IMG/VR virus record: IMGVR_UViG_3300020603_000012
Location: 1 to 64,000 of that record
Source: a virus
Length of the DNA: 64,000 nt
Direction: 5' to 3' (one strand)
Translations under genes and position numbers: made by a program
The notes under the pieces: model-generated
Told to the model about the DNA's origin: nothing
The model's input: the letters and a program-made list of their open reading frames with translations, nothing else
Databases searched by the model: none
Shown: one piece after another, positions 1 through 64,000 of the stretch
How the letters are laid out: every line of letters begins with the position of its first letter
How positions within the stretch are numbered: the stretch's first letter is position 1

Positions 1-118
1 TATTTTTAGACTTTTCCGACTTGCTGAGCGCATGGTGCATCATGTAATCATTCATTACAGACCTAATAAGATCCTCCATCTGGCCTTTTTGAATCTTTTT
101 GGAATTATCCGGCTTCAT
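1..118 (-). CDS. partial hypothetical protein, C-terminus outside window
   Basis: An open frame runs leftward from an ATG at 118 to the window edge without a stop, giving 39 visible residues starting MKPDNSKKIQKGQMEDLIRS. The visible part is polar, rich in Lys, Met and Ser and probably helical. It lies 16 nt downstream of the next minus-strand gene, so it probably continues the clamp operon. In T4-like phages clamp loader genes often follow the clamp, but 39 residues are too few to identify it. Confidence 0.5.
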   Translation of the reverse strand, partial: MKPDNSKKIQKGQMEDLIRSVMNDYMMHHALSKSEKSKN

Positions 119-134
119 ACTATCCCCGTCGCTA

Positions 135-497
135 TTATGTTTGCTTGGGTGCTTCACATGTATATTTAGGGCGCTCAGCATAATATGGTGTGTTTTTGGC
201 ATTGTTGTTAATACCTCTTTCAATAAGATATCTAATAATCACTTCAATACTATCGGTTTTAATACAATAATTTTTGTTAATTCGAATACCACCGTCATTT
301 AATTCAAACATTATATCGTTTAAAAAATCCTTATTCTGAAAGCAAGTAATAAACAAGCTCGCGCCGCCTGGATCGACCAATACCGTCCATCTTCTTGGGT
401 CGTGTGCACCATATCCATTGAATGTTTTTAAAACAATAAAACCGTTATCCCTAAGTCTCTTAACGAAATAACCTGGTGTTGTAATTTTGTTTTTCAT
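135..497 (-). CDS. hypothetical protein downstream of sliding clamp
   Basis: A 120-residue protein I do not recognise. Its ATG overlaps the TAA stop of the clamp gene by one base, a TAATG junction that points to translational coupling and one transcript with the clamp. No signal peptide or membrane segment is visible. The middle is mixed alpha/beta (for example WTVLVDPGGASLFITC and IEVIIRYLIERGI), suggesting a small folded domain. A role in replication is suggested by position only. Confidence 0.7.
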   Translation of the reverse strand: MKNKITTPGYFVKRLRDNGFIVLKTFNGYGAHDPRRWTVLVDPGGASLFITCFQNKDFLNDIMFELNDGGIRINKNYCIKTDSIEVIIRYLIERGINNNAKNTPYYAERPKYTCEAPKQT

Positions 498-1225
498 TAT
501 TTTACTAGTGACGAAGCTATGTAACGTGTTTTAACAACTCCGTCTAAAAGTTGAAACATTATAACTCCTAATTTTGGATTAATTTTACACTCTAACTGCT
601 TTACTCTCACACTACTAATTATTCGGATTAACTCAAAATTCAAGCATAAAGATTCTAGCGGACTGCCAGTGTAATCCCCTAAAGGTAAGGAAATATTGTC
701 AACATTATGTCTTGCTTTATCTGTTAAATCGCCATATATTTTACCATCCTGTGAGTAGATATATAACTTGTTACTTTCAGTTGCAAATGTAGAGCCTCTC
801 AACAGATCAACTAACGACTTGTATTGTATGTTAAATGTTATAGGAAACGATAAGCTTGCAAGCTTAGAAACGTCGACTTTTGGGGGTATAATAATACCGT
901 CTTCGAGTAGATGGTATTTAAACCTAATTTCTGGCCCTGAATAGCTAATATTATTTTTATCAATTGTTAGAGTAAAATTATTATCTTGTACGCATTCTAA
1001 AGCCTTAATAACCTTTTTAATATCCGAAATGTTTAATCTTAAGGTTGTTTCGGTATCAAGCTCGGTATTATATGCAGAGTGCAATATAACGGAAGCGTCG
1101 GTTGTACTAACAACACTAGAAAACCCTTCACCGGTAACCGTTATTACGCAACTATCATTTATCTTACTAAGAGGGAGTAAGAAGCCATTTAAAAAAAGCT
1201 TACGGTCTGGGATATGAACATTCAC
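497..1225 (-). CDS. 45: sliding clamp, DNA polymerase processivity factor (T4 gp45-like)
   Basis: A 242-residue protein close in length to T4 gp45 (228 residues). The two-domain clamp pattern is visible: an N-terminal half of alternating strands, then a second half with DLLRGSTFATESNKLYIYSQ followed by DGKIYGDLTDKARH, typical of gp45/PCNA-type folds. The family forms a trimeric ring that tethers the polymerase; in T4 it also activates late transcription with gp55, which is also present here (16913-17530). The start is a GTG six bases after a TATAAT box, so the mRNA probably begins at the start codon. Clamp loader genes are not seen and may lie to the left. Confidence 0.85.
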   Translation of the reverse strand: MNVHIPDRKLFLNGFLLPLSKINDSCVITVTGEGFSSVVSTTDASVILHSAYNTELDTETTLRLNISDIKKVIKALECVQDNNFTLTIDKNNISYSGPEIRFKYHLLEDGIIIPPKVDVSKLASLSFPITFNIQYKSLVDLLRGSTFATESNKLYIYSQDGKIYGDLTDKARHNVDNISLPLGDYTGSPLESLCLNFELIRIISSVRVKQLECKINPKLGVIMFQLLDGVVKTRYIASSLVK

Positions 1226-1231
1226 AGAAAT

Positions 1232-1259
1232 ATTATAACAAGAATATACTAGAAAGCAA
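1232..1259 (-). promoter_or_regulatory. early-type promoter for clamp gene
   Basis: TTGCTT (1254-1259), 16-nt spacer, TATAAT (1232-1237), then 6 nt to the GTG at 1225. It matches the TTGATT-N16-TATAAT-N6-start pattern seen repeatedly in the window. Confidence 0.65.
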
Positions 1260-1261
1260 GA

Positions 1262-1672
1262 TTATGATTTGGATAGTTTATCAATAATTCTATCCAATTT
1301 ATCTAAAATACGATCTAGTTTATTATTAACAATATCAGGAGTAATTTTTTGATTAAAATCAAAGACTAATTGATTAGGGTCTTCAACTACTTCAGGTTGT
1401 TGTTTTTGCGGAGGCGGCGTAAAGGTAACAGTTACTTGACTATTGGCCGGGGCAGATACTGTTGCTGGTGATTGAGCCGGCTGTACTGCTGATTCAACCG
1501 TGGTTCTAAAAACATTTTCTAAATTAGTTCTATTACCAGAAACAAATTTAGATGAACCTATAACGCTTTTATCAATATTTTTTAACTCTGCTAACGTAGT
1601 ACCCAAAAGATTAATAATAGCCTCTTTTGCTTGAGGGCTATTCGGATCTAATGGTACAAGTGCATCAGACAT
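1262..1672 (-). CDS. hypothetical protein with C-terminal coiled coil
   Basis: A 136-residue protein lying between the clamp and gp32 genes. The N-terminus looks helical, the centre (about residues 65-95) is a Pro/Gln/Thr/Val-rich linker, and the C-terminus carries heptad-like repeats (KLDRILDKLDRIIDKL) suggesting oligomerisation. It starts two bases after the gp32 stop, so it is read from the gp32 transcript. I recognise no family; a partner of gp32 or the clamp is a guess from position. Confidence 0.65.
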   Translation of the reverse strand: MSDALVPLDPNSPQAKEAIINLLGTTLAELKNIDKSVIGSSKFVSGNRTNLENVFRTTVESAVQPAQSPATVSAPANSQVTVTFTPPPQKQQPEVVEDPNQLVFDFNQKITPDIVNNKLDRILDKLDRIIDKLSKS

Positions 1673-1674
1673 TA

Positions 1675-2499
1675 TTAATTTTCGTCAAGCCCAGCAAGAA
1701 GCTTCTGAACGGTCTCATCTTCTAAGACTTCTTGTTCTGCTACTACCGGGGTGGCAGCTTCTACTCTCTTCGAAGGTGCTGGTGTAGACTCACTCTTGCA
1801 ATAGTAATGCTCTTCTAGCATAGTCTTTAATTCATCATAACTCTTAACAGGAAATACCGTTTCAAGTTCAAATGTATTTTTATAAATCTCGTCAGCTTTT
1901 TTCTTATCAACCCCTTCGATAGCCTTGGGCAAAGAGAACTTACTACTAACGTAAGTAGGAAAATCTCCTTGCTGCTCTACCTTAATCTTCAAACTAGAGC
2001 CCTTATCAGTAAGGTCAAAAATTCTAGCGCCAAGATCTTCAGCTCCTTCACCTTCAATAGCGTCGCTAATAATCTTATGAAGCTGCTTACCATATCGAAC
2101 AATCATTGTCTTACCAGTATTTGCCTCGTTCACCGGGTCGTTAATAACATAAGCATTAACTAACCACTTTTCTGTTCTAAGAATTGCTCGGGCCTTGGCC
2201 TTATCTTCCTCTGTACCGGTCTTTAAGATGCGATAACGAGCCTCTGCAATAGGGTCTCTTTCACCGAAAGTGGTAGGGCTAATTGCAGAAACATATTGAC
2301 CGGTTGCAAAGCTTGTCCACCCAAAAGTATAGTAGTGAAAAAATGTCTTAGCCGGTTCTTTTACATTAGGTAAAAGTCTGACGGTATAGGTATTCCCTAC
2401 TTCAAGTTTAAGAATATCTTTATTTCTAGAAGAAGTATTGTTATTTTTTGCCAGTGCAGTCTTAATGCTCTCAAACATCGTATTGGTAATTGTACTCAT
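1675..2499 (-). CDS. 32: single-stranded DNA-binding protein (T4 gp32-like)
   Basis: A 274-residue protein against 301 in T4 gp32. The core shows gp32-family features: a basic N-terminus, YTVRLLPN, the segment FATGQYVSAISPTTFGERDP, VIRYGKQLHK-like residues (here IVRYGKQLHKII), and QQGDFPTYVSSKFS. The C-terminus is acidic (EDETVQKLLAGLDEN), as expected for the tail that contacts replication partners. The only cysteine is near residue 233 (YYCKS), so the His-Cys3 zinc site of T4 gp32 is absent. The protein coats ssDNA in replication and recombination. It has its own promoter and reads into the genes at 1262-1672. Confidence 0.88.
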   Translation of the reverse strand: MSTITNTMFESIKTALAKNNNTSSRNKDILKLEVGNTYTVRLLPNVKEPAKTFFHYYTFGWTSFATGQYVSAISPTTFGERDPIAEARYRILKTGTEEDKAKARAILRTEKWLVNAYVINDPVNEANTGKTMIVRYGKQLHKIISDAIEGEGAEDLGARIFDLTDKGSSLKIKVEQQGDFPTYVSSKFSLPKAIEGVDKKKADEIYKNTFELETVFPVKSYDELKTMLEEHYYCKSESTPAPSKRVEAATPVVAEQEVLEDETVQKLLAGLDEN

Positions 2500-2506
2500 A
2501 TTAATT

Positions 2507-2534
2507 ATGATAATATGTCCTAACTAGAAATCAA
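2507..2534 (-). promoter_or_regulatory. early-type promoter for gp32 gene
   Basis: TTGATT (2529-2534), 16-nt spacer, TATCAT (2507-2512), then 7 nt to the ATG at 2499. The -35 box lies over the 3' end of the upstream gene. Confidence 0.65.
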
Positions 2535-3169
2535 GATTTATTTCCTAAAATCTTTTTCAACCCTTGCATTGCTAAGTATTTGGCAGTTTTACTAGAAAAA
2601 TATTTTGTACGAAAAACAGGTATATTGTCGTAAATATCACCTAGTGTAAATCTTAGTAAGTCTGGATCGTTTTGCTGTAAGCACTTATCAAAGTTTTCAA
2701 ATGCAAACAAATTATAAAGACTAATTTTTCTATCTTTTAAATGAGTTATAAAAGCATGTTGTACCCCATCTTTGAACAGGGGGTATTCCTGTACCGTTAT
2801 TGCCTTGTCTTTGCAAAATTGTTTTATAAAAGCTAATCCCTTTGCAATACTGTTAAGGTGAAATTTGTCATCAGGCGGAAGAAGTAGTTTTTGCTTCATA
2901 GCTAAAGTGTATACTTTTATTGCATTTTGTGATGAATAAAACTTTAAATCAAACCCGCTCTCACCTGGGTATATAGTATAAGGTGCAATAAAAAATTCGG
3001 CTAAATCAACACTATGATTTCTTGAAAAGAAATTTTTTAGTTTTAAAACATACGGGTATGCCTCTGACGTTTCAAAATTGTCCCATTGTTTTCTAAACCT
3101 AAACGGTAAACCGCTCTTGGTTCTAGAAATTTTTAGAAACGTGTTATAAATTATTTTTTCGGAAATCAT
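2531..3169 (-). CDS. candidate helicase loader (T4 gp59-like), tentative
   Basis: A 212-residue, all-helical-looking basic protein. Length (T4 gp59 is 217), position next to gp32 and near gp41, and the order of helical blocks fit the gp59 helicase-loading protein. By eye, its FDLKFYSSQNAIKVYTLAMK and LKDRKISLYNLFAFENFDKC can be laid against corresponding gp59 blocks, but identity is low. If correct, it loads the gp41-like helicase onto gp32-coated forks. Its start overlaps the end of the upstream glycosyltransferase gene by four bases (ATGA). Confidence 0.45.
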   Translation of the reverse strand: MISEKIIYNTFLKISRTKSGLPFRFRKQWDNFETSEAYPYVLKLKNFFSRNHSVDLAEFFIAPYTIYPGESGFDLKFYSSQNAIKVYTLAMKQKLLLPPDDKFHLNSIAKGLAFIKQFCKDKAITVQEYPLFKDGVQHAFITHLKDRKISLYNLFAFENFDKCLQQNDPDLLRFTLGDIYDNIPVFRTKYFSSKTAKYLAMQGLKKILGNKS

Positions 3170-3882
3170 TTAAAATAATCAGCTAAATGCTTTAATTCAT
3201 TTTCCCTATTCCACGAATTAGCCCCCACAATATTTGTTCTTCTAAAAAACTGCTTGTCACATATGGGTCTTTGTGAATTAGTTTTGGTAAATTTATGCTT
3301 TAAATAGAATTCAGCAGACCATATATCTGGATATGAAAAATACTGATCATCGTGTATAGTTTCTAATGCATAGTCAATGTCTGCGCAGTATGAAGCATCG
3401 TCCCAAGGCCACCAACCCTTTTCTTCAAACCAGCTAGTATTTATATCCAATACATTAAACCCGTTTGCATTGACTAGTGTGGTAGGGTTGCCAGAGCCGT
3501 CAAAATGCTCTATACAAAAATACGGTAAGCTTGTTGTTTTAGCAAAGTCCACAAGTTCATTATAAAGGCTTAAATCTTTTAAACAAGAAAAAGCATCATC
3601 TTGAATAAAAAAAAGTTTTCTTACACCTTTTTCCTTAAGCTTGGTTAAAGCTAGTTTTAAAGCGGCAGGATAATCCCCAGAAATAGTACCAAAAGTAAAA
3701 TTAAAACCGTCAAGCAGTTTGCTGTTTTTAACATTATCAATGTACTCATTGGGTGAATTATGAAAAAGATATAAGTTTAAGTCTAGTAAATTTCTAAAAT
3801 GTTTGTCGGATAAATCTTTAGATTTGTACTCAACTAATTCAAGCCTTTTATCCCCGTATGTAAAAGTTAAACTGCCAATCAT
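3166..3882 (-). CDS. GT-A type glycosyltransferase-like protein
   Basis: A 238-residue protein with an N-terminal Rossmann-like half and LFFIQDDAFSCL (about residues 90-102), where QDD resembles the DxD metal/nucleotide-sugar site of GT-A enzymes. Later WWPWDDASYCADIDYA and the Trp/Asp-rich second half suit acceptor binding. One of eleven glycosyltransferase-like genes in the window; the acceptor (virion protein, DNA or host glycan) is unknown. It overlaps both neighbours by four bases, so it is cotranscribed with replication genes. Confidence 0.55.
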   Translation of the reverse strand: MIGSLTFTYGDKRLELVEYKSKDLSDKHFRNLLDLNLYLFHNSPNEYIDNVKNSKLLDGFNFTFGTISGDYPAALKLALTKLKEKGVRKLFFIQDDAFSCLKDLSLYNELVDFAKTTSLPYFCIEHFDGSGNPTTLVNANGFNVLDINTSWFEEKGWWPWDDASYCADIDYALETIHDDQYFSYPDIWSAEFYLKHKFTKTNSQRPICDKQFFRRTNIVGANSWNRENELKHLADYFK

Positions 3883-4142
3883 TTTTTATGCTTATTCAAA
3901 TATTTCATAATATATTTGCTTTTGCAAAGAGAAGGGTCAAATTCTAAAAATATTCTTACCGCAGATACATCATCCTCTACATCCATCATGCTCTTAAAAA
4001 AATTTTTTATTGATGTATTTTGAAGAAAAAGAAGTAATATGTTAGCTAAATTATATTTTTTATTGTAGCATATACAAACATAACTACAAAAACATCTAAA
4101 AAGGTGATCTGTTTCCTCGTGGTTAATGTTACTAAAATTCAT
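3879..4142 (-). CDS. hypothetical small Cys-rich protein
   Basis: An 87-residue protein starting MNFSNINHEETDHLFRCFCS. A longer reading starts 12 bases upstream at 4154, but that ATG lies inside a TATAAATG late-promoter-like box, so 4142 is the better start. Four cysteines in the first third (CFCSYVCIC) hint at metal binding. It overlaps the next gene by four bases. Family not recognised; it sits between the candidate gp59 region and gp41. Confidence 0.55.
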   Translation of the reverse strand: MNFSNINHEETDHLFRCFCSYVCICYNKKYNLANILLLFLQNTSIKNFFKSMMDVEDDVSAVRIFLEFDPSLCKSKYIMKYLNKHKK

Positions 4143-4151
4143 TGATAATAA

Positions 4152-4159
4152 CATTTATA
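4152..4159 (-). promoter_or_regulatory. late-promoter-like box TATAAATG
   Basis: Seven of eight bases match the T4 late -10 TATAAATA. It ends 9 nt before the ATG at 4142. Confidence 0.4.
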
Positions 4160-4179
4160 CATCAATTTAACAAAATCCC

Positions 4180-5529
4180 TTATGAATTGTCGCTTAACAC
4201 TGTCAGAGTCTTAGAAAACTGCATCGCTTCCGCACTTTCATTTACTGTTTCGTCTTCCGAAATAATTAAAGTATTGTAATCAATCTTTAAAGCAATACTA
4301 CCAAAATTAGGTCCAAATCTATTTTTTGACATACCTACATTTATTATTCCAAGCTCCTTATCCTCATCTTTTTGCCATATTGATATAATAGCATCAGATG
4401 TTGTGGCTAAACCAATACTCTCAGAAATTGTTTCTAGACCGGGATTGTCTACATTATAGCCAGATCTATTTAACTGAGTGGCAGTAACTATAGGACACAT
4501 AACATCATAGCTAATCGCTCTAACCTGCTGAGCGGAGTATAAAATTCGTTCATAACTATTATTACCAACAGGACTATGCAACAGATTTAAATAGTCGAGC
4601 ACTATTAAATCAATTTTAATACCTTTTTGCATTAGTTTCTTAACATAGCTTTTCAATTGATGAGGTGTTAGGGTAGATGGAGGGAACTCTTTGATAAAAA
4701 TTTTTGATTTTTTATCATTATGAATTTCCTTTATTACTTTCTTAAGAGAATCAGAATCCTCCTTTAAATGACTAAGAGGAATATTAGTAATTGAAGAAGA
4801 AAGTCTTCTTGCATACATTATTTCACTCATTTCAAGAGAAACTAACAATACAGTCTTACCTTGAAGAGCTACGTTAGTAGCTACGTTACCTAGAAAAATA
4901 CTTTTACCAACATTAGTTTCACCTGCAAAAACATACATTGAGCGTCCATTCTCTAAAAACCCACCCCCAAGCTTATTATCTAACCATTTCCAACCAGTCT
5001 TAATGCAGGGATCTTCTCTATGTAGCTCTTCTATAAACCTATCTACTTCTGTAAAAATCTCTAAACCTAAATTTTGAGTTAAATTAACACCAACAGCTTT
5101 TTCCATTTTAGTTAAAAGATCAGATGTATTAAGTTGTTTATTATCTAGCTTCTCTGCTGCGTCTAATAAGGTATTGTATACGGCCTTTTCTTTTAAGAAA
5201 ATTTCTGTATTTTCCACTAGCTCTTGTTTATTAAAATTTTTATCTATGTCAGAAAAAGAAAGAACAACCCTCTTAAAGCTTTCCTTTAAATCGTCCGAGG
5301 TTAGGTAGGCTTTTAACTCTGTATTAGTCGGTACAGTGCCATGTTGCTTAAAGAAACTTAATATAATTCTGACTACAGTACTAATATCCTTATCTTTAAA
5401 AAATTTTACATCCAAAAAATCAATAATAGAAGATAGATAAACCGGGTCCACTAAGCAGTTATATGCTACGATTTTCTCGTAATAGTCTAAATCTAAGGAC
5501 CGCTTTTTAATTTCTGTATTCATTTCCAT
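4180..5529 (-). CDS. 41: replicative DNA helicase, DnaB family (T4 gp41-like)
   Basis: A 449-residue protein. An N-terminal helical domain (about 1-160) is followed by a RecA-type ATPase core with Walker A GETNVGKS (203-210), the catalytic segment VSLEMSE, Walker B LIVLDYLNLL, and an ATQLNRSG sensor. This is the order of DnaB/gp41 hexameric helicases, which unwind DNA on the lagging strand. It overlaps the upstream gene by ten bases. No primase gene is seen in the window. The family call is secure; the gp41 assignment follows from the T4-like neighbourhood. Confidence 0.9.
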   Translation of the reverse strand: MEMNTEIKKRSLDLDYYEKIVAYNCLVDPVYLSSIIDFLDVKFFKDKDISTVVRIILSFFKQHGTVPTNTELKAYLTSDDLKESFKRVVLSFSDIDKNFNKQELVENTEIFLKEKAVYNTLLDAAEKLDNKQLNTSDLLTKMEKAVGVNLTQNLGLEIFTEVDRFIEELHREDPCIKTGWKWLDNKLGGGFLENGRSMYVFAGETNVGKSIFLGNVATNVALQGKTVLLVSLEMSEIMYARRLSSSITNIPLSHLKEDSDSLKKVIKEIHNDKKSKIFIKEFPPSTLTPHQLKSYVKKLMQKGIKIDLIVLDYLNLLHSPVGNNSYERILYSAQQVRAISYDVMCPIVTATQLNRSGYNVDNPGLETISESIGLATTSDAIISIWQKDEDKELGIINVGMSKNRFGPNFGSIALKIDYNTLIISEDETVNESAEAMQFSKTLTVLSDNS

Positions 5530-6176
5530 TTTTCAATAAATTTCTTATTACTCTCGGTCCAATGTGAGTCATCTATATTTCTTAATCCCGGGCTTTGATG
5601 ATACAATAAAACAGGCCACACACCTAATTTAAGCTTGTACGTGTTACATGTCAAGCAAAAATCTATATCGTAATGATGCCACATAAATCTTTCATCAAAG
5701 CGGGCCCCGGTCCCTCTTACCTTTTTTATATCTAAAGCTAAAAATACACCATCTAACAAAGTGACTCTAGCCGGTGAAGGTCCAAATTGTGTTATGTACA
5801 TCAAATCACTATCATCTGCAAAATGACCTGCAAATCCTCTATAGTAATCTTTAGTCATCATCCAATGCCATAAATTCTTATCTTTAATAGTAGGGTTAAG
5901 GCCACCTGCAACACCAAGCACATCATACTTTCTCAAGCCTTCATGAAGGGTGCTAAGATTTGCATATTCTAGCGTTATATCATGATGACATAGAACAACA
6001 ATATCATATTTGCTATTTTCTTTGTTGTTTATAATGCTGTTATAGTACTCCGGTAATCCGACCTTTTTATTGTTATAGACTATGTGTAAGTCTATATCCT
6101 TTAACTTCTTACAACTTTGCTCCAATAAGCAGTTTTCTTCTAATGGACTTACGGCGAAAATACCTATTTTACTCAC
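5520..6176 (-). CDS. glycosyltransferase, StrF/Glyco_tranf_2_5-like
   Basis: A 218-residue protein. The N-terminus IGIFAVSPLEENCLLEQS, then YDIVVLCHHDITLEYANL and DVLGVAGG..., follows the StrF-type glycosyltransferase-like family, in which a xHxD segment replaces the usual DxD. LLDGVFLALD and FDERFMWHHYDIDFCL resemble the acceptor-side motif. The start is GTG, six bases after a TATCAT box, so the transcript is probably leaderless. It heads the transcript that continues into the helicase. Confidence 0.65.
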   Translation of the reverse strand: MSKIGIFAVSPLEENCLLEQSCKKLKDIDLHIVYNNKKVGLPEYYNSIINNKENSKYDIVVLCHHDITLEYANLSTLHEGLRKYDVLGVAGGLNPTIKDKNLWHWMMTKDYYRGFAGHFADDSDLMYITQFGPSPARVTLLDGVFLALDIKKVRGTGARFDERFMWHHYDIDFCLTCNTYKLKLGVWPVLLYHQSPGLRNIDDSHWTESNKKFIEKWK

Positions 6177-6182
6177 TAATAA

Positions 6183-6210
6183 ATGATAATTTATCGATAT
6201 AAATAATCAA
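6183..6210 (-). promoter_or_regulatory. early-type promoter, minus strand
   Basis: TTGATT (6205-6210), 16-nt spacer, TATCAT (6183-6188), 6 nt to GTG at 6176. It physically overlaps the plus-strand late box at 6198-6205. Confidence 0.7.
6198..6205 (+). promoter_or_regulatory. late promoter box TATAAATA
   Basis: Perfect match to the T4 late -10 consensus, 10 nt before the ATG at 6216. It lies in the spacer of the divergent early-type promoter. Confidence 0.65.
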
Positions 6211-6215
6211 GTATT

Positions 6216-7094
6216 ATGGACTTAGATAGTAAGTTAATTTTTGAGGCATACTCTCAAGCTAAATCAAAAATCTTGACAGAAGCTCCTATAGAGATGTCTG
6301 GTGACATTACAACAGAGCCTATAACTCAAAAAACTATGCCTGGGCAAGGAAAAGCATATGGAGCTGGTGCAATTGCAAAGATTGCCGTAGCTACAAAAAA
6401 GACGGAGGAACAAATTGGAGAAGATATGGCAAACTTTATTAAAGGTCATCCTGAACTTACAAAAAAATTAATAGACAATAAAGAGCAACTATATTACCCT
6501 GGTGACCCACAAACTTTTATTAATGAGCTTGTACAGGGGAGAAAAGATTATCCATCATTTACTCAAAAATTCGGAGTTGTTCGCTCTCAAGCAGGCTTTA
6601 CTATAAACTATGTTTTAAACTATCTTTTAGGTGCAAAAAAGACAAAGGGTGGCCTGGTTATGGATGCAGCAAGAAAAAAAGAAGTAAAAGCCGCTAAAGC
6701 AGCAGCTGCTCCAAAAACAGAAACAGTTTTTGAAATTGATAAAGCTGTCAAATTAGAAAACAAAGCATTAAGACCAATTGTAATGAGCCTACCTGATGAT
6801 GATGTACCAGAAAAAGAAATTTTAGGCGTTCTAAAGACCGCTATCAACGAATATAATGATCGTCCTGGTATTGAACCTCTAAAAATTAAATCTTTTGATT
6901 TGTTTGATATTTTAAAGACAGCTGGTGTAATTAAAGAAAAACAAGTTGAGAAAAAAGCTAAAGAAGGTGAAGGTTCGGGAGAAGTAGAGACAATAGACGA
7001 ATACCCAGAAGGGGACGATGTTCATATGGCGGCTAAAGAGCTGTTTAATATTAGAAGTACCCCTGGGGACCCCAACTACGGAGATTTTAGTTAA
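6216..7094 (+). CDS. hypothetical late protein with capsid-targeting-like N-terminus
   Basis: A 292-residue protein. It starts MDLDSKLIFEAYSQ, a hydrophobic-x-E signal similar to MNRDIKLLFEAYN of the gene at 21416 and reminiscent of T4 internal-protein leaders cleaved after x-x-E. The remainder is highly charged and Ala/Lys/Glu-rich (a KAAKAAAAPK linker near residue 165), with no membrane segment. A perfect TATAAATA box and no Shine-Dalgarno sequence precede it, so it is a late gene. A head-packaged protein is the inference; function unknown. Confidence 0.65.
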   Translation: MDLDSKLIFEAYSQAKSKILTEAPIEMSGDITTEPITQKTMPGQGKAYGAGAIAKIAVATKKTEEQIGEDMANFIKGHPELTKKLIDNKEQLYYPGDPQTFINELVQGRKDYPSFTQKFGVVRSQAGFTINYVLNYLLGAKKTKGGLVMDAARKKEVKAAKAAAAPKTETVFEIDKAVKLENKALRPIVMSLPDDDVPEKEILGVLKTAINEYNDRPGIEPLKIKSFDLFDILKTAGVIKEKQVEKKAKEGEGSGEVETIDEYPEGDDVHMAAKELFNIRSTPGDPNYGDFS

Positions 7095-7780
7095 GTAAAA
7101 AACGGACTGTTAAAATCAAAATTTGCCACTGAAGTTAATCCTTCTGTTGTGAGTTCATAGATCACACCCTCTTCTAAAGGTTCGCTGTTTTTAAATCTAA
7201 CACTACTAAACTCATTTTCGAGCATATTTGCAAAAACTGTACTACCACATCTTGCTAAATTAACTTTCCTTTCATTGGTGTTTGCTATCCATAATCCGAA
7301 AGTACCTTCTAGTTGTGATAATGTTGAAACGATAACTTGAAGGGGATCAAACTCTCCTTCACCCGAGGCCTCTATAGTGTGTAGCATATATGGTATAATG
7401 CTCGAGTCTACTGGGTTCGGCCATTTAGGATTATATTCTTTTTTAATACTATCAAAGTTGGAAAGAACACCATTATGTGCCACTACCCAGTTTTCATATA
7501 CAAATGGATGTGATGTTTCACGGGAGAATTTACGCTTGCTAGATGTAGGAGCTTGAGTGTGTCCGAGATAAAAATACGGCTGTATCTTTTGTTTTTTAAT
7601 ACTCTCATCCAACTCTTTGCTAGCGTCTTTCAAAGAAATGGATCCATTCCACCTATGAACAACTAAATCACTTGTTGTTGTAAAAATAACTAATGAAGTG
7701 GAAAAGCTACCCCTTTTTCTATTCAAATCATATAAATCGAGAAACGATTCTTTTTTTACAGCTCCAAATATACCGCACAT
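7091..7780 (-). CDS. class II glutamine amidotransferase, partner of QueC
   Basis: A 229-residue N-terminal-nucleophile amidotransferase domain. It begins MCGIFGAV with Cys2 as the expected nucleophile, then LGHTQAPTS (about 93-101), SHPFVYENWVVAHNGVLSN and a C-terminal region like GlmS/PurF glutaminase domains; no sugar-isomerase or PRTase domain follows. It releases ammonia from glutamine. It directly follows queC. In some phages a Gat-QueC fusion makes an amidino or amido 7-deazaguanine for DNA, and this looks like a split version. The 3' end overlaps the convergent gene by four bases. Confidence 0.8.
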   Translation of the reverse strand: MCGIFGAVKKESFLDLYDLNRKRGSFSTSLVIFTTTSDLVVHRWNGSISLKDASKELDESIKKQKIQPYFYLGHTQAPTSSKRKFSRETSHPFVYENWVVAHNGVLSNFDSIKKEYNPKWPNPVDSSIIPYMLHTIEASGEGEFDPLQVIVSTLSQLEGTFGLWIANTNERKVNLARCGSTVFANMLENEFSSVRFKNSEPLEEGVIYELTTEGLTSVANFDFNSPFFT

Positions 7781-8524
7781 TTAATTATTATAGGTATCGT
7801 AGCTTATTATTCTACAGTTATATTTTTCCCAAACAGGCTTTAAGTCTTGTCTATAGGGTAAGGGGTCAATATAACCTGCATTAGCAAAACCTTTAATTCT
7901 TAATGCACTACTCGGTGAATTTGCATCACATAAATTTTCACCAGAATAACAAGTATATGTTTTGCTAAATTTTACTTTTAGTCTTACGCCCTCCTTTACT
8001 ATTTCAGCCTTATCCATTTCTATCAACGGTGCCTCTATTTTTATTCTTGTTTCTCGGTTCAACGCCAACACACCATTAATAGTAGGCAAAAATTCAGGAC
8101 TTGCATCCCAATACCCGGCCAAACTATCTACTTTAGTTGCACCGTGATATACAATACAAGCGCCTACAGCTTCTGCATAGGATGCAGCAATACTTAAAAA
8201 TATCATATTACGATTAGGTACGTATGATTTTGGCTGAGCTTCTCCCGCTATCTGTCTTATATCAGGGGTCTCTATGTCATTGTTTGTAAGACTACTTGTG
8301 GGTGCAAGTTTCTTAATAAAAGACGTATCAATAGTCTGCCACTCTTTTATCTTAAGCTTTTCAACATGGTATTCAGCTAATTTTAATTCTCTTTTATGTC
8401 TTTGACCATAATCATATGAAAGTCCAAAAACGTTTTCTGATCCAAATTGCTCAACAGCTTTGTACAGTATTACTGTACTGTCCATTCCTCCAGATATAGG
8501 AACTACAACCTTATTCTTTTTCAC
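7781..8524 (-). CDS. queC: QueC-like 7-cyano-7-deazaguanine synthase
   Basis: A 247-residue PP-loop ATPase. The P-loop SGGMDS is at 11-16, followed by GLSYDYGQRH, YVPNRNMIFLS and YHGATKVDS, all QueC landmarks. QueC turns 7-carboxy-7-deazaguanine into the amide and then preQ0. The zinc site is altered: Cys192 and Cys199 remain, but the next two ligand positions are Asn202 and Ser205 (segment CDANSPSSALR). Together with the adjacent amidotransferase this suggests a modified end product rather than ordinary preQ0. The gene overlaps uvsX by 14 bases. Confidence 0.85.
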   Translation of the reverse strand: MKKNKVVVPISGGMDSTVILYKAVEQFGSENVFGLSYDYGQRHKRELKLAEYHVEKLKIKEWQTIDTSFIKKLAPTSSLTNNDIETPDIRQIAGEAQPKSYVPNRNMIFLSIAASYAEAVGACIVYHGATKVDSLAGYWDASPEFLPTINGVLALNRETRIKIEAPLIEMDKAEIVKEGVRLKVKFSKTYTCYSGENLCDANSPSSALRIKGFANAGYIDPLPYRQDLKPVWEKYNCRIISYDTYNN

Positions 8525-9593
8525 CTACATCCTCACCAGATACATTTCCATACTTGTATGCAGTTTCAAGCTTTTTATCTAATAGAGGGATAAGCTCTTC
8601 ATAGAACTTTGGCTCTTTAGTAAAGTTCTTAGCATATCCTAGCTTGGTACCGTCTGGTTTGGTGTAAGTAGAACCGGTTTGAATAATCAAACCATGGTTA
8701 ACAGCCATCTCGAGCAACCCACTATATTTGTCGAGACCAGTTAAATAATTTAAATTAATACTCGCTTCTAAGAAAGGCGGTACAAATCTATTTTTGACCG
8801 TTAGTGCACGAAGAGTGACACCGTTATAATTTTTAGCTTCAGGTAAAATAGCCTCATCTTCACTTTCTTGTTTTTCGTTCTTTTTAGCCAGCTGAACAAT
8901 CACACTAGCCATGTATAGCGGGCCGCTTCCACCACTTTGATTTTGTACTAATGAAGGATATAGAGAGGCAGGATCACTATAAGTGTGATTAGTCATCAAA
9001 ATAGGAACACCAGCTCTACCTGCCTTGTATGTAAGAAGACGTAACATGCTCTTAAGCCCCTTTGCTCTAGTGCCCATATCAGCAGCACTCTTGTCCTTCT
9101 CTACATCTGTTACTTCTTTACTACCGGCAAGATTACCTAGACTATCTAAACTGATAATAAATTTACCCTGTAAATTGTTCTCAACAATACTATCTAAAAA
9201 TGTACTAATTTGATTACGAGCATTTTCAATAGTATAGACAGGAACATATTTTGTTTTATCTGGATCCAAGCCTACCCCGGCTGTAGTTGTCTTATCGATA
9301 GCAAACTCAGTATCAAATATAACAGGTACAACACCTCTTTTCTGGGCTAAGCCTAAAATTTTATTAACAAGAAGAGTTTTACCGGTCTGTGAAGGGCCTG
9401 CAAAAATTGTTATGCGACCCTTAGGTATACCGCCCCCTCTTAATTTCCCAGAAACAATGGCATTTAATGCATAGCAACCTGTATCATACCAAGTGTCTAC
9501 ATTACAAAGCGCATTTTCTGAAAGAAACGTAGCTTCAGGGTTTAAAGCATCTAGAGCCTTAAATGCTTTTGACAACAGCTCGTCTTGCTTCAT
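8511..9593 (-). CDS. uvsX: UvsX/RecA-type recombinase
   Basis: A 360-residue RecA-fold ATPase with Walker A GPSQTGKT (66-73), FIISLDSLGNL as Walker B, and ILMTNHTYSDP. Length and the N-terminal ALDALNPEA / TGCYALNAIVSG pattern match T4-superfamily UvsX rather than bacterial RecA. It forms filaments on ssDNA for strand exchange and recombination-dependent replication, with UvsY (19016-19411) as mediator. It starts two bases after the preceding gene and overlaps queC, tying DNA modification to the replication operon. Confidence 0.9.
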   Translation of the reverse strand: MKQDELLSKAFKALDALNPEATFLSENALCNVDTWYDTGCYALNAIVSGKLRGGGIPKGRITIFAGPSQTGKTLLVNKILGLAQKRGVVPVIFDTEFAIDKTTTAGVGLDPDKTKYVPVYTIENARNQISTFLDSIVENNLQGKFIISLDSLGNLAGSKEVTDVEKDKSAADMGTRAKGLKSMLRLLTYKAGRAGVPILMTNHTYSDPASLYPSLVQNQSGGSGPLYMASVIVQLAKKNEKQESEDEAILPEAKNYNGVTLRALTVKNRFVPPFLEASINLNYLTGLDKYSGLLEMAVNHGLIIQTGSTYTKPDGTKLGYAKNFTKEPKFYEELIPLLDKKLETAYKYGNVSGEDVGEKE

Positions 9594-9595
9594 TA

Positions 9596-9949
9596 TTATT
9601 CGTCGAACAGCTTAATAACTGGTGCATCCTTGCCTTTGCCCTCGTTTACAGGCTTGACAGCTGCAAAAATTCTAGTATACTGCTCGGCAATCTTAGGTTC
9701 GAGCTTTACTGAAGAAGTAACAATACTACCCCTATTAAAGGTAAATTGAGCGCCGTCATTACGGGACTTTTCTTCAATAAATTCCTTAAAGAACATAGGA
9801 ATCAATTGAACTTGCAATTGACCGGTTTGGCTAGGGCTAACATGCAACACAGCAGGGTTCTTAACAGTAAGACCGCTGTCATTGTCGCTGACTAGCTCAC
9901 CTAAAATTGTTTGACCTACATGATTGACAAATACTGTAATATTACTCAT
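9596..9949 (-). CDS. hypothetical protein, possible Sm-like beta-barrel
   Basis: A 117-residue protein beginning VFVNHVGQTILGELVSDND, followed by LTVKNPAVLHV. This strand pattern resembles small Sm/SH3-like barrels, but the family is not certain. Located between polymerase and uvsX, with its own promoter; uvsX follows after two bases, so they share a transcript. The C-terminus ends acidic (VIKLFDE). Probably a recombination/replication accessory by position only. Confidence 0.65.
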   Translation of the reverse strand: MSNITVFVNHVGQTILGELVSDNDSGLTVKNPAVLHVSPSQTGQLQVQLIPMFFKEFIEEKSRNDGAQFTFNRGSIVTSSVKLEPKIAEQYTRIFAAVKPVNEGKGKDAPVIKLFDE

Positions 9950-9955
9950 ATAGTT

Positions 9956-9983
9956 AATATAATATAATTTTTTGAAAAATCAA
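9956..9983 (-). promoter_or_regulatory. early-type promoter upstream of 9596-9949/uvsX
   Basis: TTGATT (9978-9983), 16-nt spacer, TATATT (9956-9961), 6 nt to ATG at 9949. The -35 overlaps the last codons of the polymerase gene. Confidence 0.7.
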
Positions 9984-12571
9984 GCACCTAAAAGTTGAAA
10001 TAAATCACACTGTGTGGCTTCGCCCGGTTTACGGGGTGTCCAGTTGACAGACTCATAAAACCTTTCAACAGCACTAAAGATGATTTTATCAAACATTAAT
10101 TCACTATCTGGTTGAAATATTTTACTAAATTCTTCTGGATAGTAATATTTGTATGCAATTGCGTTTATACCATATCTATTAGGTTGCTTGACATAGAAGT
10201 ATCTAATCTTATCACCGCTGGCAATCTGTTCGTACTTCTTTTCAATACCAAATGTTCTAAGTAACAAATTATGATAATAAGCCGCCTTAACATGTAATGG
10301 CATGGACTTAACAGTTTTGAATCCATCACATCTGCCTGAATATTTTTCATATCCCTTCAAACCCATAACAAATGATATATCGCTTATTGGTAGCGTTTTG
10401 AACAAATCGTAAGTTTCAGCTATAATTTCATTTGTTTTTTGTTGGTTCTGAGTAAGTAGCATTGTTTCAACAATTTTCTTGGCTAAGGGTTTAATTGGAT
10501 CTGGCATCGTGGTCCTAGCAATTTCAACACCGGTATATTTAAATTTTTTACACGCTATACCCTCTTCGTCAAGCACATGAATTACATATCTCTTCTTCTG
10601 TAAGAACATTCCTACGTCACAGATAGCCTCTCTCTTAAACGTAATTCTACTGTCTATACTATTAAGATTCTTTTCACACCATGTTTTAATTTCAATATTA
10701 AGATGATGTTCAATTTCATCTACGAGTTTATAAAAATCTTGAGTTACTTTGAAATTATTGTCAATGGCCGTAATACCTAGTTTTTTTACCAATGGTTCAA
10801 GTGAAATATAGCTTGAATCAGTATCATTATAAATAATAGGAGTATTTTGTGAAATTTCTTCTTTTGTGAGATTGCCTTTTCTTTGTATAAAATCTTCTAG
10901 AATTTTATTACCCTGCTTAATAACAGCTTGACCTGTTAAAGTAATACTCCTTGCCAAGTCATCATCGCCAAGAGGAAAGACTTTATTGCCGAGCGCGCCA
11001 TATACAGTATTAATAAAAATCTTAAATGTATGTTGCTTAATGTTTAATCTCGATAATTCATCTTTTAAGGCTCTGTATGTTGGGTCTTTTTTATCGAGTG
11101 TGCTAAGTTGTTTTTTAATTTTTTTGTGTTCTTTTCTAACTAGAACTCTCAATTTATAGTATTGATCAACCATCTCTGGAATAATACCTTTGTGCTTCTG
11201 ACTAAAAAGTACTTTAGCCTTACTAATAGCTAGTTTTTCTGTTGTGACGAGCTTTGCAAATTTTGTCTTTGGTATTGTTACTGTTTTTCCGTTTACTTCT
11301 CTAATAGTAATATCTGTTTCTGTTTGCTGCTCTATAACCCCCATCTTAGTTTCTGGAGAAAGGTTTAATGTTATCATTACTGAGGGATATAGACTGTTTG
11401 CATCAAAACTAACTATGTATTTCTGAAACCCTCTTTTTGGGTCCCCTACATATGCTCCCTCATTTTGCTTTCCGTCATCTTCACCTCTTACAAACGTAGG
11501 AATTTTACGATTTCTATATCTTGCACGAATAGCACAGGCTCCAATAATAACGCTCATACTACCCATAGCCGCTTCCATTGTCGTGAGCCCGGTATAACTT
11601 AACATTCTAAGTAGCTGAAAGTATTGTAATTTTTCTTCTAACTTAACAAGCAGACGAACGTCCTGAACGTTATATTCAACAAACTTATCCCAATCCACAT
11701 CTGCTAACTCACTTAAGTTTGAATTACCATAGTCTATTTTTGATTCTCCTAGCTCTGTGCGCGCTATGTTATCTAGTTTGTAATTTTCTCTTAATACTAA
11801 GCAGAACCGTTTATAGATGTCTAGGTAATCAAGACAAGATATTCCATCTATAAACCAACGGGTCTGCTCTCTACCAAATTGACCTCTTAATGTTTTGCTA
11901 TATACTCTTCCCATTGGGCTGAGTCGCCCTACAGTTTCATCATCAAATAACACTCTTATACGATTAACTAGATAGGGTAAATCAAATAGAACTGAGTTCC
12001 AGCCCATTATTACATCTGGATAATCACTTTCAATAAACCCAATAAATTTGCTAAGCATTTCTTTTTCCGTTTTACAAAAAATAAATTTATGATCTGGTGT
12101 AATTTTTGCGTACGGTTTTGTGCCCCAAGTAACATATTTGTTGGAGAGACTGTCATGTATGGTAATTACATTGATACAGTGGTTGGCCTGTTCTACGATA
12201 GGAAAATCATCAACAGAATAAGTTTCAATATCTAAGAAGAATGTCTTTAGCTGATTTTTAGAGAAATCCGCAGTCTCGTTGTGCTCCCAGAAATTATCAA
12301 TTAAGAATTGTTGTGCAGGTGAAAGGTTTTCAAATACCCTAGTAATGCCTGATTCTTTGAGATATTTTGATTTTTCAAATTGATTTTTAAATACTTTTTT
12401 CTTTAAGTTGGTATTAAAAATGCTAATAGCATCTTTAGCATTGTTAGACTCTAGATATATGTAGGGTTTATAAGTGGAATCTATAGCAATTCTATTACCG
12501 TTTGTATCCCAAGTAAATAGTCGTATTAACTCCTGTCTGGGGTCGTATGCTATGTTTCTATACCCAATCAC
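9980..12571 (-). CDS. 43: family B DNA polymerase (T4 gp43-like)
   Basis: An 863-residue replicative polymerase (T4 gp43 is 898). Proofreading exonuclease residues: DIET (Asp114, Glu116), MGWNSVLFDLPY (189-200) and YNVQD (Asp304). Polymerase motif A SFDANSLYPS (388-397), motif B KIFINTVYGALGNK (517-530), motif C YNDTDSS (581-587), and QKKRY. The C-terminus (CDLFQLLGA) resembles a clamp-binding peptide. The GTG start lies six bases after a TATAAT box. No intein or split is seen. Confidence 0.95.
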   Translation of the reverse strand: MIGYRNIAYDPRQELIRLFTWDTNGNRIAIDSTYKPYIYLESNNAKDAISIFNTNLKKKVFKNQFEKSKYLKESGITRVFENLSPAQQFLIDNFWEHNETADFSKNQLKTFFLDIETYSVDDFPIVEQANHCINVITIHDSLSNKYVTWGTKPYAKITPDHKFIFCKTEKEMLSKFIGFIESDYPDVIMGWNSVLFDLPYLVNRIRVLFDDETVGRLSPMGRVYSKTLRGQFGREQTRWFIDGISCLDYLDIYKRFCLVLRENYKLDNIARTELGESKIDYGNSNLSELADVDWDKFVEYNVQDVRLLVKLEEKLQYFQLLRMLSYTGLTTMEAAMGSMSVIIGACAIRARYRNRKIPTFVRGEDDGKQNEGAYVGDPKRGFQKYIVSFDANSLYPSVMITLNLSPETKMGVIEQQTETDITIREVNGKTVTIPKTKFAKLVTTEKLAISKAKVLFSQKHKGIIPEMVDQYYKLRVLVRKEHKKIKKQLSTLDKKDPTYRALKDELSRLNIKQHTFKIFINTVYGALGNKVFPLGDDDLARSITLTGQAVIKQGNKILEDFIQRKGNLTKEEISQNTPIIYNDTDSSYISLEPLVKKLGITAIDNNFKVTQDFYKLVDEIEHHLNIEIKTWCEKNLNSIDSRITFKREAICDVGMFLQKKRYVIHVLDEEGIACKKFKYTGVEIARTTMPDPIKPLAKKIVETMLLTQNQQKTNEIIAETYDLFKTLPISDISFVMGLKGYEKYSGRCDGFKTVKSMPLHVKAAYYHNLLLRTFGIEKKYEQIASGDKIRYFYVKQPNRYGINAIAYKYYYPEEFSKIFQPDSELMFDKIIFSAVERFYESVNWTPRKPGEATQCDLFQLLGA

Positions 12572-12577
12572 CTTAGT

Positions 12578-12605
12578 ATTATAATTGCAATTATGTACTT
12601 AGCAA
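12578..12605 (-). promoter_or_regulatory. early-type promoter for DNA polymerase
   Basis: TTGCTA (12600-12605), 16-nt spacer, TATAAT (12578-12583), 6 nt to GTG at 12571. Confidence 0.65.
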
Positions 12606-12611
12606 TAAATT
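12604..12611 (+). promoter_or_regulatory. late-promoter-like box AATAAATT
   Basis: Ends 5 nt before the ATG at 12617, the same spacing as at several other plus-strand genes; this argues for the internal start of the small gene. Confidence 0.45.
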
Positions 12612-12616
12612 ATTAT

Positions 12617-12820
12617 ATGGAGAAAATAATTCAATTCTTTGACCACAATTTACCTTGTCCGAGTGAAATTCCTGATTGTGAAAAGAGAAGAGTTGAATAT
12701 ACAGAAAAATTAGATGCATTAAAGAGAAGTGGTGGGTGTACAAAGTGTGCAGAAAATAGAATTAAAAACGAGTTTATTCTTCAATTACAACACTTAATAA
12801 ATACTAACCAACTCCGTTGA
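12617..12820 (+). CDS. small hypothetical protein with CxxC motif
   Basis: A 67-residue charged protein starting MEKIIQFFDHNLPCPSEI. An in-frame ATG exists at 12593, but the late box at 12604-12611 lies between the two, favouring 12617. Cysteines at PCP, DCEK and GGCTKC could bind a metal; the rest is helical and basic. Similar small Cys proteins are common in phages, without a known role. Its 3' end overlaps the convergent glycosyltransferase gene by 17 bases. Confidence 0.6.
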   Translation: MEKIIQFFDHNLPCPSEIPDCEKRRVEYTEKLDALKRSGGCTKCAENRIKNEFILQLQHLINTNQLR

Positions 12821-14030
12821 TTTTATTTAAAATTTTTCGTTCAGGGCTTCCGTACGGGTGATTAAACAGTTCGTAATAAGTTTCAATATTATCCTCTAAC
12901 CATCTTTGATCTGCATTTTTACGAGCCGCAGAACAAACATTCATGTATCTACCCTTCTTACTCAACACATCCCTAACCACCTTTATCATCTCGTCGCCTG
13001 TCTTAAATTTAAATTCGGCGTCTTTGTATGTGCAGAGATCTTGGCAAGCAATGGGAAGACCCAAGCAATTTGCCTCAATCCATTTTAAATCGGATTTGCT
13101 TTTATTAAACGTATTATCCTGTAGAGGCGCAACAAGCATATTCACTTTAAGATTTTTTAGCTTTTCACCATAATTATACAGATTAACCCAAGGGTGAAAC
13201 TCCACTAGGCCCCTCTCGACTAGAGGTCTTAGCGGTAGCGGAAACGCGCCTAAGAACACCCACTGAAATTCATTGTAAGTATCATATATTGCCTTAATAA
13301 CGTGAGCAAAATCGTCATTTTGCTCTACTCTATTCTCAACATCAAAATGTGCGCCTGATCCTGCATATAAAATTCTTGGCTTGTTTTTATAGGTATCATA
13401 GTTCGAGCTGATACTCTTTTCATCATAAAACCTGCCTAGCCAGAACTTAGGAGGAAAGTTAGGAATAATTGTAATGTTTTTATGACCTGTTTTTTCCGCA
13501 TAATAGTCTTTCATGAATTGACATGTAACAGTAATCTCATTGCAAAGAGACATAATCTCCTGTGCATTTTTACGAATTTCGGGATCTACGAAAGCTGTTT
13601 TAAATTTATTGTAATCAGGTATGTCTTCATGAAATACTAAATCATCAATCTCATATATAATTCTGAAACCGTGGTGTTGCGACACCTCTTTTAAGAATTT
13701 AACAAACTGCAGCTGTGAAGATGTAGCTTGTCTTTGAACTCTAACCACCTTAACATTCTGGTACCATCTTGGGTCTAGAACCATCACTGTACTACCATGA
13801 ACAGTCATCCGGCCAAAAGCATTAAGCAAATGCTCTGGCCAAAGCATTCTCCAAAATCCACAACCTGAATAATCTGCATAATATTGTATTGCTCTAGGTA
13901 AATTAACATCCGGAGGCGGTGAGTTATCTGGCTGTAGAACAGGCTTTTGTGGTGAGCTAGGTATGTTTAATGTACCGGCAAGACCAGATTGACGTAGTAT
14001 TGGGGGTGTAAATTCTCCGGTGAAAAACAT
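12804..14030 (-). CDS. GT-B glycosyltransferase (family 4-like)
   Basis: A 408-residue protein. A Pro-rich N-terminal stretch (about 20-45) precedes a two-Rossmann GT-B fold: FRIIYEIDDLVFHED, NITIIPNFPP, PRILYAGSGAHFD, and near residues 310-335 NKSKSDLKWIEANCLGLP, the typical donor-site segment of GT1/GT4 enzymes. It would transfer a sugar from a nucleotide-sugar donor. It has its own TTGATT/TATCTA promoter and stands alone between the polymerase and the gp46 gene. Confidence 0.75.
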   Translation of the reverse strand: MFFTGEFTPPILRQSGLAGTLNIPSSPQKPVLQPDNSPPPDVNLPRAIQYYADYSGCGFWRMLWPEHLLNAFGRMTVHGSTVMVLDPRWYQNVKVVRVQRQATSSQLQFVKFLKEVSQHHGFRIIYEIDDLVFHEDIPDYNKFKTAFVDPEIRKNAQEIMSLCNEITVTCQFMKDYYAEKTGHKNITIIPNFPPKFWLGRFYDEKSISSNYDTYKNKPRILYAGSGAHFDVENRVEQNDDFAHVIKAIYDTYNEFQWVFLGAFPLPLRPLVERGLVEFHPWVNLYNYGEKLKNLKVNMLVAPLQDNTFNKSKSDLKWIEANCLGLPIACQDLCTYKDAEFKFKTGDEMIKVVRDVLSKKGRYMNVCSAARKNADQRWLEDNIETYYELFNHPYGSPERKILNKINGVG

Positions 14031-14036
14031 TTGAAT

Positions 14037-14064
14037 TAGATATTCCTTTTTTTACAGAAATCAA
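14037..14064 (-). promoter_or_regulatory. early-type promoter for GT-B gene
   Basis: TTGATT (14059-14064), 16-nt spacer, TATCTA (14037-14042), 6 nt to ATG at 14030. Confidence 0.6.
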
Positions 14065-15869
14065 GTCCCTCGCGATAATAAAGTCGTTATACCGTTTCTT
14101 TTCTCCAATGTAATCAAATCCCCATTTACAAACTTGACACACTCTTTTCTATGGGAGATTATATAAATACCAAACGTATTTTTCGTAACAAACTCATTTA
14201 GCAAATTTAAAACTAACTCTACCCCGGTTTCATCTAAGCTAGTATCAAGCAATTCATCATAAAATTGAATATTATAAAAGATATTTCCCTGAAGGCGAAG
14301 CATATCAATAAACGTAAACATTATTGCTAAATCTATAGCTTTTCTTTCTGCACCGCTAAAATTAAAATAGCTTGTTAGTTTGCCCTTCTCATTAATAATT
14401 TGTTCTTCAAAATATTCATTAAAGGTTATAATAGCGGTTGAGTTTAGTTTTTTAAGATAATATGTTAGCTTGTTATTAAAGAGATCTAATATTCTTTTTA
14501 CAATCAAGCTCTTAACACCTTCCTCGCTTACAATAAACTTAACCGTATCCATCAGATTTAACACGTGTTTTAGGCCTGTTACTTTATCTGTAAGGTCTTT
14601 TAATTTTTGATTAGCTTCAGTTATTGTTGATGTAAGAGATAAACTAGTGTCCGTTAGATGCTGCAAGTCTTGTGCTACCTGCTCGTTGTATTGGAGTAAC
14701 TGAGCAATTCTCTTGGCGTCATGCTCTTTTTGCTGCTTCTGTAATTTGCCTTGATGAATATTATTTTGCCCTGTCTTGATCGCATCGTTTATTTTTGTTT
14801 TTAAAATATTAAGCTCATTTATCTTTGTATCAAATGCCTTGATTTCTTTTTCTCTAGAAGAAATTTCATTCTTTAAGGTTGCTTTACTACTTTTGATATT
14901 GTCATGATCGAGGCGTGTAATATGTCTCAGGCATGTAGGACAAACATCTTTATCTGTACCAATCTTACTCATCGTAGTAAAACAGATGTCATTAGTCGTT
15001 TCAAGAGCAGTCATTTGTTTACCTAATTCTTGAATTTGCTTATCACAATTTTCTAGCTTTGTAGTCAATAGCGATACATTTTTGGTTATCTCCTCTACAT
15101 TTAATTCTTTCTCTGTATTATTTTTTGTATTAAGAACATTTAGTTCATTTGTATTATCTACCTGTCTTTTTTCCAAAAGTACCTTTCTGGTAATATAATC
15201 ATCGTGAGACTTTTTCTGTTGCTCGAGAAGCGTGTCTATTGATTTTTTAACTTCATCCTCTCTAGCACTTTCAATTTCATAATTTGATTTTATTTCTGAT
15301 TGTTCATCTCTTAATTGAGAGAGCATTTTACTAAAAATTTCTAAATTAAAAATACTTTCTATAAATTTTCTTTTTTCTAGTTTCTTTTTAGCCATGAACG
15401 GTGTAGTGTTGTTAACTGTCATTACTACGCAATTTTGAAACAATTCAGAATTACATCCAATTAAAGAAATAATATATTCTGTAGTATTAGCTATACTATC
15501 TCTTGTCACATCTCGTTGATTGTGAAAAAGATAACATCTGCTTGGCTCTAACGTTCTAACTATCTCATATTGATCAGTTTTCTTGCCGCTTGTTATATGA
15601 AAAGAAAGCGATACCTCGCAGGTTTGACCGGTGATATTATTAATAATAAACTCTTTTCTCAGCTCTCTAATTGTTGTACCAAACAAAGCAAAATGCATCG
15701 CATCAGGTACTGTACTCTTACCTACACCGTTTCTTCTATCTATTTGATCTCGGTTTATTCCTGTAATGCCATGTAGACCAGGTCTAAAATCAATTACAAC
15801 AGGTGTATTACCCACACTTAAGAAGTTTTTTATTATTAATTTTTCAAAAATTACTTTTTTCATTTGCAA
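14061..15869 (-). CDS. 46: recombination nuclease ATPase subunit (gp46/Rad50/SbcC-like)
   Basis: A 602-residue SMC-type ATPase. Walker A NGVGKST is at 47-53; long coiled-coil arms carry the zinc-hook motif CPTC near residue 310; the ABC signature FNFSGAERKAIDLA and Walker B IQFYDELLDTSLDE are in the C-terminal lobe. With gp47 it resects DNA ends for recombination and helps degrade host DNA. It overlaps the gp47 gene by ten bases. Translation may start at Met1 or Met3 (MQMKK). Confidence 0.92.
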   Translation of the reverse strand: MQMKKVIFEKLIIKNFLSVGNTPVVIDFRPGLHGITGINRDQIDRRNGVGKSTVPDAMHFALFGTTIRELRKEFIINNITGQTCEVSLSFHITSGKKTDQYEIVRTLEPSRCYLFHNQRDVTRDSIANTTEYIISLIGCNSELFQNCVVMTVNNTTPFMAKKKLEKRKFIESIFNLEIFSKMLSQLRDEQSEIKSNYEIESAREDEVKKSIDTLLEQQKKSHDDYITRKVLLEKRQVDNTNELNVLNTKNNTEKELNVEEITKNVSLLTTKLENCDKQIQELGKQMTALETTNDICFTTMSKIGTDKDVCPTCLRHITRLDHDNIKSSKATLKNEISSREKEIKAFDTKINELNILKTKINDAIKTGQNNIHQGKLQKQQKEHDAKRIAQLLQYNEQVAQDLQHLTDTSLSLTSTITEANQKLKDLTDKVTGLKHVLNLMDTVKFIVSEEGVKSLIVKRILDLFNNKLTYYLKKLNSTAIITFNEYFEEQIINEKGKLTSYFNFSGAERKAIDLAIMFTFIDMLRLQGNIFYNIQFYDELLDTSLDETGVELVLNLLNEFVTKNTFGIYIISHRKECVKFVNGDLITLEKRNGITTLLSRGT

Positions 15870-16903
15870 TTACTGTAAAGGGCTATTGTGTAATCTATTA
15901 CTTCTTTTTTATTTTGTATATCAAGCATATTAACAAAATCAGTTATTGCTTGGGTTATATCTACACCACTTAAATCTACATCAGTTTGCCCAGCGTTACC
16001 AAATTTATCAAATACGGCTGACTGGTCTACAACTAGGCTTTGCGGTTTAAAGCCGCCTAGTTTAACAGTTATTTTTTCTAAATCATTATTATCAATAATC
16101 TTGTCTACAGCTAATTTAATAATATTATTTTTAAATAAATCTTTACCCCTTTGATTGAAGTTATCTATCTTAATAAGTTCAGATAAATTCATCTTAATGT
16201 GTTTTGGGGATATTTCATTAGGGTAAAAAGTGTATGACGAATCTTTTAAATCAAGAATATAATAGCCCTTCGTTGTTTGTGTGTCACCGAAATCTAATTC
16301 AAACGGACAGCCAACATATAAGATAGTCCCATTATCATATTTTCTTTCCTCTCTTAAGTGAAAATGACCGGAGATAATTAAAGGGGCATAATTAAGCAAT
16401 TCTTTTGACTTTATACCATCTTCACACATTTTATACGCATTCATTTTAAAACTTTCTATTTCAAAATGACCGAAAATAATATCGCACTGCTGTAATTCTT
16501 GTACTGTTGTACCCCAAGGGGCAAAGAACAATTCTTTGCCGCCAATTTGTTTTAAGCAAGGCTTATCAATTATTTCTATATTCTTTCTTCCATTTAATAT
16601 ACTAATACTATTCACCCTACTATCGTGCTTGTAAAAACAATCATGATTACCAGTTATCATTATAATATTAAAATCTTTAAATACGTCTAATATACTAGAA
16701 GCATGGTGAAGAGTGTTGACAGTGATTTCGCTTCTACTATGAAAAAAGTCACCACAAAAAATAATATCAGTAATATCCTTATCAATCAATTCATTCTTTA
16801 TCCAATTAGCCCAAGCTAAAGAAACGTCGTGCCACGTTGAGCTATTTAAATGAACGCCCAGGTGTAAATCGGAAAATACAGCTATCTTAGAATTCTGCTT
16901 CAT
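15860..16903 (-). CDS. 47: recombination nuclease subunit (gp47/Mre11/SbcD-like)
   Basis: A 347-residue metallophosphoesterase. Phosphodiesterase motifs in order: FSDLHLGVH (10-18), FCGDFFHSR, MITGNHDCFY, and SGHFHLREE. This is the Mre11-family nuclease pairing with the gp46-like ATPase encoded immediately downstream. It starts nine bases after the sigma factor gene ends, in the same minus-strand transcript. Confidence 0.92.
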   Translation of the reverse strand: MKQNSKIAVFSDLHLGVHLNSSTWHDVSLAWANWIKNELIDKDITDIIFCGDFFHSRSEITVNTLHHASSILDVFKDFNIIMITGNHDCFYKHDSRVNSISILNGRKNIEIIDKPCLKQIGGKELFFAPWGTTVQELQQCDIIFGHFEIESFKMNAYKMCEDGIKSKELLNYAPLIISGHFHLREERKYDNGTILYVGCPFELDFGDTQTTKGYYILDLKDSSYTFYPNEISPKHIKMNLSELIKIDNFNQRGKDLFKNNIIKLAVDKIIDNNDLEKITVKLGGFKPQSLVVDQSAVFDKFGNAGQTDVDLSGVDITQAITDFVNMLDIQNKKEVIDYTIALYSNCK

Positions 16904-16912
16904 TAATAACGC

Positions 16913-17530
16913 TTAAGCGTTACTTTGATTATATACACTATTATCTAAAACTCCATGGTCTTTTGTAAAGACCCTAATTCCTGTCTCTTCTTCATCTCTA
17001 TTAATAAGACTATCATAATTACGCTCTCTGAAGTCGGCAATTATTTGATGATGCTTCTTTTCTTTTTTAATTCTGCTAATAAATGCGTGAAAAGCAATAG
17101 TTGTAAAATAACTAAAAGGACTAAAGCCGTGGTCAAGTTTAAACTTTTTATATTTTAAAGCCTGATACATTTTGACTATAGCGTCGCCCATCATTTCATC
17201 TCTATAGCTATAATTAATAAAATTAGGGGCAAACGATAGCCCGTAAGCAATTCTTTTTATTGCATCAGCAAGATAATCTGTAAGGTTATTAGATTTATAG
17301 TACTTACGAATTTCGTCCTCGAACTGCTTACTATTTACATAGTGCGGCTTCTCAGAAGGTTTTAGTTTTTTAGTAGTATTTTTAGTAGCGGAAGGCTCTA
17401 CTTCACCGGTAATAGAGGCTACTACTGTCTTAATTAACTTATCATCAGGTACTGTATCATCTAGTTCAATCTTTTTAGACTTTGCTAGTTGTTTATCTTT
17501 TTTAAGCTTCTGAGGTTTTTTCTTTATCAT
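16913..17530 (-). CDS. 55: late-transcription sigma factor (T4 gp55-like)
   Basis: A 205-residue protein with a Lys-rich N-terminus (1-70) followed by a compact sigma-region-2-like block: FINYSYRDEMMGDAIVKMYQ, then YKKFKLDHGFSPFSYFTTIA and FISRIKKEKKHH. This is the gp55 layout, slightly longer than T4's (185). gp55 directs host RNA polymerase to TATAAATA-type late promoters with the clamp as activator; such boxes are found before many genes here. Confidence 0.85.
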   Translation of the reverse strand: MIKKKPQKLKKDKQLAKSKKIELDDTVPDDKLIKTVVASITGEVEPSATKNTTKKLKPSEKPHYVNSKQFEDEIRKYYKSNNLTDYLADAIKRIAYGLSFAPNFINYSYRDEMMGDAIVKMYQALKYKKFKLDHGFSPFSYFTTIAFHAFISRIKKEKKHHQIIADFRERNYDSLINRDEEETGIRVFTKDHGVLDNSVYNQSNA

Positions 17531-17546
17531 AAATCGTATTCTTTAC

Positions 17547-19016
17547 TTATACTTTTTCGGTCAACGTTTTTATAACGAAAGGTATTTTTTCCTGTGAATA
17601 TAACGCTTGCCTCTTTAATTCATGGCGTTTACCGTATGTAAATTGATCTGCTAAGTCTATAATGTGTAATTTTTCCTTATTAGCATGTAATCTTAAGCCT
17701 CTACCTATACTTTGAATAATACGAACTTTAGCTTTGCCGCCACCTGCAAACACAATATAATGTAGGTTCTTTATATTAATACCAGTACTAAAGATTTTAC
17801 TAATAGCCACGCACACAATATTATTATTACGTTCCATTAAATCCCTTATTTTTTCTCTGTCATCTACTTCAACATCCCCCCTGATAAAGAAAATTTTCTT
17901 TCTTGAACAAATAGCTGTCAAAGTGTTGTATAGCTCTTCACCATGTCTTATGTAGTCGATTAACACTAACACATTATTTGGCGCATTGTTACATATAGAA
18001 CCAATTGTATTGTTCCTAAAAGTGTTGGTAAACAAAAACTCAAGCTCTGTTCTATATTTTTCTGATGGATTAGAGCTCTCTATATCATAGTTAGGTCGGT
18101 TATTATAATTTAATTGAATGGCAGTCACTAGAACGTTCGATACAAATCTTTCTTCGCGAAGCTGAAAACTATTTTTTTCATATATAATGGGCCCAATTTT
18201 ACCTATAATATTCCATTGATCTAATTTTTCTTCTGGTAGCGTACCGGTAAATCCAAATCTAATATTAGTTTTAATATTTTTTAAAATTTTATTAATTTGA
18301 TTTCCTCTTCTCGCTTTATGAATCTCATCAAACAACAATACATCAATATTACTAAGCCAACTTAAATCTGATTTTTCCGATTGTAAGATACCCAAATTAG
18401 CTATGATTACATTTGCACCTAAATCTAAATTATCATTACCTGTCCACTTGCTACAGAAAAAAGGAACATTGTAGTTTTTAAAATCACTATAGGTTTGTGA
18501 GACTAATCCCAAGTCAGGTACAATTAAAAGACATTTAAAATTTTTATTAAAATTAAAAAAGTTTGACAACAAAGAGGCCATAATGAGTGTTTTACCGCCT
18601 GCAGTCGCTAAAACCACCACGCCTCTACCTGAATCTAAACATTTAGTAACAATAGCCTTTTGATAATTTCTTAGTTGCAGAGACAGATTATCATAAGGCT
18701 GATTAGTATAATGAATACTCTTTTGATAAGTGGTTGGACCGGGAATAATACTATCTAAAAAAGTTTTTGAAGCTTTTATCTGATCCTTCGTACAAAAATT
18801 ATTTTGTAGTAAAAATTTAGCTATTTCAAAAAATAAACATGGATCTACCTTGCCAGCGGGAGTTATAGCATACGTTCGTGAAGGAATAAACCGCCCTCTC
18901 ATTCTTGCAAACCTAGCACCTTCATTTTTAACAGAGAAATGCTCTCTTATATCGTTAAAAAAATCACCAGAAAGCACCCCATACTCACCTCCCTTATTCA
19001 AGTCAAAATATACCAT
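17547..19016 (-). CDS. uvsW: DNA helicase UvsW-like (SF2)
   Basis: A 489-residue superfamily 2 helicase. Walker A region ATAGGKTLIM (about 138-147), DEIH box LLFDEIHKARRG, GFTGTLPE motif III, and C-terminal SIGRGLRLH motif VI. Length, an N-terminal targeting domain and the adjacent uvsY match T4 UvsW, which unwinds branched DNA and R-loops and shifts replication from origin to recombination mode. Its ATG overlaps the uvsY stop by one base. Confidence 0.9.
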   Translation of the reverse strand: MVYFDLNKGGEYGVLSGDFFNDIREHFSVKNEGARFARMRGRFIPSRTYAITPAGKVDPCLFFEIAKFLLQNNFCTKDQIKASKTFLDSIIPGPTTYQKSIHYTNQPYDNLSLQLRNYQKAIVTKCLDSGRGVVVLATAGGKTLIMASLLSNFFNFNKNFKCLLIVPDLGLVSQTYSDFKNYNVPFFCSKWTGNDNLDLGANVIIANLGILQSEKSDLSWLSNIDVLLFDEIHKARRGNQINKILKNIKTNIRFGFTGTLPEEKLDQWNIIGKIGPIIYEKNSFQLREERFVSNVLVTAIQLNYNNRPNYDIESSNPSEKYRTELEFLFTNTFRNNTIGSICNNAPNNVLVLIDYIRHGEELYNTLTAICSRKKIFFIRGDVEVDDREKIRDLMERNNNIVCVAISKIFSTGINIKNLHYIVFAGGGKAKVRIIQSIGRGLRLHANKEKLHIIDLADQFTYGKRHELKRQALYSQEKIPFVIKTLTEKV

Positions 19017-19411
19017 TACATGGTCTCCATCTTTAATAACTCTATTAGATTCTTTATATCAAAACCAATACTATGAATAGTCTTCTCAACACGTTCTAGA
19101 AATTCAACAACACTCTCTCTTTCCTTAATCTCTAAGTTAAGATCTGCAACAGCTGAGTGTCGTTCCGCAGCCTCTTTAAGAGAGGGGTATGTCATTTTTA
19201 CAGGAGACTCTGCCTTTACCGCTTCGATTACGGAAGACACTAAAATGTTTTTTTTCTTAGTTAGCTCTATAAGCTCACTTTTCTCTAACATCAAGCGAGA
19301 CACCCATTTTGCTTTTTTACCGGGTAGTGTTAATGCTGCCTCTTTGAGGTTAAGCTCATCTAGCTTTACATCTTCTTCTAGCTCTGCTACATATTTTTGC
19401 AGTAAAGTCAT
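19016..19411 (-). CDS. uvsY: recombination mediator UvsY-like
   Basis: A 131-residue helical protein; T4 UvsY has 137. The opening LLQKYVAELEEDVKLDEL, the block GKKAKWVSRLMLEKSELIEL and a helical C-terminus ending near GFDIKNLIELLKM match UvsY in order and spacing. UvsY loads UvsX onto gp32-coated ssDNA. Adjacency to uvsW is the T4 gene order. The promoter is of the TTGATT/TACAAT type with 7 nt to the ATG. Confidence 0.82.
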   Translation of the reverse strand: MTLLQKYVAELEEDVKLDELNLKEAALTLPGKKAKWVSRLMLEKSELIELTKKKNILVSSVIEAVKAESPVKMTYPSLKEAAERHSAVADLNLEIKERESVVEFLERVEKTIHSIGFDIKNLIELLKMETM

Positions 19412-19416
19412 AAATA
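19409..19416 (+). promoter_or_regulatory. late-promoter-like box CATAAATA
   Basis: Seven of eight matches to TATAAATA. It lies 32 nt before the ATG at 19449, and the longer in-frame ATG at 19416 overlaps the box itself. Confidence 0.35.
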
Positions 19417-19418
19417 TG

Positions 19419-19446
19419 ATTGTAATACCTTATAGTGAAAAATCAA
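19419..19446 (-). promoter_or_regulatory. early-type promoter for uvsY-uvsW
   Basis: TTGATT (19441-19446), 16-nt spacer, TACAAT (19419-19424), 7 nt to ATG at 19411. Confidence 0.6.
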
Positions 19447-19448
19447 TC

Positions 19449-19664
19449 ATGATAACATTTAAACAATTTGTAATGAATGAAGAAAATGTAGCCGGGGACG
19501 GAGGTGTTTTTGGATCAGCTGCTAGTATGGGACATGGAGGTGATGTCGGCAATACTGATTTTTACGCACCCGGTGCAGCATTTTTGGCCAAACCTCTTTT
19601 TAAAGTAAAAGGCAAAAAAAATAAAATACTTGTACAAAGAAGAAATAAGTTTAAATACTTCTGA
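19449..19664 (+). CDS. small late protein with capsid-targeting-like N-terminus
   Basis: A 71-residue protein starting MITFKQFVMNEENV, very like T4 internal-protein leaders (MKTYQEFI-x-E-A). An upstream in-frame ATG at 19416 falls in the late box, so 19449 is preferred. After a Gly-rich middle (GDGGVFGSAASMGHGGD) the C-terminus is strongly basic (VKGKKNKILVQRRNKFKYF), which would suit DNA binding inside the head. It ends in a TGATG overlap with the next gene. Confidence 0.6.
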   Translation: MITFKQFVMNEENVAGDGGVFGSAASMGHGGDVGNTDFYAPGAAFLAKPLFKVKGKKNKILVQRRNKFKYF

Positions 19665-20080
19665 TGGACCTAGGTCATTGGATTTTAAAAGAGGGTATAT
19701 CTTTTAATGAATCGTCATTTGGATTCATTTATGAGATATGCAATACAGTTACAGGTAGAAAATATGTAGGTAAAAAGCAATGTCAGAGTAAACTAAAGCG
19801 TAAACCCTTAAAGGGCAAGAAAAATAAAAGAATAGAAATAAAAGAGTCTGATTGGAAAAGCTATACAGGGTCGTCAAAAGAGCTTAATGAAGATATTGAA
19901 AAGTACGGTAAAGACAAATTTACTTTTACTATATTACATGCATGTGGGTCTAAATGGGAATTAGGATATAGAGAAATAAAAGAGCAGATAGAAAGAGATG
20001 TAATCTTAAGAGATGATTATTATAATGGCATTCTAAATGTCAGGATAGGGACGCCGCCTAAGAATTTTAGTATTGACTAG
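19664..20080 (+). CDS. GIY-YIG nuclease-domain protein
   Basis: A 138-residue protein. GFIYEICN ... RKYVGKKQ (about residues 20-38) is a GIY-YIG core variant, and WKSYTGSSKELNEDIEKYG with KDKFTFTIL continues the typical phage GIY-YIG domain; WELGYREIKEQIE supplies the late Glu. No DNA-binding NUMOD repeat is visible, so it may be a stand-alone nuclease or a free-standing homing endonuclease. It is coupled to the preceding small gene and followed by a strong stem-loop. Confidence 0.7.
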   Translation: MDLGHWILKEGISFNESSFGFIYEICNTVTGRKYVGKKQCQSKLKRKPLKGKKNKRIEIKESDWKSYTGSSKELNEDIEKYGKDKFTFTILHACGSKWELGYREIKEQIERDVILRDDYYNGILNVRIGTPPKNFSID

Positions 20081-20093
20081 TACTAAAATTCTT
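20060..20093. terminator. 13-bp perfect stem-loop between genes
   Basis: Arms 20060-20072 and 20081-20093 are perfectly complementary with an 8-nt loop and a short T run, so it can end the transcript from the left. The loop contains the -35 box of the next promoter. Confidence 0.6.
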
Positions 20094-20100
20094 TTATAAT
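20073..20100 (+). promoter_or_regulatory. early-type promoter for 20107 gene
   Basis: TTGACT (20073-20078), 16-nt spacer, TATAAT (20095-20100), 6 nt to ATG at 20107. It overlaps the stem-loop. Confidence 0.7.
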
Positions 20101-20106
20101 TTAAAG

Positions 20107-20640
20107 ATGAGAGGAGTTTATTTTGAAGATAAAAACCTTGGCATACGATTTGCAAGTTGTCAAGTTATTTTTGATAGGGAAATAGAGCCACAATTGACAG
20201 AGGATGTTATTAAGTATGGGCTTGAAAAGAATAATCGTTTAAAAAGACAGTTTATAGTATACAGGGTGGCCTCGTTTTTTACAGATTCTCTTGGTAATAG
20301 TATCAATGTTAAGACTGTTTTCTTGCTTCCAACAAAAATAATCTCTCAACATTTTAGCGGAGAAGATATTTTTATATACAACAGTTTTAGAAATATTTTT
20401 AATATTTTATCAATTAATTTTCTTAATACAGATTTATCTCAAGCAGACTTTCAGAACATACTTGGCAAGAATACGGGAGAAAGTAAAGAACTTAAAGCAA
20501 GAATAACTAATAATTTATATAAGCGCGGTACACCTAACCTTACAAAACTCTATTCTTATCTTAAGAAATACAAAATACATAAGCTACAAGAGGATATATC
20601 TCAAAACATTAAGATCAAATTAGGGTTGTTTGTAGCATAA
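20107..20640 (+). CDS. hypothetical protein
   Basis: A 177-residue protein I do not recognise. It begins MRGVYFEDKNLGIRFASCQV, is mixed alpha/beta in the first 110 residues and helical and basic at the C-terminus. No signal peptide, membrane segment or nucleotide-binding motif. It has an early-type promoter, unlike the late genes that follow. Confidence 0.6.
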   Translation: MRGVYFEDKNLGIRFASCQVIFDREIEPQLTEDVIKYGLEKNNRLKRQFIVYRVASFFTDSLGNSINVKTVFLLPTKIISQHFSGEDIFIYNSFRNIFNILSINFLNTDLSQADFQNILGKNTGESKELKARITNNLYKRGTPNLTKLYSYLKKYKIHKLQEDISQNIKIKLGLFVA

Positions 20641-20643
20641 ATA
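20636..20643 (+). promoter_or_regulatory. late-promoter-like box CATAAATA
   Basis: Seven of eight matches; ends 7 nt before the ATG at 20651, overlapping the stop codon of the previous gene. Confidence 0.45.
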
Positions 20644-20650
20644 TAATATA

Positions 20651-21007
20651 ATGAAGTTTTTAGCTAAGCTAGCAGAAGAATATAATAAACTAGAAGTTGA
20701 AAAGCCTCAATGGGTGGAAGAATATGTTACACCCACAACACCATCTTCAACAGTTGCAACCACACCCTCTACATCAATAACAGGTACTAAGCCAGGTAGT
20801 AATCTAGGTAAAGCCATACAAGACACTCTTGATGTTCAAATTGACCCGGAATTGGCTAAGAAAAAAGAAGAATTAGATAATGTTTATAAGCAAGTAGCGG
20901 ATGCCCTTAAGAAAAAGGCAATGGACGCAACAAATAAGCTTAAACAAACATCGAGTGAATTAGCCGCTACCCCAACGACAGCAGTGCCGTCGGTTCCAGC
21001 GGTATGA
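20651..21007 (+). CDS. small late protein, Pro/Thr-rich with helical end
   Basis: A 118-residue protein. The N-terminus MKFLAKLAEEYNKLE resembles a cleavable head-targeting leader with hydrophobic residues followed by x-E. A Thr/Pro-rich linker (TPTTPSSTVATTPSTSITG) leads to a Lys/Glu-rich helix (about 60-95). Its stop overlaps the ATG of the next gene (ATGA), with which it forms a pair. Function unknown; head-associated by inference. Confidence 0.55.
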   Translation: MKFLAKLAEEYNKLEVEKPQWVEEYVTPTTPSSTVATTPSTSITGTKPGSNLGKAIQDTLDVQIDPELAKKKEELDNVYKQVADALKKKAMDATNKLKQTSSELAATPTTAVPSVPAV

Positions 21008-21348
21008 AATTTAATAAATTACTAGAAACAAAATATAGAGAGCTTTTCGAGCAAGTACCTCCTCAAGATTTAAACATACCTGCTCCGGAAGCTCCTGTAG
21101 CTGCACCGGCGCCGGCTGCTGCTGTTCCTCCAGCTGAACCGCCTCAGCAGAAGCCATTAACACCTGAAGGCGAAGTATTTTTAATTAATCTTATCCGTAA
21201 AGCCTTGTTTATGAACCCTGATGATCTAGGATTAAAGACAATTAAGGAGTTACCAGAAGTAAATGCAAAAAACGCGTCTGAGATTTTAGATAAGATTGTC
21301 AAGTTAATGCAAGTAGAAGCTATTGATTTGGATGTAAATACGAAATAA
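21004..21348 (+). CDS. small late protein, Pro/Ala-rich
   Basis: A 114-residue protein starting MKFNKLLETKYRELFEQ (leader-like), followed by a Pro/Ala-rich linker at about 20-50 and a helical C-terminal domain (LINLIRKALFMNPDDLGL... ILDKIVKLMQVEAI). The architecture mirrors its upstream neighbour: leader, linker, helix. Coupled to it by a four-base overlap. No known family. Confidence 0.55.
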   Translation: MKFNKLLETKYRELFEQVPPQDLNIPAPEAPVAAPAPAAAVPPAEPPQQKPLTPEGEVFLINLIRKALFMNPDDLGLKTIKELPEVNAKNASEILDKIVKLMQVEAIDLDVNTK

Positions 21349-21402
21349 TTAAAAAGTATTCTAATACTATTGACGTTATTACTAATAAGGAAGTTGGTGG
21401 TC

Positions 21403-21410
21403 AATAAATA
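21403..21410 (+). promoter_or_regulatory. late-promoter-like box AATAAATA
   Basis: Ends 5 nt before the ATG at 21416; the first base differs from the T4 consensus. Confidence 0.55.
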
Positions 21411-21415
21411 ATATT

Positions 21416-22300
21416 ATGAATAGGGACATTAAGTTATTGTTTGAGGCTTATAATAGTATTAAAGAGGCAGAAGATACTAACATAGACACCTTTCATAAAG
21501 AATTGGCCAAACAATGGGCTAGTTTATTCTTAGATAAATTACATGAGTATCCTATTACCAGTAGATCGGCACACTTAGAAAGATTGCTTGATGGTTCATT
21601 AGAAGTTTTTAAGAAGTATATTCTAGATGATATTAAATCTAAAAAACTATCTTATTTAAAGGCAGACGCTTTTTCAAAAAGCGAAGATGCTCAAAGCATT
21701 GTAAAAAAATTCACAGTAGTAAGTGGAGGTGTAGATAACACCAGTGATGTAGGTTTTGATTTGAGTGAAGTGGACCACGAGCAAGCCCAGAGCTTGCAAG
21801 ATGTAGTAGACAGAACAATTGAAGACATGGAGAATGATGAAGATTTTGCAGATACTTTTCCTCAAGAATACAGAGAATTTAAGAACAATATGTTTATTAT
21901 GTCCACCGATAGTGGTGATTTTGTGGCTGTACTTCCAGGGCATTTAGACGAGAAGCAAGTATTTGCAAAATTGGCATCAGCTTTCAGTGAAGATAAAAAA
22001 GGCCTATCAGATCAAGAATATCACCAAGCCCGTAAATTTGGGCTTGAAAGCGCAGGAGAAGTGGTCGGTAAAGGCCCTATAAAGATTCAGCTGACTAAAG
22101 ACCAGACTTTATTATGCACAAGAGATGGACGGGAGCAAGAAGTAAAGTTCGTTAAAGGTGTTATATTTAATTGTGATGAATGGGTAGGGGATTATTATCA
22201 TTGTGAATCAAAGAAATATGGTGGTGTTGCCGTATTTCCTCCAGACATTAAGCTATTAAGCGCCCCAGAGGGCACAATTACTCATCTAACTCCAGAGTAA
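21416..22300 (+). CDS. hypothetical late protein with capsid-targeting-like N-terminus
   Basis: A 294-residue acidic protein opening MNRDIKLLFEAYNSIKEAE, a leader shared in style with the gene at 6216 (LIFEAYS). The centre has a Glu/Asp-rich helix (VDRTIEDMENDEDFADTF), and the C-terminal 90 residues are beta-rich. No enzymatic motif recognised. A late box precedes it and no Shine-Dalgarno is visible, so a leaderless late transcript is likely. Confidence 0.6.
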   Translation: MNRDIKLLFEAYNSIKEAEDTNIDTFHKELAKQWASLFLDKLHEYPITSRSAHLERLLDGSLEVFKKYILDDIKSKKLSYLKADAFSKSEDAQSIVKKFTVVSGGVDNTSDVGFDLSEVDHEQAQSLQDVVDRTIEDMENDEDFADTFPQEYREFKNNMFIMSTDSGDFVAVLPGHLDEKQVFAKLASAFSEDKKGLSDQEYHQARKFGLESAGEVVGKGPIKIQLTKDQTLLCTRDGREQEVKFVKGVIFNCDEWVGDYYHCESKKYGGVAVFPPDIKLLSAPEGTITHLTPE

Positions 22301-22336
22301 ATGTAAAGGTTTACCTGTTTACTTAGTTTATTAACA

Positions 22337-22344
22337 TATAAATA
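22337..22344 (+). promoter_or_regulatory. late promoter box TATAAATA
   Basis: Perfect T4 late -10 match, 4 nt before the GTG start at 22349. Confidence 0.65.
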
Positions 22345-22348
22345 ACAA

Positions 22349-23518
22349 GTGGCTTACATATCCCTAAAAGACCTATATTTTGAAGACGTAGCCGGCATAA
22401 CTGTGCCTCCGCTGCCTAGACAACAGGTAAATACACCCCCGGTCAAAGTTTTTGTGCCGGGTGATGAATATGTACCTCAAACACCGTGGACAGAATACGA
22501 TATATCTCCAGATTTATTTCAAAAAACAGCAGGTGGGGATAAGGAAGGTACTGGTAGAGGAGAATACAGTATAGCATGTATATTGTATGGGTTCAAGACT
22601 AAGGAACAAGTGGATAAAGCATCTGGTAGAATTATACAAGGCGGGGGAGCTTCTTTTGACGTGGTAGGACCAGATAAACGCAAGTATGAGGTAAAAGAAT
22701 TAACTAAAGCTGTACGTACAGGAACGGAAGGAACCGGGGTTTTTACAGATATCCTTAATTCGACAATAGAATTGTTAGATGCTATACTAAAGGAATTTAA
22801 TACGCTAGACGCCCAGGGTAAGCAGACCATAAACAATATGATTCTAAATAGCAATACAGTAAAAAGCACTATTCTTAACAGAAAAAGTCAAAAGGGACAT
22901 TTTGACGCTATTAAAGACAGGTGGAGCTTAGATGAATATTTAAATGACATAAAGCGTAAAGCCCCAAGAGAGCTCTCTAAAGGTATTCTTATTTCTCCTA
23001 TTTTAAATTTAGGTCAATATAAAGAAGAGCGCCCTTACGTAATTTTTTCCTTAAAACAATTAGTTGATGTATTAAACGAGATTGCCTCTACACAAGTCGC
23101 AACAGGCAATGAAGAAGGTACACCTAATCCAGCTGTAAGGGATATCGCCGATACTATCAATAAACATTACAGCGTACAAGGTGATGAGAAAGAAAAAGAA
23201 TTTTTCAAAAAAGAGGCAGAGAAAATTGATAGGGCATTAATTCAAAAGAGATGTAAGGAATTTAAAAAATGTACTGATGAATTATCTTTTAGAAAGCAAA
23301 TAATAGCACTTAATTTGTCAGGAATGCTTAAGCTAATTCAAGATAAAACTCAAGATATTGTTGAGAATTTATTTCCAAATGATGGGTTATTTGCAGTAAA
23401 CAGCCAAGGCTTTCAATACATTCCGCATAGTAAGTTAAATACCTATCTTGCTTTTGATACAATAAGTTCAGGAAGTGTAAAGATCAAGCAAAAAATAGCT
23501 AGTAATGAAACCATTTAA
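22349..23518 (+). CDS. late protein, possible PD-(D/E)xK nuclease-like fold
   Basis: A 389-residue protein with GTG start four bases after a TATAAATA box. The N-terminus MAYISLKDLYFEDVAG again shows a hydrophobic-x-E leader. Residues 70-118 contain GEYSIACILYG (Glu72) and SFDVVGPDKRKYEVKEL (Asp104, Glu114, Lys116), whose spacing fits the PD-(D/E)xK nuclease core. The rest is helical and charged. A packaged nuclease is an inference from motif spacing only. Its 3' end overlaps the next gene by 14 bases. Confidence 0.5.
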   Translation: MAYISLKDLYFEDVAGITVPPLPRQQVNTPPVKVFVPGDEYVPQTPWTEYDISPDLFQKTAGGDKEGTGRGEYSIACILYGFKTKEQVDKASGRIIQGGGASFDVVGPDKRKYEVKELTKAVRTGTEGTGVFTDILNSTIELLDAILKEFNTLDAQGKQTINNMILNSNTVKSTILNRKSQKGHFDAIKDRWSLDEYLNDIKRKAPRELSKGILISPILNLGQYKEERPYVIFSLKQLVDVLNEIASTQVATGNEEGTPNPAVRDIADTINKHYSVQGDEKEKEFFKKEAEKIDRALIQKRCKEFKKCTDELSFRKQIIALNLSGMLKLIQDKTQDIVENLFPNDGLFAVNSQGFQYIPHSKLNTYLAFDTISSGSVKIKQKIASNETI

Positions 23519-24131
23519 ACAATTTCTTACAGAACAAAATGGTAGTAGTATAGGTTTTTTTCCTGGAGCATTTAAACCGCCTCACAAAGGCCATTTTGAT
23601 ACTGCAAAACAAGCTGCAACAATTAATGATGCAGCAGTAATTTTAGTTTCAAAAATAGATAGAGATAACATATCAGCCGACGACTCAATGTTTGTCTGGG
23701 AGACTTATAAACAGTATCTACCAAAAAACTTGTATGTGTTTTCAGTTCAAGGGTCCCCTGTTTTAACTATATATCAAATTACAGACATCCTTAACAATGG
23801 TGTTTTTACCCCCACACCTAGAGCCCCTACCCCTCTACCTGCGGCAACAGAAATAGCAGATTTGTTAAGAAAGTTTAACCCACCTTACAGTGTTAACCTT
23901 TATGCAAGTCAAGAAGATACAGAAAGATTTAAATCATTCTATGGACCAAGTAAAGAGATTTTCCAAGGAAAAAACGTACAAAGTATTGCTATGAAAGATA
24001 TTTCTCGACTAGCGTCTGCGACAGATGCACGTGCAGCATTGTTAAAAAATAATGCAAAGGGGTTTCATTCTTTATTACCAAATATTGCAGATCAAAGTAA
24101 AGAGGCTATCTTTAATCGATTAAAAAAATGA
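23505..24131 (+). CDS. cytidylyltransferase-like nucleotidyltransferase with head-targeting leader
   Basis: A 208-residue protein. After a leader MKPFKQFLTEQ nearly identical in pattern to T4 internal proteins, GFFPGAFKPPHKGHFDTAK (17-35) carries the HxGH nucleotidyltransferase signature (HKGH 27-30) of the NMNAT/PPAT/cytidylyltransferase superfamily. An ISRLASATDARAAL segment near residue 165 resembles the (I/V)S(S/A)T-type second motif. It would transfer a nucleotide from NTP; the substrate is unknown. It overlaps the next gene by four bases, and both share the leader. Confidence 0.7.
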   Translation: MKPFKQFLTEQNGSSIGFFPGAFKPPHKGHFDTAKQAATINDAAVILVSKIDRDNISADDSMFVWETYKQYLPKNLYVFSVQGSPVLTIYQITDILNNGVFTPTPRAPTPLPAATEIADLLRKFNPPYSVNLYASQEDTERFKSFYGPSKEIFQGKNVQSIAMKDISRLASATDARAALLKNNAKGFHSLLPNIADQSKEAIFNRLKK

Positions 24132-25489
24132 AATCTTTTAAACAATTCTTGCTCAAAGAGCAAATTATAAAAGAAGAGCGTACTTCTTATTTTTCACCAC
24201 ATCTCTCACATTTAGAAGACTTAGCTGTAGAGAACGGTAAAGCAGGATTTAAAGATTTTCTGACACATGTAAATTTAATTTCTAAAAAGATTCAAGGCTA
24301 CGAATCAGAGCAAGAAATTAATGCAAAAATAGATGGAAGCCCTGCTATTTTGTTTGGTATTGATCCAAAAACTAAGACTTTTTTTATATCATTAAAATAT
24401 GTAGTGGATGAATCTACCGATACAATAAAAGAAAATGCAAAACTCTTTCATACATCAGAAGAGATAGATCAAGCTATGTCGGATAGACCAGATTTTGCAT
24501 CTAGGCTTAAAAATTTATTAGAGCAGTTAACACCAGCTTATGATAATTCTGGGTTAATATATCAAGGTGATGTTTTATACGCTAGTCAAGAAGATAAAAA
24601 AAGAGTGAAAATAGGTACAGAAGAGTTTATTACTTTTGAACCAAACACTATAATGTATGCTATTCCTATGGATGATAAATCAGAACTATTTCATAAAGTA
24701 TTAAACTCTTCAGTGGGGGTAGTTGTTCATGATAGTTTTAAAGGGGTAGTAGATAAAGAATCGGGGATAATAAAACTTGTACCGGCGTCTAAAAACATTG
24801 ACAGTTTGATTGCTAGTAGTACAAATTCAAAAGCATTCATAAAAGGTAGCAATTATCGTACTTTTGCTTTTGATATACCCGATAAATTTTTTGATAATCT
24901 TAATACACTTATAGTGGACGCTAGTAAGCATATAAACTCTATTTCTGATGAATTTAATAATGAATATGTGTCGCCTGGTAGGGGGGCGCCTTCTAGCCAA
25001 ATCCTAGATATGTTAAAGCGCTATTTAAATAAGCAACTTGACCTAGAGGACTCAGGACTGTTTGGGGCAGCAAAGACTAGCGGTAGATTAAACTTTAATG
25101 CATTTTACAAGGGGTTTCAACAATATGTTGAGTCGCAGATAACAAAAGGTATAGAAGGACTTGGACCTAAGGGTCAAGCCCAACGCCAGCAAAGACTTAG
25201 TATTGTTCAAAGCTTTTTACAGAACAACGCAGCTAATTTTGAGCATCTATTAACAGCTACCTTTGAGATGGTAAAAATTAAGTACCTTATTTTTAATATA
25301 CTGTCTCAACTAGATACTAAGCTAACACAGCATGCTTTTTACAGACTTCCCGATGGCTCGTATGTTAAAACAAAAGATGAAGGCTATGTTTTGTTTGCTG
25401 GTAATAATCAAGTAAAGATTGTAGATAGAGTAGATTTTTCTAAGATGAACCGCTTAGTTGGCGGTAGGCGCAGAACCCTTATTACCTGA
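24128..25489 (+). CDS. KxDG-motif nucleotidyltransferase/ligase-like protein with head-targeting leader
   Basis: A 453-residue protein starting MKSFKQFLLKEQI. Residues 66-77 (AKIDGSPAILFG) contain K-x-D-G (67-70), the nucleotide-attachment motif I of ATP-dependent DNA/RNA ligases and capping enzymes; LIYQGDVLYAS and EFITFEPNTIMYAI are candidates for motifs III and IV. The remaining half is helical and unassigned. It is coupled to the HxGH nucleotidyltransferase gene upstream. Both may be packaged and injected. The ligase-like call rests on motif order alone. Confidence 0.5.
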   Translation: MKSFKQFLLKEQIIKEERTSYFSPHLSHLEDLAVENGKAGFKDFLTHVNLISKKIQGYESEQEINAKIDGSPAILFGIDPKTKTFFISLKYVVDESTDTIKENAKLFHTSEEIDQAMSDRPDFASRLKNLLEQLTPAYDNSGLIYQGDVLYASQEDKKRVKIGTEEFITFEPNTIMYAIPMDDKSELFHKVLNSSVGVVVHDSFKGVVDKESGIIKLVPASKNIDSLIASSTNSKAFIKGSNYRTFAFDIPDKFFDNLNTLIVDASKHINSISDEFNNEYVSPGRGAPSSQILDMLKRYLNKQLDLEDSGLFGAAKTSGRLNFNAFYKGFQQYVESQITKGIEGLGPKGQAQRQQRLSIVQSFLQNNAANFEHLLTATFEMVKIKYLIFNILSQLDTKLTQHAFYRLPDGSYVKTKDEGYVLFAGNNQVKIVDRVDFSKMNRLVGGRRRTLIT

Positions 25490-26068
25490 TTCGTTAATAG
25501 CATTTAATGCTTCAAGATTAAAAATTGTTTGGCGTAATACAGATTCTAGAACTTCTTTACCCTCACCGTACAGCATATCTCTTATTTTAGATACTATTTT
25601 TAATTCATGTGAATTTTCATCTGCATCAAACTCACCGTCTTTTCTAAATTTGTTATATTCAAGATAGTTTTTAACACTCTCAATATAGCTTGCAGCTAAT
25701 GTAATTTTACTGAATACCCAAGGTTCTAAATCTTGATTGTCTTTTAGTAGATTGTAAAGAGCTTTTGACCCGTTATGAATTTTATATAGTTCGTTCTTTG
25801 CCATATCAGCTTCAGATTCACCAGAACCGGTAGAGGGTTCAACAGGGGTAATTTTTGAAGAATCTTCACAATTTTCACTATTTTTACACTGTAAACAATC
25901 TTCACCATCTTCACACCCACAAGATTTTTTATTAAGCTTTATTACTGTTGATGTGTTATTGGAAGGTACCATATTCGTGGTTTCGGCCGCGGGGCCCAGG
26001 TTTAATTCATTAACTACAATCTGGGTATAAGCTTCGGAAATTTTTTCTAATTCACCTTTTCTGCTCAT
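25454..26068 (-). CDS. hypothetical late protein with Cys cluster
   Basis: A 204-residue protein. The N-terminus MSRKGELEKISEAYTQIV resembles the x-x-E leaders of neighbouring genes. Residues 49-66 hold a Cys-rich segment (CGCEDGEDCLQC then ENCED) that may bind metal. The C-terminal half is helical (LYKIHNGSKALYNLLKD ... WVFSKITLAASYIESVKNYL) and resembles proteins common in marine T4-like phages. Convergent with the KxDG gene, overlapping it by 36 bases. Confidence 0.6.
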   Translation of the reverse strand: MSRKGELEKISEAYTQIVVNELNLGPAAETTNMVPSNNTSTVIKLNKKSCGCEDGEDCLQCKNSENCEDSSKITPVEPSTGSGESEADMAKNELYKIHNGSKALYNLLKDNQDLEPWVFSKITLAASYIESVKNYLEYNKFRKDGEFDADENSHELKIVSKIRDMLYGEGKEVLESVLRQTIFNLEALNAINESGNKGSAPTAN

Positions 26069-26074
26069 TTTATA

Positions 26075-26082
26075 TATTTATT
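26075..26082 (-). promoter_or_regulatory. late-promoter-like box AATAAATA
   Basis: 6 nt before the minus-strand ATG at 26068; paired back-to-back with the plus-strand box at 26085-26092. Confidence 0.5.
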
Positions 26083-26084
26083 CA

Positions 26085-26092
26085 AATAAATA
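26085..26092 (+). promoter_or_regulatory. late-promoter-like box AATAAATA
   Basis: 8 nt before the plus-strand ATG at 26101; only two bases separate it from the divergent box. Confidence 0.5.
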
Positions 26093-26100
26093 CATAATAT

Positions 26101-26517
26101 ATGCGTAGTTACAAAGAATTTTTCTATGAACAAATACTAGGGGCTACGGAAGGTATTACTATTCAACATGTTGGAAACGTTAGAGCCACTGTAGACACTG
26201 GTAACAGCGGTTATAATGTACTTCATGCAGAAATAATTGATGGTGCAAAAGAGGGACATGTAAAATTTAAAACAGTAAACGACAAAGTGTTAGAATTGCC
26301 TGTAAAAGAGTTTATAACGGTATCCGGAAATAATAATACCAACGATAGACCAGTAGTAGAGTTAGACTGTAGCTTGGGCCAAGAACAATTTAATAAAGTT
26401 CCTTTCAGCCTTGCGGACAGAAGTCAGCAAGATACCCCTGTTCTCTTAAGTAAAGATTTTATAAAATTAAATGGCGGTGTTGTTAATGTTAATATTAACA
26501 GCGAAATTAAAAAATAA
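26101..26517 (+). CDS. late protein with capsid-targeting-like N-terminus
   Basis: A 138-residue protein starting MRSYKEFFYEQILGA, close to the T4 internal-protein leader MKTYQEFI-x-E. The rest is beta-rich (ITIQHVGNVRATVDTGNSGY, VELDCSLGQEQFNKVPFSL), suggesting a small barrel domain of unknown role. Divergent from the gene at 25454-26068; the two boxes are back to back. Confidence 0.6.
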   Translation: MRSYKEFFYEQILGATEGITIQHVGNVRATVDTGNSGYNVLHAEIIDGAKEGHVKFKTVNDKVLELPVKEFITVSGNNNTNDRPVVELDCSLGQEQFNKVPFSLADRSQQDTPVLLSKDFIKLNGGVVNVNINSEIKK

Positions 26518-26803
26518 CATTGCTTACCCCTATACAACTTAAGACATATCTTAAATTGTATGCGTTAATTTTATCTACCACACACACGGTAGGTGAGTAA
26601 ACAAATTCACTATCAACCCTCATTCCGATCTCTTCCCCAGGTAACAAAATATCATCCACATAGTCCATAGCCCCTCTTCTTTTTAAAAAAGAATAATATG
26701 GGTCTTTCGGCTCACCTTCTACAATTACATTATAATGACAAAACTCGTGTGCATAAAAGGTAAGATCTCTAAAACAAGAAATACTGGAAGGAGGATTAAC
26801 CAA
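26507..26803 (-). CDS. hypothetical small protein
   Basis: A 98-residue protein, probably TTG-initiated. HEFCHYNVIVEGEPKDPYYS and the run EEIGMRVDSEFVYSP suggest a small beta-rich domain. No promoter of either class is clear upstream. It overlaps the convergent gene at its 3' end by 11 bases. Start and function are uncertain. Confidence 0.5.
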   Translation of the reverse strand: MVNPPSSISCFRDLTFYAHEFCHYNVIVEGEPKDPYYSFLKRRGAMDYVDDILLPGEEIGMRVDSEFVYSPTVCVVDKINAYNLRYVLSCIGVSNVIF

Positions 26804-26844
26804 CTCCCCGCGTATAATTAAATTACACTAATTATTTAGTCAAA

Positions 26845-27501
26845 TTAGATTAATTTTCGGTTTTGTGCGAACTCAATAAACTTGTAAAATTCGTTTCTAG
26901 AATTATCTTTATCATCTAGAAAAGCACCAGACATTCTTGCGGTACGCATAGTTGAATCATGTCTAATGCCACGGTTAGAGCAGCATGTGTGAGCGGCCTC
27001 AATCATAACAGCTACTCCTTTATTCTTAATACAAACTTCATCAATATACTTGTGAATTTGCATTGTAAGGTTTTCTTGTACTTGAGGGCGACGAGAAAAC
27101 CAATCCACAATACGATTTAATTTACTCAATCCAATCACCTTACCGTCCTTTGCAGGAATATAAGCAACGTGGGCAAACCCCATAAAAGGTGCGTGGTGGT
27201 GTGAGCAGAGCGATGTAACTTTAATATTGGTTTGAGATACAATACCATCATACTTATCTACATTATCAAACGCGGTAATCTTAGGCGGCTCACTATAACA
27301 TCCCCAGGCAAAGTCTTCTACAAATGCCTTAGCAACCCTAAAGGGGGTGTTGGCACTATTTGGATCGTTTCTCCAATCATAACCCAAAGCGTCCATGTAT
27401 GCTTCATACGCGGCCGCGGCCTTTAGTATAATTTGATTTCTCTCTTCCTCGGAATGTGGATGGTTATGATTGGCAAAAGCTAGCTTTTTCTTATTAAACA
27501 T
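26845..27501 (-). CDS. folE: GTP cyclohydrolase I (FolE)
   Basis: A 218-residue protein spanning the FolE domain. Zinc and catalytic segments are present: TSLCSHHHAPFMG and AAHTCCSNRG, plus the KVIGLSKLNRIVDWFSRRPQ segment. It converts GTP to dihydroneopterin triphosphate, the first step toward folate or 7-deazaguanines. With QueD, QueE and QueC in the same window, the deazaguanine role is favoured. Its ATG lies six bases after TATAAT. Confidence 0.93.
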   Translation of the reverse strand: MFNKKKLAFANHNHPHSEEERNQIILKAAAAYEAYMDALGYDWRNDPNSANTPFRVAKAFVEDFAWGCYSEPPKITAFDNVDKYDGIVSQTNIKVTSLCSHHHAPFMGFAHVAYIPAKDGKVIGLSKLNRIVDWFSRRPQVQENLTMQIHKYIDEVCIKNKGVAVMIEAAHTCCSNRGIRHDSTMRTARMSGAFLDDKDNSRNEFYKFIEFAQNRKLI

Positions 27502-27507
27502 ATTATT

Positions 27508-27534
27508 ATTATATCAATAATGTTAGATAATCAA
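27508..27534 (-). promoter_or_regulatory. early-type promoter for folE
   Basis: TTGATT (27529-27534), 15-nt spacer, TATAAT (27508-27513), 6 nt to ATG at 27501. It abuts the divergent late-type box. Confidence 0.7.
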
Positions 27535-27542
27535 GATAAATA
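27535..27542 (+). promoter_or_regulatory. late-promoter-like box GATAAATA
   Basis: Seven of eight matches; 12 nt before ATG at 27555. Confidence 0.4.
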
Positions 27543-27554
27543 ATCAAACATTCT

Positions 27555-28880
27555 ATGTTAAACAAATTAATAGAAAATACCTTTAAGAACACACGTTTAA
27601 AGCGAGTTAGGGTAAAGTCTGATCCGTCAATACCGCCTGTGTTTGGATATGAAAATGTAAGCTGTTTTGAAGGTTATGTACTTGAGGAATGTGGTGAAGG
27701 TATGGTGAACGTTTATATTATAAATGCTCCACCAGCAGCAGATCCTATCCAGCAAGTAAGTGTAGCGCAATTAGAGCCGGTTGAAACAATATCTGCTACT
27801 CCTCAAATTTCAGATATAAAAACAGCACTTTTAAGAGCCTTAATCAAAGCAGGTCATGGAGAAGAGACCCCTGTCTATAATCAGATTAGAAATACTAGTA
27901 GTATAGATTTTATAAAAGCTTTTTTAGCCCAGGCCAATATTAGTATAGAGGATTTAATGGCAATTAATAATGAAAGCACTCTTCTGCCTTCTCCTTCAGC
28001 TGATGAAGATGTAAAAATTAAAAATAAAGCAGAAGATATATTTGGAACCCGCGAAGGTAAATTTGATAGGTTATTAAAGGCTACGGGTAAAGGTTTAAAT
28101 CTTTTAACTAAAACAGTAGGTGCAGGTGCAGAGCTGGTCCTAGGAAAGGATAATATAGTTGCAAGAGTTAACAGGTTTTTAAAATCTTTTGAAATAGGTG
28201 ATCTTGTTGATATTAAAAAAGTAACCGATAGGGCTAGAACAAAGGACTATTCACATTTACCTTACAATAATGAACCTGTTGTAATAACAGGCTTACCAAA
28301 GTTATCTTATCAGAAATATAATGAGGTTAAATACCAATTAATGGGTAGAATAAAAAATGTAAAGCTTTCCACCGACGGTATAATGTATGTTGTTGGGGAT
28401 ATACAACCAGAGTTAAATAAGATAAAAAAAATATTGTTAGATTTTACCTATCTTGATAACCCTTCTAAGGTAGGCAAAATTATTTTTGAAGATGTTGAGG
28501 GGGCAAGATTTTACAATAGGGGTACTATTGTATATTCTAATAGTGTGTGGTTGGTCAAGTTAGGTTCTCTAAACATTAACGATAAAACATCGGAGAATAA
28601 GAAAGATAATGCTTTCATAGCGGCCTCAATAAATCTTCTTAAAGAATCTTTAGGCACTAATTATGACGATTTGGCTAGAAGACCAGATTACAGTCTTATA
28701 GTAATTGAGGTTGCTATAGAGCTTAAGAAGCATAACCCGGAGACTATGGCGCAAATTGGAAAGTTTTTTAAGGAATATCTCCCCAAACAAGAAGAATATT
28801 TTAAATTATCAACAGATGAAAAGATAAATAGTATTAGAGGTTATTTAAAAAAGTTTAAGGAAACAACAAATGCCATCTAA
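27555..28880 (+). CDS. hypothetical late protein
   Basis: A 441-residue protein with no recognised enzymatic motif. N-terminus MLNKLIENTFKNTRLKRVRV has a short hydrophobic-x-E segment followed by basic residues; VFGYENVSCFEGYVLEEC suggests a small barrel domain. The middle (120-220) is charged and helical with a Gly/Lys-rich stretch (LLKATGKGLNLLTKTVGAGA); the C-terminal half is mixed alpha/beta. It overlaps the next gene by 11 bases. Confidence 0.55.
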   Translation: MLNKLIENTFKNTRLKRVRVKSDPSIPPVFGYENVSCFEGYVLEECGEGMVNVYIINAPPAADPIQQVSVAQLEPVETISATPQISDIKTALLRALIKAGHGEETPVYNQIRNTSSIDFIKAFLAQANISIEDLMAINNESTLLPSPSADEDVKIKNKAEDIFGTREGKFDRLLKATGKGLNLLTKTVGAGAELVLGKDNIVARVNRFLKSFEIGDLVDIKKVTDRARTKDYSHLPYNNEPVVITGLPKLSYQKYNEVKYQLMGRIKNVKLSTDGIMYVVGDIQPELNKIKKILLDFTYLDNPSKVGKIIFEDVEGARFYNRGTIVYSNSVWLVKLGSLNINDKTSENKKDNAFIAASINLLKESLGTNYDDLARRPDYSLIVIEVAIELKKHNPETMAQIGKFFKEYLPKQEEYFKLSTDEKINSIRGYLKKFKETTNAI

Positions 28881-29097
28881 AACAGAAAAACAGAAGAGAT
28901 TTTTTGGTGCCGTTATGGGGGCGAAGAAGGGTCAGTCTAAAGTTTCCGGTAAAGCAAGAGAAGTTGCCAAAGAAATGCCTAAAAAAGAAATTAAAAAGTA
29001 CTTAAAAAAAGAAAATTTTGATAATGTGGTTAATCATTTACTAGAGAAATTCTTTAAAGAAGGTATGACATTAGAAAAGAATTACACCTGTAAATAG
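28870..29097 (+). CDS. DUF3008-like small basic protein
   Basis: A 75-residue Lys-rich protein. MPSKTEKQKRFFGAVMGAKK then VSGKAREVAKEMPKKEIKKY fits the pattern of DUF3008-type phage and bacterial proteins. It ends at a TAG (29095-29097); the same frame then continues without another stop for 21 more codons that encode a Cys-rich tail, described separately. Translationally coupled to the preceding gene. Function unknown; the basic character suits nucleic acid binding. Confidence 0.7.
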   Translation: MPSKTEKQKRFFGAVMGAKKGQSKVSGKAREVAKEMPKKEIKKYLKKENFDNVVNHLLEKFFKEGMTLEKNYTCK

Positions 29098-29163
29098 GCT
29101 AAAGAAAAGAATTGTGATTGTGATGGTTGTTCAGATTGTATCGAAAATCAGTCTAGCGCTTGA
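29098..29163 (+). other. in-frame Cys-rich extension after amber stop
   Basis: Directly after the TAG at 29095-29097 the frame stays open to TGA (29161-29163) and encodes AKEKNCDCDGCSDCIENQSS plus Ala. The CxCxxCxxC cluster resembles the Cys cluster of the 25454-26068 protein. It is either a read-through domain or a remnant of a longer ancestor. Confidence 0.45.
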
Positions 29164-29187
29164 TTTATCACTATAAGTTAATATACT
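29160..29187 (+). promoter_or_regulatory. early-type promoter for queD
   Basis: TTGATT (29160-29165), 16-nt spacer, TATACT (29182-29187), 6 nt to ATG at 29194. Confidence 0.7.
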
Positions 29188-29193
29188 ATATAG

Positions 29194-29847
29194 ATGTCAT
29201 TTCAATTTGAAAGTACAAAAATTATTGATTTAGGTAGTTGTGCGTTTAGACAATGGAGAGCTGATAGTCATTGTAAGTTTATTCATGGCTACAGGCTGCA
29301 AGCTAAATTCTGGTTTGGTTGTAACAATTTAGACGAAAAGAATTGGGTTGTAGATTTTGGAGGTTTAAAGCAATTAAAATTAACTTTAGAGAAACAGTTT
29401 GATCACACATTATGCATTGCTGGTGATGATCCTTTATTAGAAGATTTTAAAAACCTACATAACAAAGGTGCTGTTGATTTAAGAATTATGCCAACAGGTG
29501 TAGGTATAGAGCGTACAGCACAATGGTGTTTTATAAATGCTGACATTATTATAAGATCCCAGACAAATAATAGATGTTGGGTTGAAAGAGTAGAGGTATG
29601 GGAGCATGATAAAAATTCTGCTATTGTAACGCGAGACTATGTTACAGTACCACAACATGATCCTTATGTTTCAGAGAAACATAATGCAGAACAATTTGAA
29701 CTACCTTTTCAACCACAGGCTACCACGGTTGCTGCTCCTGCTCCAGAGATACAAAACGCAGTTACAAGGAGTAATGCAGCTGCGGTCGGTAATGAAATGT
29801 CTACCGGTTGGGGCAATCCATTTGGTGGTACTAGCTGGGGTTCTTAA
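29194..29847 (+). CDS. queD: QueD/6-pyruvoyl-tetrahydropterin synthase-like protein, divergent
   Basis: A 217-residue protein; residues 1-150 follow the QueD/PTPS fold with Cys27 and IHGYRLQAKF (30-39), WVVDFGGLK, FDHTLC and MPTGVGIERTAQW. QueD makes 6-carboxytetrahydropterin, step two of the pathway. The usual zinc triad is altered: the HGH is HGY (His31, Tyr33) and the AAH histidine is not seen in its normal place. A Pro/Ala/Gly-rich tail (about 165-217, ending GWGNPFGGTSWGS) is an addition to the family. The tail overlaps the convergent phoH gene. Confidence 0.78.
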   Translation: MSFQFESTKIIDLGSCAFRQWRADSHCKFIHGYRLQAKFWFGCNNLDEKNWVVDFGGLKQLKLTLEKQFDHTLCIAGDDPLLEDFKNLHNKGAVDLRIMPTGVGIERTAQWCFINADIIIRSQTNNRCWVERVEVWEHDKNSAIVTRDYVTVPQHDPYVSEKHNAEQFELPFQPQATTVAAPAPEIQNAVTRSNAAAVGNEMSTGWGNPFGGTSWGS

Positions 29848-30568
29848 TAGTCTTAACTATAGAAACTATAAACTTTAGTAGCTTGCTCCTGGTAATATCG
29901 TCTTCGGTAAAGTGAAACGTTTCAATACCATGTTCCTTGCTGTTTTCACAACTGAAAGCTTTCATAAAACTCTGAAAGCCAGATTTAGGAATATCAGATT
30001 GCAAGGAATCACCAATAACAAATAACTTACAACCCTTACCAAATCTAGTTAGAATTGTTGTTAATTCATTATGCTCTAGATTTTGTGCCTCATCAACAAT
30101 TACCACATTGTTGGAAAACGTTGCTCCTCGTAAAAAATTAACAGGTATACATTTTAAATATTCATTCTCAAAGAGTATATTAGCTATTTGCTTACCCACA
30201 AGCTCATCACATTTTTCTACTAATGGTATGCTCCATGGCTTAAACTTATCGTCTACCTCCCCCGGTAAACTACCTAGTTTTCTAGAAGCTGATTCAACAA
30301 TACTCCGTATATACACAATTTCATCTGCCTTTCGCTCTTTAAGTAATGTTAAGGCAACATACACAGCAAGATATGTTTTTGAGCTTCCTGCTGGTCCATC
30401 TGCAAAAATGATGTTTGTTTTATCATCAAAAGCCTTCTCTGCAAAAGCTTTGTGATGTTCATTTAAATGAAACTTTTGATCAATTTTAAAATTTAGAAGA
30501 ATATCAGACTTAATGAGTTTTTCTTCAAATTTAGCAGCCTTTCTGGCTGCTCTAGCCATCTTAGACAT
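29831..30568 (-). CDS. phoH: PhoH-like ATPase
   Basis: A 245-residue protein with Walker A GPAGSSKT (about 58-65) and Walker B VVIVDEAQN, the PhoH-family core, plus FVIGDSLQSDIP. PhoH-like genes are very common in marine phages; the role (RNA-linked ATPase or phosphate response) is not settled. A late-type box AATAAATA lies 6 nt before the ATG. It overlaps the queD tail at the 3' end. Confidence 0.88.
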   Translation of the reverse strand: MSKMARAARKAAKFEEKLIKSDILLNFKIDQKFHLNEHHKAFAEKAFDDKTNIIFADGPAGSSKTYLAVYVALTLLKERKADEIVYIRSIVESASRKLGSLPGEVDDKFKPWSIPLVEKCDELVGKQIANILFENEYLKCIPVNFLRGATFSNNVVIVDEAQNLEHNELTTILTRFGKGCKLFVIGDSLQSDIPKSGFQSFMKAFSCENSKEHGIETFHFTEDDITRSKLLKFIVSIVKTIKNPS

Positions 30569-30574
30569 CTGTAT

Positions 30575-30582
30575 TATTTATT
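30575..30582 (-). promoter_or_regulatory. late-promoter-like box AATAAATA
   Basis: 6 nt before the phoH ATG at 30568. Confidence 0.5.
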
Positions 30583-30593
30583 CAAAATCTACA

Positions 30594-30621
30594 TTGATTA
30601 ATGCAAAGTTAACCTTATAAT
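30594..30621 (+). promoter_or_regulatory. early-type promoter for queE
   Basis: TTGATT (30594-30599), 16-nt spacer, TATAAT (30616-30621), 6 nt to ATG at 30628. Confidence 0.72.
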
Positions 30622-30627
30622 AATACT

Positions 30628-31374
30628 ATGTCTTTAGATACAACAATATTTTTAAGTGATGATAAGGTTTTTTATACAATAGAAGGGGAAGGCGAATATG
30701 TAGGTCACCCATCGGTGTTTATGAGATTATCGATGTGTAATTTAACGTGTAAAGGGTTTGCTTCTGCTGATTCACCTCACGGGTGCGATAGCTTTATAAG
30801 TTGGTCAGTAAAAAATCATTTTAAAATTAAAGACATTTTAGATTTACTGGATAATGAGGGGTATACAAAGCATTTACGTGAAGGGGCCATCTGGAAGATT
30901 ACAGGGGGTGAGCCTCTAATTCAACAGAAAAACCTATTAGAACTGGTTAGAGAGTTTGCTAAGCGTAATGGGTTTATACCAAAAATAGATTTTGAGACTA
31001 ATGCAACTATTCAACCTTTAGATGACTGGACAGCATACCGGGTAACATATACAACCTCTCCAAAGCTATCTAATAACGGTGACCCAGAAGAAAAGCGCTA
31101 TAAACCTGCCGTACTTAAATGGCACGTTAGTGCCGGTTCCGGATTCAAATTTGTAATTAACGAGCAAAAAGACTTAGACGAAGTATATGAGAAGTATATC
31201 AACCACCCAGATATATTGTTGCCAAGACATAGAGTATGGTTAATGCCGTGTTGTGGTAGTAGGCAAGAGCATACAGAAAAAGCTTCTATGGTAGCAGAAT
31301 TATGTAAAACACATGATATGAAATTTAGTCCAAGGTTGCAGCTAGTAATTTGGGATAAAGCATTAAAAGTATAG
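30628..31374 (+). CDS. queE: QueE-like radical SAM 7-carboxy-7-deazaguanine synthase
   Basis: A 248-residue protein. YTIEGEGEYVGHPSVFMRLS is the QueE N-terminal signature, ITGGEPLIQ the SAM-contact motif, and VTYTTSPKLSNNG matches the family. The cluster cysteines are rearranged: Cys37 and Cys41 keep CxxxC, but the expected third Cys (44) is Phe, and the next Cys is 53 in HGCDSF, so the motif is CxxxC-x11-C. QueE converts carboxytetrahydropterin to 7-carboxy-7-deazaguanine. Its promoter matches those of folE and queD, suggesting coordinated expression. Confidence 0.85.
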   Translation: MSLDTTIFLSDDKVFYTIEGEGEYVGHPSVFMRLSMCNLTCKGFASADSPHGCDSFISWSVKNHFKIKDILDLLDNEGYTKHLREGAIWKITGGEPLIQQKNLLELVREFAKRNGFIPKIDFETNATIQPLDDWTAYRVTYTTSPKLSNNGDPEEKRYKPAVLKWHVSAGSGFKFVINEQKDLDEVYEKYINHPDILLPRHRVWLMPCCGSRQEHTEKASMVAELCKTHDMKFSPRLQLVIWDKALKV

Positions 31375-31401
31375 TTGATTTTTTATACTCTTTATTTAAA
31401 T
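31375..31401 (+). promoter_or_regulatory. early-type promoter for 31408 gene
   Basis: TTGATT (31375-31380), 15-nt spacer, TTAAAT (31396-31401), 6 nt to ATG at 31408. Confidence 0.5.
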
Positions 31402-31407
31402 TAACTT

Positions 31408-31605
31408 ATGAACGTAAACATCGATGTAACTATTTCTGGTGAAAATGGTGGTGATGAATCATTTAGAGTACTATTAAATCAGGATGAACTTACCAATATT
31501 ATTAAAACTGAAGGTCTAGAAGCTGGTAATAAGGCATTAGATACTTTTGTAGATAAGTTTGTATTGCAGTTTAAGTCTAAGCTTGCTTCTGTTATCAATC
31601 GCTAA
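31408..31605 (+). CDS. hypothetical small acidic protein
   Basis: A 65-residue protein. It starts MNVNIDVTISGENGGDESFR, beta-like, then has a helical C-terminus (ELTNIIKTEGLEAGNKALDT ... FKSKLASVINR). No family recognised. It has a promoter of the queD/queE type and stands alone downstream of queE. Confidence 0.6.
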   Translation: MNVNIDVTISGENGGDESFRVLLNQDELTNIIKTEGLEAGNKALDTFVDKFVLQFKSKLASVINR

Positions 31606-31609
31606 TTAT

Positions 31610-31617
31610 AATAAATA
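31610..31617 (+). promoter_or_regulatory. late-promoter-like box AATAAATA
   Basis: Ends 4 nt before GTG at 31622, the same spacing as the GTG starts at 22349 and 50249. Confidence 0.55.
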
Positions 31618-31621
31618 ATTG

Positions 31622-32491
31622 GTGATTCTTAATAAGTTTGATAAGAAAGCAAACGAAATTTTACAAATTTTACAAGAGAACCCTGCGGCCGCAGCGGTTG
31701 CTATACCCGCATTAACTAAAGTGGCCCCGTGGGTAGCAGGTCTTTTTTCTGTATTAGTAGGAACCCTGGTCGGTGTGGGGGGTGGTGCTTGGGCGCCTCC
31801 ATTACCGACTCCAACAGAAACAGATGTAAAACCTGAAATAGATAAAAATAAGCCTAAAACATATCCACCCTTAGTTCCTCCAATACCTTCAACTAATGCA
31901 CCAGATGTAGTTGGTGGTAGTACCCCTGGGGTTTCTCCAGCACCAGATGTAGTCGGGGGTACGCCTGAAATTTCTGCACCGGCGCCAGCAGGTGTAAAAA
32001 CACCTGATGCAGCACAACCAGTACCAGTAGATCAAGCAGTGCCAGTAGATCAAGCAGTTCCTGTTGATCGATCAATTACTAATACTGCACAAAATGTTGG
32101 TGCTAAAGAAAAAGAAATTGCTGTAGCCAAAGATGCTGTACAAGATAAAACGGCTGGTCAAGCACCTATCGTAGCCCCACCACCACAATTAAAATTTTCT
32201 AAAACAGGCAATTTTAAATTAGAACGTCCAGAAGAAGGGTTTCCTAACTACCAATCACTAACACCTTATGCTATGGGACAATCCTATACTGACAACTCTA
32301 ATCTATCACCTAATAGTGTGTGGAAGCAAGTTATGAAAGGTAAGCAGCCCATAGAAGAGCTTCCCGCTGATATGCAGTCCCCTGAAGAAGTGGCCCAAAG
32401 ATTTAAGAAGTGGAAAGCAGATCAAAAGAAAAGAAAATACGAGGCCCCTGGTGCTTTTGGTGGTTTAGTCGGGGAACCCAATCTAGATTAA
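31622..32491 (+). CDS. Pro-rich late protein with hydrophobic segment and leader-like N-terminus
   Basis: A 289-residue protein if started at GTG 31622 (a TTG at 31619 is also possible). The N-terminus contains ILQILQENPAA, a leader-like x-x-E. Residues about 35-55 (WVAGLFSVLVGTLVGVGGGA) form a hydrophobic, possibly membrane-spanning segment. Residues 58-200 are a Pro/Val/Ala-rich low-complexity region including repeated PVDQAV. The C-terminus is charged. A late structural or head protein is inferred; no family recognised. Confidence 0.55.
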   Translation: MILNKFDKKANEILQILQENPAAAAVAIPALTKVAPWVAGLFSVLVGTLVGVGGGAWAPPLPTPTETDVKPEIDKNKPKTYPPLVPPIPSTNAPDVVGGSTPGVSPAPDVVGGTPEISAPAPAGVKTPDAAQPVPVDQAVPVDQAVPVDRSITNTAQNVGAKEKEIAVAKDAVQDKTAGQAPIVAPPPQLKFSKTGNFKLERPEEGFPNYQSLTPYAMGQSYTDNSNLSPNSVWKQVMKGKQPIEELPADMQSPEEVAQRFKKWKADQKKRKYEAPGAFGGLVGEPNLD

Positions 32492-32511
32492 TTACAATTA
32501 TATTATAAAAT
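32484..32511 (+). promoter_or_regulatory. early-type promoter for NadR-like gene
   Basis: TAGATT (32484-32489), 16-nt spacer, TAAAAT (32506-32511), 5 nt to ATG at 32517. Confidence 0.45.
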
Positions 32512-32516
32512 AAGAT

Positions 32517-33212
32517 ATGCGTATAGCTTTTAGCGGAGCCGCTTGTACAGGTAAAACAACAACAATTAGCGCCTTTTTAGCCAAATGGCCAAATTACAAG
32601 TCTCCAGAAACTTCATACAGAACATTAATATCAAATAATAAGCATAGTAAGAGAACAGATAAAAAGATTCAACGTAGTATTTTGCAGTTTATGGTAGATC
32701 AACAAAAAGGATATACCTTACATGATAATATTGTTTATGATAGGTGTGGGCTTGATAACGTAGTATATTCGCTATGGTGCCATGATAAGGGTATAAAAGG
32801 GTTTAACAAGCAATATATAGATGAATCAATAGAACTTGTAAAAGAGAGTATGAGAACCTTGGATATTATATTTCTATCAACCAGAGATTTAATGGGACCT
32901 ATAGTCAATAATAATATAAGAGAAGTTGACCCAGAGTTTGTTATGGAAACTGATAATATTTTTAGGGCTATTTACAGTCAGCTTCTATCAACAGGTGCTT
33001 CACCCTTCTTTCCTCCTCACGATAGCCCGGGGCTAATTGAACTTAAAGGGACAACAGAAGAAAGAATAGATCTTATTAGTATGTATATTACCCCAGAAGG
33101 TAGTATGTATGGTGAAGAACAAAGCCTAGTAAATATGGATGAAATCGCCAAAATGGAAAGCCTTCTAAGAGAACAAAAAGGGTTAGCTGCTAAAGAAAAA
33201 GGTATTTTGTAA
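32517..33212 (+). CDS. P-loop NTPase/kinase, AAA_28 (NadR kinase-like)
   Basis: A 231-residue protein with an N-terminal Walker A GAACTGKT (7-14), SPETSYRTLI, and NIVYDRCGLDNVVYS, as in AAA_28/NadR ribosylnicotinamide kinase-like proteins. It may phosphorylate a nucleoside or small metabolite; NAD salvage is possible but unproven. The last 30 residues are helical and charged. It stands between late genes but carries an early-type promoter. Confidence 0.7.
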   Translation: MRIAFSGAACTGKTTTISAFLAKWPNYKSPETSYRTLISNNKHSKRTDKKIQRSILQFMVDQQKGYTLHDNIVYDRCGLDNVVYSLWCHDKGIKGFNKQYIDESIELVKESMRTLDIIFLSTRDLMGPIVNNNIREVDPEFVMETDNIFRAIYSQLLSTGASPFFPPHDSPGLIELKGTTEERIDLISMYITPEGSMYGEEQSLVNMDEIAKMESLLREQKGLAAKEKGIL

Positions 33213-33218
33213 TAAATA
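33211..33218 (+). promoter_or_regulatory. late-promoter-like box AATAAATA
   Basis: 5 nt before ATG at 33224, directly overlapping the stop of the upstream gene. Confidence 0.55.
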
Positions 33219-33223
33219 TCTTA

Positions 33224-33454
33224 ATGTTATTTGATAAAAATTACAATTTTATAATGGAAAGTTTTAAGTCAATTAAAACCATTCATAGACTGTTTTATCC
33301 AAGAAACTTTAATCTATCTGAAGAATTTATAAATTCTTTTCGAAAAGAATATGCAAGGTTAAAGTCAATGAATATTGATGATAGAAGAATTTTACAGAAA
33401 ATGATTAAGGCGCTACCCTTTCATAAGGATAACGTAAATATTAATACTCTATAA
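33224..33454 (+). CDS. hypothetical small basic protein
   Basis: A 76-residue basic helical protein starting MLFDKNYNFIMESFKSIKTI; FIMES may act as a head-targeting leader (hydrophobic-x-E). No other motif. Late box five bases upstream. Its 3' end overlaps the convergent Gly-rich gene by 14 bases. Confidence 0.55.
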   Translation: MLFDKNYNFIMESFKSIKTIHRLFYPRNFNLSEEFINSFRKEYARLKSMNIDDRRILQKMIKALPFHKDNVNINTL

Positions 33455-34268
33455 TAACAACCCCGGCTGCTCCACTACCACCAGCACCGCTTGCAGAACC
33501 TCCACCACCGCCGGCTCCCGTATTATCTGAACCGTTTTGACCGCTCACGTTACTACCATTACCACCGCGACCGGCTCCTGAGCCCATAAACCCTGGTCCG
33601 CCTCGTCCGCCTGCAGCAAACGCCGCAGTACTCCCCGCAATACCATTTTCACCAGAAGAGCCTGCTAAAGGTATATCACCACCAGACCCTGCTAATCCCC
33701 CTGCCCCACCGGCGACCGCACCTCCAGCAGACCCAACAGTGCCACCAGAACCTCCCGGTGCTATAACCTGTGTTTCTCCTGTAACCGTAAAGGTGGACTG
33801 ACCGCCTGCTGCAGCTGCAGCACCACCGGCGCCAACCACATAAGAATATGTTTTACCTCTTACATTTGTAAAATATTTTATGTTTGTACTGCCCCCGCCA
33901 CCACCACCTCCAGCTCCTGAGCTGCTGGAGCCGCCTCCACCTCCCCCGCCACCTACTATAGTCACCTTAATATTGTTAACACCGGCGGGAAATGTTACAC
34001 CGGATGCTGACCCCCCACCAGTAGGTGCGTATCTAATAACAGTGGTAAACCCTGGTTGGCGAGACTCTACCGTAGCACTCAAGGTATTAACCCGACTACT
34101 AATAGTGGCTACAGATGTATAAAAACTAGTATTGTTTGGCCCTATTACAAAATCTTTAAAATCTATAATGTTTGTGCCTGTACTATTTTCAACAATAAGA
34201 TAATTGCCGTTGACAATTTCCTCTATTTGGTTTAACTCTTTAATATTAACCTTGTTAAACGTCGACAT
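33441..34268 (-). CDS. glycine-rich tail fibre/adhesin protein
   Basis: A 275-residue protein. Residues 1-60 (VNIKELNQIEEIVNGNYLIV ... IIDFKDFVIGPNNTSFY) match the N-terminal domain of marine T4-like tail fibre proteins that attach to the tail. From about residue 85 a Gly-rich domain (IVGGGGGGGGSSSS, then many GGxGG turns) ends AAGVVIIEY, as in polyglycine receptor-binding adhesins like T-even gp38. It probably determines host binding. A late box lies 6 nt before the ATG. Confidence 0.8.
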   Translation of the reverse strand: MSTFNKVNIKELNQIEEIVNGNYLIVENSTGTNIIDFKDFVIGPNNTSFYTSVATISSRVNTLSATVESRQPGFTTVIRYAPTGGGSASGVTFPAGVNNIKVTIVGGGGGGGGSSSSGAGGGGGGGSTNIKYFTNVRGKTYSYVVGAGGAAAAAGGQSTFTVTGETQVIAPGGSGGTVGSAGGAVAGGAGGLAGSGGDIPLAGSSGENGIAGSTAAFAAGGRGGPGFMGSGAGRGGNGSNVSGQNGSDNTGAGGGGGSASGAGGSGAAGVVIIEY

Positions 34269-34274
34269 ATCAGT

Positions 34275-34282
34275 TATTTATT
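34275..34282 (-). promoter_or_regulatory. late-promoter-like box AATAAATA
   Basis: 6 nt before the minus-strand ATG at 34268. Confidence 0.55.
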
Positions 34283-34295
34283 ACTTTAGATATAG

Positions 34296-34322
34296 TTGCA
34301 ATACAATTATTTTTAATATAAT
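34296..34322 (+). promoter_or_regulatory. early-type promoter for glycosyltransferase cluster
   Basis: TTGCAA (34296-34301), 15-nt spacer, TATAAT (34317-34322), 6 nt to ATG at 34329. Confidence 0.6.
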
Positions 34323-34328
34323 AAACGT

Positions 34329-35138
34329 ATGACGGGTGTAGGAATTGTAACATGTAATCGACCGAAATTTTTTCTTAAATGCTTTAGAACTATTCCCAAA
34401 GATGTTGAGCTTGTTGTAGTTAATGACGGTTCGAAATTTGAAGATTGGGAGAGACTATTAAACGAAAGACCTTTTAAATTTATACAAAACGAACAAAATC
34501 TAGGCGTAGGCAAATCAAAAAATAAGCTGCTTAAAGCGTTGCTTGAAAAGGGTTGCACAGATCTTTTTTTAATTGAGGATGATATTATAGTTAAAGATCC
34601 AGAGGTATTCAATGAATATATTAGAGCCAAAGACATAACAGGTATACAGCACTTTAATTTTGGATATCATGGCCCGGCTAATAAGGGAAATATATCCGGT
34701 GGTGCACCAACACCTCGATATATTATAGATTACGGTGATATAAAGATAGCATTTAATGCACACAGTGTTGGTGCTTTTTGTTATTATTCGAAAGCATGTT
34801 TAGATAAAGCAGGCTTAATAGATGAAGACTATACAAATGCTTTTGAACATGTTGATCATGATTATAGAATTTTTAAAGTTGGTATGGGGGCACCCTACTG
34901 GCATTTTCCGGATATAGCAAATAGTATGGATTATTTAGATGAAATAGAATGTTCAGAAAAAAGTAGTGCAATAAGACCGAGAACAGATTGGCGGTCAAAT
35001 ATAGAGCACGGGGTAAAGCTTTTCAAAGAGAAGCATGGTTATTTACCCGCTTGGCAAGGTGCAGTTCCAGATATGGATGAAAAGAAAGTTAGAAGAATTT
35101 TAAAAGACCTGCAACGCTTTTACGCAAAGAGAGATTAA
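34329..35138 (+). CDS. glycosyltransferase family 2-like
   Basis: A 269-residue GT-A protein. VGIVTCNRPKFFLKCF and ELVVVNDGSKFEDW are the GT2 nucleotide-binding start; LFLIEDDIIVKDPEVF carries the DxD-like EDD. AFEHVDHDYRIFKVG gives acceptor-side acidic residues. First gene of a plus-strand run; the next gene starts immediately after its stop. Substrate unknown. Confidence 0.75.
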   Translation: MTGVGIVTCNRPKFFLKCFRTIPKDVELVVVNDGSKFEDWERLLNERPFKFIQNEQNLGVGKSKNKLLKALLEKGCTDLFLIEDDIIVKDPEVFNEYIRAKDITGIQHFNFGYHGPANKGNISGGAPTPRYIIDYGDIKIAFNAHSVGAFCYYSKACLDKAGLIDEDYTNAFEHVDHDYRIFKVGMGAPYWHFPDIANSMDYLDEIECSEKSSAIRPRTDWRSNIEHGVKLFKEKHGYLPAWQGAVPDMDEKKVRRILKDLQRFYAKRD

Positions 35139-36023
35139 ATGCCAGCTAATAAAAAGATTGCTTTCGGGGTAAATTTGTTCGGTAAATCAGTTCGAACTGA
35201 TTTATGTATAGAATCACTTCTTGTAGTAAAAAGCAAATATCCAGATATTATAGACTTATACAATATTCAATTTGAAGACAAAGCTATCAAAGGTAGAGAG
35301 CATCCGGGTATAAAAACCCTATTTGTATTAAAAGAATCTAATAAAGACTATGTAAAAGAATCAACACGGACTATACCTATGTTGAGAGAAGTTTTTGATA
35401 AATTAGCTGATTTAAATTATGAATATTTTGCATTTACTAATGATGATATTATAATTTCGGACAGACTAATAAAAGTTTTCTTAGAGACAGACTACGATTC
35501 ATGGCCAGCGAGTAGGCTGGCCATTGAGCCTATTTTTACTTTATCTGAACCAATTTCAGGCGATCATTATCAGGTTGCAGGTTTTGATACATTTATTTTT
35601 AAGACTTCTTGGTGGAAAAAGAAACGATTAGAGTTTCCGAATTATATCCTAGGCCATCCTTGTTGGGATGTACATTACGCTACATTATGCTTAAGGCATG
35701 GAAAATCTAAATTCTGTAACGACTGGCCACCACCCACCTTTCATATAAAACACGGCGGGGGAGATCAATACTCCACACTGGAAGTAGATTATAATAATAG
35801 TTTATACTGGGTACCCTGTAGATTTGATGTTGATATGTGGCATCACTACCTCTTTAATGTCTTACTAGTGAGACCAGGTATAAATTATTGGACGCCGCAT
35901 AAAAATGAAGCTGAATTAGAGAAGGTCTGTTTCAATGATACTTGGTTTAAAACGAATTATTGGTCTTATTCGGGTGCGCAAGCAGCTGCACAAGCACAAC
36001 TTTTAAAAAGTTTCTACCAATAA
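35139..36023 (+). CDS. glycosyltransferase-like protein
   Basis: A 294-residue protein beginning IAFGVNLFGKSVRTDLCIES. YFAFTNDDIIISDRLIKVF has a DD metal-site-like motif and WDVHYATLCLRHGKSKF a later conserved-looking segment. The arrangement resembles GT-A enzymes but no family can be named. Abuts the upstream GT2 gene and converges with the GT-D gene, overlapping it by ten bases. Confidence 0.55.
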   Translation: MPANKKIAFGVNLFGKSVRTDLCIESLLVVKSKYPDIIDLYNIQFEDKAIKGREHPGIKTLFVLKESNKDYVKESTRTIPMLREVFDKLADLNYEYFAFTNDDIIISDRLIKVFLETDYDSWPASRLAIEPIFTLSEPISGDHYQVAGFDTFIFKTSWWKKKRLEFPNYILGHPCWDVHYATLCLRHGKSKFCNDWPPPTFHIKHGGGDQYSTLEVDYNNSLYWVPCRFDVDMWHHYLFNVLLVRPGINYWTPHKNEAELEKVCFNDTWFKTNYWSYSGAQAAAQAQLLKSFYQ

Positions 36024-36880
36024 GTTCCACCCTCAATCTTCATATAACCCTCCGGCGTCTCTTCAGCAGAAGGCCTTACCCAGGCATTATTATAAAAATG
36101 ATTAAAAATTCTCATTTGTTCCCATCTTTTACCTTTTATACCAAATAACATTTGAAGTGCCCCGCCTAAATGTACTGCTTGTTTATTCATATTTTTGGCA
36201 AAAGCTGCTAGCGGTAATGATGATGCGCCTGTACCTATCAATGCTACATCGTAATCAGCTTGAAACATTTGATATTTGATATCATCGATCATTTCTTTCC
36301 ATGTTAGATATTTGTTCTTATCACCAGTAATAGCCTTACTTGTCGGGTGAAAAATTGTTTTTAAATCAAATTGCGGGAGTACTTCCGGATTTCGCCAGAT
36401 ACTCAATCTATTTGAATATTGTTTTTTTATCGTTTCGGTAAAAGGGCTTATAACCAAAACTCGCTTATCCTTTAGAAGACTAGTCCAAGGCAATCCATGA
36501 TAAAAAGATTCTAATGATTGAAGATCAACCAATACACTGGAAGGATTTCTGCTTTTTATAAATCTTAGTTCAAAATCCCCTAATCCATTATTCCAAGGTG
36601 AAATAATATCTGTAGCTGTTACCGCGTCGGATAGTTGTTCACAAAAATATATTCTAGCCTCTTCTGTCTGAGGAAAGACCCCAGCATTAACAAAAATTTC
36701 ATTTACAACTGTCGGGTTCCAGGAAATTGGGCTTTGATTGTGATGTTTGGCAAAAAAATAATTGTACGCACACATTAATTCGGCATTACCTATCTTACCT
36801 ATACACAACGGTTTACCAGTTTTTAAAGCCTCATATATTTCCACACCGCCTTCCAAAAAGTTTAACACTTTAAAATCCAT
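36014..36880 (-). CDS. GT-D fold glycosyltransferase-like protein
   Basis: A 288-residue protein. LCIGKIGNAELMCAYNYF near the N-terminus and YDVALIGTGASSLPLAAFAK then AVHLGGALQMLFGIKGKRW are the landmarks of GT-D-type glycosyltransferases, in which the early xGxxE segment replaces DxD. It is on the opposite strand from the rest of the cluster, with its own promoter overlapping that of the divergent gene. Confidence 0.65.
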   Translation of the reverse strand: MDFKVLNFLEGGVEIYEALKTGKPLCIGKIGNAELMCAYNYFFAKHHNQSPISWNPTVVNEIFVNAGVFPQTEEARIYFCEQLSDAVTATDIISPWNNGLGDFELRFIKSRNPSSVLVDLQSLESFYHGLPWTSLLKDKRVLVISPFTETIKKQYSNRLSIWRNPEVLPQFDLKTIFHPTSKAITGDKNKYLTWKEMIDDIKYQMFQADYDVALIGTGASSLPLAAFAKNMNKQAVHLGGALQMLFGIKGKRWEQMRIFNHFYNNAWVRPSAEETPEGYMKIEGGTYW

Positions 36881-36886
36881 ACTTTA

Positions 36887-36913
36887 TTTTAATGTATATA
36901 TCATTGAAATCCA
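36887..36913 (-). promoter_or_regulatory. early-type promoter for GT-D gene
   Basis: TGGATT (36908-36913) and a TTAAAA/TAAAAT box ending 5-6 nt from the ATG at 36880. It overlaps the divergent promoter 36904-36931. Confidence 0.45.
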
Positions 36914-36931
36914 TTGATTATGATATAAAAT
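36904..36931 (+). promoter_or_regulatory. early-type promoter for 36938 gene
   Basis: TTGAAA (36904-36909), 16-nt spacer, TAAAAT (36926-36931), 6 nt to GTG at 36938. Confidence 0.6.
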
Positions 36932-36937
36932 TAATAA

Positions 36938-37669
36938 GTGAAGACTGTACTGGTAAGCTTTGCAAACGAGCGTTTTTTTCGCAGTCAAGGCATGTTAGTT
37001 GAATCTGGTAAAAAGTATTTTTCCGGACATGCCTCTTATACAATAGACTTGCTCAATAATGAATTTAAGGACAAAAATAAGCATATCTTACAGCAACCTA
37101 GAGGGTGTGGTTATTGGCTATGGAAACCATATATTATACTCAATACATTAAACCTTCTCAAAGACGGTGATTTGGTGTTTTATGTAGATAGTGGTAATTT
37201 AATAATAAATGATCCAAAGCCTGTAATAGATCTTTGTTTAAAAGAAGAAACCGGTATTTTATTATTTGAGAATAGAGATGGTGCACCCCCAGGGACAATA
37301 TGGAAAAATTACATGTGGACAAAATATGATTGTTTTGAACGTATGGGCTGTACAGGTGAAAAATATACAGAGGGCAATCAAATAGATGGTTCATACATCA
37401 TAGTGCAGAAGAATAAGTTTTCTGTTAAGTTTTTTAACGAATATTTAAAATGGTGTGAAACTGATGAAATTATTACCGATTTGCCAAGCAAAAAGCCAAA
37501 CCACAAAGATTACAAAGACCACAGGCACGATCAATCCATTCTTTCGCTTTTGGCTATTAAGTATAATATTACTTTAGCAAGAGAACCATCTGAGTGGGGT
37601 AATTCTTATATAACTGAAAAATATGATTACCCTCAATTATTTCAACATCATAGAGGTTTAATATGTTAG
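36938..37669 (+). CDS. glycosyltransferase-like protein (GT-A type)
   Basis: A 243-residue protein with GTG start. GCGYWLWKPYIILNTL then DGDLVFYVDSGNLII (DxD-like VDS) is typical of a group of GT-A enzymes in polysaccharide clusters; DGSYIIVQKNKFSVKFFNEY and HRHDQSILSLLAIKY are consistent with it. It overlaps the next gene by seven bases. Substrate unknown. Confidence 0.65.
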   Translation: MKTVLVSFANERFFRSQGMLVESGKKYFSGHASYTIDLLNNEFKDKNKHILQQPRGCGYWLWKPYIILNTLNLLKDGDLVFYVDSGNLIINDPKPVIDLCLKEETGILLFENRDGAPPGTIWKNYMWTKYDCFERMGCTGEKYTEGNQIDGSYIIVQKNKFSVKFFNEYLKWCETDEIITDLPSKKPNHKDYKDHRHDQSILSLLAIKYNITLAREPSEWGNSYITEKYDYPQLFQHHRGLIC

Positions 37670-38352
37670 AAGAAAAATTTTATGTAAGGTCACATATGGG
37701 TCTAGGTGACATGATATTATGTAACGCTATCGTACGTAATATATGTAAAAAATATAAAAACGTTGTCACTTTCGTAAAGCCTGAATATGAAAAAAGTATT
37801 AAGTTTATGTATAGGGACATACCTAACCTAGAATTGATTGTGATTAATGAGTGTGATATTGATAAACTTTTAGATACAGTAGATGTAAAAAATAAAATAT
37901 GGCTTGGTTTTGGTAATATAGAGCATCTATTAGAAAAATATAGGTTTGATGAATGTTTTTATAGGCAGGTTGGCTTAAAATACGAGCGCAGATGGACAGA
38001 TTTTTATGTAGAGAGAGATAAAATATCAGAAGAAAATCTTTTTAGTAAAAGCGGCCTAGTGAAAGGAGAATATATTTTTATTCATGATGACAAGGAGAGG
38101 GGGCTCTTGATACCTGACAAGATGCTACCTCAAGGGATTACACATTACAGGCCAGATAGAGCGGTTGAAAATATATTTGATTACTGTACTATAATTGAAA
38201 ATGCCAAGCAAATCCATGTTATGGATAGTTGTTTTAAGCATATTGCAGATTCTCTTGACTTAACTAATGAGTTGTACTATCATGTTTATTTACGAAGTAA
38301 TCGTAATCACAACGTTACCAATAGTAGATTGAGCTGGAATTATATTATATGA
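37663..38352 (+). CDS. GT9-like (heptosyltransferase-type) protein
   Basis: A 229-residue protein. YVRSHMGLGDMILCNAIVRN is a GT-B N-terminus like that of ADP-heptose LPS heptosyltransferases, and IIENAKQIHVMDSCFKHIAD resembles the donor-site segment. It is shorter than full GT9 enzymes (about 330), so it may be reduced. It overlaps the genes on both sides, consistent with one operon. Confidence 0.55.
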   Translation: MLEEKFYVRSHMGLGDMILCNAIVRNICKKYKNVVTFVKPEYEKSIKFMYRDIPNLELIVINECDIDKLLDTVDVKNKIWLGFGNIEHLLEKYRFDECFYRQVGLKYERRWTDFYVERDKISEENLFSKSGLVKGEYIFIHDDKERGLLIPDKMLPQGITHYRPDRAVENIFDYCTIIENAKQIHVMDSCFKHIADSLDLTNELYYHVYLRSNRNHNVTNSRLSWNYII

Positions 38353-39176
38353 AAATTACAGCTGGTATGATTGTTTTTAATGCAGAAAAATTTGCTCCAG
38401 TTGGTATGCTTCAGGCTCAGTTGGAACAGTTATATTTTCTTGCAGATCAAATAGTTATCGTAGAAGGTGCAACAAAATCAGATAATAAAACCCATTATTT
38501 TGATGGTGATGCAACCTGGTGTACTGAGGATGGTAAGTCTAATGATAGTACTGTTAGTATTATCAAGAATTTTCCAGATCCTCAAAATAAGATTATTTTA
38601 GTAGAAGCAAAAGGATTCTGGAATGGTAAAACACAAATGTGTAATGAGTGGAGCAAAGTAGCCAATGGTGATTACATCTGGCAAATCGATGTAGATGAAT
38701 TTTATCACAAAAAAGATATATTGAAAATAAAAAATATATTGCAAAAGTATGAGCCTAATGCAGTACATTTTTTTGCAAATCATTTTTGGGGAGATTATTT
38801 TAATTGTATAGATGAATCCTGCCCCTACACATGGGGAAACAATTTACCTTGGAGACGTATTTTTAGACACAAACCAGGAAGCAAGTGGCAGAGCCACGAA
38901 CCACCTGTATATTTGTTACCAGATGGAACAGATTGCAATACCTTGCAATTGATACCAAGAGAGGAAACACTAAAGGTTGGATTGAAAATGTTTCACTATT
39001 CTTATGTAACACCAGAGCAAATTAGTTTTAAAGCCCGTTTCTATAAGCAATCTTGGACGGAGCAAACATATAAAGATTGGTTAGTAGATAAAGCTACACC
39101 TGTTAATGGTTCTTCTACAAAACCTTTTACAGGTCAGCACCCTGAGTGGCTTACCAAAATTATACCTATAAAATAA
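38349..39176 (+). CDS. glycosyltransferase family 2-like
   Basis: A 275-residue protein starting ITAGMIVFNAEKFAPVGM. DYIWQIDVDEFYHKKDI contains DVDEF, the metal-binding DxD, with WNGKTQMCNEWSKVANGDYI before it. The WGNNLPWRRIFRHKPG and FHYSYVTPEQISFKAR segments follow the pattern of phage GT2 proteins that act on small glycan substrates. Overlaps the preceding gene by four bases. Confidence 0.75.
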   Translation: MKITAGMIVFNAEKFAPVGMLQAQLEQLYFLADQIVIVEGATKSDNKTHYFDGDATWCTEDGKSNDSTVSIIKNFPDPQNKIILVEAKGFWNGKTQMCNEWSKVANGDYIWQIDVDEFYHKKDILKIKNILQKYEPNAVHFFANHFWGDYFNCIDESCPYTWGNNLPWRRIFRHKPGSKWQSHEPPVYLLPDGTDCNTLQLIPREETLKVGLKMFHYSYVTPEQISFKARFYKQSWTEQTYKDWLVDKATPVNGSSTKPFTGQHPEWLTKIIPIK

Positions 39177-39179
39177 TTT

Positions 39180-39788
39180 ATGACCGATTTAACAACTTTT
39201 GTAATGCATCATTCTCCTTTAGGTTATAGAAAAGAAGCTCTTCTAAATGATCTAAAAGCTGTTTCTTTTCCATACAAAACTGTATGGGTAGAAAGCTTTC
39301 CACCATCTCTTTTTCAAGGTACTAATAAAATTACGGCTGGGGAAATGTCTCTTTCGTTTAAACATTATCATTCATTTTGTACCCAATTAGAAAATAATAT
39401 AGATGTCGCGCTTTATATTGAAGATGATGTTGCGTTACTAAGTGTGCCTAACGCTATAGAATTTATAGAGACATGTATTAAGGAAATGAAAGAAACTGAT
39501 GGAGATATTTGTTGGGTAGGTGGTGTGCATTACCTAGGCATTAGAGAGCCTGAGATAAGCGGTAAACACCTATATTATAGAGAGGATTATACTACAAGAT
39601 GTACTCATGCGTTTCTAGTAAATAAAAAATGTATCCCAACTATACTTTCAAATTATCATTTTCAAAACCAGGTTGATATAATGTTAAATACAATAATATC
39701 TACACAAAAACTAAAAAATAGTTGGACTAGTCCGTTTTTTGATCAAAAAAGTCATTATGATTCGAATTGGAAATGCTCAGTTAAATGA
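39180..39788 (+). CDS. GT25-like glycosyltransferase
   Basis: A 202-residue protein. GEMSLSFKHYHSFCTQL, DVALYIEDDVALLS and TRCTHAFLVNKKCI match the three blocks of family 25 (LPS beta-galactosyltransferase type) proteins: the donor segment, the EDD metal site and the C-terminal xAYxxS-like part. It overlaps the next gene by four bases. Confidence 0.7.
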   Translation: MTDLTTFVMHHSPLGYRKEALLNDLKAVSFPYKTVWVESFPPSLFQGTNKITAGEMSLSFKHYHSFCTQLENNIDVALYIEDDVALLSVPNAIEFIETCIKEMKETDGDICWVGGVHYLGIREPEISGKHLYYREDYTTRCTHAFLVNKKCIPTILSNYHFQNQVDIMLNTIISTQKLKNSWTSPFFDQKSHYDSNWKCSVK

Positions 39789-40402
39789 CCCCATCCTTTC
39801 GAGCTGTCTCTTATACATACGGTAATATTCCTTCAGAAGTTGTTGAATATCAAAAAAAAGTTTTTGATTTTCTAAATTTGCCTATCGATCAATATATAGG
39901 TGGGTACGATCATGGTCAGTTTTTAGAAAAAATCTTAACAGAGGCGAAAACAGATTATACTATATTTTTTGACATAGACTGTATTCCATTAGTACCTAAT
40001 TTTGATTCTATTATACAAGAGGAATTATTAAAAGAAGAATGTTTAATTGGTATTGAGCAGACGGGCCATCCGAGATATCATATATATGCCGGGCCAGGGT
40101 GTATGGGATTATCTTCTAATTTGTATAAAAAATTAGAATCCCCTCAGTTAAATCAAAACTTTAGAAGTGATGTTGCTGAAGAGTTGACTTGGCGATGTGA
40201 AGAGAGGGCAATTAAAGTAAAGTTTTTTAAGGTGTCAAGTATTGAGCAACCTAAATGGCGATTAGGTTATGATAGAGAGTTTGGAATAGGGACTACTTAC
40301 AAATATAGTAATATAGACGTATTATATCATCAGTTTGAAATTAGATACAATTACGGCAATTTTATAGAAAAATGTAAGTCAATACTAGGGACAAGTACTT
40401 AA
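39785..40402 (+). CDS. GT-A glycosyltransferase-like protein
   Basis: A 205-residue protein. TDYTIFFDIDCIPLVPNFD contains DID, a DxD metal site; IYAGPGCMGLSSNLYKKL and EELTWRCEERAIKVKFF follow. No named family. Last gene of the plus-strand glycosyltransferase run, ending five bases before the convergent subtilase gene. Confidence 0.65.
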   Translation: MTPSFRAVSYTYGNIPSEVVEYQKKVFDFLNLPIDQYIGGYDHGQFLEKILTEAKTDYTIFFDIDCIPLVPNFDSIIQEELLKEECLIGIEQTGHPRYHIYAGPGCMGLSSNLYKKLESPQLNQNFRSDVAEELTWRCEERAIKVKFFKVSSIEQPKWRLGYDREFGIGTTYKYSNIDVLYHQFEIRYNYGNFIEKCKSILGTST

Positions 40403-40406
40403 TATT

Positions 40407-42848
40407 TTAAATTACTTGAAATTCTATTGTGTAATTTGTATTTGCCCCTAATTGCTGCACTCGCATAGTATAAGAGCCTTGATTATAGGGAGCAGAAGCG
40501 GTAAGAATTTCTTGATTTATGTTACCGGGTCCAAAGTGTTGTTGTGCTAGCATTTGATCTGGATTATCTCCTGCTGTCCATTGAGACCCTGATTGAATTC
40601 CCAACCATGCTACATTATCTACTGAATTGTAATTCCTAAGTATAATTTTATTTAATATCTTATTATTCCCTACATTAAAGGTAAAATAATCACTATTTCC
40701 AGCTACAGAAGCAACAACTAAGCCATTACCAGTGTTTAAAGTTACAGGTGTAGGAACAAGTGCTATGTTTGAAAAAGGACCATTAATATTTTCTGCCCAT
40801 ATTGTATAACTAGGAGGCTCGGGGGAAGGTGATGGAGGGCAAGCACTTAAGAATCTTAAGTCTGTTGAGCTATTTAAATAAAATTGTGTTGAATCTCTAT
40901 ATGGCACCCTACTGAAAAATATATTATTTGTACTTAGTGGTATTGTTGATGTATTTACATAGCAATGTGATAGATACTGTGCAAATAATTCAGTTGCTGT
41001 TGTTGTTGCTATAGATGTAGCTGGAAATTTGCTAACAGTTAGATTTGTTGTAGGTGGTCGAGAAGGGTTATTAATACTAGGGTCTCCAAGACCATAATTG
41101 CCTGCTAGACCGGAGCTGGAGAGAGTGTTGACACTAGCACACTGCATTAGAAAATTTTTAGCTTGTTGCGGTGTAAAATGAGGAAATCTTTCTAATATTG
41201 TGCATAAAATACCTGCAATATTGGGTCCTGACATTGAGGTCCCGCTTAGCTTGCTCAAGAAATAACCTGAATAACCTGGGTATGTTACACCGCTTATGAA
41301 AGCACTTTGAATATATGAGCCTGGAGCATATATACTTACACCACTACCATACTGAGAGTATTCAGCTCTTGCAGCTACAGCGTCTATTAAAGAAGAAATA
41401 GTTCTACCTCCGATAGCCCCTACTGTTATAACTGGATTATCTTCATGTGATGTCCAATTAGAGATAGGATAAGCGGGGGAATCTTCTCTACTGTTACACG
41501 TACCCGAATTCATTCTATCGTCAATCGGGGTTACAATTAATATGTTTCCATTGCCCGCAGAATGAACAAAATGAATGCCATTATCGGTTAATTGTTTTAC
41601 TTTTTGATCTATAACATCAACAGTACCACATGAATATCCGTAACTATTATTCATTACAGAAGGTCGTGAAGATAACCCTGGAACAGTCCTTTTATATTTG
41701 TGATACCGTTCAATTAAATCAAGCATTAAGTATAAACCTTCAGTAGAATTACCATACCCGTTAGATGTTGAAAAATTTATTCTCATTGAAAAAATTTGTG
41801 CATCTATTGCCCAGCCGCAACTAGAGCCTGCAACGGTTCCTGTGCAGTGTGTCCCGTGGCCGTTGGTATCTTGATAAAATAAGCTTCTATCTGATTGACA
41901 ATTATAATCTGTTCTTGCAATTACCCCACCCCCGACCCCGGATCCGGGGAGGCCACCCCAATAATACATAGTATCTTGCTGTCCAGAAGATGCTAGTGGG
42001 TTGTTGTTTGGCCAAACCGTTAATGAAACTGTACCAGTAGAAGCACCATTATTAGAAACATAATCACTATTAAAAGGAACATAACTAGTAGATCCTATAA
42101 AAAATGGATGCGCGCTAGTTGTATTTACTAAATTAAAATCATAAACACCGGTTCTAAAACTAACAGGAAACCCACCGGCTGGGTGTCTAGCTGTAGGAAC
42201 ACCTACTCTATCTTTCACAACATAAACTGTATCTTTTTCAACACCATTAATAAAATATGAATTTTGTCCAGGATTACCTGGTGAAGCGCTAACAGTCACA
42301 GTAATATTTCTATCTGCTGTAACAGGGGCAAATAGTGACCAATTAAGAAACTGTAGTCTTGTTTGACCGTTTTGATCTAACCATTCAGGATGACCTGGTA
42401 CTATTCCGGAATCAAGAATTATCGCATCAACACCACTACCTGTATAATGATAGGTAAACTCCATATCAAATGGGGGTAGCGCAGATAGAGAATTACACCT
42501 TCCAAACCCCCATTGTTCAGGGGTAGTATTACTACTAGAATTAAACGCCTGCCCAACAGTAGTTAATTGTCTTTTTTTACCAGCTTGACTATTAGGTTCA
42601 AATTGAACGTCTAACCTCTCTTCAACAATTACTACCCCAGGGCATTTTTTTAAAGCATTTGCTTCTTCCTCTGTTAAAAAGGCTTTAATAGTTGTAGATG
42701 AAGAAGACATGTAATCACTCACTTCAACACACCGAGAAAGGGAAGGGGTTTCAGTTCCTTCAGGAATAACTCCAGGTGTATATAATTGTTCAACAATACT
42801 GTCTATTTGGTCTTCTGTTGAAGCGGTTATAAAAAATTCTTTTTTCAT
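40407..42848 (-). CDS. subtilisin-like serine protease (S8), tail-associated
   Basis: An 813-residue protease. A prodomain-like N-terminus (1-85, including EEEANALKKCPGVVIVEERL) precedes the catalytic domain: Asp146 in ILDSGI, His331 in NGHGTHCTG, Asn433 in SAGNG, Ser538 in SGTSMSGP. About 170 residues are inserted between Asp and His, with beta-rich segments of unknown role. The C-terminal 200 residues form two beta-type domains. No signal peptide is visible. It is the last gene of the fibre operon, starting four bases into the end of the Ig-like gene. It probably acts on virion or host-surface proteins. Confidence 0.85.
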   Translation of the reverse strand: MKKEFFITASTEDQIDSIVEQLYTPGVIPEGTETPSLSRCVEVSDYMSSSSTTIKAFLTEEEANALKKCPGVVIVEERLDVQFEPNSQAGKKRQLTTVGQAFNSSSNTTPEQWGFGRCNSLSALPPFDMEFTYHYTGSGVDAIILDSGIVPGHPEWLDQNGQTRLQFLNWSLFAPVTADRNITVTVSASPGNPGQNSYFINGVEKDTVYVVKDRVGVPTARHPAGGFPVSFRTGVYDFNLVNTTSAHPFFIGSTSYVPFNSDYVSNNGASTGTVSLTVWPNNNPLASSGQQDTMYYWGGLPGSGVGGGVIARTDYNCQSDRSLFYQDTNGHGTHCTGTVAGSSCGWAIDAQIFSMRINFSTSNGYGNSTEGLYLMLDLIERYHKYKRTVPGLSSRPSVMNNSYGYSCGTVDVIDQKVKQLTDNGIHFVHSAGNGNILIVTPIDDRMNSGTCNSREDSPAYPISNWTSHEDNPVITVGAIGGRTISSLIDAVAARAEYSQYGSGVSIYAPGSYIQSAFISGVTYPGYSGYFLSKLSGTSMSGPNIAGILCTILERFPHFTPQQAKNFLMQCASVNTLSSSGLAGNYGLGDPSINNPSRPPTTNLTVSKFPATSIATTTATELFAQYLSHCYVNTSTIPLSTNNIFFSRVPYRDSTQFYLNSSTDLRFLSACPPSPSPEPPSYTIWAENINGPFSNIALVPTPVTLNTGNGLVVASVAGNSDYFTFNVGNNKILNKIILRNYNSVDNVAWLGIQSGSQWTAGDNPDQMLAQQHFGPGNINQEILTASAPYNQGSYTMRVQQLGANTNYTIEFQVI

Positions 42849-44098
42849 ATGTTTAGTCTAAATATTGTTACTACCGCGTTACCGCTTAATGGCGCAAGCG
42901 GTGGTGGCGGAGGTGTTGGTGGTAGGTTGCCTAAAATATTTAGTTCAGCACCCCACAGAGCAACGTGCGAACCAAAAGTTATATTGTCTAGTAAAAATAC
43001 TGTAGGGTAATTATAAGAACCGGCAGCAGGTGATACAGTCCATCTAACTTCAAAACGCTTCCATTCATTAGTCAAATTACCATTTACCGGTATGGACACT
43101 CTATCAGAAAGACCGTCTTTTGTAACGCTTATTATTTCACCGCTATTAACATTAGTACCACTCAATAATCTAGCCCAAACAGACATCCTAAATTGTCTTC
43201 CTGGGTTATATTCATCTCTAAATTGCCATGATACATATCTAGGGGTAAAATTAGAAAATTCTGTATATATTGATCTGGCATCTTGTGAACCGTCAGGAGC
43301 TGTTCCGTAGCCAAGAGGAGAATTTTTTGTATTCCAACCATAATCCCATCCACCGCCCCCTGGTTCAAAGAAGCCATCTGGAGGGCATTCTACTCTATCA
43401 ATACGAGCTGAACATGAAATATAATTTGTAGATAAGTTTGGAACATACGCACATAACATAGCCACATTAGAATAAACCGGGTTAGAGCCTCTTGCAGATA
43501 TTTTTGCTCTTAGTCTTTTAACACTATTTCTAGAAATGCTTAAGGTGGAAAGTATAGGAGAGTCTGTGGCAACTGTAATATAGTTTCCTGAATATGGGAA
43601 ATCTAAAGTTTCCCAATCAATAGTAACAGGGGTACTATTACTAGCAGAAGCTGTACAAGACACAGTAAAGGGCCTATCTGCAATAACTTCCACTAATTGT
43701 TGTATATTTTTTATTACAGATATATTAACATCGAGTGGCTTTACACTTAATGATGCAGAACTTGTAAAGTTTGGATGCCTTATATTGGAAGCGCTAAGCC
43801 TACACCTTATTAAAGAATTGTTTAAACTAGTTGTTGTTGACAGAAAAATAACTCTAGTTGTGGCAAAGTTAATATCATTGAAGGTAGAAGATTGATTTAG
43901 AGCTATTTGCCATTGATAGGTTATATTAAAGGTAGGTACTGTGACTCCTGATACTCCAAACGCTATAGTATCCCCATCATATACCGTGACGCTACTTGGT
44001 TGTTGGGTGATTGTTAAATTAGTAAATGGTATTATTGTTAAGGGTGTACCTAATTTTATTATAGGTATTTTAGTGCCTTTTAATAAGCTGAATCTCAC
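42845..44098 (-). CDS. Ig-like domain surface/tail protein
   Basis: A 417-residue beta-rich protein. Residues 28-125 (ITQQPSSVTVYDGDTIAFGV ... YQWQIALNQSS) are an Ig-like domain as found in phage tail proteins; a second follows to about residue 225. Residues 245-400 (WDYGWNTKNSPLGYGTAPDG, then FRMSVWARLLSG) resemble a jelly-roll carbohydrate-binding module. The C-terminus follows a Pro run (PPTPPPPPLAP). Located between the fibre and subtilase genes; probably a fibre accessory or adhesin. Confidence 0.65.
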   Translation of the reverse strand: MRFSLLKGTKIPIIKLGTPLTIIPFTNLTITQQPSSVTVYDGDTIAFGVSGVTVPTFNITYQWQIALNQSSTFNDINFATTRVIFLSTTTSLNNSLIRCRLSASNIRHPNFTSSASLSVKPLDVNISVIKNIQQLVEVIADRPFTVSCTASASNSTPVTIDWETLDFPYSGNYITVATDSPILSTLSISRNSVKRLRAKISARGSNPVYSNVAMLCAYVPNLSTNYISCSARIDRVECPPDGFFEPGGGGWDYGWNTKNSPLGYGTAPDGSQDARSIYTEFSNFTPRYVSWQFRDEYNPGRQFRMSVWARLLSGTNVNSGEIISVTKDGLSDRVSIPVNGNLTNEWKRFEVRWTVSPAAGSYNYPTVFLLDNITFGSHVALWGAELNILGNLPPTPPPPPLAPLSGNAVVTIFRLNI

Positions 44099-44102
44099 TA
44101 CC

Positions 44103-47100
44103 TTATTCTACTCTTATAAACCCACCGCTTAATGCGATGTAAGACAGTAGAACCTCCGTGCTTAATGCATCTAATCCGATTCTTAAATGAATTGGATTTG
44201 CGGGATTATAATCCATAGAAACTAAAGGCAGATTTGAAGTACCGTCGTTTTCCAAAGCATCAGACGCTTGGAATATAACTTTAGTACTTCCACCAACATC
44301 TATTGCTGCCCCGACAAACTGCTTTACCAAAGAGCGAACATTTTTGAGAGTATTTGTTCCGCTCAATTTAATAATATCTGTTGAGGTTTCATCAGACCAA
44401 TTAGGTGGGGTAGTCTGGGTGGCTTGAACTCTGAGATGTTTAGCTACATTACTGTTTGTCATATCAAGATACAGCATACCTCTTAATGATCCGCCTTCTA
44501 ACAATCTATTTCCTAGATCATTTGCACTTAGTGTAATATAATTACTATATTCCATTTGCACCGCGGGGGTCATAGAAGCCATGTAAGGTGTGAGTGTATA
44601 TCTTAAATTACTTAAACTATTAACAGTTGTGTGAGTGCTGTCCCAATCAGCTGAAGTCTCATTTACAGAAGTATAAGTACTATCCCAATCAGCTGAAGTC
44701 TCATTTACAGAAGTATAAGTACTATCCCAGTCGGCTGAAGTCTCTGAAACCGATGTATAAGTTGAATTCCAGTCGGCTGAAGTCTCTGAAACCGATGTAT
44801 AAGTTGAATTCCAGTCGGCTGAAGTCTCATTTACAGAAGTATAAGTACTATCCCAGTCGGCTGAAGTCTCATTTACAGAAGTATAGGTACTATCCCAATC
44901 AGCTGAAGTCTCATTTACAGAAGTATAAGTACTATCCCAATCAGCTGACGTCTCTGAAACCGATGTATAAGTACTAACCCAATCAGCTGAAGTCTCACTT
45001 ACAGATGTGTATGTAGCATCCCAATTAGCTGATGTTTCACTAACGGAAGTGTATGTGGCATCCCAGTTAGCAGAGGTTTCACTGACGTCTGTATATGTAG
45101 CATCCCAATTAGCTGATGTATTGCTAACGTCTGTATAGACATTGTTCCAATCAGCTGATGTTTCACTAACGTCGGTGTATGTGGCATCCCAGTTAGCAGA
45201 TACCGTGGCTATATCATTGGTTACAGAACTATATGCTTGATCCCAATCAGCTGATGTTTCACTAACGTCGGTGTATGTGGCGTCCCAGGTAGCAGAAGTG
45301 TTACTAACGTCGGTATAGACGTTGTTCCAATCTCCGCTTAACACATTTACCGTATCTCTAGAAGATTGAAGAGGTATTAATATTTCATCCACATCAGTTT
45401 TTGTGTAATATAATGAAGATACAAAATTACCGCTAACGGAGGCAAACTCTAAAACCAGTGAATCGACATATCGTTTAGATACAAACTCATCTGCATTTGT
45501 AAAATTAGTAGACAAGGTTTGAGAAGTTGTTAACTTCCCGATCATATTGTCACCTATATCTCTTATGTAGCTATTGCTAAGCGTGTTGTAGGTTGTATAG
45601 GTACCGTTCCATTTTAAGGAGTTGTTATTAACATAATCATATGTGGCATCCCAGTTAGCAGTTACCGGGGCTATATCATTGGTTACAGAACTATAAGCTT
45701 GATCCCAGTTAGCAGTTACCGGGGCTATATCATTGGTTACAGAGCTATAAGCTTGATCCCAGTTAGCAGTTACCGGGGCTATATCATTGGTTACAGAGCT
45801 ATAAGCTTGATCCCAGTTAGCACTGGTTTCGCTTACCGAGGTGTAAGTGCTGTCCCAGTCAGCCGAAGTTTCGCTTACCGATGTATAAGCTTGATCCCAG
45901 TTAGCACTGGTTTCGCTTACCGAGGTGTAAGTGCTGTCCCAGTCAGCCGAAGTTTCGCTTACCGATGTATAAGTTGAATCCCAATTGGCGCTAGCTTCAC
46001 TTACAGAAGTATAAGTACTATCCCAGTCGGCTGAAGTCTCTGAAACCGATGTATAAGTTGAATTCCAGTCGGCTGAAGTCTCACTTACAGAAGTATAAGT
46101 ACTATCCCAATCAGCTGACGTCTCTGAAACCGATGTATAAGTACTATCCCAATCAGCTGAAGTCTCATTTACAGAAGTATAAGTACTATCCCAATCAGCT
46201 GACGTCTCTGAAACCGATGTATAAGTTGAATTCCAGTCGGCTGAAGTCTCATTTACAGAAGTATAAGTACTATCCCAATCAGCTGACGTCTCACTTACAG
46301 AAGTATAGGTACTATCCCAATCAGCTGACGTCTCACTTACAGAAGTATAGGTACTATCCCAATCAGCTGACGTCTCACTTACAGCTGTATATGTAGCATC
46401 CCAATTAGCTGACGTCTCACTTACAGCTGTATATGTAGCATCCCAATTAGCTGACGTCTCACTTACAGCTGTATATGTAGCATCCCAATTAGCTGACGTC
46501 TCACTGACGTCTGTATATGTAGCATCCCAATTAGCTGAAGTCTCACTGACGTCTGTATATGTAGCATCCCAATTAGCTGAAGTCTCACTTACAGAAGTAT
46601 AAGTACTATCCCAATCAGCTGACGTCTCACTTACAGAAGTATAGGTACTATCCCAATCAGCTGATGTTTCACTTACCGAGGTGTAAGTACTATCCCAATT
46701 GGCGCTAGCTTCACTTACTGATGTGTAAGTGCTATCCCAACTAGCAGACGCAGTTTGTAACGGTGTTATAAAAGCTGATTCTTCCCAACTATCCGACAAT
46801 GATCTTACTAGAGTTTCGACACTCCCCCAACCAGCTGAATTAGTTCTGGTTGTACTGTAAACCGAATCCCAACTAGCAGACGCGGTTTGTAACGGTGTTA
46901 TAAAAGCTGATTCTTCCCAACTATCCGACAATGATCTTACTAGAGTTTCAACACTCTCCCAACCAGCTGAATTAGTTCTGGTTGTACTGTAAACCGAATT
47001 CCAATCATTACTATTTCCGTTAAAAGCATAAACTATATTCCTGGCGCTTAAATTAGAACTAACATTTACGCCATTTAAAAATGATATATGTAAAGTGTTT

Positions 47101-50100
47101 GCCCCGGTACCAGGTGTATCGTCACTATCAGAAATTACAGCTGAATTCCCTGCAGTAGCACTATAAAGATCTGTTACTGATAAACTTGCTAGATGGGTAA
47201 GGGCTCCTATGGTAACTTCATTGCTAGAGAGGTATTGCAAAACGGTACTTAATGCAAAATCTGGTTGCCAGTATCCGGAATTGGTTGTTGTTGTATTATA
47301 ATTACTTACCCAGTTATTACTGTTTCTGCCATTTCCTGTTCCTGCTAAATCTATGCTGTTAGAAATATTTAAACCTGCACTAATAGTTACCGTTGTCGAA
47401 TTAATCTCAAATAAATTTCTTCTAACTGTATCCGAAGTGCCGTTACCAACAATAAAGAGACTTGATGACGGTTGATTGTATAAACCTATAACAACCTGAT
47501 TAGATCCGTTGCTAATTAATGATTCACCACCTACGGTGACAGAATTATTACCATAAACATAATTGTTTCTTCCTGCAAAATTACCAGAAAAATTACCTAC
47601 TACTACACCTTGATATCCTAAGCCGTAAGAAAAATTACCGTAAGACTCTGATACACTACCTAGTACACTGTTTTTAATTGTACCTCCGCTAAGATAAGAA
47701 AAATTATCTGCACTGGTAAACCTATAGTTCTCTCTCTCAAAATAAAACCCTGCTGTACCGAATGTTGGTCTATGTACTGTGTCTTGTGAACCACCGTACA
47801 ATACCCAGCCAGCATTTCCAGCTGCAGAACAAGATATTGTTATGTTTTCAAATGCATATGAATCCATTAAATTACCTATAGTAATTTCTAGATCGTTTCC
47901 ATTTTTTGCTCTTACATAAGCATCAAAATAGCCGTATCTGTAAGTATTACTGTTGGTTAAGGTGTTGTTGGGTCTATCTGGTAAAATAAATCCTGTTCCC
48001 GCAGGGGATGTGGAGGGCATTTCCCTTGGTACCCATAATGTAAGAGGGGAGCCACTCTTAAGTCCAGTTAAAACACTAGAATTAGTAAATCTAACTAAAA
48101 CATGTTTAGGAATATTTTTATAATTACCTGTAAGACCTACGTAATCAGTACCTGGTGTTCCAATTTGACTTGTAATAATAGAGACACCAGGGTTCCCTCC
48201 ATTTGCTCTAGACTGTAAATTGACATTTTGTCTTGTTTTTTGTGCTGGTACCCAGTTGGATTGATTACCTATAAATAAATCAAATCTAAACGTGGAGAGC
48301 GTTGGGTTAGCAGAAACCTGAGTACACTGTGCATTATATGATGCTGCTACTATACCGGCGACCCCTGGGTTAACAGCCAGAGTGACAACCTCACCAACAT
48401 TGATTAGAGAATAGTTTGTATTGGTGGTTGAGTTAACTCCAATTAATACCCCTGTCAATCTATCAGTATTTGTTAAAAGTAAAGCGTTGTTAGTGTCAAC
48501 AAATCCACCCTGATTGGCAGTAATAGTTGTAGAAATTTGAAATTGAGGTAGGGTGTGTACAAAAAATCTATTTGTATACCCGCTAGGTAGGTTATAACCA
48601 TAAACATCGCTAACATTACCACCCATGGTCATTTGCCATTCTCGGGTAGCGTTAAATGGCGCGCCTACCCACATTACGTGGGTGTGATCTGAACCCCCGG
48701 TAAAGTTATTAATACCTGCTCTAAAAGTCATTCCGTGTGTAATGGCGGCTCTTCCATCACTTACAAATGTTGTGCCTGGGTCCATGTTATCTACGTTTTG
48801 AATATGAAGTCCGTAGACACCTAGGTTAGGTAAATTCCTTACGGAAGTATCGTAAGTAGGTGATTGGCCTTTAAGTATCAAGCCGCCAGGTAATGCAAAA
48901 GTTGATTCGGAATTAAAGAAATCGTAATTTTGCCGAAGCGTTGCACTTAAGGCAGGGTAATCTGAGTTTTTAACTAGCGTTCCAATCTTAGGTGAAATTA
49001 CTATTCCACCGGCGCTAATTCTATCTGTTACAGTATTGCTTAGTGTTCTTACGTCGTTTGTAGAAAGATAGTTTGTTACTGTAGGTAGTATTTCAGCACT
49101 TTCTTCCCAAGTCGTGGATAGTGCTTGTACAGTGTTCTTAACACTATCCCAACCAGCTGATATTTCTGAAACCGATGTATATGTCGAATTCCAGTTAGCA
49201 GTTACCGGGGCTATATCATTGGTTACAGAGCTATAAGCTTGATCCCAGTTAGCAGTTACCGGGGCTATATCATTGGTTACAGAGCTATAAGCTTGATCCC
49301 AATTAGCAGATGTATCCCTTACAGATGTGTAATTATTATCCCACTTAGCACTATTCTGACTTACTGAGGTGTATGTTCCTCCACCATCGTTCCAGCTTGC
49401 ACTAACAGCAGCTACACTACCATAAACACTATCCCAGTTAGCAGAGTTGTTTCTACTAGATGTATAAACTGAATCCCAATTAGCAGAATTATTTCTACTA
49501 GATGTATAATTGCTGTTCCAATTAGCTGATACAGCAGCAACATCTGATATAAAACTAGATTCTTCCCAAGCATCTGAGAGTGACCTTACTGTTGTTTCGA
49601 CTGATTCCCACCCTCCACTATTATTTTGGGTAGTACTATATACACTATTCCAGTTAGCGGATGTATCCCTTACAGATGTTTCTACACTCTCCCACCCTGC
49701 AGAATTACTTTGTGTAGTACTGTAGGCGGAATTCCAATTAGCAGAATTATTTCTACTAGATGTATAGGTACTATCCCAGTTAGCAGAAGTGGTTCTTGAA
49801 GATGTATAATTGCTATTCCAATTAGCTGATGCATCTCTTACAGATGTTTCAACTGATTCCCAGCCCCCACTATTGCTTTGTGTAGTGCTATATACACTAT
49901 CCCATTCAGCTGAATTTGCTGAAGTTGCTGTATATGCCTGATCCCATTTTCCACTATTTTGTAAGACACTTGTATGTACTGATTCACCTAACGTTTTTAA
50001 GAAAAATATTTCTGCTAAATCTCTGTTACCTGATAATATTTTATATAAGCTAGTAAAGGTGTCGACCGCACTTAAACTACCAGAGACTATTAAGTCACCA

Positions 50101-50249
50101 GGCAAAACTATTTCAGAATTTACCGGGTAAGCTGAAGCAGGTAAAAAATAGTTGTAGCTAGAATCAATTAGATTCTTAAAATCTGCTTCTGACGGAAATT
50201 TGCCAGTCTTAAATGCAGTGTATAATTCAGCTATATTGACAATTGCCAC
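44103..50249 (-). CDS. giant repeat tail fibre protein
   Basis: A 2048-residue protein, GTG start, four bases after a late box. The first 60 residues (IAELYTAFKTGKFPSEADFK) look like a fibre-attachment domain. Two regions (about 95-390 and 1080-1890) are built of tandem 14-residue repeats such as TSVSETSADWDSTY, with Trp, Tyr and Val spaced 4-3-4-3, as in a two-heptad coiled-coil shaft. Between them lies a beta-rich domain with YadA-head-like turns (GNNSVTVGGESLISNGSNQV). The last 140 residues form a separate tip or chaperone-like domain. It is the longest gene in the window and the likely main host-contact fibre. Confidence 0.85.
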   Translation of the reverse strand: MAIVNIAELYTAFKTGKFPSEADFKNLIDSSYNYFLPASAYPVNSEIVLPGDLIVSGSLSAVDTFTSLYKILSGNRDLAEIFFLKTLGESVHTSVLQNSGKWDQAYTATSANSAEWDSVYSTTQSNSGGWESVETSVRDASANWNSNYTSSRTTSANWDSTYTSSRNNSANWNSAYSTTQSNSAGWESVETSVRDTSANWNSVYSTTQNNSGGWESVETTVRSLSDAWEESSFISDVAAVSANWNSNYTSSRNNSANWDSVYTSSRNNSANWDSVYGSVAAVSASWNDGGGTYTSVSQNSAKWDNNYTSVRDTSANWDQAYSSVTNDIAPVTANWDQAYSSVTNDIAPVTANWNSTYTSVSEISAGWDSVKNTVQALSTTWEESAEILPTVTNYLSTNDVRTLSNTVTDRISAGGIVISPKIGTLVKNSDYPALSATLRQNYDFFNSESTFALPGGLILKGQSPTYDTSVRNLPNLGVYGLHIQNVDNMDPGTTFVSDGRAAITHGMTFRAGINNFTGGSDHTHVMWVGAPFNATREWQMTMGGNVSDVYGYNLPSGYTNRFFVHTLPQFQISTTITANQGGFVDTNNALLLTNTDRLTGVLIGVNSTTNTNYSLINVGEVVTLAVNPGVAGIVAASYNAQCTQVSANPTLSTFRFDLFIGNQSNWVPAQKTRQNVNLQSRANGGNPGVSIITSQIGTPGTDYVGLTGNYKNIPKHVLVRFTNSSVLTGLKSGSPLTLWVPREMPSTSPAGTGFILPDRPNNTLTNSNTYRYGYFDAYVRAKNGNDLEITIGNLMDSYAFENITISCSAAGNAGWVLYGGSQDTVHRPTFGTAGFYFERENYRFTSADNFSYLSGGTIKNSVLGSVSESYGNFSYGLGYQGVVVGNFSGNFAGRNNYVYGNNSVTVGGESLISNGSNQVVIGLYNQPSSSLFIVGNGTSDTVRRNLFEINSTTVTISAGLNISNSIDLAGTGNGRNSNNWVSNYNTTTTNSGYWQPDFALSTVLQYLSSNEVTIGALTHLASLSVTDLYSATAGNSAVISDSDDTPGTGANTLHISFLNGVNVSSNLSARNIVYAFNGNSNDWNSVYSTTRTNSAGWESVETLVRSLSDSWEESAFITPLQTASASWDSVYSTTRTNSAGWGSVETLVRSLSDSWEESAFITPLQTASASWDSTYTSVSEASANWDSTYTSVSETSADWDSTYTSVSETSADWDSTYTSVSETSANWDATYTDVSETSANWDATYTDVSETSANWDATYTAVSETSANWDATYTAVSETSANWDATYTAVSETSADWDSTYTSVSETSADWDSTYTSVSETSADWDSTYTSVNETSADWNSTYTSVSETSADWDSTYTSVNETSADWDSTYTSVSETSADWDSTYTSVSETSADWNSTYTSVSETSADWDSTYTSVSEASANWDSTYTSVSETSADWDSTYTSVSETSANWDQAYTSVSETSADWDSTYTSVSETSANWDQAYSSVTNDIAPVTANWDQAYSSVTNDIAPVTANWDQAYSSVTNDIAPVTANWDATYDYVNNNSLKWNGTYTTYNTLSNSYIRDIGDNMIGKLTTSQTLSTNFTNADEFVSKRYVDSLVLEFASVSGNFVSSLYYTKTDVDEILIPLQSSRDTVNVLSGDWNNVYTDVSNTSATWDATYTDVSETSADWDQAYSSVTNDIATVSANWDATYTDVSETSADWNNVYTDVSNTSANWDATYTDVSETSANWDATYTSVSETSANWDATYTSVSETSADWVSTYTSVSETSADWDSTYTSVNETSADWDSTYTSVNETSADWDSTYTSVNETSADWNSTYTSVSETSADWNSTYTSVSETSADWDSTYTSVNETSADWDSTYTSVNETSADWDSTHTTVNSLSNLRYTLTPYMASMTPAVQMEYSNYITLSANDLGNRLLEGGSLRGMLYLDMTNSNVAKHLRVQATQTTPPNWSDETSTDIIKLSGTNTLKNVRSLVKQFVGAAIDVGGSTKVIFQASDALENDGTSNLPLVSMDYNPANPIHLRIGLDALSTEVLLSYIALSGGFIRVE
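44634..46750. repeat. tandem 42-bp coding repeats (14-residue units), block 2
   Basis: Near-identical 42-bp units encoding 14-residue repeats, many differing by one or two codons; interrupted by a non-repeat segment around 45330-45640. Sequence identity suggests expansion by slippage or unequal recombination. Confidence 0.85.
49170..49950. repeat. tandem 42-bp coding repeats, block 1
   Basis: More diverged 42-bp units near the start of the fibre gene, including repeated SSVTNDIAPVTANWDQAY units also found at 45640-45830. Confidence 0.75.
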
Positions 50250-50253
50250 GAAT

Positions 50254-50261
50254 TATTTATT
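50254..50261 (-). promoter_or_regulatory. late-promoter-like box AATAAATA for fibre operon
   Basis: 4 nt before the GTG at 50249 and 2 nt beyond the tmRNA 3' end. Confidence 0.6.
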
Positions 50262-50263
50262 CC

Positions 50264-50664
50264 TGGAGCTGCTGGGATTTGAACCCAGGTCTTGAAAAGA
50301 TTCACTATAAGCCACTACAAGTGTATTCTGGTTGAGATTCATAATATATTAAACCAGACAAAACATATTAAATATAATGATTTTATACGCTTGATAGATA
50401 ACCATTAAAACACATCAAGTCGAAAGCTAGTAACACGCCTTGCTCTACAAGCTTTTATCTACAGCAAGACGATCGAACTAAACTAGTTCGAGTTCGGCTT
50501 CTGCGTCTTCGAAGCCATACTGTGCAAGAACTGCATCAGCTTCTTCTAGACTCATGGCCATGTCGAAGTTATCTTCGGCAATTGATTTGTTTGCTATTTT
50601 TAATTGGAATGCCCCAATACTTGCAACCTATACCTACACCATTCAATCGATTCCATTCAGCCCC
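50264..50664 (-). ncRNA. ssrA: tmRNA (ssrA), one-piece, phage-encoded
   Basis: A 401-nt minus-strand RNA. The 5' end GGGGCTGAATGGAATCGATT (from 50664) matches the conserved tmRNA start, and the 3' end carries a T-arm CTGGG-TTCAAAT-CCCAG followed by CAGCTCC and A. GGGGCTG pairs with CAGCTCC to give the seven-base acceptor stem with the characteristic G.U third pair. CCA is not encoded and must be added. The resume codon GCA is preceded by AAAAATA, as in known tmRNAs. It would rescue stalled ribosomes. No permutation is seen. Confidence 0.88.
50478..50594 (-). other. tmRNA tag reading frame, 38 residues
   Basis: From the GCA resume codon (50594-50592) the frame reads ANKSIAEDNF..., continues through an acidic middle with GFEDAEAE, and ends ELELV before TAG (50480-50478). 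Normal tags are mostly 8-20 residues and end in LAA or similar hydrophobic Ala; this one is far longer and lacks that end. The other two frames give less plausible peptides. Confidence 0.75.
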
Positions 50665-50683
50665 AGTTATCAAAGAACGATTT

Positions 50684-50711
50684 ATTATAATCTATTTATT
50701 CTAAAATTCCA
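50684..50711 (-). promoter_or_regulatory. probable promoter of tmRNA
   Basis: TGGAAT (50706-50711), 16-nt spacer, TATAAT (50684-50689). Transcription would begin about 13 nt upstream of the mature 5' end, leaving a short piece for RNase P. It overlaps the 3' end of the upstream gene. Confidence 0.5.
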
Positions 50712-50920
50712 ATACTTCTGAAAGGAAGCGGTTTTCCATTTTTATCATTAACAGTTATACCGTCAATATGGCCAGCCATATACGAGCCATGGCCTTCCCA
50801 TTTACCACAATACCAAATAGGCTTTACTTCTTTACCTTCTAGAAGTCTTCTTCTGTTAAAGGAAGTCTTATGACCAGGTGTTCTGCTTCCTGCTTGGGGA
50901 TTTGTTTTTGAGGCTGCCAT
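50696..50920 (-). CDS. hypothetical small basic protein
   Basis: A 74-residue protein starting MAASKTNPQAGSRTPGHKTS with many Lys/Arg/Gly residues, then IWYCGKWEGHGSYMAGHIDG, which may be a small beta domain. No family recognised. Located between tmRNA and a minus-strand terminator, so it probably has its own start of transcription; the upstream AT-rich sequence gives no clear -35. Confidence 0.5.
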   Translation of the reverse strand: MAASKTNPQAGSRTPGHKTSFNRRRLLEGKEVKPIWYCGKWEGHGSYMAGHIDGITVNDKNGKPLPFRSIGILE

Positions 50921-50953
50921 ATATTATATATGACTATATTTCTTAAATACTAC

Positions 50954-50982
50954 AAAAAAAATACCGAGATTACTCTCGGTAT
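50954..50982 (-). terminator. rho-independent terminator, minus strand
   Basis: Stem ATACCGAG (50961-50968) with CTCGGTAT (50975-50982), six-nt loop, followed on the minus strand by a run of T. It ends the 51015-51212 transcript. A second small stem (50990-51006) precedes it. Confidence 0.85.
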
Positions 50983-51014
50983 TAATTTTCTACGAAACTC
51001 TCGTAGAGGAGGAA

Positions 51015-51212
51015 TTAAGCAACCTGAAGACCGCTCCTACGAATGGCGCGGGTCAGATCACGAGCATCAACGCGACGAATGCGCGTAGTATACTGATTCT
51101 TCGGCTCAAGAACACGAGCGCGCTTAACGGTAAATTGACCGCCACGGGAACGCTCGATCTTAACGTAAAACGTCTTCGGCCGAAGATCCTTATTTGTATA
51201 ATCGATTGACAT
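51015..51212 (-). CDS. small basic protein, strongly expressed single-gene unit
   Basis: A 65-residue, Arg-rich protein starting MSIDYTNKDLRPKTFYVKIE, with GQFTVKRARVLEPKNQYTTR and a C-terminal RDLTRAIRRSGLQVA helix. A perfect AAAGGAGG stands seven bases before this ATG. The transcript, however, is predicted to begin at the in-frame ATG at 51230, so a leaderless form six residues longer is possible. It is more GC-rich than its neighbours and has its own promoter and terminator. Family not recognised; nucleic-acid binding is likely from charge. Confidence 0.7.
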   Translation of the reverse strand: MSIDYTNKDLRPKTFYVKIERSRGGQFTVKRARVLEPKNQYTTRIRRVDARDLTRAIRRSGLQVA

Positions 51213-51236
51213 ATTCATTCCTCCTTTCATACATTG

Positions 51237-51264
51237 ATAATAACATATGTGTAGAATAAATCAA
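51237..51264 (-). promoter_or_regulatory. early-type promoter for 51015-51212
   Basis: TTGATT (51259-51264), 16-nt spacer, TATTAT (51237-51242), 6 nt to an ATG at 51230 that leads into AAAGGAGG. Confidence 0.68.
51255..51262 (+). promoter_or_regulatory. late-promoter-like box AATAAATC for lysis cassette
   Basis: 8 nt before ATG at 51271; overlaps the -35 of the divergent early-type promoter. Confidence 0.45.
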
Positions 51265-51270
51265 CATACT

Positions 51271-51531
51271 ATGAGCGAAAAGATAAATAATTTTATGAGA
51301 GATTGCGTTTGGATAAGAGCTGCTTTATATTTTTTTATTGCCGCAATCCCGGCATTAATGGTTGATCTCGGTCAGTATAAATCTTTTAGCGAAATAAGTG
51401 ATATTACTGTGGCTATTATCGTTGCTAATTTTCTTCTTCAAGGGTTAATTGCAGTCCGGGCATTTATTGATCAATCTATTAGTCGTACTAAAGAAAGAAA
51501 AGAAAAAAAGGTTGAACTGATAAATGGCTAA
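51271..51531 (+). CDS. holin-like membrane protein
   Basis: An 86-residue protein starting MSEKINNFMRDCVWIRAALY. An earlier in-frame ATG (51247) lies upstream of the late box and is unlikely. Two hydrophobic segments (about 17-37 and 49-68) flank a short polar loop, and the C-terminus is strongly charged (SRTKERKEKKVELING). This layout and its place before an endolysin fit a class II holin. It overlaps the next gene by eight bases. Confidence 0.65.
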   Translation: MSEKINNFMRDCVWIRAALYFFIAAIPALMVDLGQYKSFSEISDITVAIIVANFLLQGLIAVRAFIDQSISRTKERKEKKVELING

Positions 51532-52003
51532 CCTAAGTACTTACATGAATATATTTCTACCTTTAGCTCTAATAACAATTTTAGCCGGTTGCTCTACCAC
51601 AAATAACGGTGGTGGTTCCGATGTTGGCGGTACTACACCCAGTCAGGCTGTAGAGAATGCTTTACCTTATATTGCCCCGGCTGTAACTCTTGCCTGTACG
51701 GTTGTCTTGGAGCAAGCCGTTTCCCCAGAAGATAGAGTAGAGAAGGCAAAGATGATTAATCATGTTGCAACTATTGTTGAAAGTCTAACCCGTGGTGCAA
51801 CCCCAACACCGGATCAACTTCAAAAAGCTTTAGTTGATTATCTACCTCAAGACAAGACACACTGGGTAAAATATATAACAGTGGTTAAGGACATTTATGC
51901 AGCACAATTTGCAAAGCTTGATGGTGATGCAAAGCTTGGTATAGATTTACTCAATGCTATTGCCAAGGGCTGTAAGACAGCAACCGACGAATACGTAGAG
52001 TAA
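51524..52003 (+). CDS. lipoprotein in lysis cassette
   Basis: A 159-residue protein with a hydrophobic signal and lipobox LAGC (about 20-23), then a Gly/Thr linker and a helical domain (ENALPYIAPAVTLACTVVLE and later AKLGIDLLNAIAKGC). It would be anchored to a membrane by its lipid. Coupled to the holin-like gene and followed one base later by the next gene. An outer-membrane spanin role is possible but the domain is unfamiliar. Confidence 0.65.
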   Translation: MANLSTYMNIFLPLALITILAGCSTTNNGGGSDVGGTTPSQAVENALPYIAPAVTLACTVVLEQAVSPEDRVEKAKMINHVATIVESLTRGATPTPDQLQKALVDYLPQDKTHWVKYITVVKDIYAAQFAKLDGDAKLGIDLLNAIAKGCKTATDEYVE

Positions 52004-52004
52004 A

Positions 52005-52196
52005 ATGGACTTTACCGCCATCTTTAAAGCAATTGGCGAGGTATTCGGATTAATAAACAACTGGATGGGTCATAAGAATACCCCGGAAATGAAAAAAGCT
52101 GAACAACAGCAAAAAGAAGTTGACCGTCAAAATGAAATTGAAAAAGCTTTAAAGGAGAAAGATATTGAAAAGCTTCGCCGTTTGCTATCTCAGTAG
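52005..52196 (+). CDS. small coiled-coil protein in lysis cassette
   Basis: A 63-residue protein: an amphipathic hydrophobic N-terminus (FTAIFKAIGEVFGLINNWM) and a charged helix (KKAEQQQKEVDRQNEIEKAL). It could be an inner spanin-like or holin-regulating protein. Overlaps the next gene, in another frame, by 32 bases. Confidence 0.6.
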   Translation: MDFTAIFKAIGEVFGLINNWMGHKNTPEMKKAEQQQKEVDRQNEIEKALKEKDIEKLRRLLSQ

Positions 52197-52581
52197 CTTA
52201 ATTCTTGTAGGGTGTGCAACAGTAACACCTGATAAAGTTAAAGATAATACTGCTTCGTTTGATTCAACTACCCCACAGCAATATGACTCACACAACTCAG
52301 GTGTAATCGGGTTTAGTCCCGAAGGCAAAGGTATACTAACAAGTAACGGGGTAGAGCGCTACAATAATCTCATAAAGGATTACAAACTACAATTTAGAGC
52401 GTCAAAAGGTGTAGAATTAAAAGAAAATGATGGTATTACAGAGTTTCTGGACAAACACGGTAATGTTCTGTTTTATATCGACCATCAACACTTAGTTTAT
52501 TTTGGCATTTTGAATAGCTGGAGACGAGATGGTAAAGATGTGGATGGGCTTTGGGATAAAGCAAAGGCATGGGTAAAGTGA
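52165..52581 (+). CDS. lipoprotein (o-spanin candidate)
   Basis: A 138-residue protein with TTG start preceded by AAAGGAG seven bases upstream. Signal and lipobox LVGC (about residues 14-17) are followed by a polar domain (VIGFSPEGKGILTSNGVERY ... FYIDHQHLVYFGILNSW). It begins inside the previous gene, like overlapping Rz/Rz1 pairs, but is longer than a typical o-spanin. Confidence 0.65.
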   Translation: MKSFAVCYLSSLILVGCATVTPDKVKDNTASFDSTTPQQYDSHNSGVIGFSPEGKGILTSNGVERYNNLIKDYKLQFRASKGVELKENDGITEFLDKHGNVLFYIDHQHLVYFGILNSWRRDGKDVDGLWDKAKAWVK

Positions 52582-52724
52582 AGCTACTTCTTATTGCAGT
52601 TGCAGTGATGTTGTCTTCTTGTGCGCCGGTTTCAGTAGAGGAAGAATATAAGACAAAATACCCGGAAGTCCCAACTATGCAATCTGCAGAAGACGCTAAT
52701 ACTGGTCAGTTATTCAAGGAGTAG
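52578..52724 (+). CDS. small lipoprotein (o-spanin candidate)
   Basis: A 48-residue protein read from GTG at 52578: KLLLIAVAVMLSSCAPVSVE has a hydrophobic signal and a lipobox SSC, then a short acidic tail ending GQLFKE. The size fits an Rz1-like outer spanin. It overlaps the preceding gene by four bases, and its last codons contain the AAGGAG that serves the endolysin start. Confidence 0.65.
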   Translation: MKLLLIAVAVMLSSCAPVSVEEEYKTKYPEVPTMQSAEDANTGQLFKE

Positions 52725-52726
52725 TT

Positions 52727-53329
52727 ATGGGCTGGTCATCTAGAGATAATAACTTACGTAGAAGATCTAATCAACCTTCTTCTAGTAAGCCTATAGAACC
52801 AAAGAAAAAGGATAAACCGATTGTAATACAACCTCTTGTATCTGAAAAAACAGATTTAAGTGTTTTGGATGAAAGAAGTGCAAAGAATGTTGCAACTCTA
52901 CACACAAAAGTTCAACAGCTATTTAAAAATTGGATTGCTGAATGTCAAATATTGGCCAAAGCACACGGCTATGAGTACAAGGCAATTTCAGGAAATAGAA
53001 CATGGGAAGAACAAGCAAAAATTTATGCACAAGGAAGAACGGCACCAGGTAAGATTGTTACTAACGCAAAACCTGGATTCAGTAATCACAATTACGGAAT
53101 TGCCGTAGATATGGGAGTTTTTAAGGATGGAAAATATCTAGATAGTTCTAAGCCTTCAGAAGCAGAAGCATTTCATAGAAAAGCTGCTACTGTTGCAGAA
53201 AAATATGGTATTGAATGGGGCGGTAGTTGGAAATCGTTCAAAGACTATCCCCATTTTGAATATAAAACCGGTAAAACAATTTCACAATTAAGACAGATAG
53301 TTCTAGAAGGTAAAGATATTTTGGCCTAA
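52727..53329 (+). CDS. endolysin, L-alanyl-D-glutamate-type peptidase (M15)
   Basis: A 200-residue protein. A basic, Lys/Pro-rich N-terminal 40 residues precede a CwlK/VanY-type M15 domain: SGNRTWEEQAKIYAQGRT, SNHNYGIAVD with zinc ligands His121 and Asp128, WGGSW, and DYPHFE with His176. It cuts the peptide stem of peptidoglycan. No signal peptide, so release depends on the holin. AAGGAG five bases before the ATG. Confidence 0.88.
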   Translation: MGWSSRDNNLRRRSNQPSSSKPIEPKKKDKPIVIQPLVSEKTDLSVLDERSAKNVATLHTKVQQLFKNWIAECQILAKAHGYEYKAISGNRTWEEQAKIYAQGRTAPGKIVTNAKPGFSNHNYGIAVDMGVFKDGKYLDSSKPSEAEAFHRKAATVAEKYGIEWGGSWKSFKDYPHFEYKTGKTISQLRQIVLEGKDILA

Positions 53330-53337
53330 ATAATTAT

Positions 53338-53838
53338 ACGAAATTTAAGCGTACTCTTAAGTGGTTTATTATAATAGGCCTGTTTTTAGGATCAGCCTAC
53401 ATAAGCTTGGAATCTGGCTATTATCTAGGTAAAAACAGTACTTTTAAAACTTATAATTATACTAAACTACCAAATTCTTGTTTCTTAGAAGCATTAATTC
53501 ACGCTTCAAGAGCAAACCTAGTTTTAAAATCTGAAACCAGTCCTGACATTTATTCTTCTATTTTTGGATATACCTATAAACACGAAGATGACATTATTTT
53601 AAATGGTAAAAAGGCTGCACTTGTTTTTGGCCATGCCGTTTGTATATTCGAATATAAAAATAAATTGTGGGTGTATGATACCAATCACGGAACTATGTAT
53701 GTGGGTATTACAAGAGATAAATTAGAATATAACAACATAATGAAAAAATGGACGGAAGATACTTACAAAATTAAAATAGAGAAAAGTTTTGTACTTGATG
53801 ACTGGGCACTTCCAGCTAATATTACTGATCACCAATAG
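53338..53838 (+). CDS. membrane-anchored cysteine-peptidase-like protein, unusual start
   Basis: From TTG 53407 the protein has 143 residues; the frame extends upstream through KFKRTLKWFIIIGLFLGSAY, a convincing membrane anchor, without any ATG, GTG or TTG. The codon in the expected place is ACG at 53338, five bases after a TAAATA box, so the ATG may have been lost or non-canonical initiation used. PNSCFLEALIHA, FGHAVCIFEY and WVYDTNHG supply Cys, His and Asp in papain/NlpC order. Role near the lysis genes unknown. Confidence 0.5.
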   Translation, partial: TKFKRTLKWFIIIGLFLGSAYISLESGYYLGKNSTFKTYNYTKLPNSCFLEALIHASRANLVLKSETSPDIYSSIFGYTYKHEDDIILNGKKAALVFGHAVCIFEYKNKLWVYDTNHGTMYVGITRDKLEYNNIMKKWTEDTYKIKIEKSFVLDDWALPANITDHQ

Positions 53839-54565
53839 TAGCAAGCTGTTGTAAATAACAATCACGCTCCTCTGGATGCTCAATTAAACCTTGATTTAAA
53901 TTCATTAATCGCATATTATTGAGTTGTTGGTGCTGTAGGTCTACAGAGAGTTTATTAAAATCTACTTCATAATTCTCTGACAATCTTTTTGCTTTAACTT
54001 TACCATACCCAGCCAGTCCTTCAATGTTATCAGATGCATCACCCATGATGCTCTTATATAATAAATATTTGTCTATTGATACAGGAAAGTGTTGATCAAA
54101 ATTTTGTAAATTAATCACAATTTTTTTAATGGGTGAATATAGCTCCACACATGAGTTAATTAGTTGAGCCATATCATTATCAGTAGAAACAACTGTCTTT
54201 GTACCTTCTAAATGATTGCAAAGGAATGCTATCACATCATCTGCTTCCAAAATACCTGGAAACATGAGATGAATGCCTTGTTGTTGCATAGTTTCATGAA
54301 TTTTATCTTCTGCTGCATGCACAGTTTGCCACATGGAACTATCCCTGTTTTGTTTGTAATTATGTTCTTGGCGGCGATAATTTTTCTTACCATGTATTAA
54401 TCGTTTGTCTGATACAGCATAAATTGATGTAGGTTCAAACATGCGTATGTACTTGTTAATGCTACGCATGTATGCACTAATCATGTCATTAGTGTTTGGG
54501 CCTTTTAAAACATGATAAACACGATACAACAAATTTGTTGCATCAACGATTAAAATACGTTTCAT
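53822..54565 (-). CDS. 5'-3' exonuclease/flap endonuclease (T4 RNase H-like)
   Basis: A 247-residue FEN-type nuclease. ILIVDATNLLYRVYH (Asp7 region), GILEADDVIAFLC, VVSTDNDMAQLI and SIMGDASDNIEGLAGYGKVK provide the acidic active-site clusters and helix-hairpin-helix of the family. It removes RNA primers and flaps in lagging-strand replication. Overlaps uvdE by four bases. Codon use is more even and less AT-biased at third positions than in neighbours. Confidence 0.88.
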   Translation of the reverse strand: MKRILIVDATNLLYRVYHVLKGPNTNDMISAYMRSINKYIRMFEPTSIYAVSDKRLIHGKKNYRRQEHNYKQNRDSSMWQTVHAAEDKIHETMQQQGIHLMFPGILEADDVIAFLCNHLEGTKTVVSTDNDMAQLINSCVELYSPIKKIVINLQNFDQHFPVSIDKYLLYKSIMGDASDNIEGLAGYGKVKAKRLSENYEVDFNKLSVDLQHQQLNNMRLMNLNQGLIEHPEERDCYLQQLATIGDQ

Positions 54566-55476
54566 TGCTTGCTTTCAAGCAACAGCTGCTTTTGCATGCG
54601 TTTAATAGCTCTGTCCTTAGCCTTGAGTTCCACTTCCCAAACTACTGGCAAGTCATAATCCGAAGGCAAGCTAGTAGCATAATCTGCATGCTTGCGACTA
54701 CCATTAATGCCTTCTGAATAATGAAAGATGGGTATATAGCCCGGCCACGTGGCATATGCAGCCTCAAATGCTTGACGGTGACTCAAACCATCTGGTAACA
54801 TTTCATGATGCAAATTGTCATATGTAATAGGAATACCCTGTCTAGCATGAAAATAAGTAACAAGATTCTTAATACTCCACACGCCTTTTTTGTTGTCGTT
54901 GTTCTCAAATACTAATCGCTTGGTAACACAAGCAGGGCACTGCTTCAAACTTTGTATCACATTGTTATAAATTACTTCTGCATTACCATCTTTGCGAATA
55001 TGAATGTTCAGAGGTGCTTCATATGATTCAGGTAGATCAAGCAATTCAAATACAAGTGCATGAGCAATCAAATCACGAATACTGTTGGCAATTACTTTGG
55101 GGTTTTCAGAAGTTAAACTTATGAATTCAGAAGGATGAGCTGAAAAACGCAGACCTGAATTTTTCATAGTTATTTTTGCTTCATTAATTGCATGTAACAT
55201 CTCATCTTGCATGGGTAAAGAATGGAAATCCAAATTCAAGTCTGGGTGATTAATTACTGGAATGAGATCGCTGCCAATACGCAGTCCTGCTAGTTTCATG
55301 CTTTGACACAACTCTACAGTAGTTTTGAGAGTTTGAAAATTGGTAACTATGCGTTCACACAGTGTTTTTAGTGCTTCGGCTCTAGGCTTCTTCATGAACT
55401 GTGTCACAGTCATCATTCTAAACTTGATGCCTTTGTCATTGAGCACATTGCTCTGACAGCATAATGACAAGTTCAT
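54562..55476 (-). CDS. uvsE: UV damage endonuclease UvdE-like
   Basis: A 304-residue TIM-barrel endonuclease. FRMMTVTQFMKK, GLRIGSDLIPVINHP, LRFSAHPSEFISLTSENPKV, LVFENNDNKKGVW, ITYDNLHHEMLPDG and FHYSEGI match UVDE blocks and supply the metal-binding His/Glu/Asp. It nicks 5' to UV photoproducts, starting repair without photolyase. Early-type promoter with 6 nt to the ATG; cotranscribed with the exonuclease, which could process the nick. Confidence 0.9.
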   Translation of the reverse strand: MNLSLCCQSNVLNDKGIKFRMMTVTQFMKKPRAEALKTLCERIVTNFQTLKTTVELCQSMKLAGLRIGSDLIPVINHPDLNLDFHSLPMQDEMLHAINEAKITMKNSGLRFSAHPSEFISLTSENPKVIANSIRDLIAHALVFELLDLPESYEAPLNIHIRKDGNAEVIYNNVIQSLKQCPACVTKRLVFENNDNKKGVWSIKNLVTYFHARQGIPITYDNLHHEMLPDGLSHRQAFEAAYATWPGYIPIFHYSEGINGSRKHADYATSLPSDYDLPVVWEVELKAKDRAIKRMQKQLLLESKQ

Positions 55477-55482
55477 TAGTAA

Positions 55483-55510
55483 AATATAGAGGAAATTCTA
55501 AAACAATCAA
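55483..55510 (-). promoter_or_regulatory. early-type promoter for uvdE-exonuclease
   Basis: TTGATT (55505-55510), 16-nt spacer, TATATT (55483-55488), 6 nt to ATG at 55476. Confidence 0.7.
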
Positions 55511-55870
55511 CTAAAACGGTGTTGTAAGAGAGGGATTTGGACTAATGAGAGGATTAACAGGGGGTATAGGGGCTGCTGTGGCTTGTGTGTCAACAGAAGC
55601 TTCTGTTCCAGCTGCCGTATCAACTTCTTCCACAGAAATGTCAGTCAATTCATTAATACCCAGAGCGGCAAGATTTACTTTATTTTCTTCAACATAAAGG
55701 GTGACTGAATTATCTCCAATTCTAACAATAACAGGTGCAGTATGGCCTTCTACAGTTAAAATTAGTTCTCCAAACGAATTTTTTGAGAAAGTTAGCTTAA
55801 TACCATCTTCACTAAAAACATAAACTGAAGAAACTATTAACAAAATTAACGCTAAGATAGTAGTTTTCAT
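55511..55870 (-). CDS. small exported protein
   Basis: A 119-residue protein with a signal peptide (MKTTILALILLIVSSVYVFS, cleavage after about 20). The mature part is a small beta-rich domain (KLTFSKNSFGELILTVEGHT) with a Thr/Ala/Pro-rich tail (TEASVDTQATAAPIPPVNPL). No family recognised. It has its own promoter at the end of the exported-protein block. Confidence 0.6.
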   Translation of the reverse strand: MKTTILALILLIVSSVYVFSEDGIKLTFSKNSFGELILTVEGHTAPVIVRIGDNSVTLYVEENKVNLAALGINELTDISVEEVDTAAGTEASVDTQATAAPIPPVNPLISPNPSLTTPF

Positions 55871-55875
55871 ATGTT

Positions 55876-55903
55876 ATATTAGACAGTTAAAACTGAAAAT
55901 CAT
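55876..55903 (-). promoter_or_regulatory. early-type promoter for 55511-55870
   Basis: ATGATT (55898-55903), 16-nt spacer, TAATAT (55876-55881), 5 nt to ATG at 55870. Confidence 0.45.
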
Positions 55904-55915
55904 TAGAAATATTTC

Positions 55916-56137
55916 TCATTCATTTACAACAAATACTGTATAATGTCCGTTGCCAACACATTCATAATAGTATCTAAACTTCTCATCTCCTTCCAAATAG
56001 ACCCCGTAAACATCTTGTCCATTAAAATATTCTTTCAAACAAAGAACCTCATGTTTGCCAATTTTATCCTTGATCCATCTTACAGCTTCATACACATCTC
56101 CTTCGTGAACTATTACTTTAAGATCATTTAGATTCAC
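55916..56137 (-). CDS. hypothetical small protein
   Basis: A 73-residue protein from GTG at 56137, with AGGAG six bases upstream. MNLNDLKVIVHEGDVYEAVR then EKFRYYYECVGNGHYTVFVV suggests a compact alpha/beta domain. Overlaps the upstream membrane-protein gene by 14 bases. No known family. Confidence 0.6.
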   Translation of the reverse strand: MNLNDLKVIVHEGDVYEAVRWIKDKIGKHEVLCLKEYFNGQDVYGVYLEGDEKFRYYYECVGNGHYTVFVVNE

Positions 56138-56378
56138 TATCTTCTCCTGCTGCTGTCTGTATATCTAATTTGTTACTGTAAACCTTTTCTAAGACGGCTA
56201 TAGACATAATACCTATAATTATAAACGCTGCAATAATTGAAACAGCTTTGCAAATTGTTCTTCTGACATTTTGCCTCTTATGGTATGCTTTATAAGAAGA
56301 AAGAAAATTATTAAAATAGTCAGAGGAAGGCGAATTAAGATCAGAAGCCCTCTTAATAAGTCTCGAAAGCTCATTCAT
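56124..56378 (-). CDS. single-pass membrane protein
   Basis: An 84-residue protein starting MNELSRLIKRASDLN, with GAGGG just upstream and a four-base overlap with the amylase stop, which supports this start over an ATG at 56399. A basic juxtamembrane segment (KAYHKRQNVRRTICK) and one transmembrane helix (VSIIAAFIIIGIMSIAVL) precede a short acidic tail. Function unknown; it belongs to the amylase transcript. Confidence 0.6.
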   Translation of the reverse strand: MNELSRLIKRASDLNSPSSDYFNNFLSSYKAYHKRQNVRRTICKAVSIIAAFIIIGIMSIAVLEKVYSNKLDIQTAAGEDSESK

Positions 56379-59300
56379 TGGGGCCCTCTTGTTGCACAAC
56401 TAAAATTAATAGTCGCAGTATTTTTAACTGCTGCAGCGTTTAATGAGGCTACATCTGACTCCATAGAATCTTCTACCATAATTATTTTTATTGCAGCAGT
56501 TCCAAATGCTGGTATGTTCTTATACATAAATCTCCATTCTTTTTCATATCTAGAATTTACATCTACTTTAGGAACTTGTGCCCATGCTAAATTACCTTTA
56601 GACCCATCAGGGTTAACAAGAACACCATTTCCATTGTCCTCTCCGGTTGCCGCATCATCGTTAAGAGCGTTAGCATCTCTTATATTATAGAATACTTCCT
56701 TTACAGTGCTATCTGTTTTTATAACAAATTCGTAGTTTTGACTAGTTAATGTTTCTCCCGGTCTAGGATAAAGAATTTGACCTGAAGGGGGTTTAGAATC
56801 ATAATAAAAAACTTGAGTAAAAGTATTATAGTAAGGTGTAAAGCCTGGCGCCTTAAGGAATGCTCGAGCTCTTAATACATGATAGCCTTCTTCCAAGCCC
56901 ACTCTTTTACTTGCAAAATCATTATGTACATAGTTTTCAACTGTTGTTGCATTAAAATTAGTTACAGAAAATTGTGATGCCATTTTGCTTTTTATACTGA
57001 CCATATTACCGTTAGAAGGAAAAACACTTAATGTATCTAAATAAGTGCCGCCAATTTTATAACGCAATTGACCCGTTGGCCAAGGTATTTGTACAGACCA
57101 CCAATACGTAGGTCTTCCATTACCATCATTCGGACCAGTTCCGTCTCTTATAGCTTCTAGTACTCTTGTTGAAGCTATTGCAGCTACGCCTCCATAGCCC
57201 TCAGGAAAAGAAATACCATCAGTTGTGTAATATACAAAAAGTTTAGCATTATTATAATACTCACCAGTTTTGATTCTAATAGTGGCACTTGAAGCATTAG
57301 CTACAAACTGACGTCTACCATCTGCAATTACGTTTGGATCATGATAGATGTAATCGGAAGGTGTAAAGAATGCGTTAGGACCATTTCCTAAATTAAAATT
57401 AACTCTTCTAAGCCCCTTTATAGCTATATAGGTTTCAGCTCCTTGCGAACCTACTATATTACGATTAACGTTAGCTGCAGCAAACTTATCTCTTACTCGG
57501 TAATCAAATTTCATTTGTTCATAACCTAAAAACATATCATCAGTGCCTGGGGGATAGTCCCTCTTGATGTCCGTCATCGAACCCAGGCCCATTTGAGAGT
57601 TAACGTCAACCCCTCCATCTAGTTTTAATAATACATTTTCTGCTGAGCCATCGAGTTGTACAATAAAGCTTAAATTTTGACCAGATCTTACAATAGGAAT
57701 AAATGTTTCATATGTATAATCAGAAGTGTTTGTATCATATAAGCCATAAGGGTTAAACGCTGCATCTCCATTCGTTCCATCTTTTCTTTTAACTTTTATG
57801 TAAGGAACATTAGTACCGTTTTCTCTTATGTTTATAGCATTTAAACCTGTGTTTAAAGTAGGTCTTTCAGGAGTACGATAAGAGAACATATAATAACTAC
57901 TAGGCGGGACTATGACATTTCTTAATTCGTTTGCATACTTATAAAACCCTACTTGACCAGATCCGTTGGGCCCGGTAGCATATTGAAACAGATAAGCATC
58001 AGAAGGAAATGAAGAAGTAATAGGTGCAGACTTTCCATTCCATCTATTTCCGTTTATCATTGCGATCATAGTAACTCCGGTTGCATCAGAAGATGCACCA
58101 TATCTTCTATCTATTCTTTCATAAGCAACATAATCGTTATTGGACCATATTCCCTTTTGACTGCCTCTTGCAAAATTATTATGTATTTTAACTAAATTAG
58201 GAATCCTAGGGTCACTCCATTGTCCAAGAAAAGCTGAATTTGCTATACGGGGAAATTCACCTCCTGAATTTGTTAGTACCCCTGCATGGTAATTGCCATC
58301 TGTATATATAAGAGGAAGGCCTGCTCTAGTAAAATAGAATGCGTGTTGAATATGGCGGTCGGTAGACCAACCATTATCGTGAGATTGTGAATGCATAACA
58401 GCTACATCTGAACCAAAGCCTCCTGAGCCTTGACCATCAAAGCCAGATAAATTATTCCCTATTCTGTTATCTAGATTACTTTTAAGAATATTATCTACTA
58501 GTCTCATTCCTGCATTAATATAATCACCATAAGGAGGTGGTTCACCGAGGTGCTCACCAAACATCATAGCATCATCTCTACCTAGATCAGTATTAAAAAC
58601 ACTATCTCGGTGATTGATATCTGCAAAGCCTCTAGATATATTAAACTGTCTTTGTGCTTGACCTACATAACCATAATCAGAAAAATCTTTATCAGTTCCA
58701 TAAGAAGCACCAAAGAAATCATATGGCACGTGCTTTACAGCGTCTAATCTTAATCCATCACATTTAGTTCTATCCATAAACCAACGTACCGCTCTATTAA
58801 GATATTCTTCTACGTACTCTGAATAATATGCTTCATTAGCAGCAAGATACTCAACTGTTAATCCATTCTCATAACCAAACCCTACATAATTACCGTTTGC
58901 GTCATAACAATAAAATTCTGGGTTATTAGGATGTCTTAAGAACTTTACCTTTTGTGTCCACCATCCCTCGTTTGGTCCATGATTCTTATTCCAGATACCC
59001 GTCTCTGTAGCAATATCTATTAAATCAGATAATCCTCTGTTTTGTACTTCCCATACATTACCCCAATCACTTGTGTTATACCATTTGCGGTAAGTACCAT
59101 CAGGCATTAACTTAAGATGAAAGTCTTCAGGTCTCATTCCTGGATACAAATCAAGAGGTGTATCAGCTGTATACCCAGGTGTATCAAACCCGCGGTGATT
59201 CATTATATTATCAAAATAAACTCTGATACCAAAACGGTGTGCGGTTTCAATTAACATCATGAGCTCAGCTTCAGTACCATACCTTGTATAAGTAGAACCT

Positions 59301-59533
59301 CTTTGGTCTTTAGAACCTAAATCAAATGGATCAAATAAATCATATCCTACTGAAAATGAACTACCAGCTTTTGCAGGGGGAGGAAGCCATAGAGAATCAT
59401 AACCTACTTCTGCAAGTTCAGGAAGCTTGGCAGTAATTTCTGCCCAACTAGTATTAAAATACTGAAGCATAGCCTCAGCTTGAACGTTAACTGAAATGAA
59501 AAGAGAAGCGAAAAATGCAATTGCCCTTTTCAT
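56375..59533 (-). CDS. exported GH13 alpha-amylase family enzyme
   Basis: A 1052-residue protein with an N-terminal signal peptide (FFASLFISVNVQA, cleavage near 19). The GH13 regions are intact: DNIMNH (108-113), GLRLDAVKH with nucleophile Asp264, MFGEHLG with acid Glu327, and SQSHDN with Asp386. Residues beyond about 560 form several beta-type domains. It should act on alpha-glucan outside the cytoplasm. A late-type box AATAAATA lies 5 nt before the ATG. Such an enzyme on a phage, next to PEP-CTERM genes, is unusual. Confidence 0.88.
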   Translation of the reverse strand: MKRAIAFFASLFISVNVQAEAMLQYFNTSWAEITAKLPELAEVGYDSLWLPPPAKAGSSFSVGYDLFDPFDLGSKDQRGSTYTRYGTEAELMMLIETAHRFGIRVYFDNIMNHRGFDTPGYTADTPLDLYPGMRPEDFHLKLMPDGTYRKWYNTSDWGNVWEVQNRGLSDLIDIATETGIWNKNHGPNEGWWTQKVKFLRHPNNPEFYCYDANGNYVGFGYENGLTVEYLAANEAYYSEYVEEYLNRAVRWFMDRTKCDGLRLDAVKHVPYDFFGASYGTDKDFSDYGYVGQAQRQFNISRGFADINHRDSVFNTDLGRDDAMMFGEHLGEPPPYGDYINAGMRLVDNILKSNLDNRIGNNLSGFDGQGSGGFGSDVAVMHSQSHDNGWSTDRHIQHAFYFTRAGLPLIYTDGNYHAGVLTNSGGEFPRIANSAFLGQWSDPRIPNLVKIHNNFARGSQKGIWSNNDYVAYERIDRRYGASSDATGVTMIAMINGNRWNGKSAPITSSFPSDAYLFQYATGPNGSGQVGFYKYANELRNVIVPPSSYYMFSYRTPERPTLNTGLNAINIRENGTNVPYIKVKRKDGTNGDAAFNPYGLYDTNTSDYTYETFIPIVRSGQNLSFIVQLDGSAENVLLKLDGGVDVNSQMGLGSMTDIKRDYPPGTDDMFLGYEQMKFDYRVRDKFAAANVNRNIVGSQGAETYIAIKGLRRVNFNLGNGPNAFFTPSDYIYHDPNVIADGRRQFVANASSATIRIKTGEYYNNAKLFVYYTTDGISFPEGYGGVAAIASTRVLEAIRDGTGPNDGNGRPTYWWSVQIPWPTGQLRYKIGGTYLDTLSVFPSNGNMVSIKSKMASQFSVTNFNATTVENYVHNDFASKRVGLEEGYHVLRARAFLKAPGFTPYYNTFTQVFYYDSKPPSGQILYPRPGETLTSQNYEFVIKTDSTVKEVFYNIRDANALNDDAATGEDNGNGVLVNPDGSKGNLAWAQVPKVDVNSRYEKEWRFMYKNIPAFGTAAIKIIMVEDSMESDVASLNAAAVKNTATINFSCATRGPQ

Positions 59534-59538
59534 ATTAA

Positions 59539-59546
59539 TATTTATT
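59539..59546 (-). promoter_or_regulatory. late-promoter-like box AATAAATA for amylase
   Basis: 5 nt before ATG at 59533, overlapping the stop of the pseudopilin-like gene. Confidence 0.55.
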
Positions 59547-60102
59547 TGGCAAACAATTTCTTATCTTTATATGGACAAAAACTATATACATCATCAAAAG
59601 GTGTCTTGTTAGGATCGTCCTGCTTTTGATTTTTACCTAAGCTTACTACTATGAAATCTTTAGGTACATTTTCTTGAAAGTTTTTACCATAATATTCTAC
59701 TTTACCAGAACCGTCTATATCCCATTTTAATGCATATTGATTCTTCCACGGGTCAAGTAAGGTACCATCTTCTTTTATACCTTCACCATAATAAGGTCTT
59801 AAGATTTTACATACATCTTTACTATCATCTATTCTAGTAGGAGGACCATACCATGCGTAATATTCATGGTCAAAAGGATACCCCTTTCTAGGCGCAGGCC
59901 ATGCAATCAAGCCATTTTCAGATTTATAAAGCTGTACAGCATGATACAACCCTCTCATTTCTACATTCTGTACTTTAGATATTTTTGTTTTTTCTTGTAT
60001 ATGCTGGTAAGCAGGAAATGACAAGCTAACTAGTAAAAGAATGATGCTGACGGCTACAAGCATCTCTATAATAGTAAATGCTGTAGCCGTCAGCTTCTTC
60101 AT
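59542..60102 (-). CDS. type II/IV pseudopilin-like protein
   Basis: A 186-residue protein with a prepilin leader: MKKLTATA then FTIIEMLVAVSIILLLVSLS, with the conserved Glu at +5 and a hydrophobic helix. The residue before the cut is Ala rather than the usual Gly. The rest (residues 45-186) resembles GspG-like pseudopilins (LLDPWKNQYAL). It would need a host prepilin peptidase. Lies two bases after the adjacent PEP-CTERM gene. Confidence 0.8.
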   Translation of the reverse strand: MKKLTATAFTIIEMLVAVSIILLLVSLSFPAYQHIQEKTKISKVQNVEMRGLYHAVQLYKSENGLIAWPAPRKGYPFDHEYYAWYGPPTRIDDSKDVCKILRPYYGEGIKEDGTLLDPWKNQYALKWDIDGSGKVEYYGKNFQENVPKDFIVVSLGKNQKQDDPNKTPFDDVYSFCPYKDKKLFAK

Positions 60103-60104
60103 TC

Positions 60105-60758
60105 TTACTTTCTCTTTTTAAGAAGTAGTAGTGCGCTAACACCTAACAATGATAGGATTGAAGGTTCGGGTACAGCAGTAAATTGTGTTAAGTAATTTAC
60201 TCCCCCGTTGCTTGCATAGTTTTCAAAACTACCACTGCTTCCACCGTTAGACCATGTAAAGTCAGCCTTTGCATACATTTCTATTGTGTATGTTTTAGGT
60301 GCTTGAATGGTACCAGCGGTTACGTTCTGTAATAAGTTAACAGAAGAATTGGCTGCCCAATATTTGTTAACGTTACCATCAGTCCATGAGTTACTAAACG
60401 GAACGTTATATGAACTGAATGCACCTTTATCAGCTGCACCAGTTTCATACACCCTCCAGTATAAAGTAACTGCATTAGCAGAATCTGTAGAACTTTGCCA
60501 GGTTTTAGCAGTTGCACTAGCTAATTGTAGTAACCCACCTTGATTCATGTTAATAGTACCAAGGCTAGCAGGTAAAGAATTAGCAGGGTTTGGACCATGG
60601 GTATCACCAAGCAAATTATAGAACGTAGTTGCTTGATTAATCACATCCAAACTAGAAGCATCTACACTAAACCCAACACCTACTGCATACATAGTATTGG
60701 CATAAGATGCTGATGCTAACCCTAAACTTATTACAATAGCTAGAATTAATTTATTCAT
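60105..60758 (-). CDS. PEP-CTERM exported protein
   Basis: A 217-residue protein: signal peptide (LILAIVISLGLASASYA), a beta-rich body, and the sorting tail VPEPSILSLLGVSALLLLKK ending RK. PEP-CTERM tails are recognised and cut by exosortase in the host inner membrane. A strong AAAGGAGGG lies upstream of the ATG. Its start overlaps the previous gene by four bases. Body function unknown. Confidence 0.85.
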   Translation of the reverse strand: MNKLILAIVISLGLASASYANTMYAVGVGFSVDASSLDVINQATTFYNLLGDTHGPNPANSLPASLGTINMNQGGLLQLASATAKTWQSSTDSANAVTLYWRVYETGAADKGAFSSYNVPFSNSWTDGNVNKYWAANSSVNLLQNVTAGTIQAPKTYTIEMYAKADFTWSNGGSSGSFENYASNGGVNYLTQFTAVPEPSILSLLGVSALLLLKKRK

Positions 60759-62323
60759 ACATTACCCTCCTTTCTTTTGAGCGTTCTTATTGCAAGTACC
60801 CCTAGTCCTCCAAGCAGCATTAAGCTACCAGCAGAGGGTTCAGGAATACCTGAAACTTCAATGTTATTAACAAACAGACCATAGTTTGGTTGATCTGCTG
60901 TAGTGGTCTGTATGTCACCTGCATAGAAGTGAATAGTAGTAATATAATCCGGCACATTTACATTAGTCACAAATAACACCTCTGGATTTCCGTATAAATA
61001 AGCACTTACTTCAACAAGTGTAGGGGTTAATTGCTCTACCATGTAAGTTAATGCTTGTTGATAGCCATTGGCTAACACCTGAGTATTAGTTAATCCAGTA
61101 CCTGCAAAGGTAATAGGATCTGACCATACATTCTGGAATCTAAACACTGCAGTGTTTCCAGACATGAATTCAACACCTCGGTTACCTCCATTCCAAAGAT
61201 AGTTTGCATCTACTGATAGAGTTTGACCTGCTATAAGGCCACCACCATTGAGTACAAACCAACCGTTTGAGTATTGATTATAAGCCGTATTACCAGGTAC
61301 AAAATTAAATGCACTTGCTCCAATACTAGTTCTTCCTCCTTGAGAGGAATTACTAATCTGGGTTATAGCAGATGTGTCATTTTGGAAGTACCAAGTACCT
61401 ACACTTGTACCAGCACCTTCTATCCATGTTGCAGTGGTATAGCTGCTGGCATCCTCTATACCTAATACAGCTGCATGTGTTGTATTTAGACTAAAGATAG
61501 CGAGCAATGCAGCAAGCAAGCTAACTTTAGTTTTGTTTTTTGTTCTCATAAAACCTAATAATGTTGCGCCTATTACAAGCAATAACCAAGTATCTGGTTC
61601 AGGAATAATACCTACATCAGAGAGCGAATCACCCACAGATAGATAATCAATATGCACAACAGGTGCTGCAGTTGCAGAACCTTGTCTTAAGTTAATAGCA
61701 GATATAAAAGAAGCTGGCTCTGAACCTGTAGTAGATAGCCAATTAACTGTTCCTAGTTCTGCTACAAGTAATGATCTGTTTGTATCATTAGGGTTTATGT
61801 ACAAGCTAAATGTATCATTAAGAGTGCCAGCTACAAAATCCCATGCCATAACTATAGTGTATTCAGTGTTAAAATCTAATAATGTAGTTCCCCAGGTCAT
61901 TGCAGATCCTGTGCCTGATGCAGATTGTAATCCCAGTTGAAATCCAGCACCTGAGCTTCTAGCAGCCAATCTTTGATAAAAATTGGAAGAAGTACCTGCA
62001 GGGTCAGATAGGTTTAAGAAGTAATCACCATTAACAAAGGCAGATGCAATTTTAAGATCTACTCTTGTATATAAAGTATTACCAGACGTCTTTACTACTT
62101 GTGAAGTTAGTGCTTTCCAAACATCTTGACCTGTTGTATTAATAATTGCTTTACCATCTTGGTACTGAATAGGATTATTAGAAGCAGTGGATGTTTGAGT
62201 CCATCCATTCTGCCCTACTAGATTTCCATTTACATATCCTGTTGAAAAGTCATCAATTAGATATGTTGCTGCATTGAGATTTATAGCTACCAATGCAAGT
62301 AGTGTTGTTATTAGTTTTTTCAT
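60755..62323 (-). CDS. tandem double PEP-CTERM protein
   Basis: A 522-residue reading frame holding two complete modules. Module one: signal (1-18), lectin-like beta body, PEP at 241-243, hydrophobic anchor to 258 and basic tail MRTKNKTK (259-266). Module two begins at once with another signal-like segment (VSLLAALLAIFSLNTTHA, 267-284), a second beta body and PEP at 494-496 with anchor and RTLKRKEGNV. Met259 (ATG at 61549) could start module two separately, with AGG four bases upstream. The bodies differ, so this is not a simple duplication. Confidence 0.85.
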   Translation of the reverse strand: MKKLITTLLALVAINLNAATYLIDDFSTGYVNGNLVGQNGWTQTSTASNNPIQYQDGKAIINTTGQDVWKALTSQVVKTSGNTLYTRVDLKIASAFVNGDYFLNLSDPAGTSSNFYQRLAARSSGAGFQLGLQSASGTGSAMTWGTTLLDFNTEYTIVMAWDFVAGTLNDTFSLYINPNDTNRSLLVAELGTVNWLSTTGSEPASFISAINLRQGSATAAPVVHIDYLSVGDSLSDVGIIPEPDTWLLLVIGATLLGFMRTKNKTKVSLLAALLAIFSLNTTHAAVLGIEDASSYTTATWIEGAGTSVGTWYFQNDTSAITQISNSSQGGRTSIGASAFNFVPGNTAYNQYSNGWFVLNGGGLIAGQTLSVDANYLWNGGNRGVEFMSGNTAVFRFQNVWSDPITFAGTGLTNTQVLANGYQQALTYMVEQLTPTLVEVSAYLYGNPEVLFVTNVNVPDYITTIHFYAGDIQTTTADQPNYGLFVNNIEVSGIPEPSAGSLMLLGGLGVLAIRTLKRKEGNV

Positions 62324-62913
62324 AATCTTTTTCTTAATGCTAGTAATCCTAGTAATGTTAAATGTAAGGTTGAAGGTTCAGGAACTACTTCAATTATTTC
62401 ATTACCTCCGTTATAAGAAAATGTACCTACCAATGCTGTAGTATTAGAAGAGAAGACAAACGATTCCATATTAGGTGTGCTATCAAACAGAGGGGCGCGC
62501 CATAAAGTATCAGTTAAAATAGCTTTATCGTAAGAACTGTTATAAGGTGCAGCTGTAAAATTAACTAGGTCTGCATCATATATAGCTAATGCAAGTTGTG
62601 TATTTACCGCAACATCAGTATTATCTATTTTGCTATAATTGATTTGCATCTCAAGAAAATCTACTCCCGTATCAACAAAACCTGTACCGTTAGGAAGAGG
62701 GGAGAAAATACCATTACTATAAGTACCCCATAACGCTGACATGTAACGGGTATTAACTGTATTATTATCTACAAGAACAGAAAATAAATCGTCATACAAA
62801 ACTATAGAAGAAACAGCTTTGGATTCGGACACCATAAACCAACCAATAAAAAAGCCGCACATTGTGCGGCTTAGCATCTTTAAAGCGTTATAAGCGCTCT
62901 TGTATCCTAGCAT
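62320..62913 (-). CDS. PEP-CTERM exported protein, first gene of operon
   Basis: A 197-residue protein from ATG 62913 (a longer frame from 62970 starts before the predicted transcript). GGGAG precedes the ATG. A signal region (MLSRTMCGFFIGWFMVSESK, A) is followed by a beta-rich body and the tail VPEPSTLHLTLLGLLALRKR. The codons for the signal region contain a perfect terminator hairpin. Overlaps the double PEP-CTERM gene by four bases. Confidence 0.8.
   Translation of the reverse strand: MLGYKSAYNALKMLSRTMCGFFIGWFMVSESKAVSSIVLYDDLFSVLVDNNTVNTRYMSALWGTYSNGIFSPLPNGTGFVDTGVDFLEMQINYSKIDNTDVAVNTQLALAIYDADLVNFTAAPYNSSYDKAILTDTLWRAPLFDSTPNMESFVFSSNTTALVGTFSYNGGNEIIEVVPEPSTLHLTLLGLLALRKRL
62847..62872 (-). 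terminator. rho-independent terminator inside the 5' coding region
   Basis: AAGCCGCAC/GTGCGGCTT with a 3-nt loop, followed on the minus strand by TTTTTT. It lies within codons of the signal peptide of the first PEP-CTERM gene, suggesting attenuation of the operon. Confidence 0.75.
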
Positions 62914-62938
62914 GTGAGGTTCTCCCTCATATAATGTA

Positions 62939-62966
62939 CTTATACCTGCTGTTGTATTGTTTGCAA
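62939..62966 (-). promoter_or_regulatory. promoter of PEP-CTERM operon
   Basis: TTGCAA (62961-62966), 16-nt spacer, TATAAG (62939-62944). The transcript would start near 62932, giving a short leader with GGGAG before ATG 62913, so this operon is not leaderless. Confidence 0.55.
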
Positions 62967-63046
62967 GCATATTAAGTTAGACAGATCAACTTTAAAAACA
63001 TTAAATTTATTTTTGTGACAAAAAAAATTATTAGGGTTTCTTATTG

Positions 63047-63054
63047 ACTAAATA
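63047..63054 (+). promoter_or_regulatory. weak late-promoter-like box ACTAAATA
   Basis: 5 nt before ATG at 63060; six of eight matches. Confidence 0.35.
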
Positions 63055-63059
63055 TTATT

Positions 63060-63221
63060 ATGGCAGAGCTTGATGAGCTCATCGCCTTTACCATAGAAAA
63101 ATACGTGGCAAAAGGCGGCAAAAAAAAGAGCGTTTTGAAGAAAATAGCAGAGTGTAAGACTATGAAAGGGCTTTTAAAGCTAAGAAGTAAGTTGGGTATG
63201 ATTAAGTGGGAGAATAAATAA
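63060..63221 (+). CDS. small basic hypothetical protein
   Basis: A 53-residue protein: MAELDELIAFTIEKYVAKGG, then a Lys-rich middle (KKKSVLKKIAECKTMKGLLK) and SKLGMIKWENK. Probably helical, nucleic-acid binding by charge. Its last codons contain the late box of the next gene. Confidence 0.6.
   Translation: MAELDELIAFTIEKYVAKGGKKKSVLKKIAECKTMKGLLKLRSKLGMIKWENK
63213..63220 (+). promoter_or_regulatory. late-promoter-like box AATAAATA
   Basis: 5 nt before ATG at 63226. Confidence 0.55.
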
Positions 63222-63225
63222 CTAT

Positions 63226-63447
63226 ATGAAGCTATTCGACAAAATACTTGATGTGTATTATGATGTTGTCTTTAAAGTAGAAGACCTTGCAACAACTGTT
63301 AAGTATAAAGTTGTTGATTTGATCGACGGTATTAAGGGCCACAAAAGTAGTCTTGATGCCTATGTAGGTCAAGAAATTGATCTAGTTCAGAAAGAACCGG
63401 TCAAAAAGACAAAGAAAAAGAAAACGTCTAAAAAGAAAAAGAAGTAA
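63226..63447 (+). CDS. small protein with poly-Lys tail
   Basis: A 73-residue protein: an N-terminal helical region (MKLFDKILDVYYDVVFKVED) and a C-terminal Lys-rich tail (KKTKKKKTSKKKKK). It looks like a DNA-condensing or head-packed basic protein. Late box five bases upstream; no Shine-Dalgarno. Confidence 0.6.
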   Translation: MKLFDKILDVYYDVVFKVEDLATTVKYKVVDLIDGIKGHKSSLDAYVGQEIDLVQKEPVKKTKKKKTSKKKKK

Positions 63448-63475
63448 TTGATTTAAAATAATTACCGTCTACAAT
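63448..63475 (+). promoter_or_regulatory. early-type promoter upstream of bilin reductase
   Basis: TTGATT (63448-63453), 16-nt spacer, TACAAT (63470-63475), 6 nt to a GTG at 63482. Confidence 0.65.
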
Positions 63476-63481
63476 AATACT

Positions 63482-63538
63482 GTGGACATACTGCACCTTT
63501 TAAATGATAGAAACGGCTATGGGTGGTGGGGTTTATAA
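63482..63538 (+). other. 18-codon upstream open frame
   Basis: GTG at the predicted transcript start opens a frame reading MDILHLLNDRNGYGWWGL then TAA (63536-63538). It is in frame with the bilin reductase ATG at 63542, one codon beyond the stop. It may be a leader peptide or a former N-terminus. Confidence 0.4.
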
Positions 63539-63541
63539 AAT

Positions 63542-64000
63542 ATGGGCAACATATGGAATACACTCATTGATGTGCAGCATATGCTGCAAAAGCAGTTTGA
63601 GATCAGTGGCAAGGAAATACAAGAACCAGGCATGGATCGGTTCAATCAACCGGGGTGGATAAACCGGGTATGGACATCTGATAATTATCGCAGAGCTCAT
63701 ATTGATGTAGTTGACACCCGTGACATCAAGGGACTATGGATGATGCATTGCTGCATCTTTCCGCATGTACACAATGATGCACCCATATTTGGGTTTGATG
63801 TGATTGCCGGTAAGAATATTATTACAGGTTGTTTTCATGATTACAGTGTGACTGTGAACAAGGACCATGACATGTGCACTTGGTTTGCTCAATATGTGAA
63901 ACAATTTTCATGGCGCAAAATCAGAGAATTACCCGCATGGGCCAATCGTATATTTTCTCCAAGCATGGTGGCTGCCAGCCAAGTCACATGTGAAACAGAA
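63542..64000 (+). CDS. ferredoxin-dependent bilin reductase (PcyX/PebS-like), partial
   Basis: 153 residues are visible before the window ends (family usually about 230-250). WTSDNYRRAHIDVVDTRD, LWMMHCCIFPHVHNDAPIFG then FDVIAGKNIITGCFHDYS, and ELPAWANRIFSP match FDBR blocks; the His in MMHCC and the Asp in GFDVIAG are at active-site positions. These enzymes reduce biliverdin to phycobilins with ferredoxin and are known from marine phages. Codon use is less AT-rich than in neighbours, like the exonuclease/UvdE pair. A heme oxygenase gene may follow outside. Confidence 0.75.
   Translation, partial: MGNIWNTLIDVQHMLQKQFEISGKEIQEPGMDRFNQPGWINRVWTSDNYRRAHIDVVDTRDIKGLWMMHCCIFPHVHNDAPIFGFDVIAGKNIITGCFHDYSVTVNKDHDMCTWFAQYVKQFSWRKIRELPAWANRIFSPSMVAASQVTCETE

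Follow-up and report, generated by a model that had tools for sequence, protein, structure and literature searches.

A one-piece tmRNA gene in a tailed-phage genome

The window analyzed here is a 64,000-nucleotide stretch of the 70,646-base IMG/VR virus record IMGVR_UViG_3300020603_000012, and the DnaB-like helicase, DNA polymerase, SbcC/SbcD-like proteins, and endolysin that it encodes fit a tailed phage. Only one RNA family scores above threshold in the window when searched with cmscan: the tmRNA model RF00023 matches positions 50664-50261 on the minus strand at 87.1 bits (E 2e-32; gathering score 47), which confirms the phage tmRNA recognized in the initial annotation. The match is linear and spans model positions 1-374, identifying a one-piece tmRNA and ruling out a two-piece, circularly permuted gene. 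The mature body of this ssrA gene occupies 50264..50664 (minus strand, as are all features of the gene described below), as delimited by RF00023, by the alignment of 19 distinct sequences, and by covariation.

The same tag, which the initial annotation had suggested looking for in related phages, was recovered from 21 IMG/VR contigs and always ends in ELV. These were found with a degenerate pattern for NFDMAM (tag residues 4-9), which hit 112 stretches in the viral_contigs collection, 21 of them this tag within a tmRNA and the other 91, judged by eye, unrelated frames. Occurrence among related phages is patchy: RF00023 scored above its cut-off in 8 of 50 contigs carrying a related polymerase or neighbor gene, six with an ELELV tag and two with other tags. 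Eleven further loci run against the model, seven with the ELELV tag and four with the LAA-type tag discussed below, all passed. Two copies match that of the window exactly and another is truncated at a contig end; with these three left out, 19 distinct tmRNAs, that of the window included, were compared. Most tmRNA-bearing contigs are fragments; a 229,717-base contig (G001) carries an identical tmRNA and a polymerase 100% identical in protein to that of the window.

INPHARED (50,697 records) was searched by blastn with four queries (the tmRNA region, the tag DNA, a homologue, and the cut tmRNA of contig G022), and the best matches had query coverages of 9%, 23%, 12%, and 16%, with E values of 0.1-10 (for the tmRNA-region query, among the matches listed, 40 of 75). 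In one of them, the alignment takes in the final 50 bases of an annotated phage tmRNA. Megablast gave no match in INPHARED for the 24-kb end of the window; this collection may omit records close to the window's own. A non-exhaustive search of bacterial genomes with one exact degenerate pattern, for EDNFDMAM, gave a single match, in an unrelated open frame.

The acceptor stem is formed by GGGGCTG (50658..50664) and CAGCTCC (50265..50271), followed by a discriminator A at 50264; CCA is encoded in none of the 19 tmRNAs. All seven pairs are standard and the G3.U70 pair is kept in 19/19, through four different stem sequences, and the T-arm CTGGG-TTCAAAT-CCCAG (50272..50288; helix 16) shows two-sided changes in three of its five pairs, so that both elements stand as initially described. 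A hairpin lies at the PK1 position (50603..50618; helix 5; two-sided changes in 2/5 pairs), the second helix of PK1 not being found in the alignment of 19 tmRNAs. A stop-codon stem-loop at the P5 position (50473..50491; helix 11; two-sided changes in 2/5 pairs) overlaps the last tag codons with its 5' arm. Downstream lie both helices of each of the pseudoknots PK2 (50423..50471; helices 12 and 13), PK3 (50375..50419; helix 14 and a second helix), and PK4 (50327..50370; helix 15 and a second helix). Their second helices pair and covary across the 19 sequences: the PK2 loop helix is paired in 114/114 cells, with two-sided changes in 5/6 pairs, and those of PK3 and PK4, each aligned in two subtypes, are paired in 45/45 and 90/90 cells and in 43/54 and 50/50 cells, respectively. 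The gene thus resembles standard one-piece tmRNAs of RF00023 in its G3.U70 acceptor stem, its T-arm, a GCN resume codon with A at -4, a tag stop codon set in a stem-loop, and three downstream pseudoknots.

Covariation is strong, and the RNA is a maintained tmRNA. The RNAalifold structure contains 90 pairs, 33 of them with two-sided changes; once the PK2 loop helix is added, 99.1% of 1824 cells in the resulting 96-pair structure are standard pairs, compared with 92.6% in shuffles, and 38 of the 96 pairs show two-sided changes, compared with 21.9 in shuffles and 5-10 when the pairing partner is slid, a shift that lowers pairing to 36-45%. Pairing percentage, two-sided-change count, and covariation score were each matched by none of 500 shuffles; the weakest measure, the number of further pair types, was reached in 8/500. 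The predicted pairs within the tag frame (helices 6-10) show no two-sided changes, as expected where coding rules. Upstream, a tentative promoter-like site, TTGGAA-17-TATAAT (50684..50712, minus strand), matches at 10 of 12 positions; the region holds five sites of that quality, compared with a mean of 4.0 in shuffles, and a hexamer matching TATAAT at five or six of six positions lies within 60 nt upstream of 10 of the 19 tmRNAs.

The 33-residue tag and its ELELV end

The initial annotation had placed the resume site at AAAAATA-GCA, giving a tag of about 38 residues. The Rfam alignment instead assigns the resume codon to GCC at tmRNA position 86 (50579-50577), fifteen bases, or five codons, after the GCA at position 71. 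Reading from GCC yields exactly 33 residues closed by TAA or TAG in all 19 distinct tmRNAs, whereas reading from the conserved GCA is in frame in 12 and out of frame in seven, where it gives 3, 4, or 19 residues. Positions -4, -3, and -1 before GCC are invariant in the 19 tmRNAs, with A at -4, and ARAGORN calls the 33-residue GCC reading in three of them (L091, L101, and L120). Together, these observations establish a tag of 33 residues, and the 38-residue tag from GCA is ruled out because its frame is lost in 7/19. The covariance fit that had been proposed as a check has moved the resume codon, but not to a short tag ending in LAA: the reading frame at 50481..50579 encodes AEDNFDMAMSLEEADAVLAQYGFEDAEAELELV, ends in ELELV as first noticed, and is followed by TAG at 50478..50480 (TAG or TAA in the homologues).

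ARAGORN also starts later in one relative (L209), where it calls the eight-residue tag AEAKLELV. By analogy, the true tag of the window could be the eight-residue AEAELELV, resumed further downstream, a reading that is highly improbable given that the Rfam alignment and the three other ARAGORN calls agree on GCC and that purifying selection extends over codons 10-33; the odd end persists in either case.

The frame evolves as a protein. Its pN/pS is 0.20 over the 33 codons, compared with 1.16 and 1.73 in the other two frames. Since codons 4-9 were fixed by the search pattern, they were excluded from the main selection test, which covers codons 10-33 and gives a pN/pS of 0.26, a value reached by none of 300 column-order shuffles (lowest 0.29). 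The mean identity of the tag DNA, 87.5% with the search-fixed codons 4-9 still included, compares with 75.9% in the rest of the tmRNA. Restricted to the last five codons, the selection signal is weaker (pN/pS 0.36), and, as these codons overlap the stop-codon stem, RNA structure may account for part of the conservation of the end. All of the last four codons vary synonymously (CTC/CTT, GAA/GAG, CTA/TTA, and GTT/GTA), and the encoded end is LELV in 17 of 18 distinct tag DNAs and FELV in the other. Across the 19 tmRNAs, tags end in ELELV, EFELV, TLELV, or KLELV, and none ends in Ala-Ala. A hidden Ala-Ala end, reached by stop-codon readthrough or a frame change near the end, was also considered and rejected, as the 19 sequences contain neither a conserved peptide nor a downstream Ala-Ala there.

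ARAGORN makes no call in 15 of the 19 tmRNAs, that of the window included, and reports no gene when run on the window itself. The silent genes thus depart from the usual pattern that ARAGORN recognizes, which would suit a tmRNA in decay whose odd end is the product of drift. Such decay is very hard to reconcile with the compensatory changes seen in the majority of helices that lie outside the tag, the purifying selection on the frame, and the retention of both stop codon and end, and we regard it as the least probable reading; because the tag evolves as a protein, its ELELV end is one that has been maintained. The signals of covariation and of coding-type selection are each strong and exceed chance. 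Surveys that rely on ARAGORN can accordingly miss genes of this kind.

Comparison with known tmRNAs and long-tag relatives

The phage tag differs from a standard tmRNA tag in length, 33 residues compared with about 10, and in its end, ELELV rather than Ala-Ala. In a database of 97,179 sequences, more tags are reported to have 10 residues than any other length (PMC11915505). As a yardstick, RF00023 matched above cut-off in 37 of 40 genomes of Acidobacteria, a phylum that was taken from an unrelated Acidobacteria record and may not be the host's; among the best 30 loci, which were analyzed further, ARAGORN called 29, every tag being 8-10 residues long with an AA end, and one extra overlapping permuted-type call ending in SAG (L301) was dropped as spurious.

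Phage-encoded tmRNAs have been described in mycobacteriophages, Bacillus phage G, the methylophage Melnitz, and huge phages (PMC4131195, PMC9004378, PMC7162821). These likewise represent complete tmRNA genes within a phage genome. The Melnitz tmRNA is reported to be two-piece and permuted, unlike the one-piece gene described here, and its authors suggest that it tags host proteins for degradation; some huge phages additionally encode SmpB, whereas none was found in the 25 phage contigs searched here. Among the titles and abstract beginnings searched, mostly from outside the subscription literature, there was no report of phage tmRNA tags without Ala-Ala ends.

A second group of long-tag genes emerged from a pattern combining the tmRNA 5' half with AED/E-N, which hit 65 stretches: 17 with the ELELV tag, 10 unrelated frames, and 38 other contigs. 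The latter (39 loci, as G022 occurs twice) contain tmRNA-like genes with acidic tags beginning AEDN and 32-35 residues long, start and length being our own reading; these loci (L228-L274) include L229:156-254, L253:6746-6847, and L234:7073-7174. Examples of their tags are AEDNTSDLLAEAEYIFNNADEFLAGVEDYALAA and AEDNTSDLLAEAEYIFNNADEFL...LAA, and by tag end the 39 loci divide into 35 with LAA, two with LFA, one with MAA, and one with YAA. RF00023 was run on four loci of this type, all of which passed, and the G022 copy cut by a contig end scored 26.4 bits, below cut-off. ARAGORN called four of seven such loci, one from AEDN and three from a later start at EAEYI, with the same ends. LAA-type and ELELV tags are alike in length, AEDN start, and acidity, but the LAA-type tags end in Ala-Ala (two in LFA).

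A polymerase 39-60% identical to that of the window is encoded in 5 of 32 LAA-type contigs searched, and small genes near the tmRNA (families F5, F7, and F17) are common to ELELV and LAA-type phages. A quick tree built from 82 polymerases spreads the ELELV label over three places among LAA-type phages, which requires three changes. We interpret this distribution as the result of tmRNA alleles being exchanged at one locus, a suggestion that stays tentative because branches are long and the labels cluster weakly (as few changes occurred in 41/500 shuffles for ELELV and 26/500 for LAA). In a profile comparison of the two kinds of long tag, only the first five residues, AEDNF, align, at a probability of 2.4%, so descent of one tag body from the other is not claimed; a gapped MAFFT alignment of both kinds was not relied on. 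Two further relatives have a 27-residue tag ending in ALA, also called by ARAGORN, and a 24-residue tag ending in FAA, not called. In the phage tmRNAs L087 and L088, the tags start at a glycine codon: GKNKVSELFAKVADMFQATPKQELALA, also called by ARAGORN, and, by hand, GNIVNYIKNFFKSAAPVEALAFAA.

Proposed role, host factors, and neighboring genes

tmRNA tags are generally treated as degradation signals ending in Ala-Ala. For the ELELV tag, our first choice, to which we give an even chance, is that ribosome rescue dependent on host SmpB has been uncoupled from Ala-Ala-dependent degradation by ClpXP. The phage tmRNA would work in trans-translation with the host's SmpB, alanyl-tRNA synthetase, and CCA-adding enzyme, and nascent chains on stalled ribosomes would receive (Ala)-AEDNFDMAMSLEEADAVLAQYGFEDAEAELELV. 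Because this tag ends in Leu-Val after an acidic stretch, and not in Ala-Ala, the chains that carry it should for the most part be spared the Ala-Ala-dependent recognition that is usual for ClpXP. In this way the phage would recycle ribosomes, compete with host tmRNA, and separate rescue from destruction through Ala-Ala and ClpXP, with the conserved 33-residue acidic module acting through another partner. No SmpB gene was found in 25 phage contigs, many of them fragments, so a host SmpB is expected to serve, and no ClpP gene was found in 26 contigs; with neither encoded in the phage sequences searched, host proteins would decide the outcome. The tmRNA is presumed to be produced and charged and to rely on host SmpB, its tagged products to resist ClpXP, and the acidic module to bind a partner.

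Work on model systems bears on this choice. With E. coli ClpXP, changing either terminal Ala is reported to raise KM, and loss of Ala-Ala is expected to weaken recognition (PMC7652416). In H. pylori, where rescue is essential, cells are reported to be viable with tag mutants ending in Asp-Asp (PMC2584231); these engineered ssrA-DD mutants likewise keep rescue while lacking the Ala-Ala signal, but are laboratory-made, whereas the 33-residue tag is natural and conserved and its sequence is new. Conversely, E. coli ClpXP aided by the adaptor SspB is reported still to degrade a tag ending in AANDENY, without Ala-Ala, although with a higher KM; for AANDENYAANDENY, in which an adaptor site is present, KM is 1.41 uM with SspB compared with 0.47 for the wild type (PMC8512704). 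By analogy, ClpXP would be expected to handle a tag with an ELELV end poorly, except where an adaptor recognizes it. It is on these ClpXP, H. pylori, and SspB data that rescue without Ala-Ala-dependent degradation is preferred and a different degron is taken as the main rival.

Under that rival, the tag would still be a degron, with Ala-Ala dispensable, read by a host protease or adaptor through the acidic helix or the Leu-Val end. In Mycoplasma, for instance, it is not ClpXP but another protease that recognizes the tags. The ClpX specificity of the host may differ from that of E. coli, and LELV, being a hydrophobic C-terminus, might be recognized by further proteases. Purifying selection along the tag, body and end alike, would fit a degron, as would the Ala-Ala ends of the long acidic tags in related phages, where length accompanies the usual degron, and the adaptor-assisted degradation of some tags lacking Ala-Ala noted above. 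However, none of the 26 contigs encodes ClpP, no candidate protease or adaptor was identified, and neither the four tag peptides searched against Pfam nor the window's tag searched against PDB gave a match; we consider a different degron possible but rather unlikely.

Another alternative is that the tag serves as an address or binding module, directing rescued chains to a phage structure or allowing a phage protein to bind them. The tag is a long, conserved, acidic peptide with 11 Asp/Glu and no Lys/Arg, for which AlphaFold2 predicts one helix at residues 11-20. The helix model is, however, of middling confidence (mean pLDDT 69.7), and among the 1688 stop-to-stop frames of at least 40 aa in the 229,717-bp relative, only the tag itself matches, the next best hit having an E value of 2.5, which leaves such a module doubtful. 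Protection, targeting, or service as another degron would each be conceivable as an alternative role of the tag, and the roles first proposed (stabilizing or targeting rescued proteins, recruiting another factor, or protecting phage proteins) are all compatible with the data.

Returning to rescue without Ala-Ala-dependent degradation, a broader and less probable version, possible though below an even chance, is that this phage family has turned trans-translation into its own tagging pathway, in which ribosomes would be freed and the 33-residue acidic module would shield chains from Ala-Ala-dependent proteolysis and hand them to a phage or host partner, the allele being exchanged among phages. 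A natural, conserved tag without Ala-Ala would signify that rescue and disposal are separated in nature and not just in mutants, and the question of why phages carry tmRNA becomes directly testable.

Neighboring genes offer some hints of the host. PEP-CTERM sorting-motif proteins are encoded in 5 of 35 contigs, two of them near-identical. In the window, a gene cluster of secreted-type proteins that carry PEP-CTERM motifs occupies 59542-62970 (minus strand) and 56375-59533 and is also present in G001; the frame at 60755-62323 contains two such motifs, that at 62320-62970 scores just above cut-off, and that at 60105-60758 scores below it. Also encoded in this cluster are an alpha-amylase-domain protein and an N-terminus with a weak, below-cut-off resemblance to pseudopilins, and PEP-CTERM frames recur in three further contigs (G015, G055, and G040). 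Such a cluster is unusual for a phage and may point to an exosortase-bearing host; bacteria of this kind include Verrucomicrobiota. A cyanophage was considered and set aside, as no Photo_RC gene was found in 24 contigs.

Other genes of the window include an 813-aa subtilase (Peptidase_S8) protein at 40407-42848 (minus strand), two genes downstream of the 2048-aa frame that follows the tmRNA, and a small protein without a Pfam match at 50696-50920 (minus strand), just upstream of the tmRNA. Of the 19 ELELV loci, 13 encode a relative of this small protein no more than 3 kb from the tmRNA, compared with 0 of the 39 LAA-type loci, the flanks of some of the latter being short. In two relatives, a tRNA-Met gene directly precedes the tmRNA at a distance of 11-12 bases (L101:4454-4943 and L209:7591-8083), and, judging by sequence, a tRNA probably precedes the tmRNA in five more loci.
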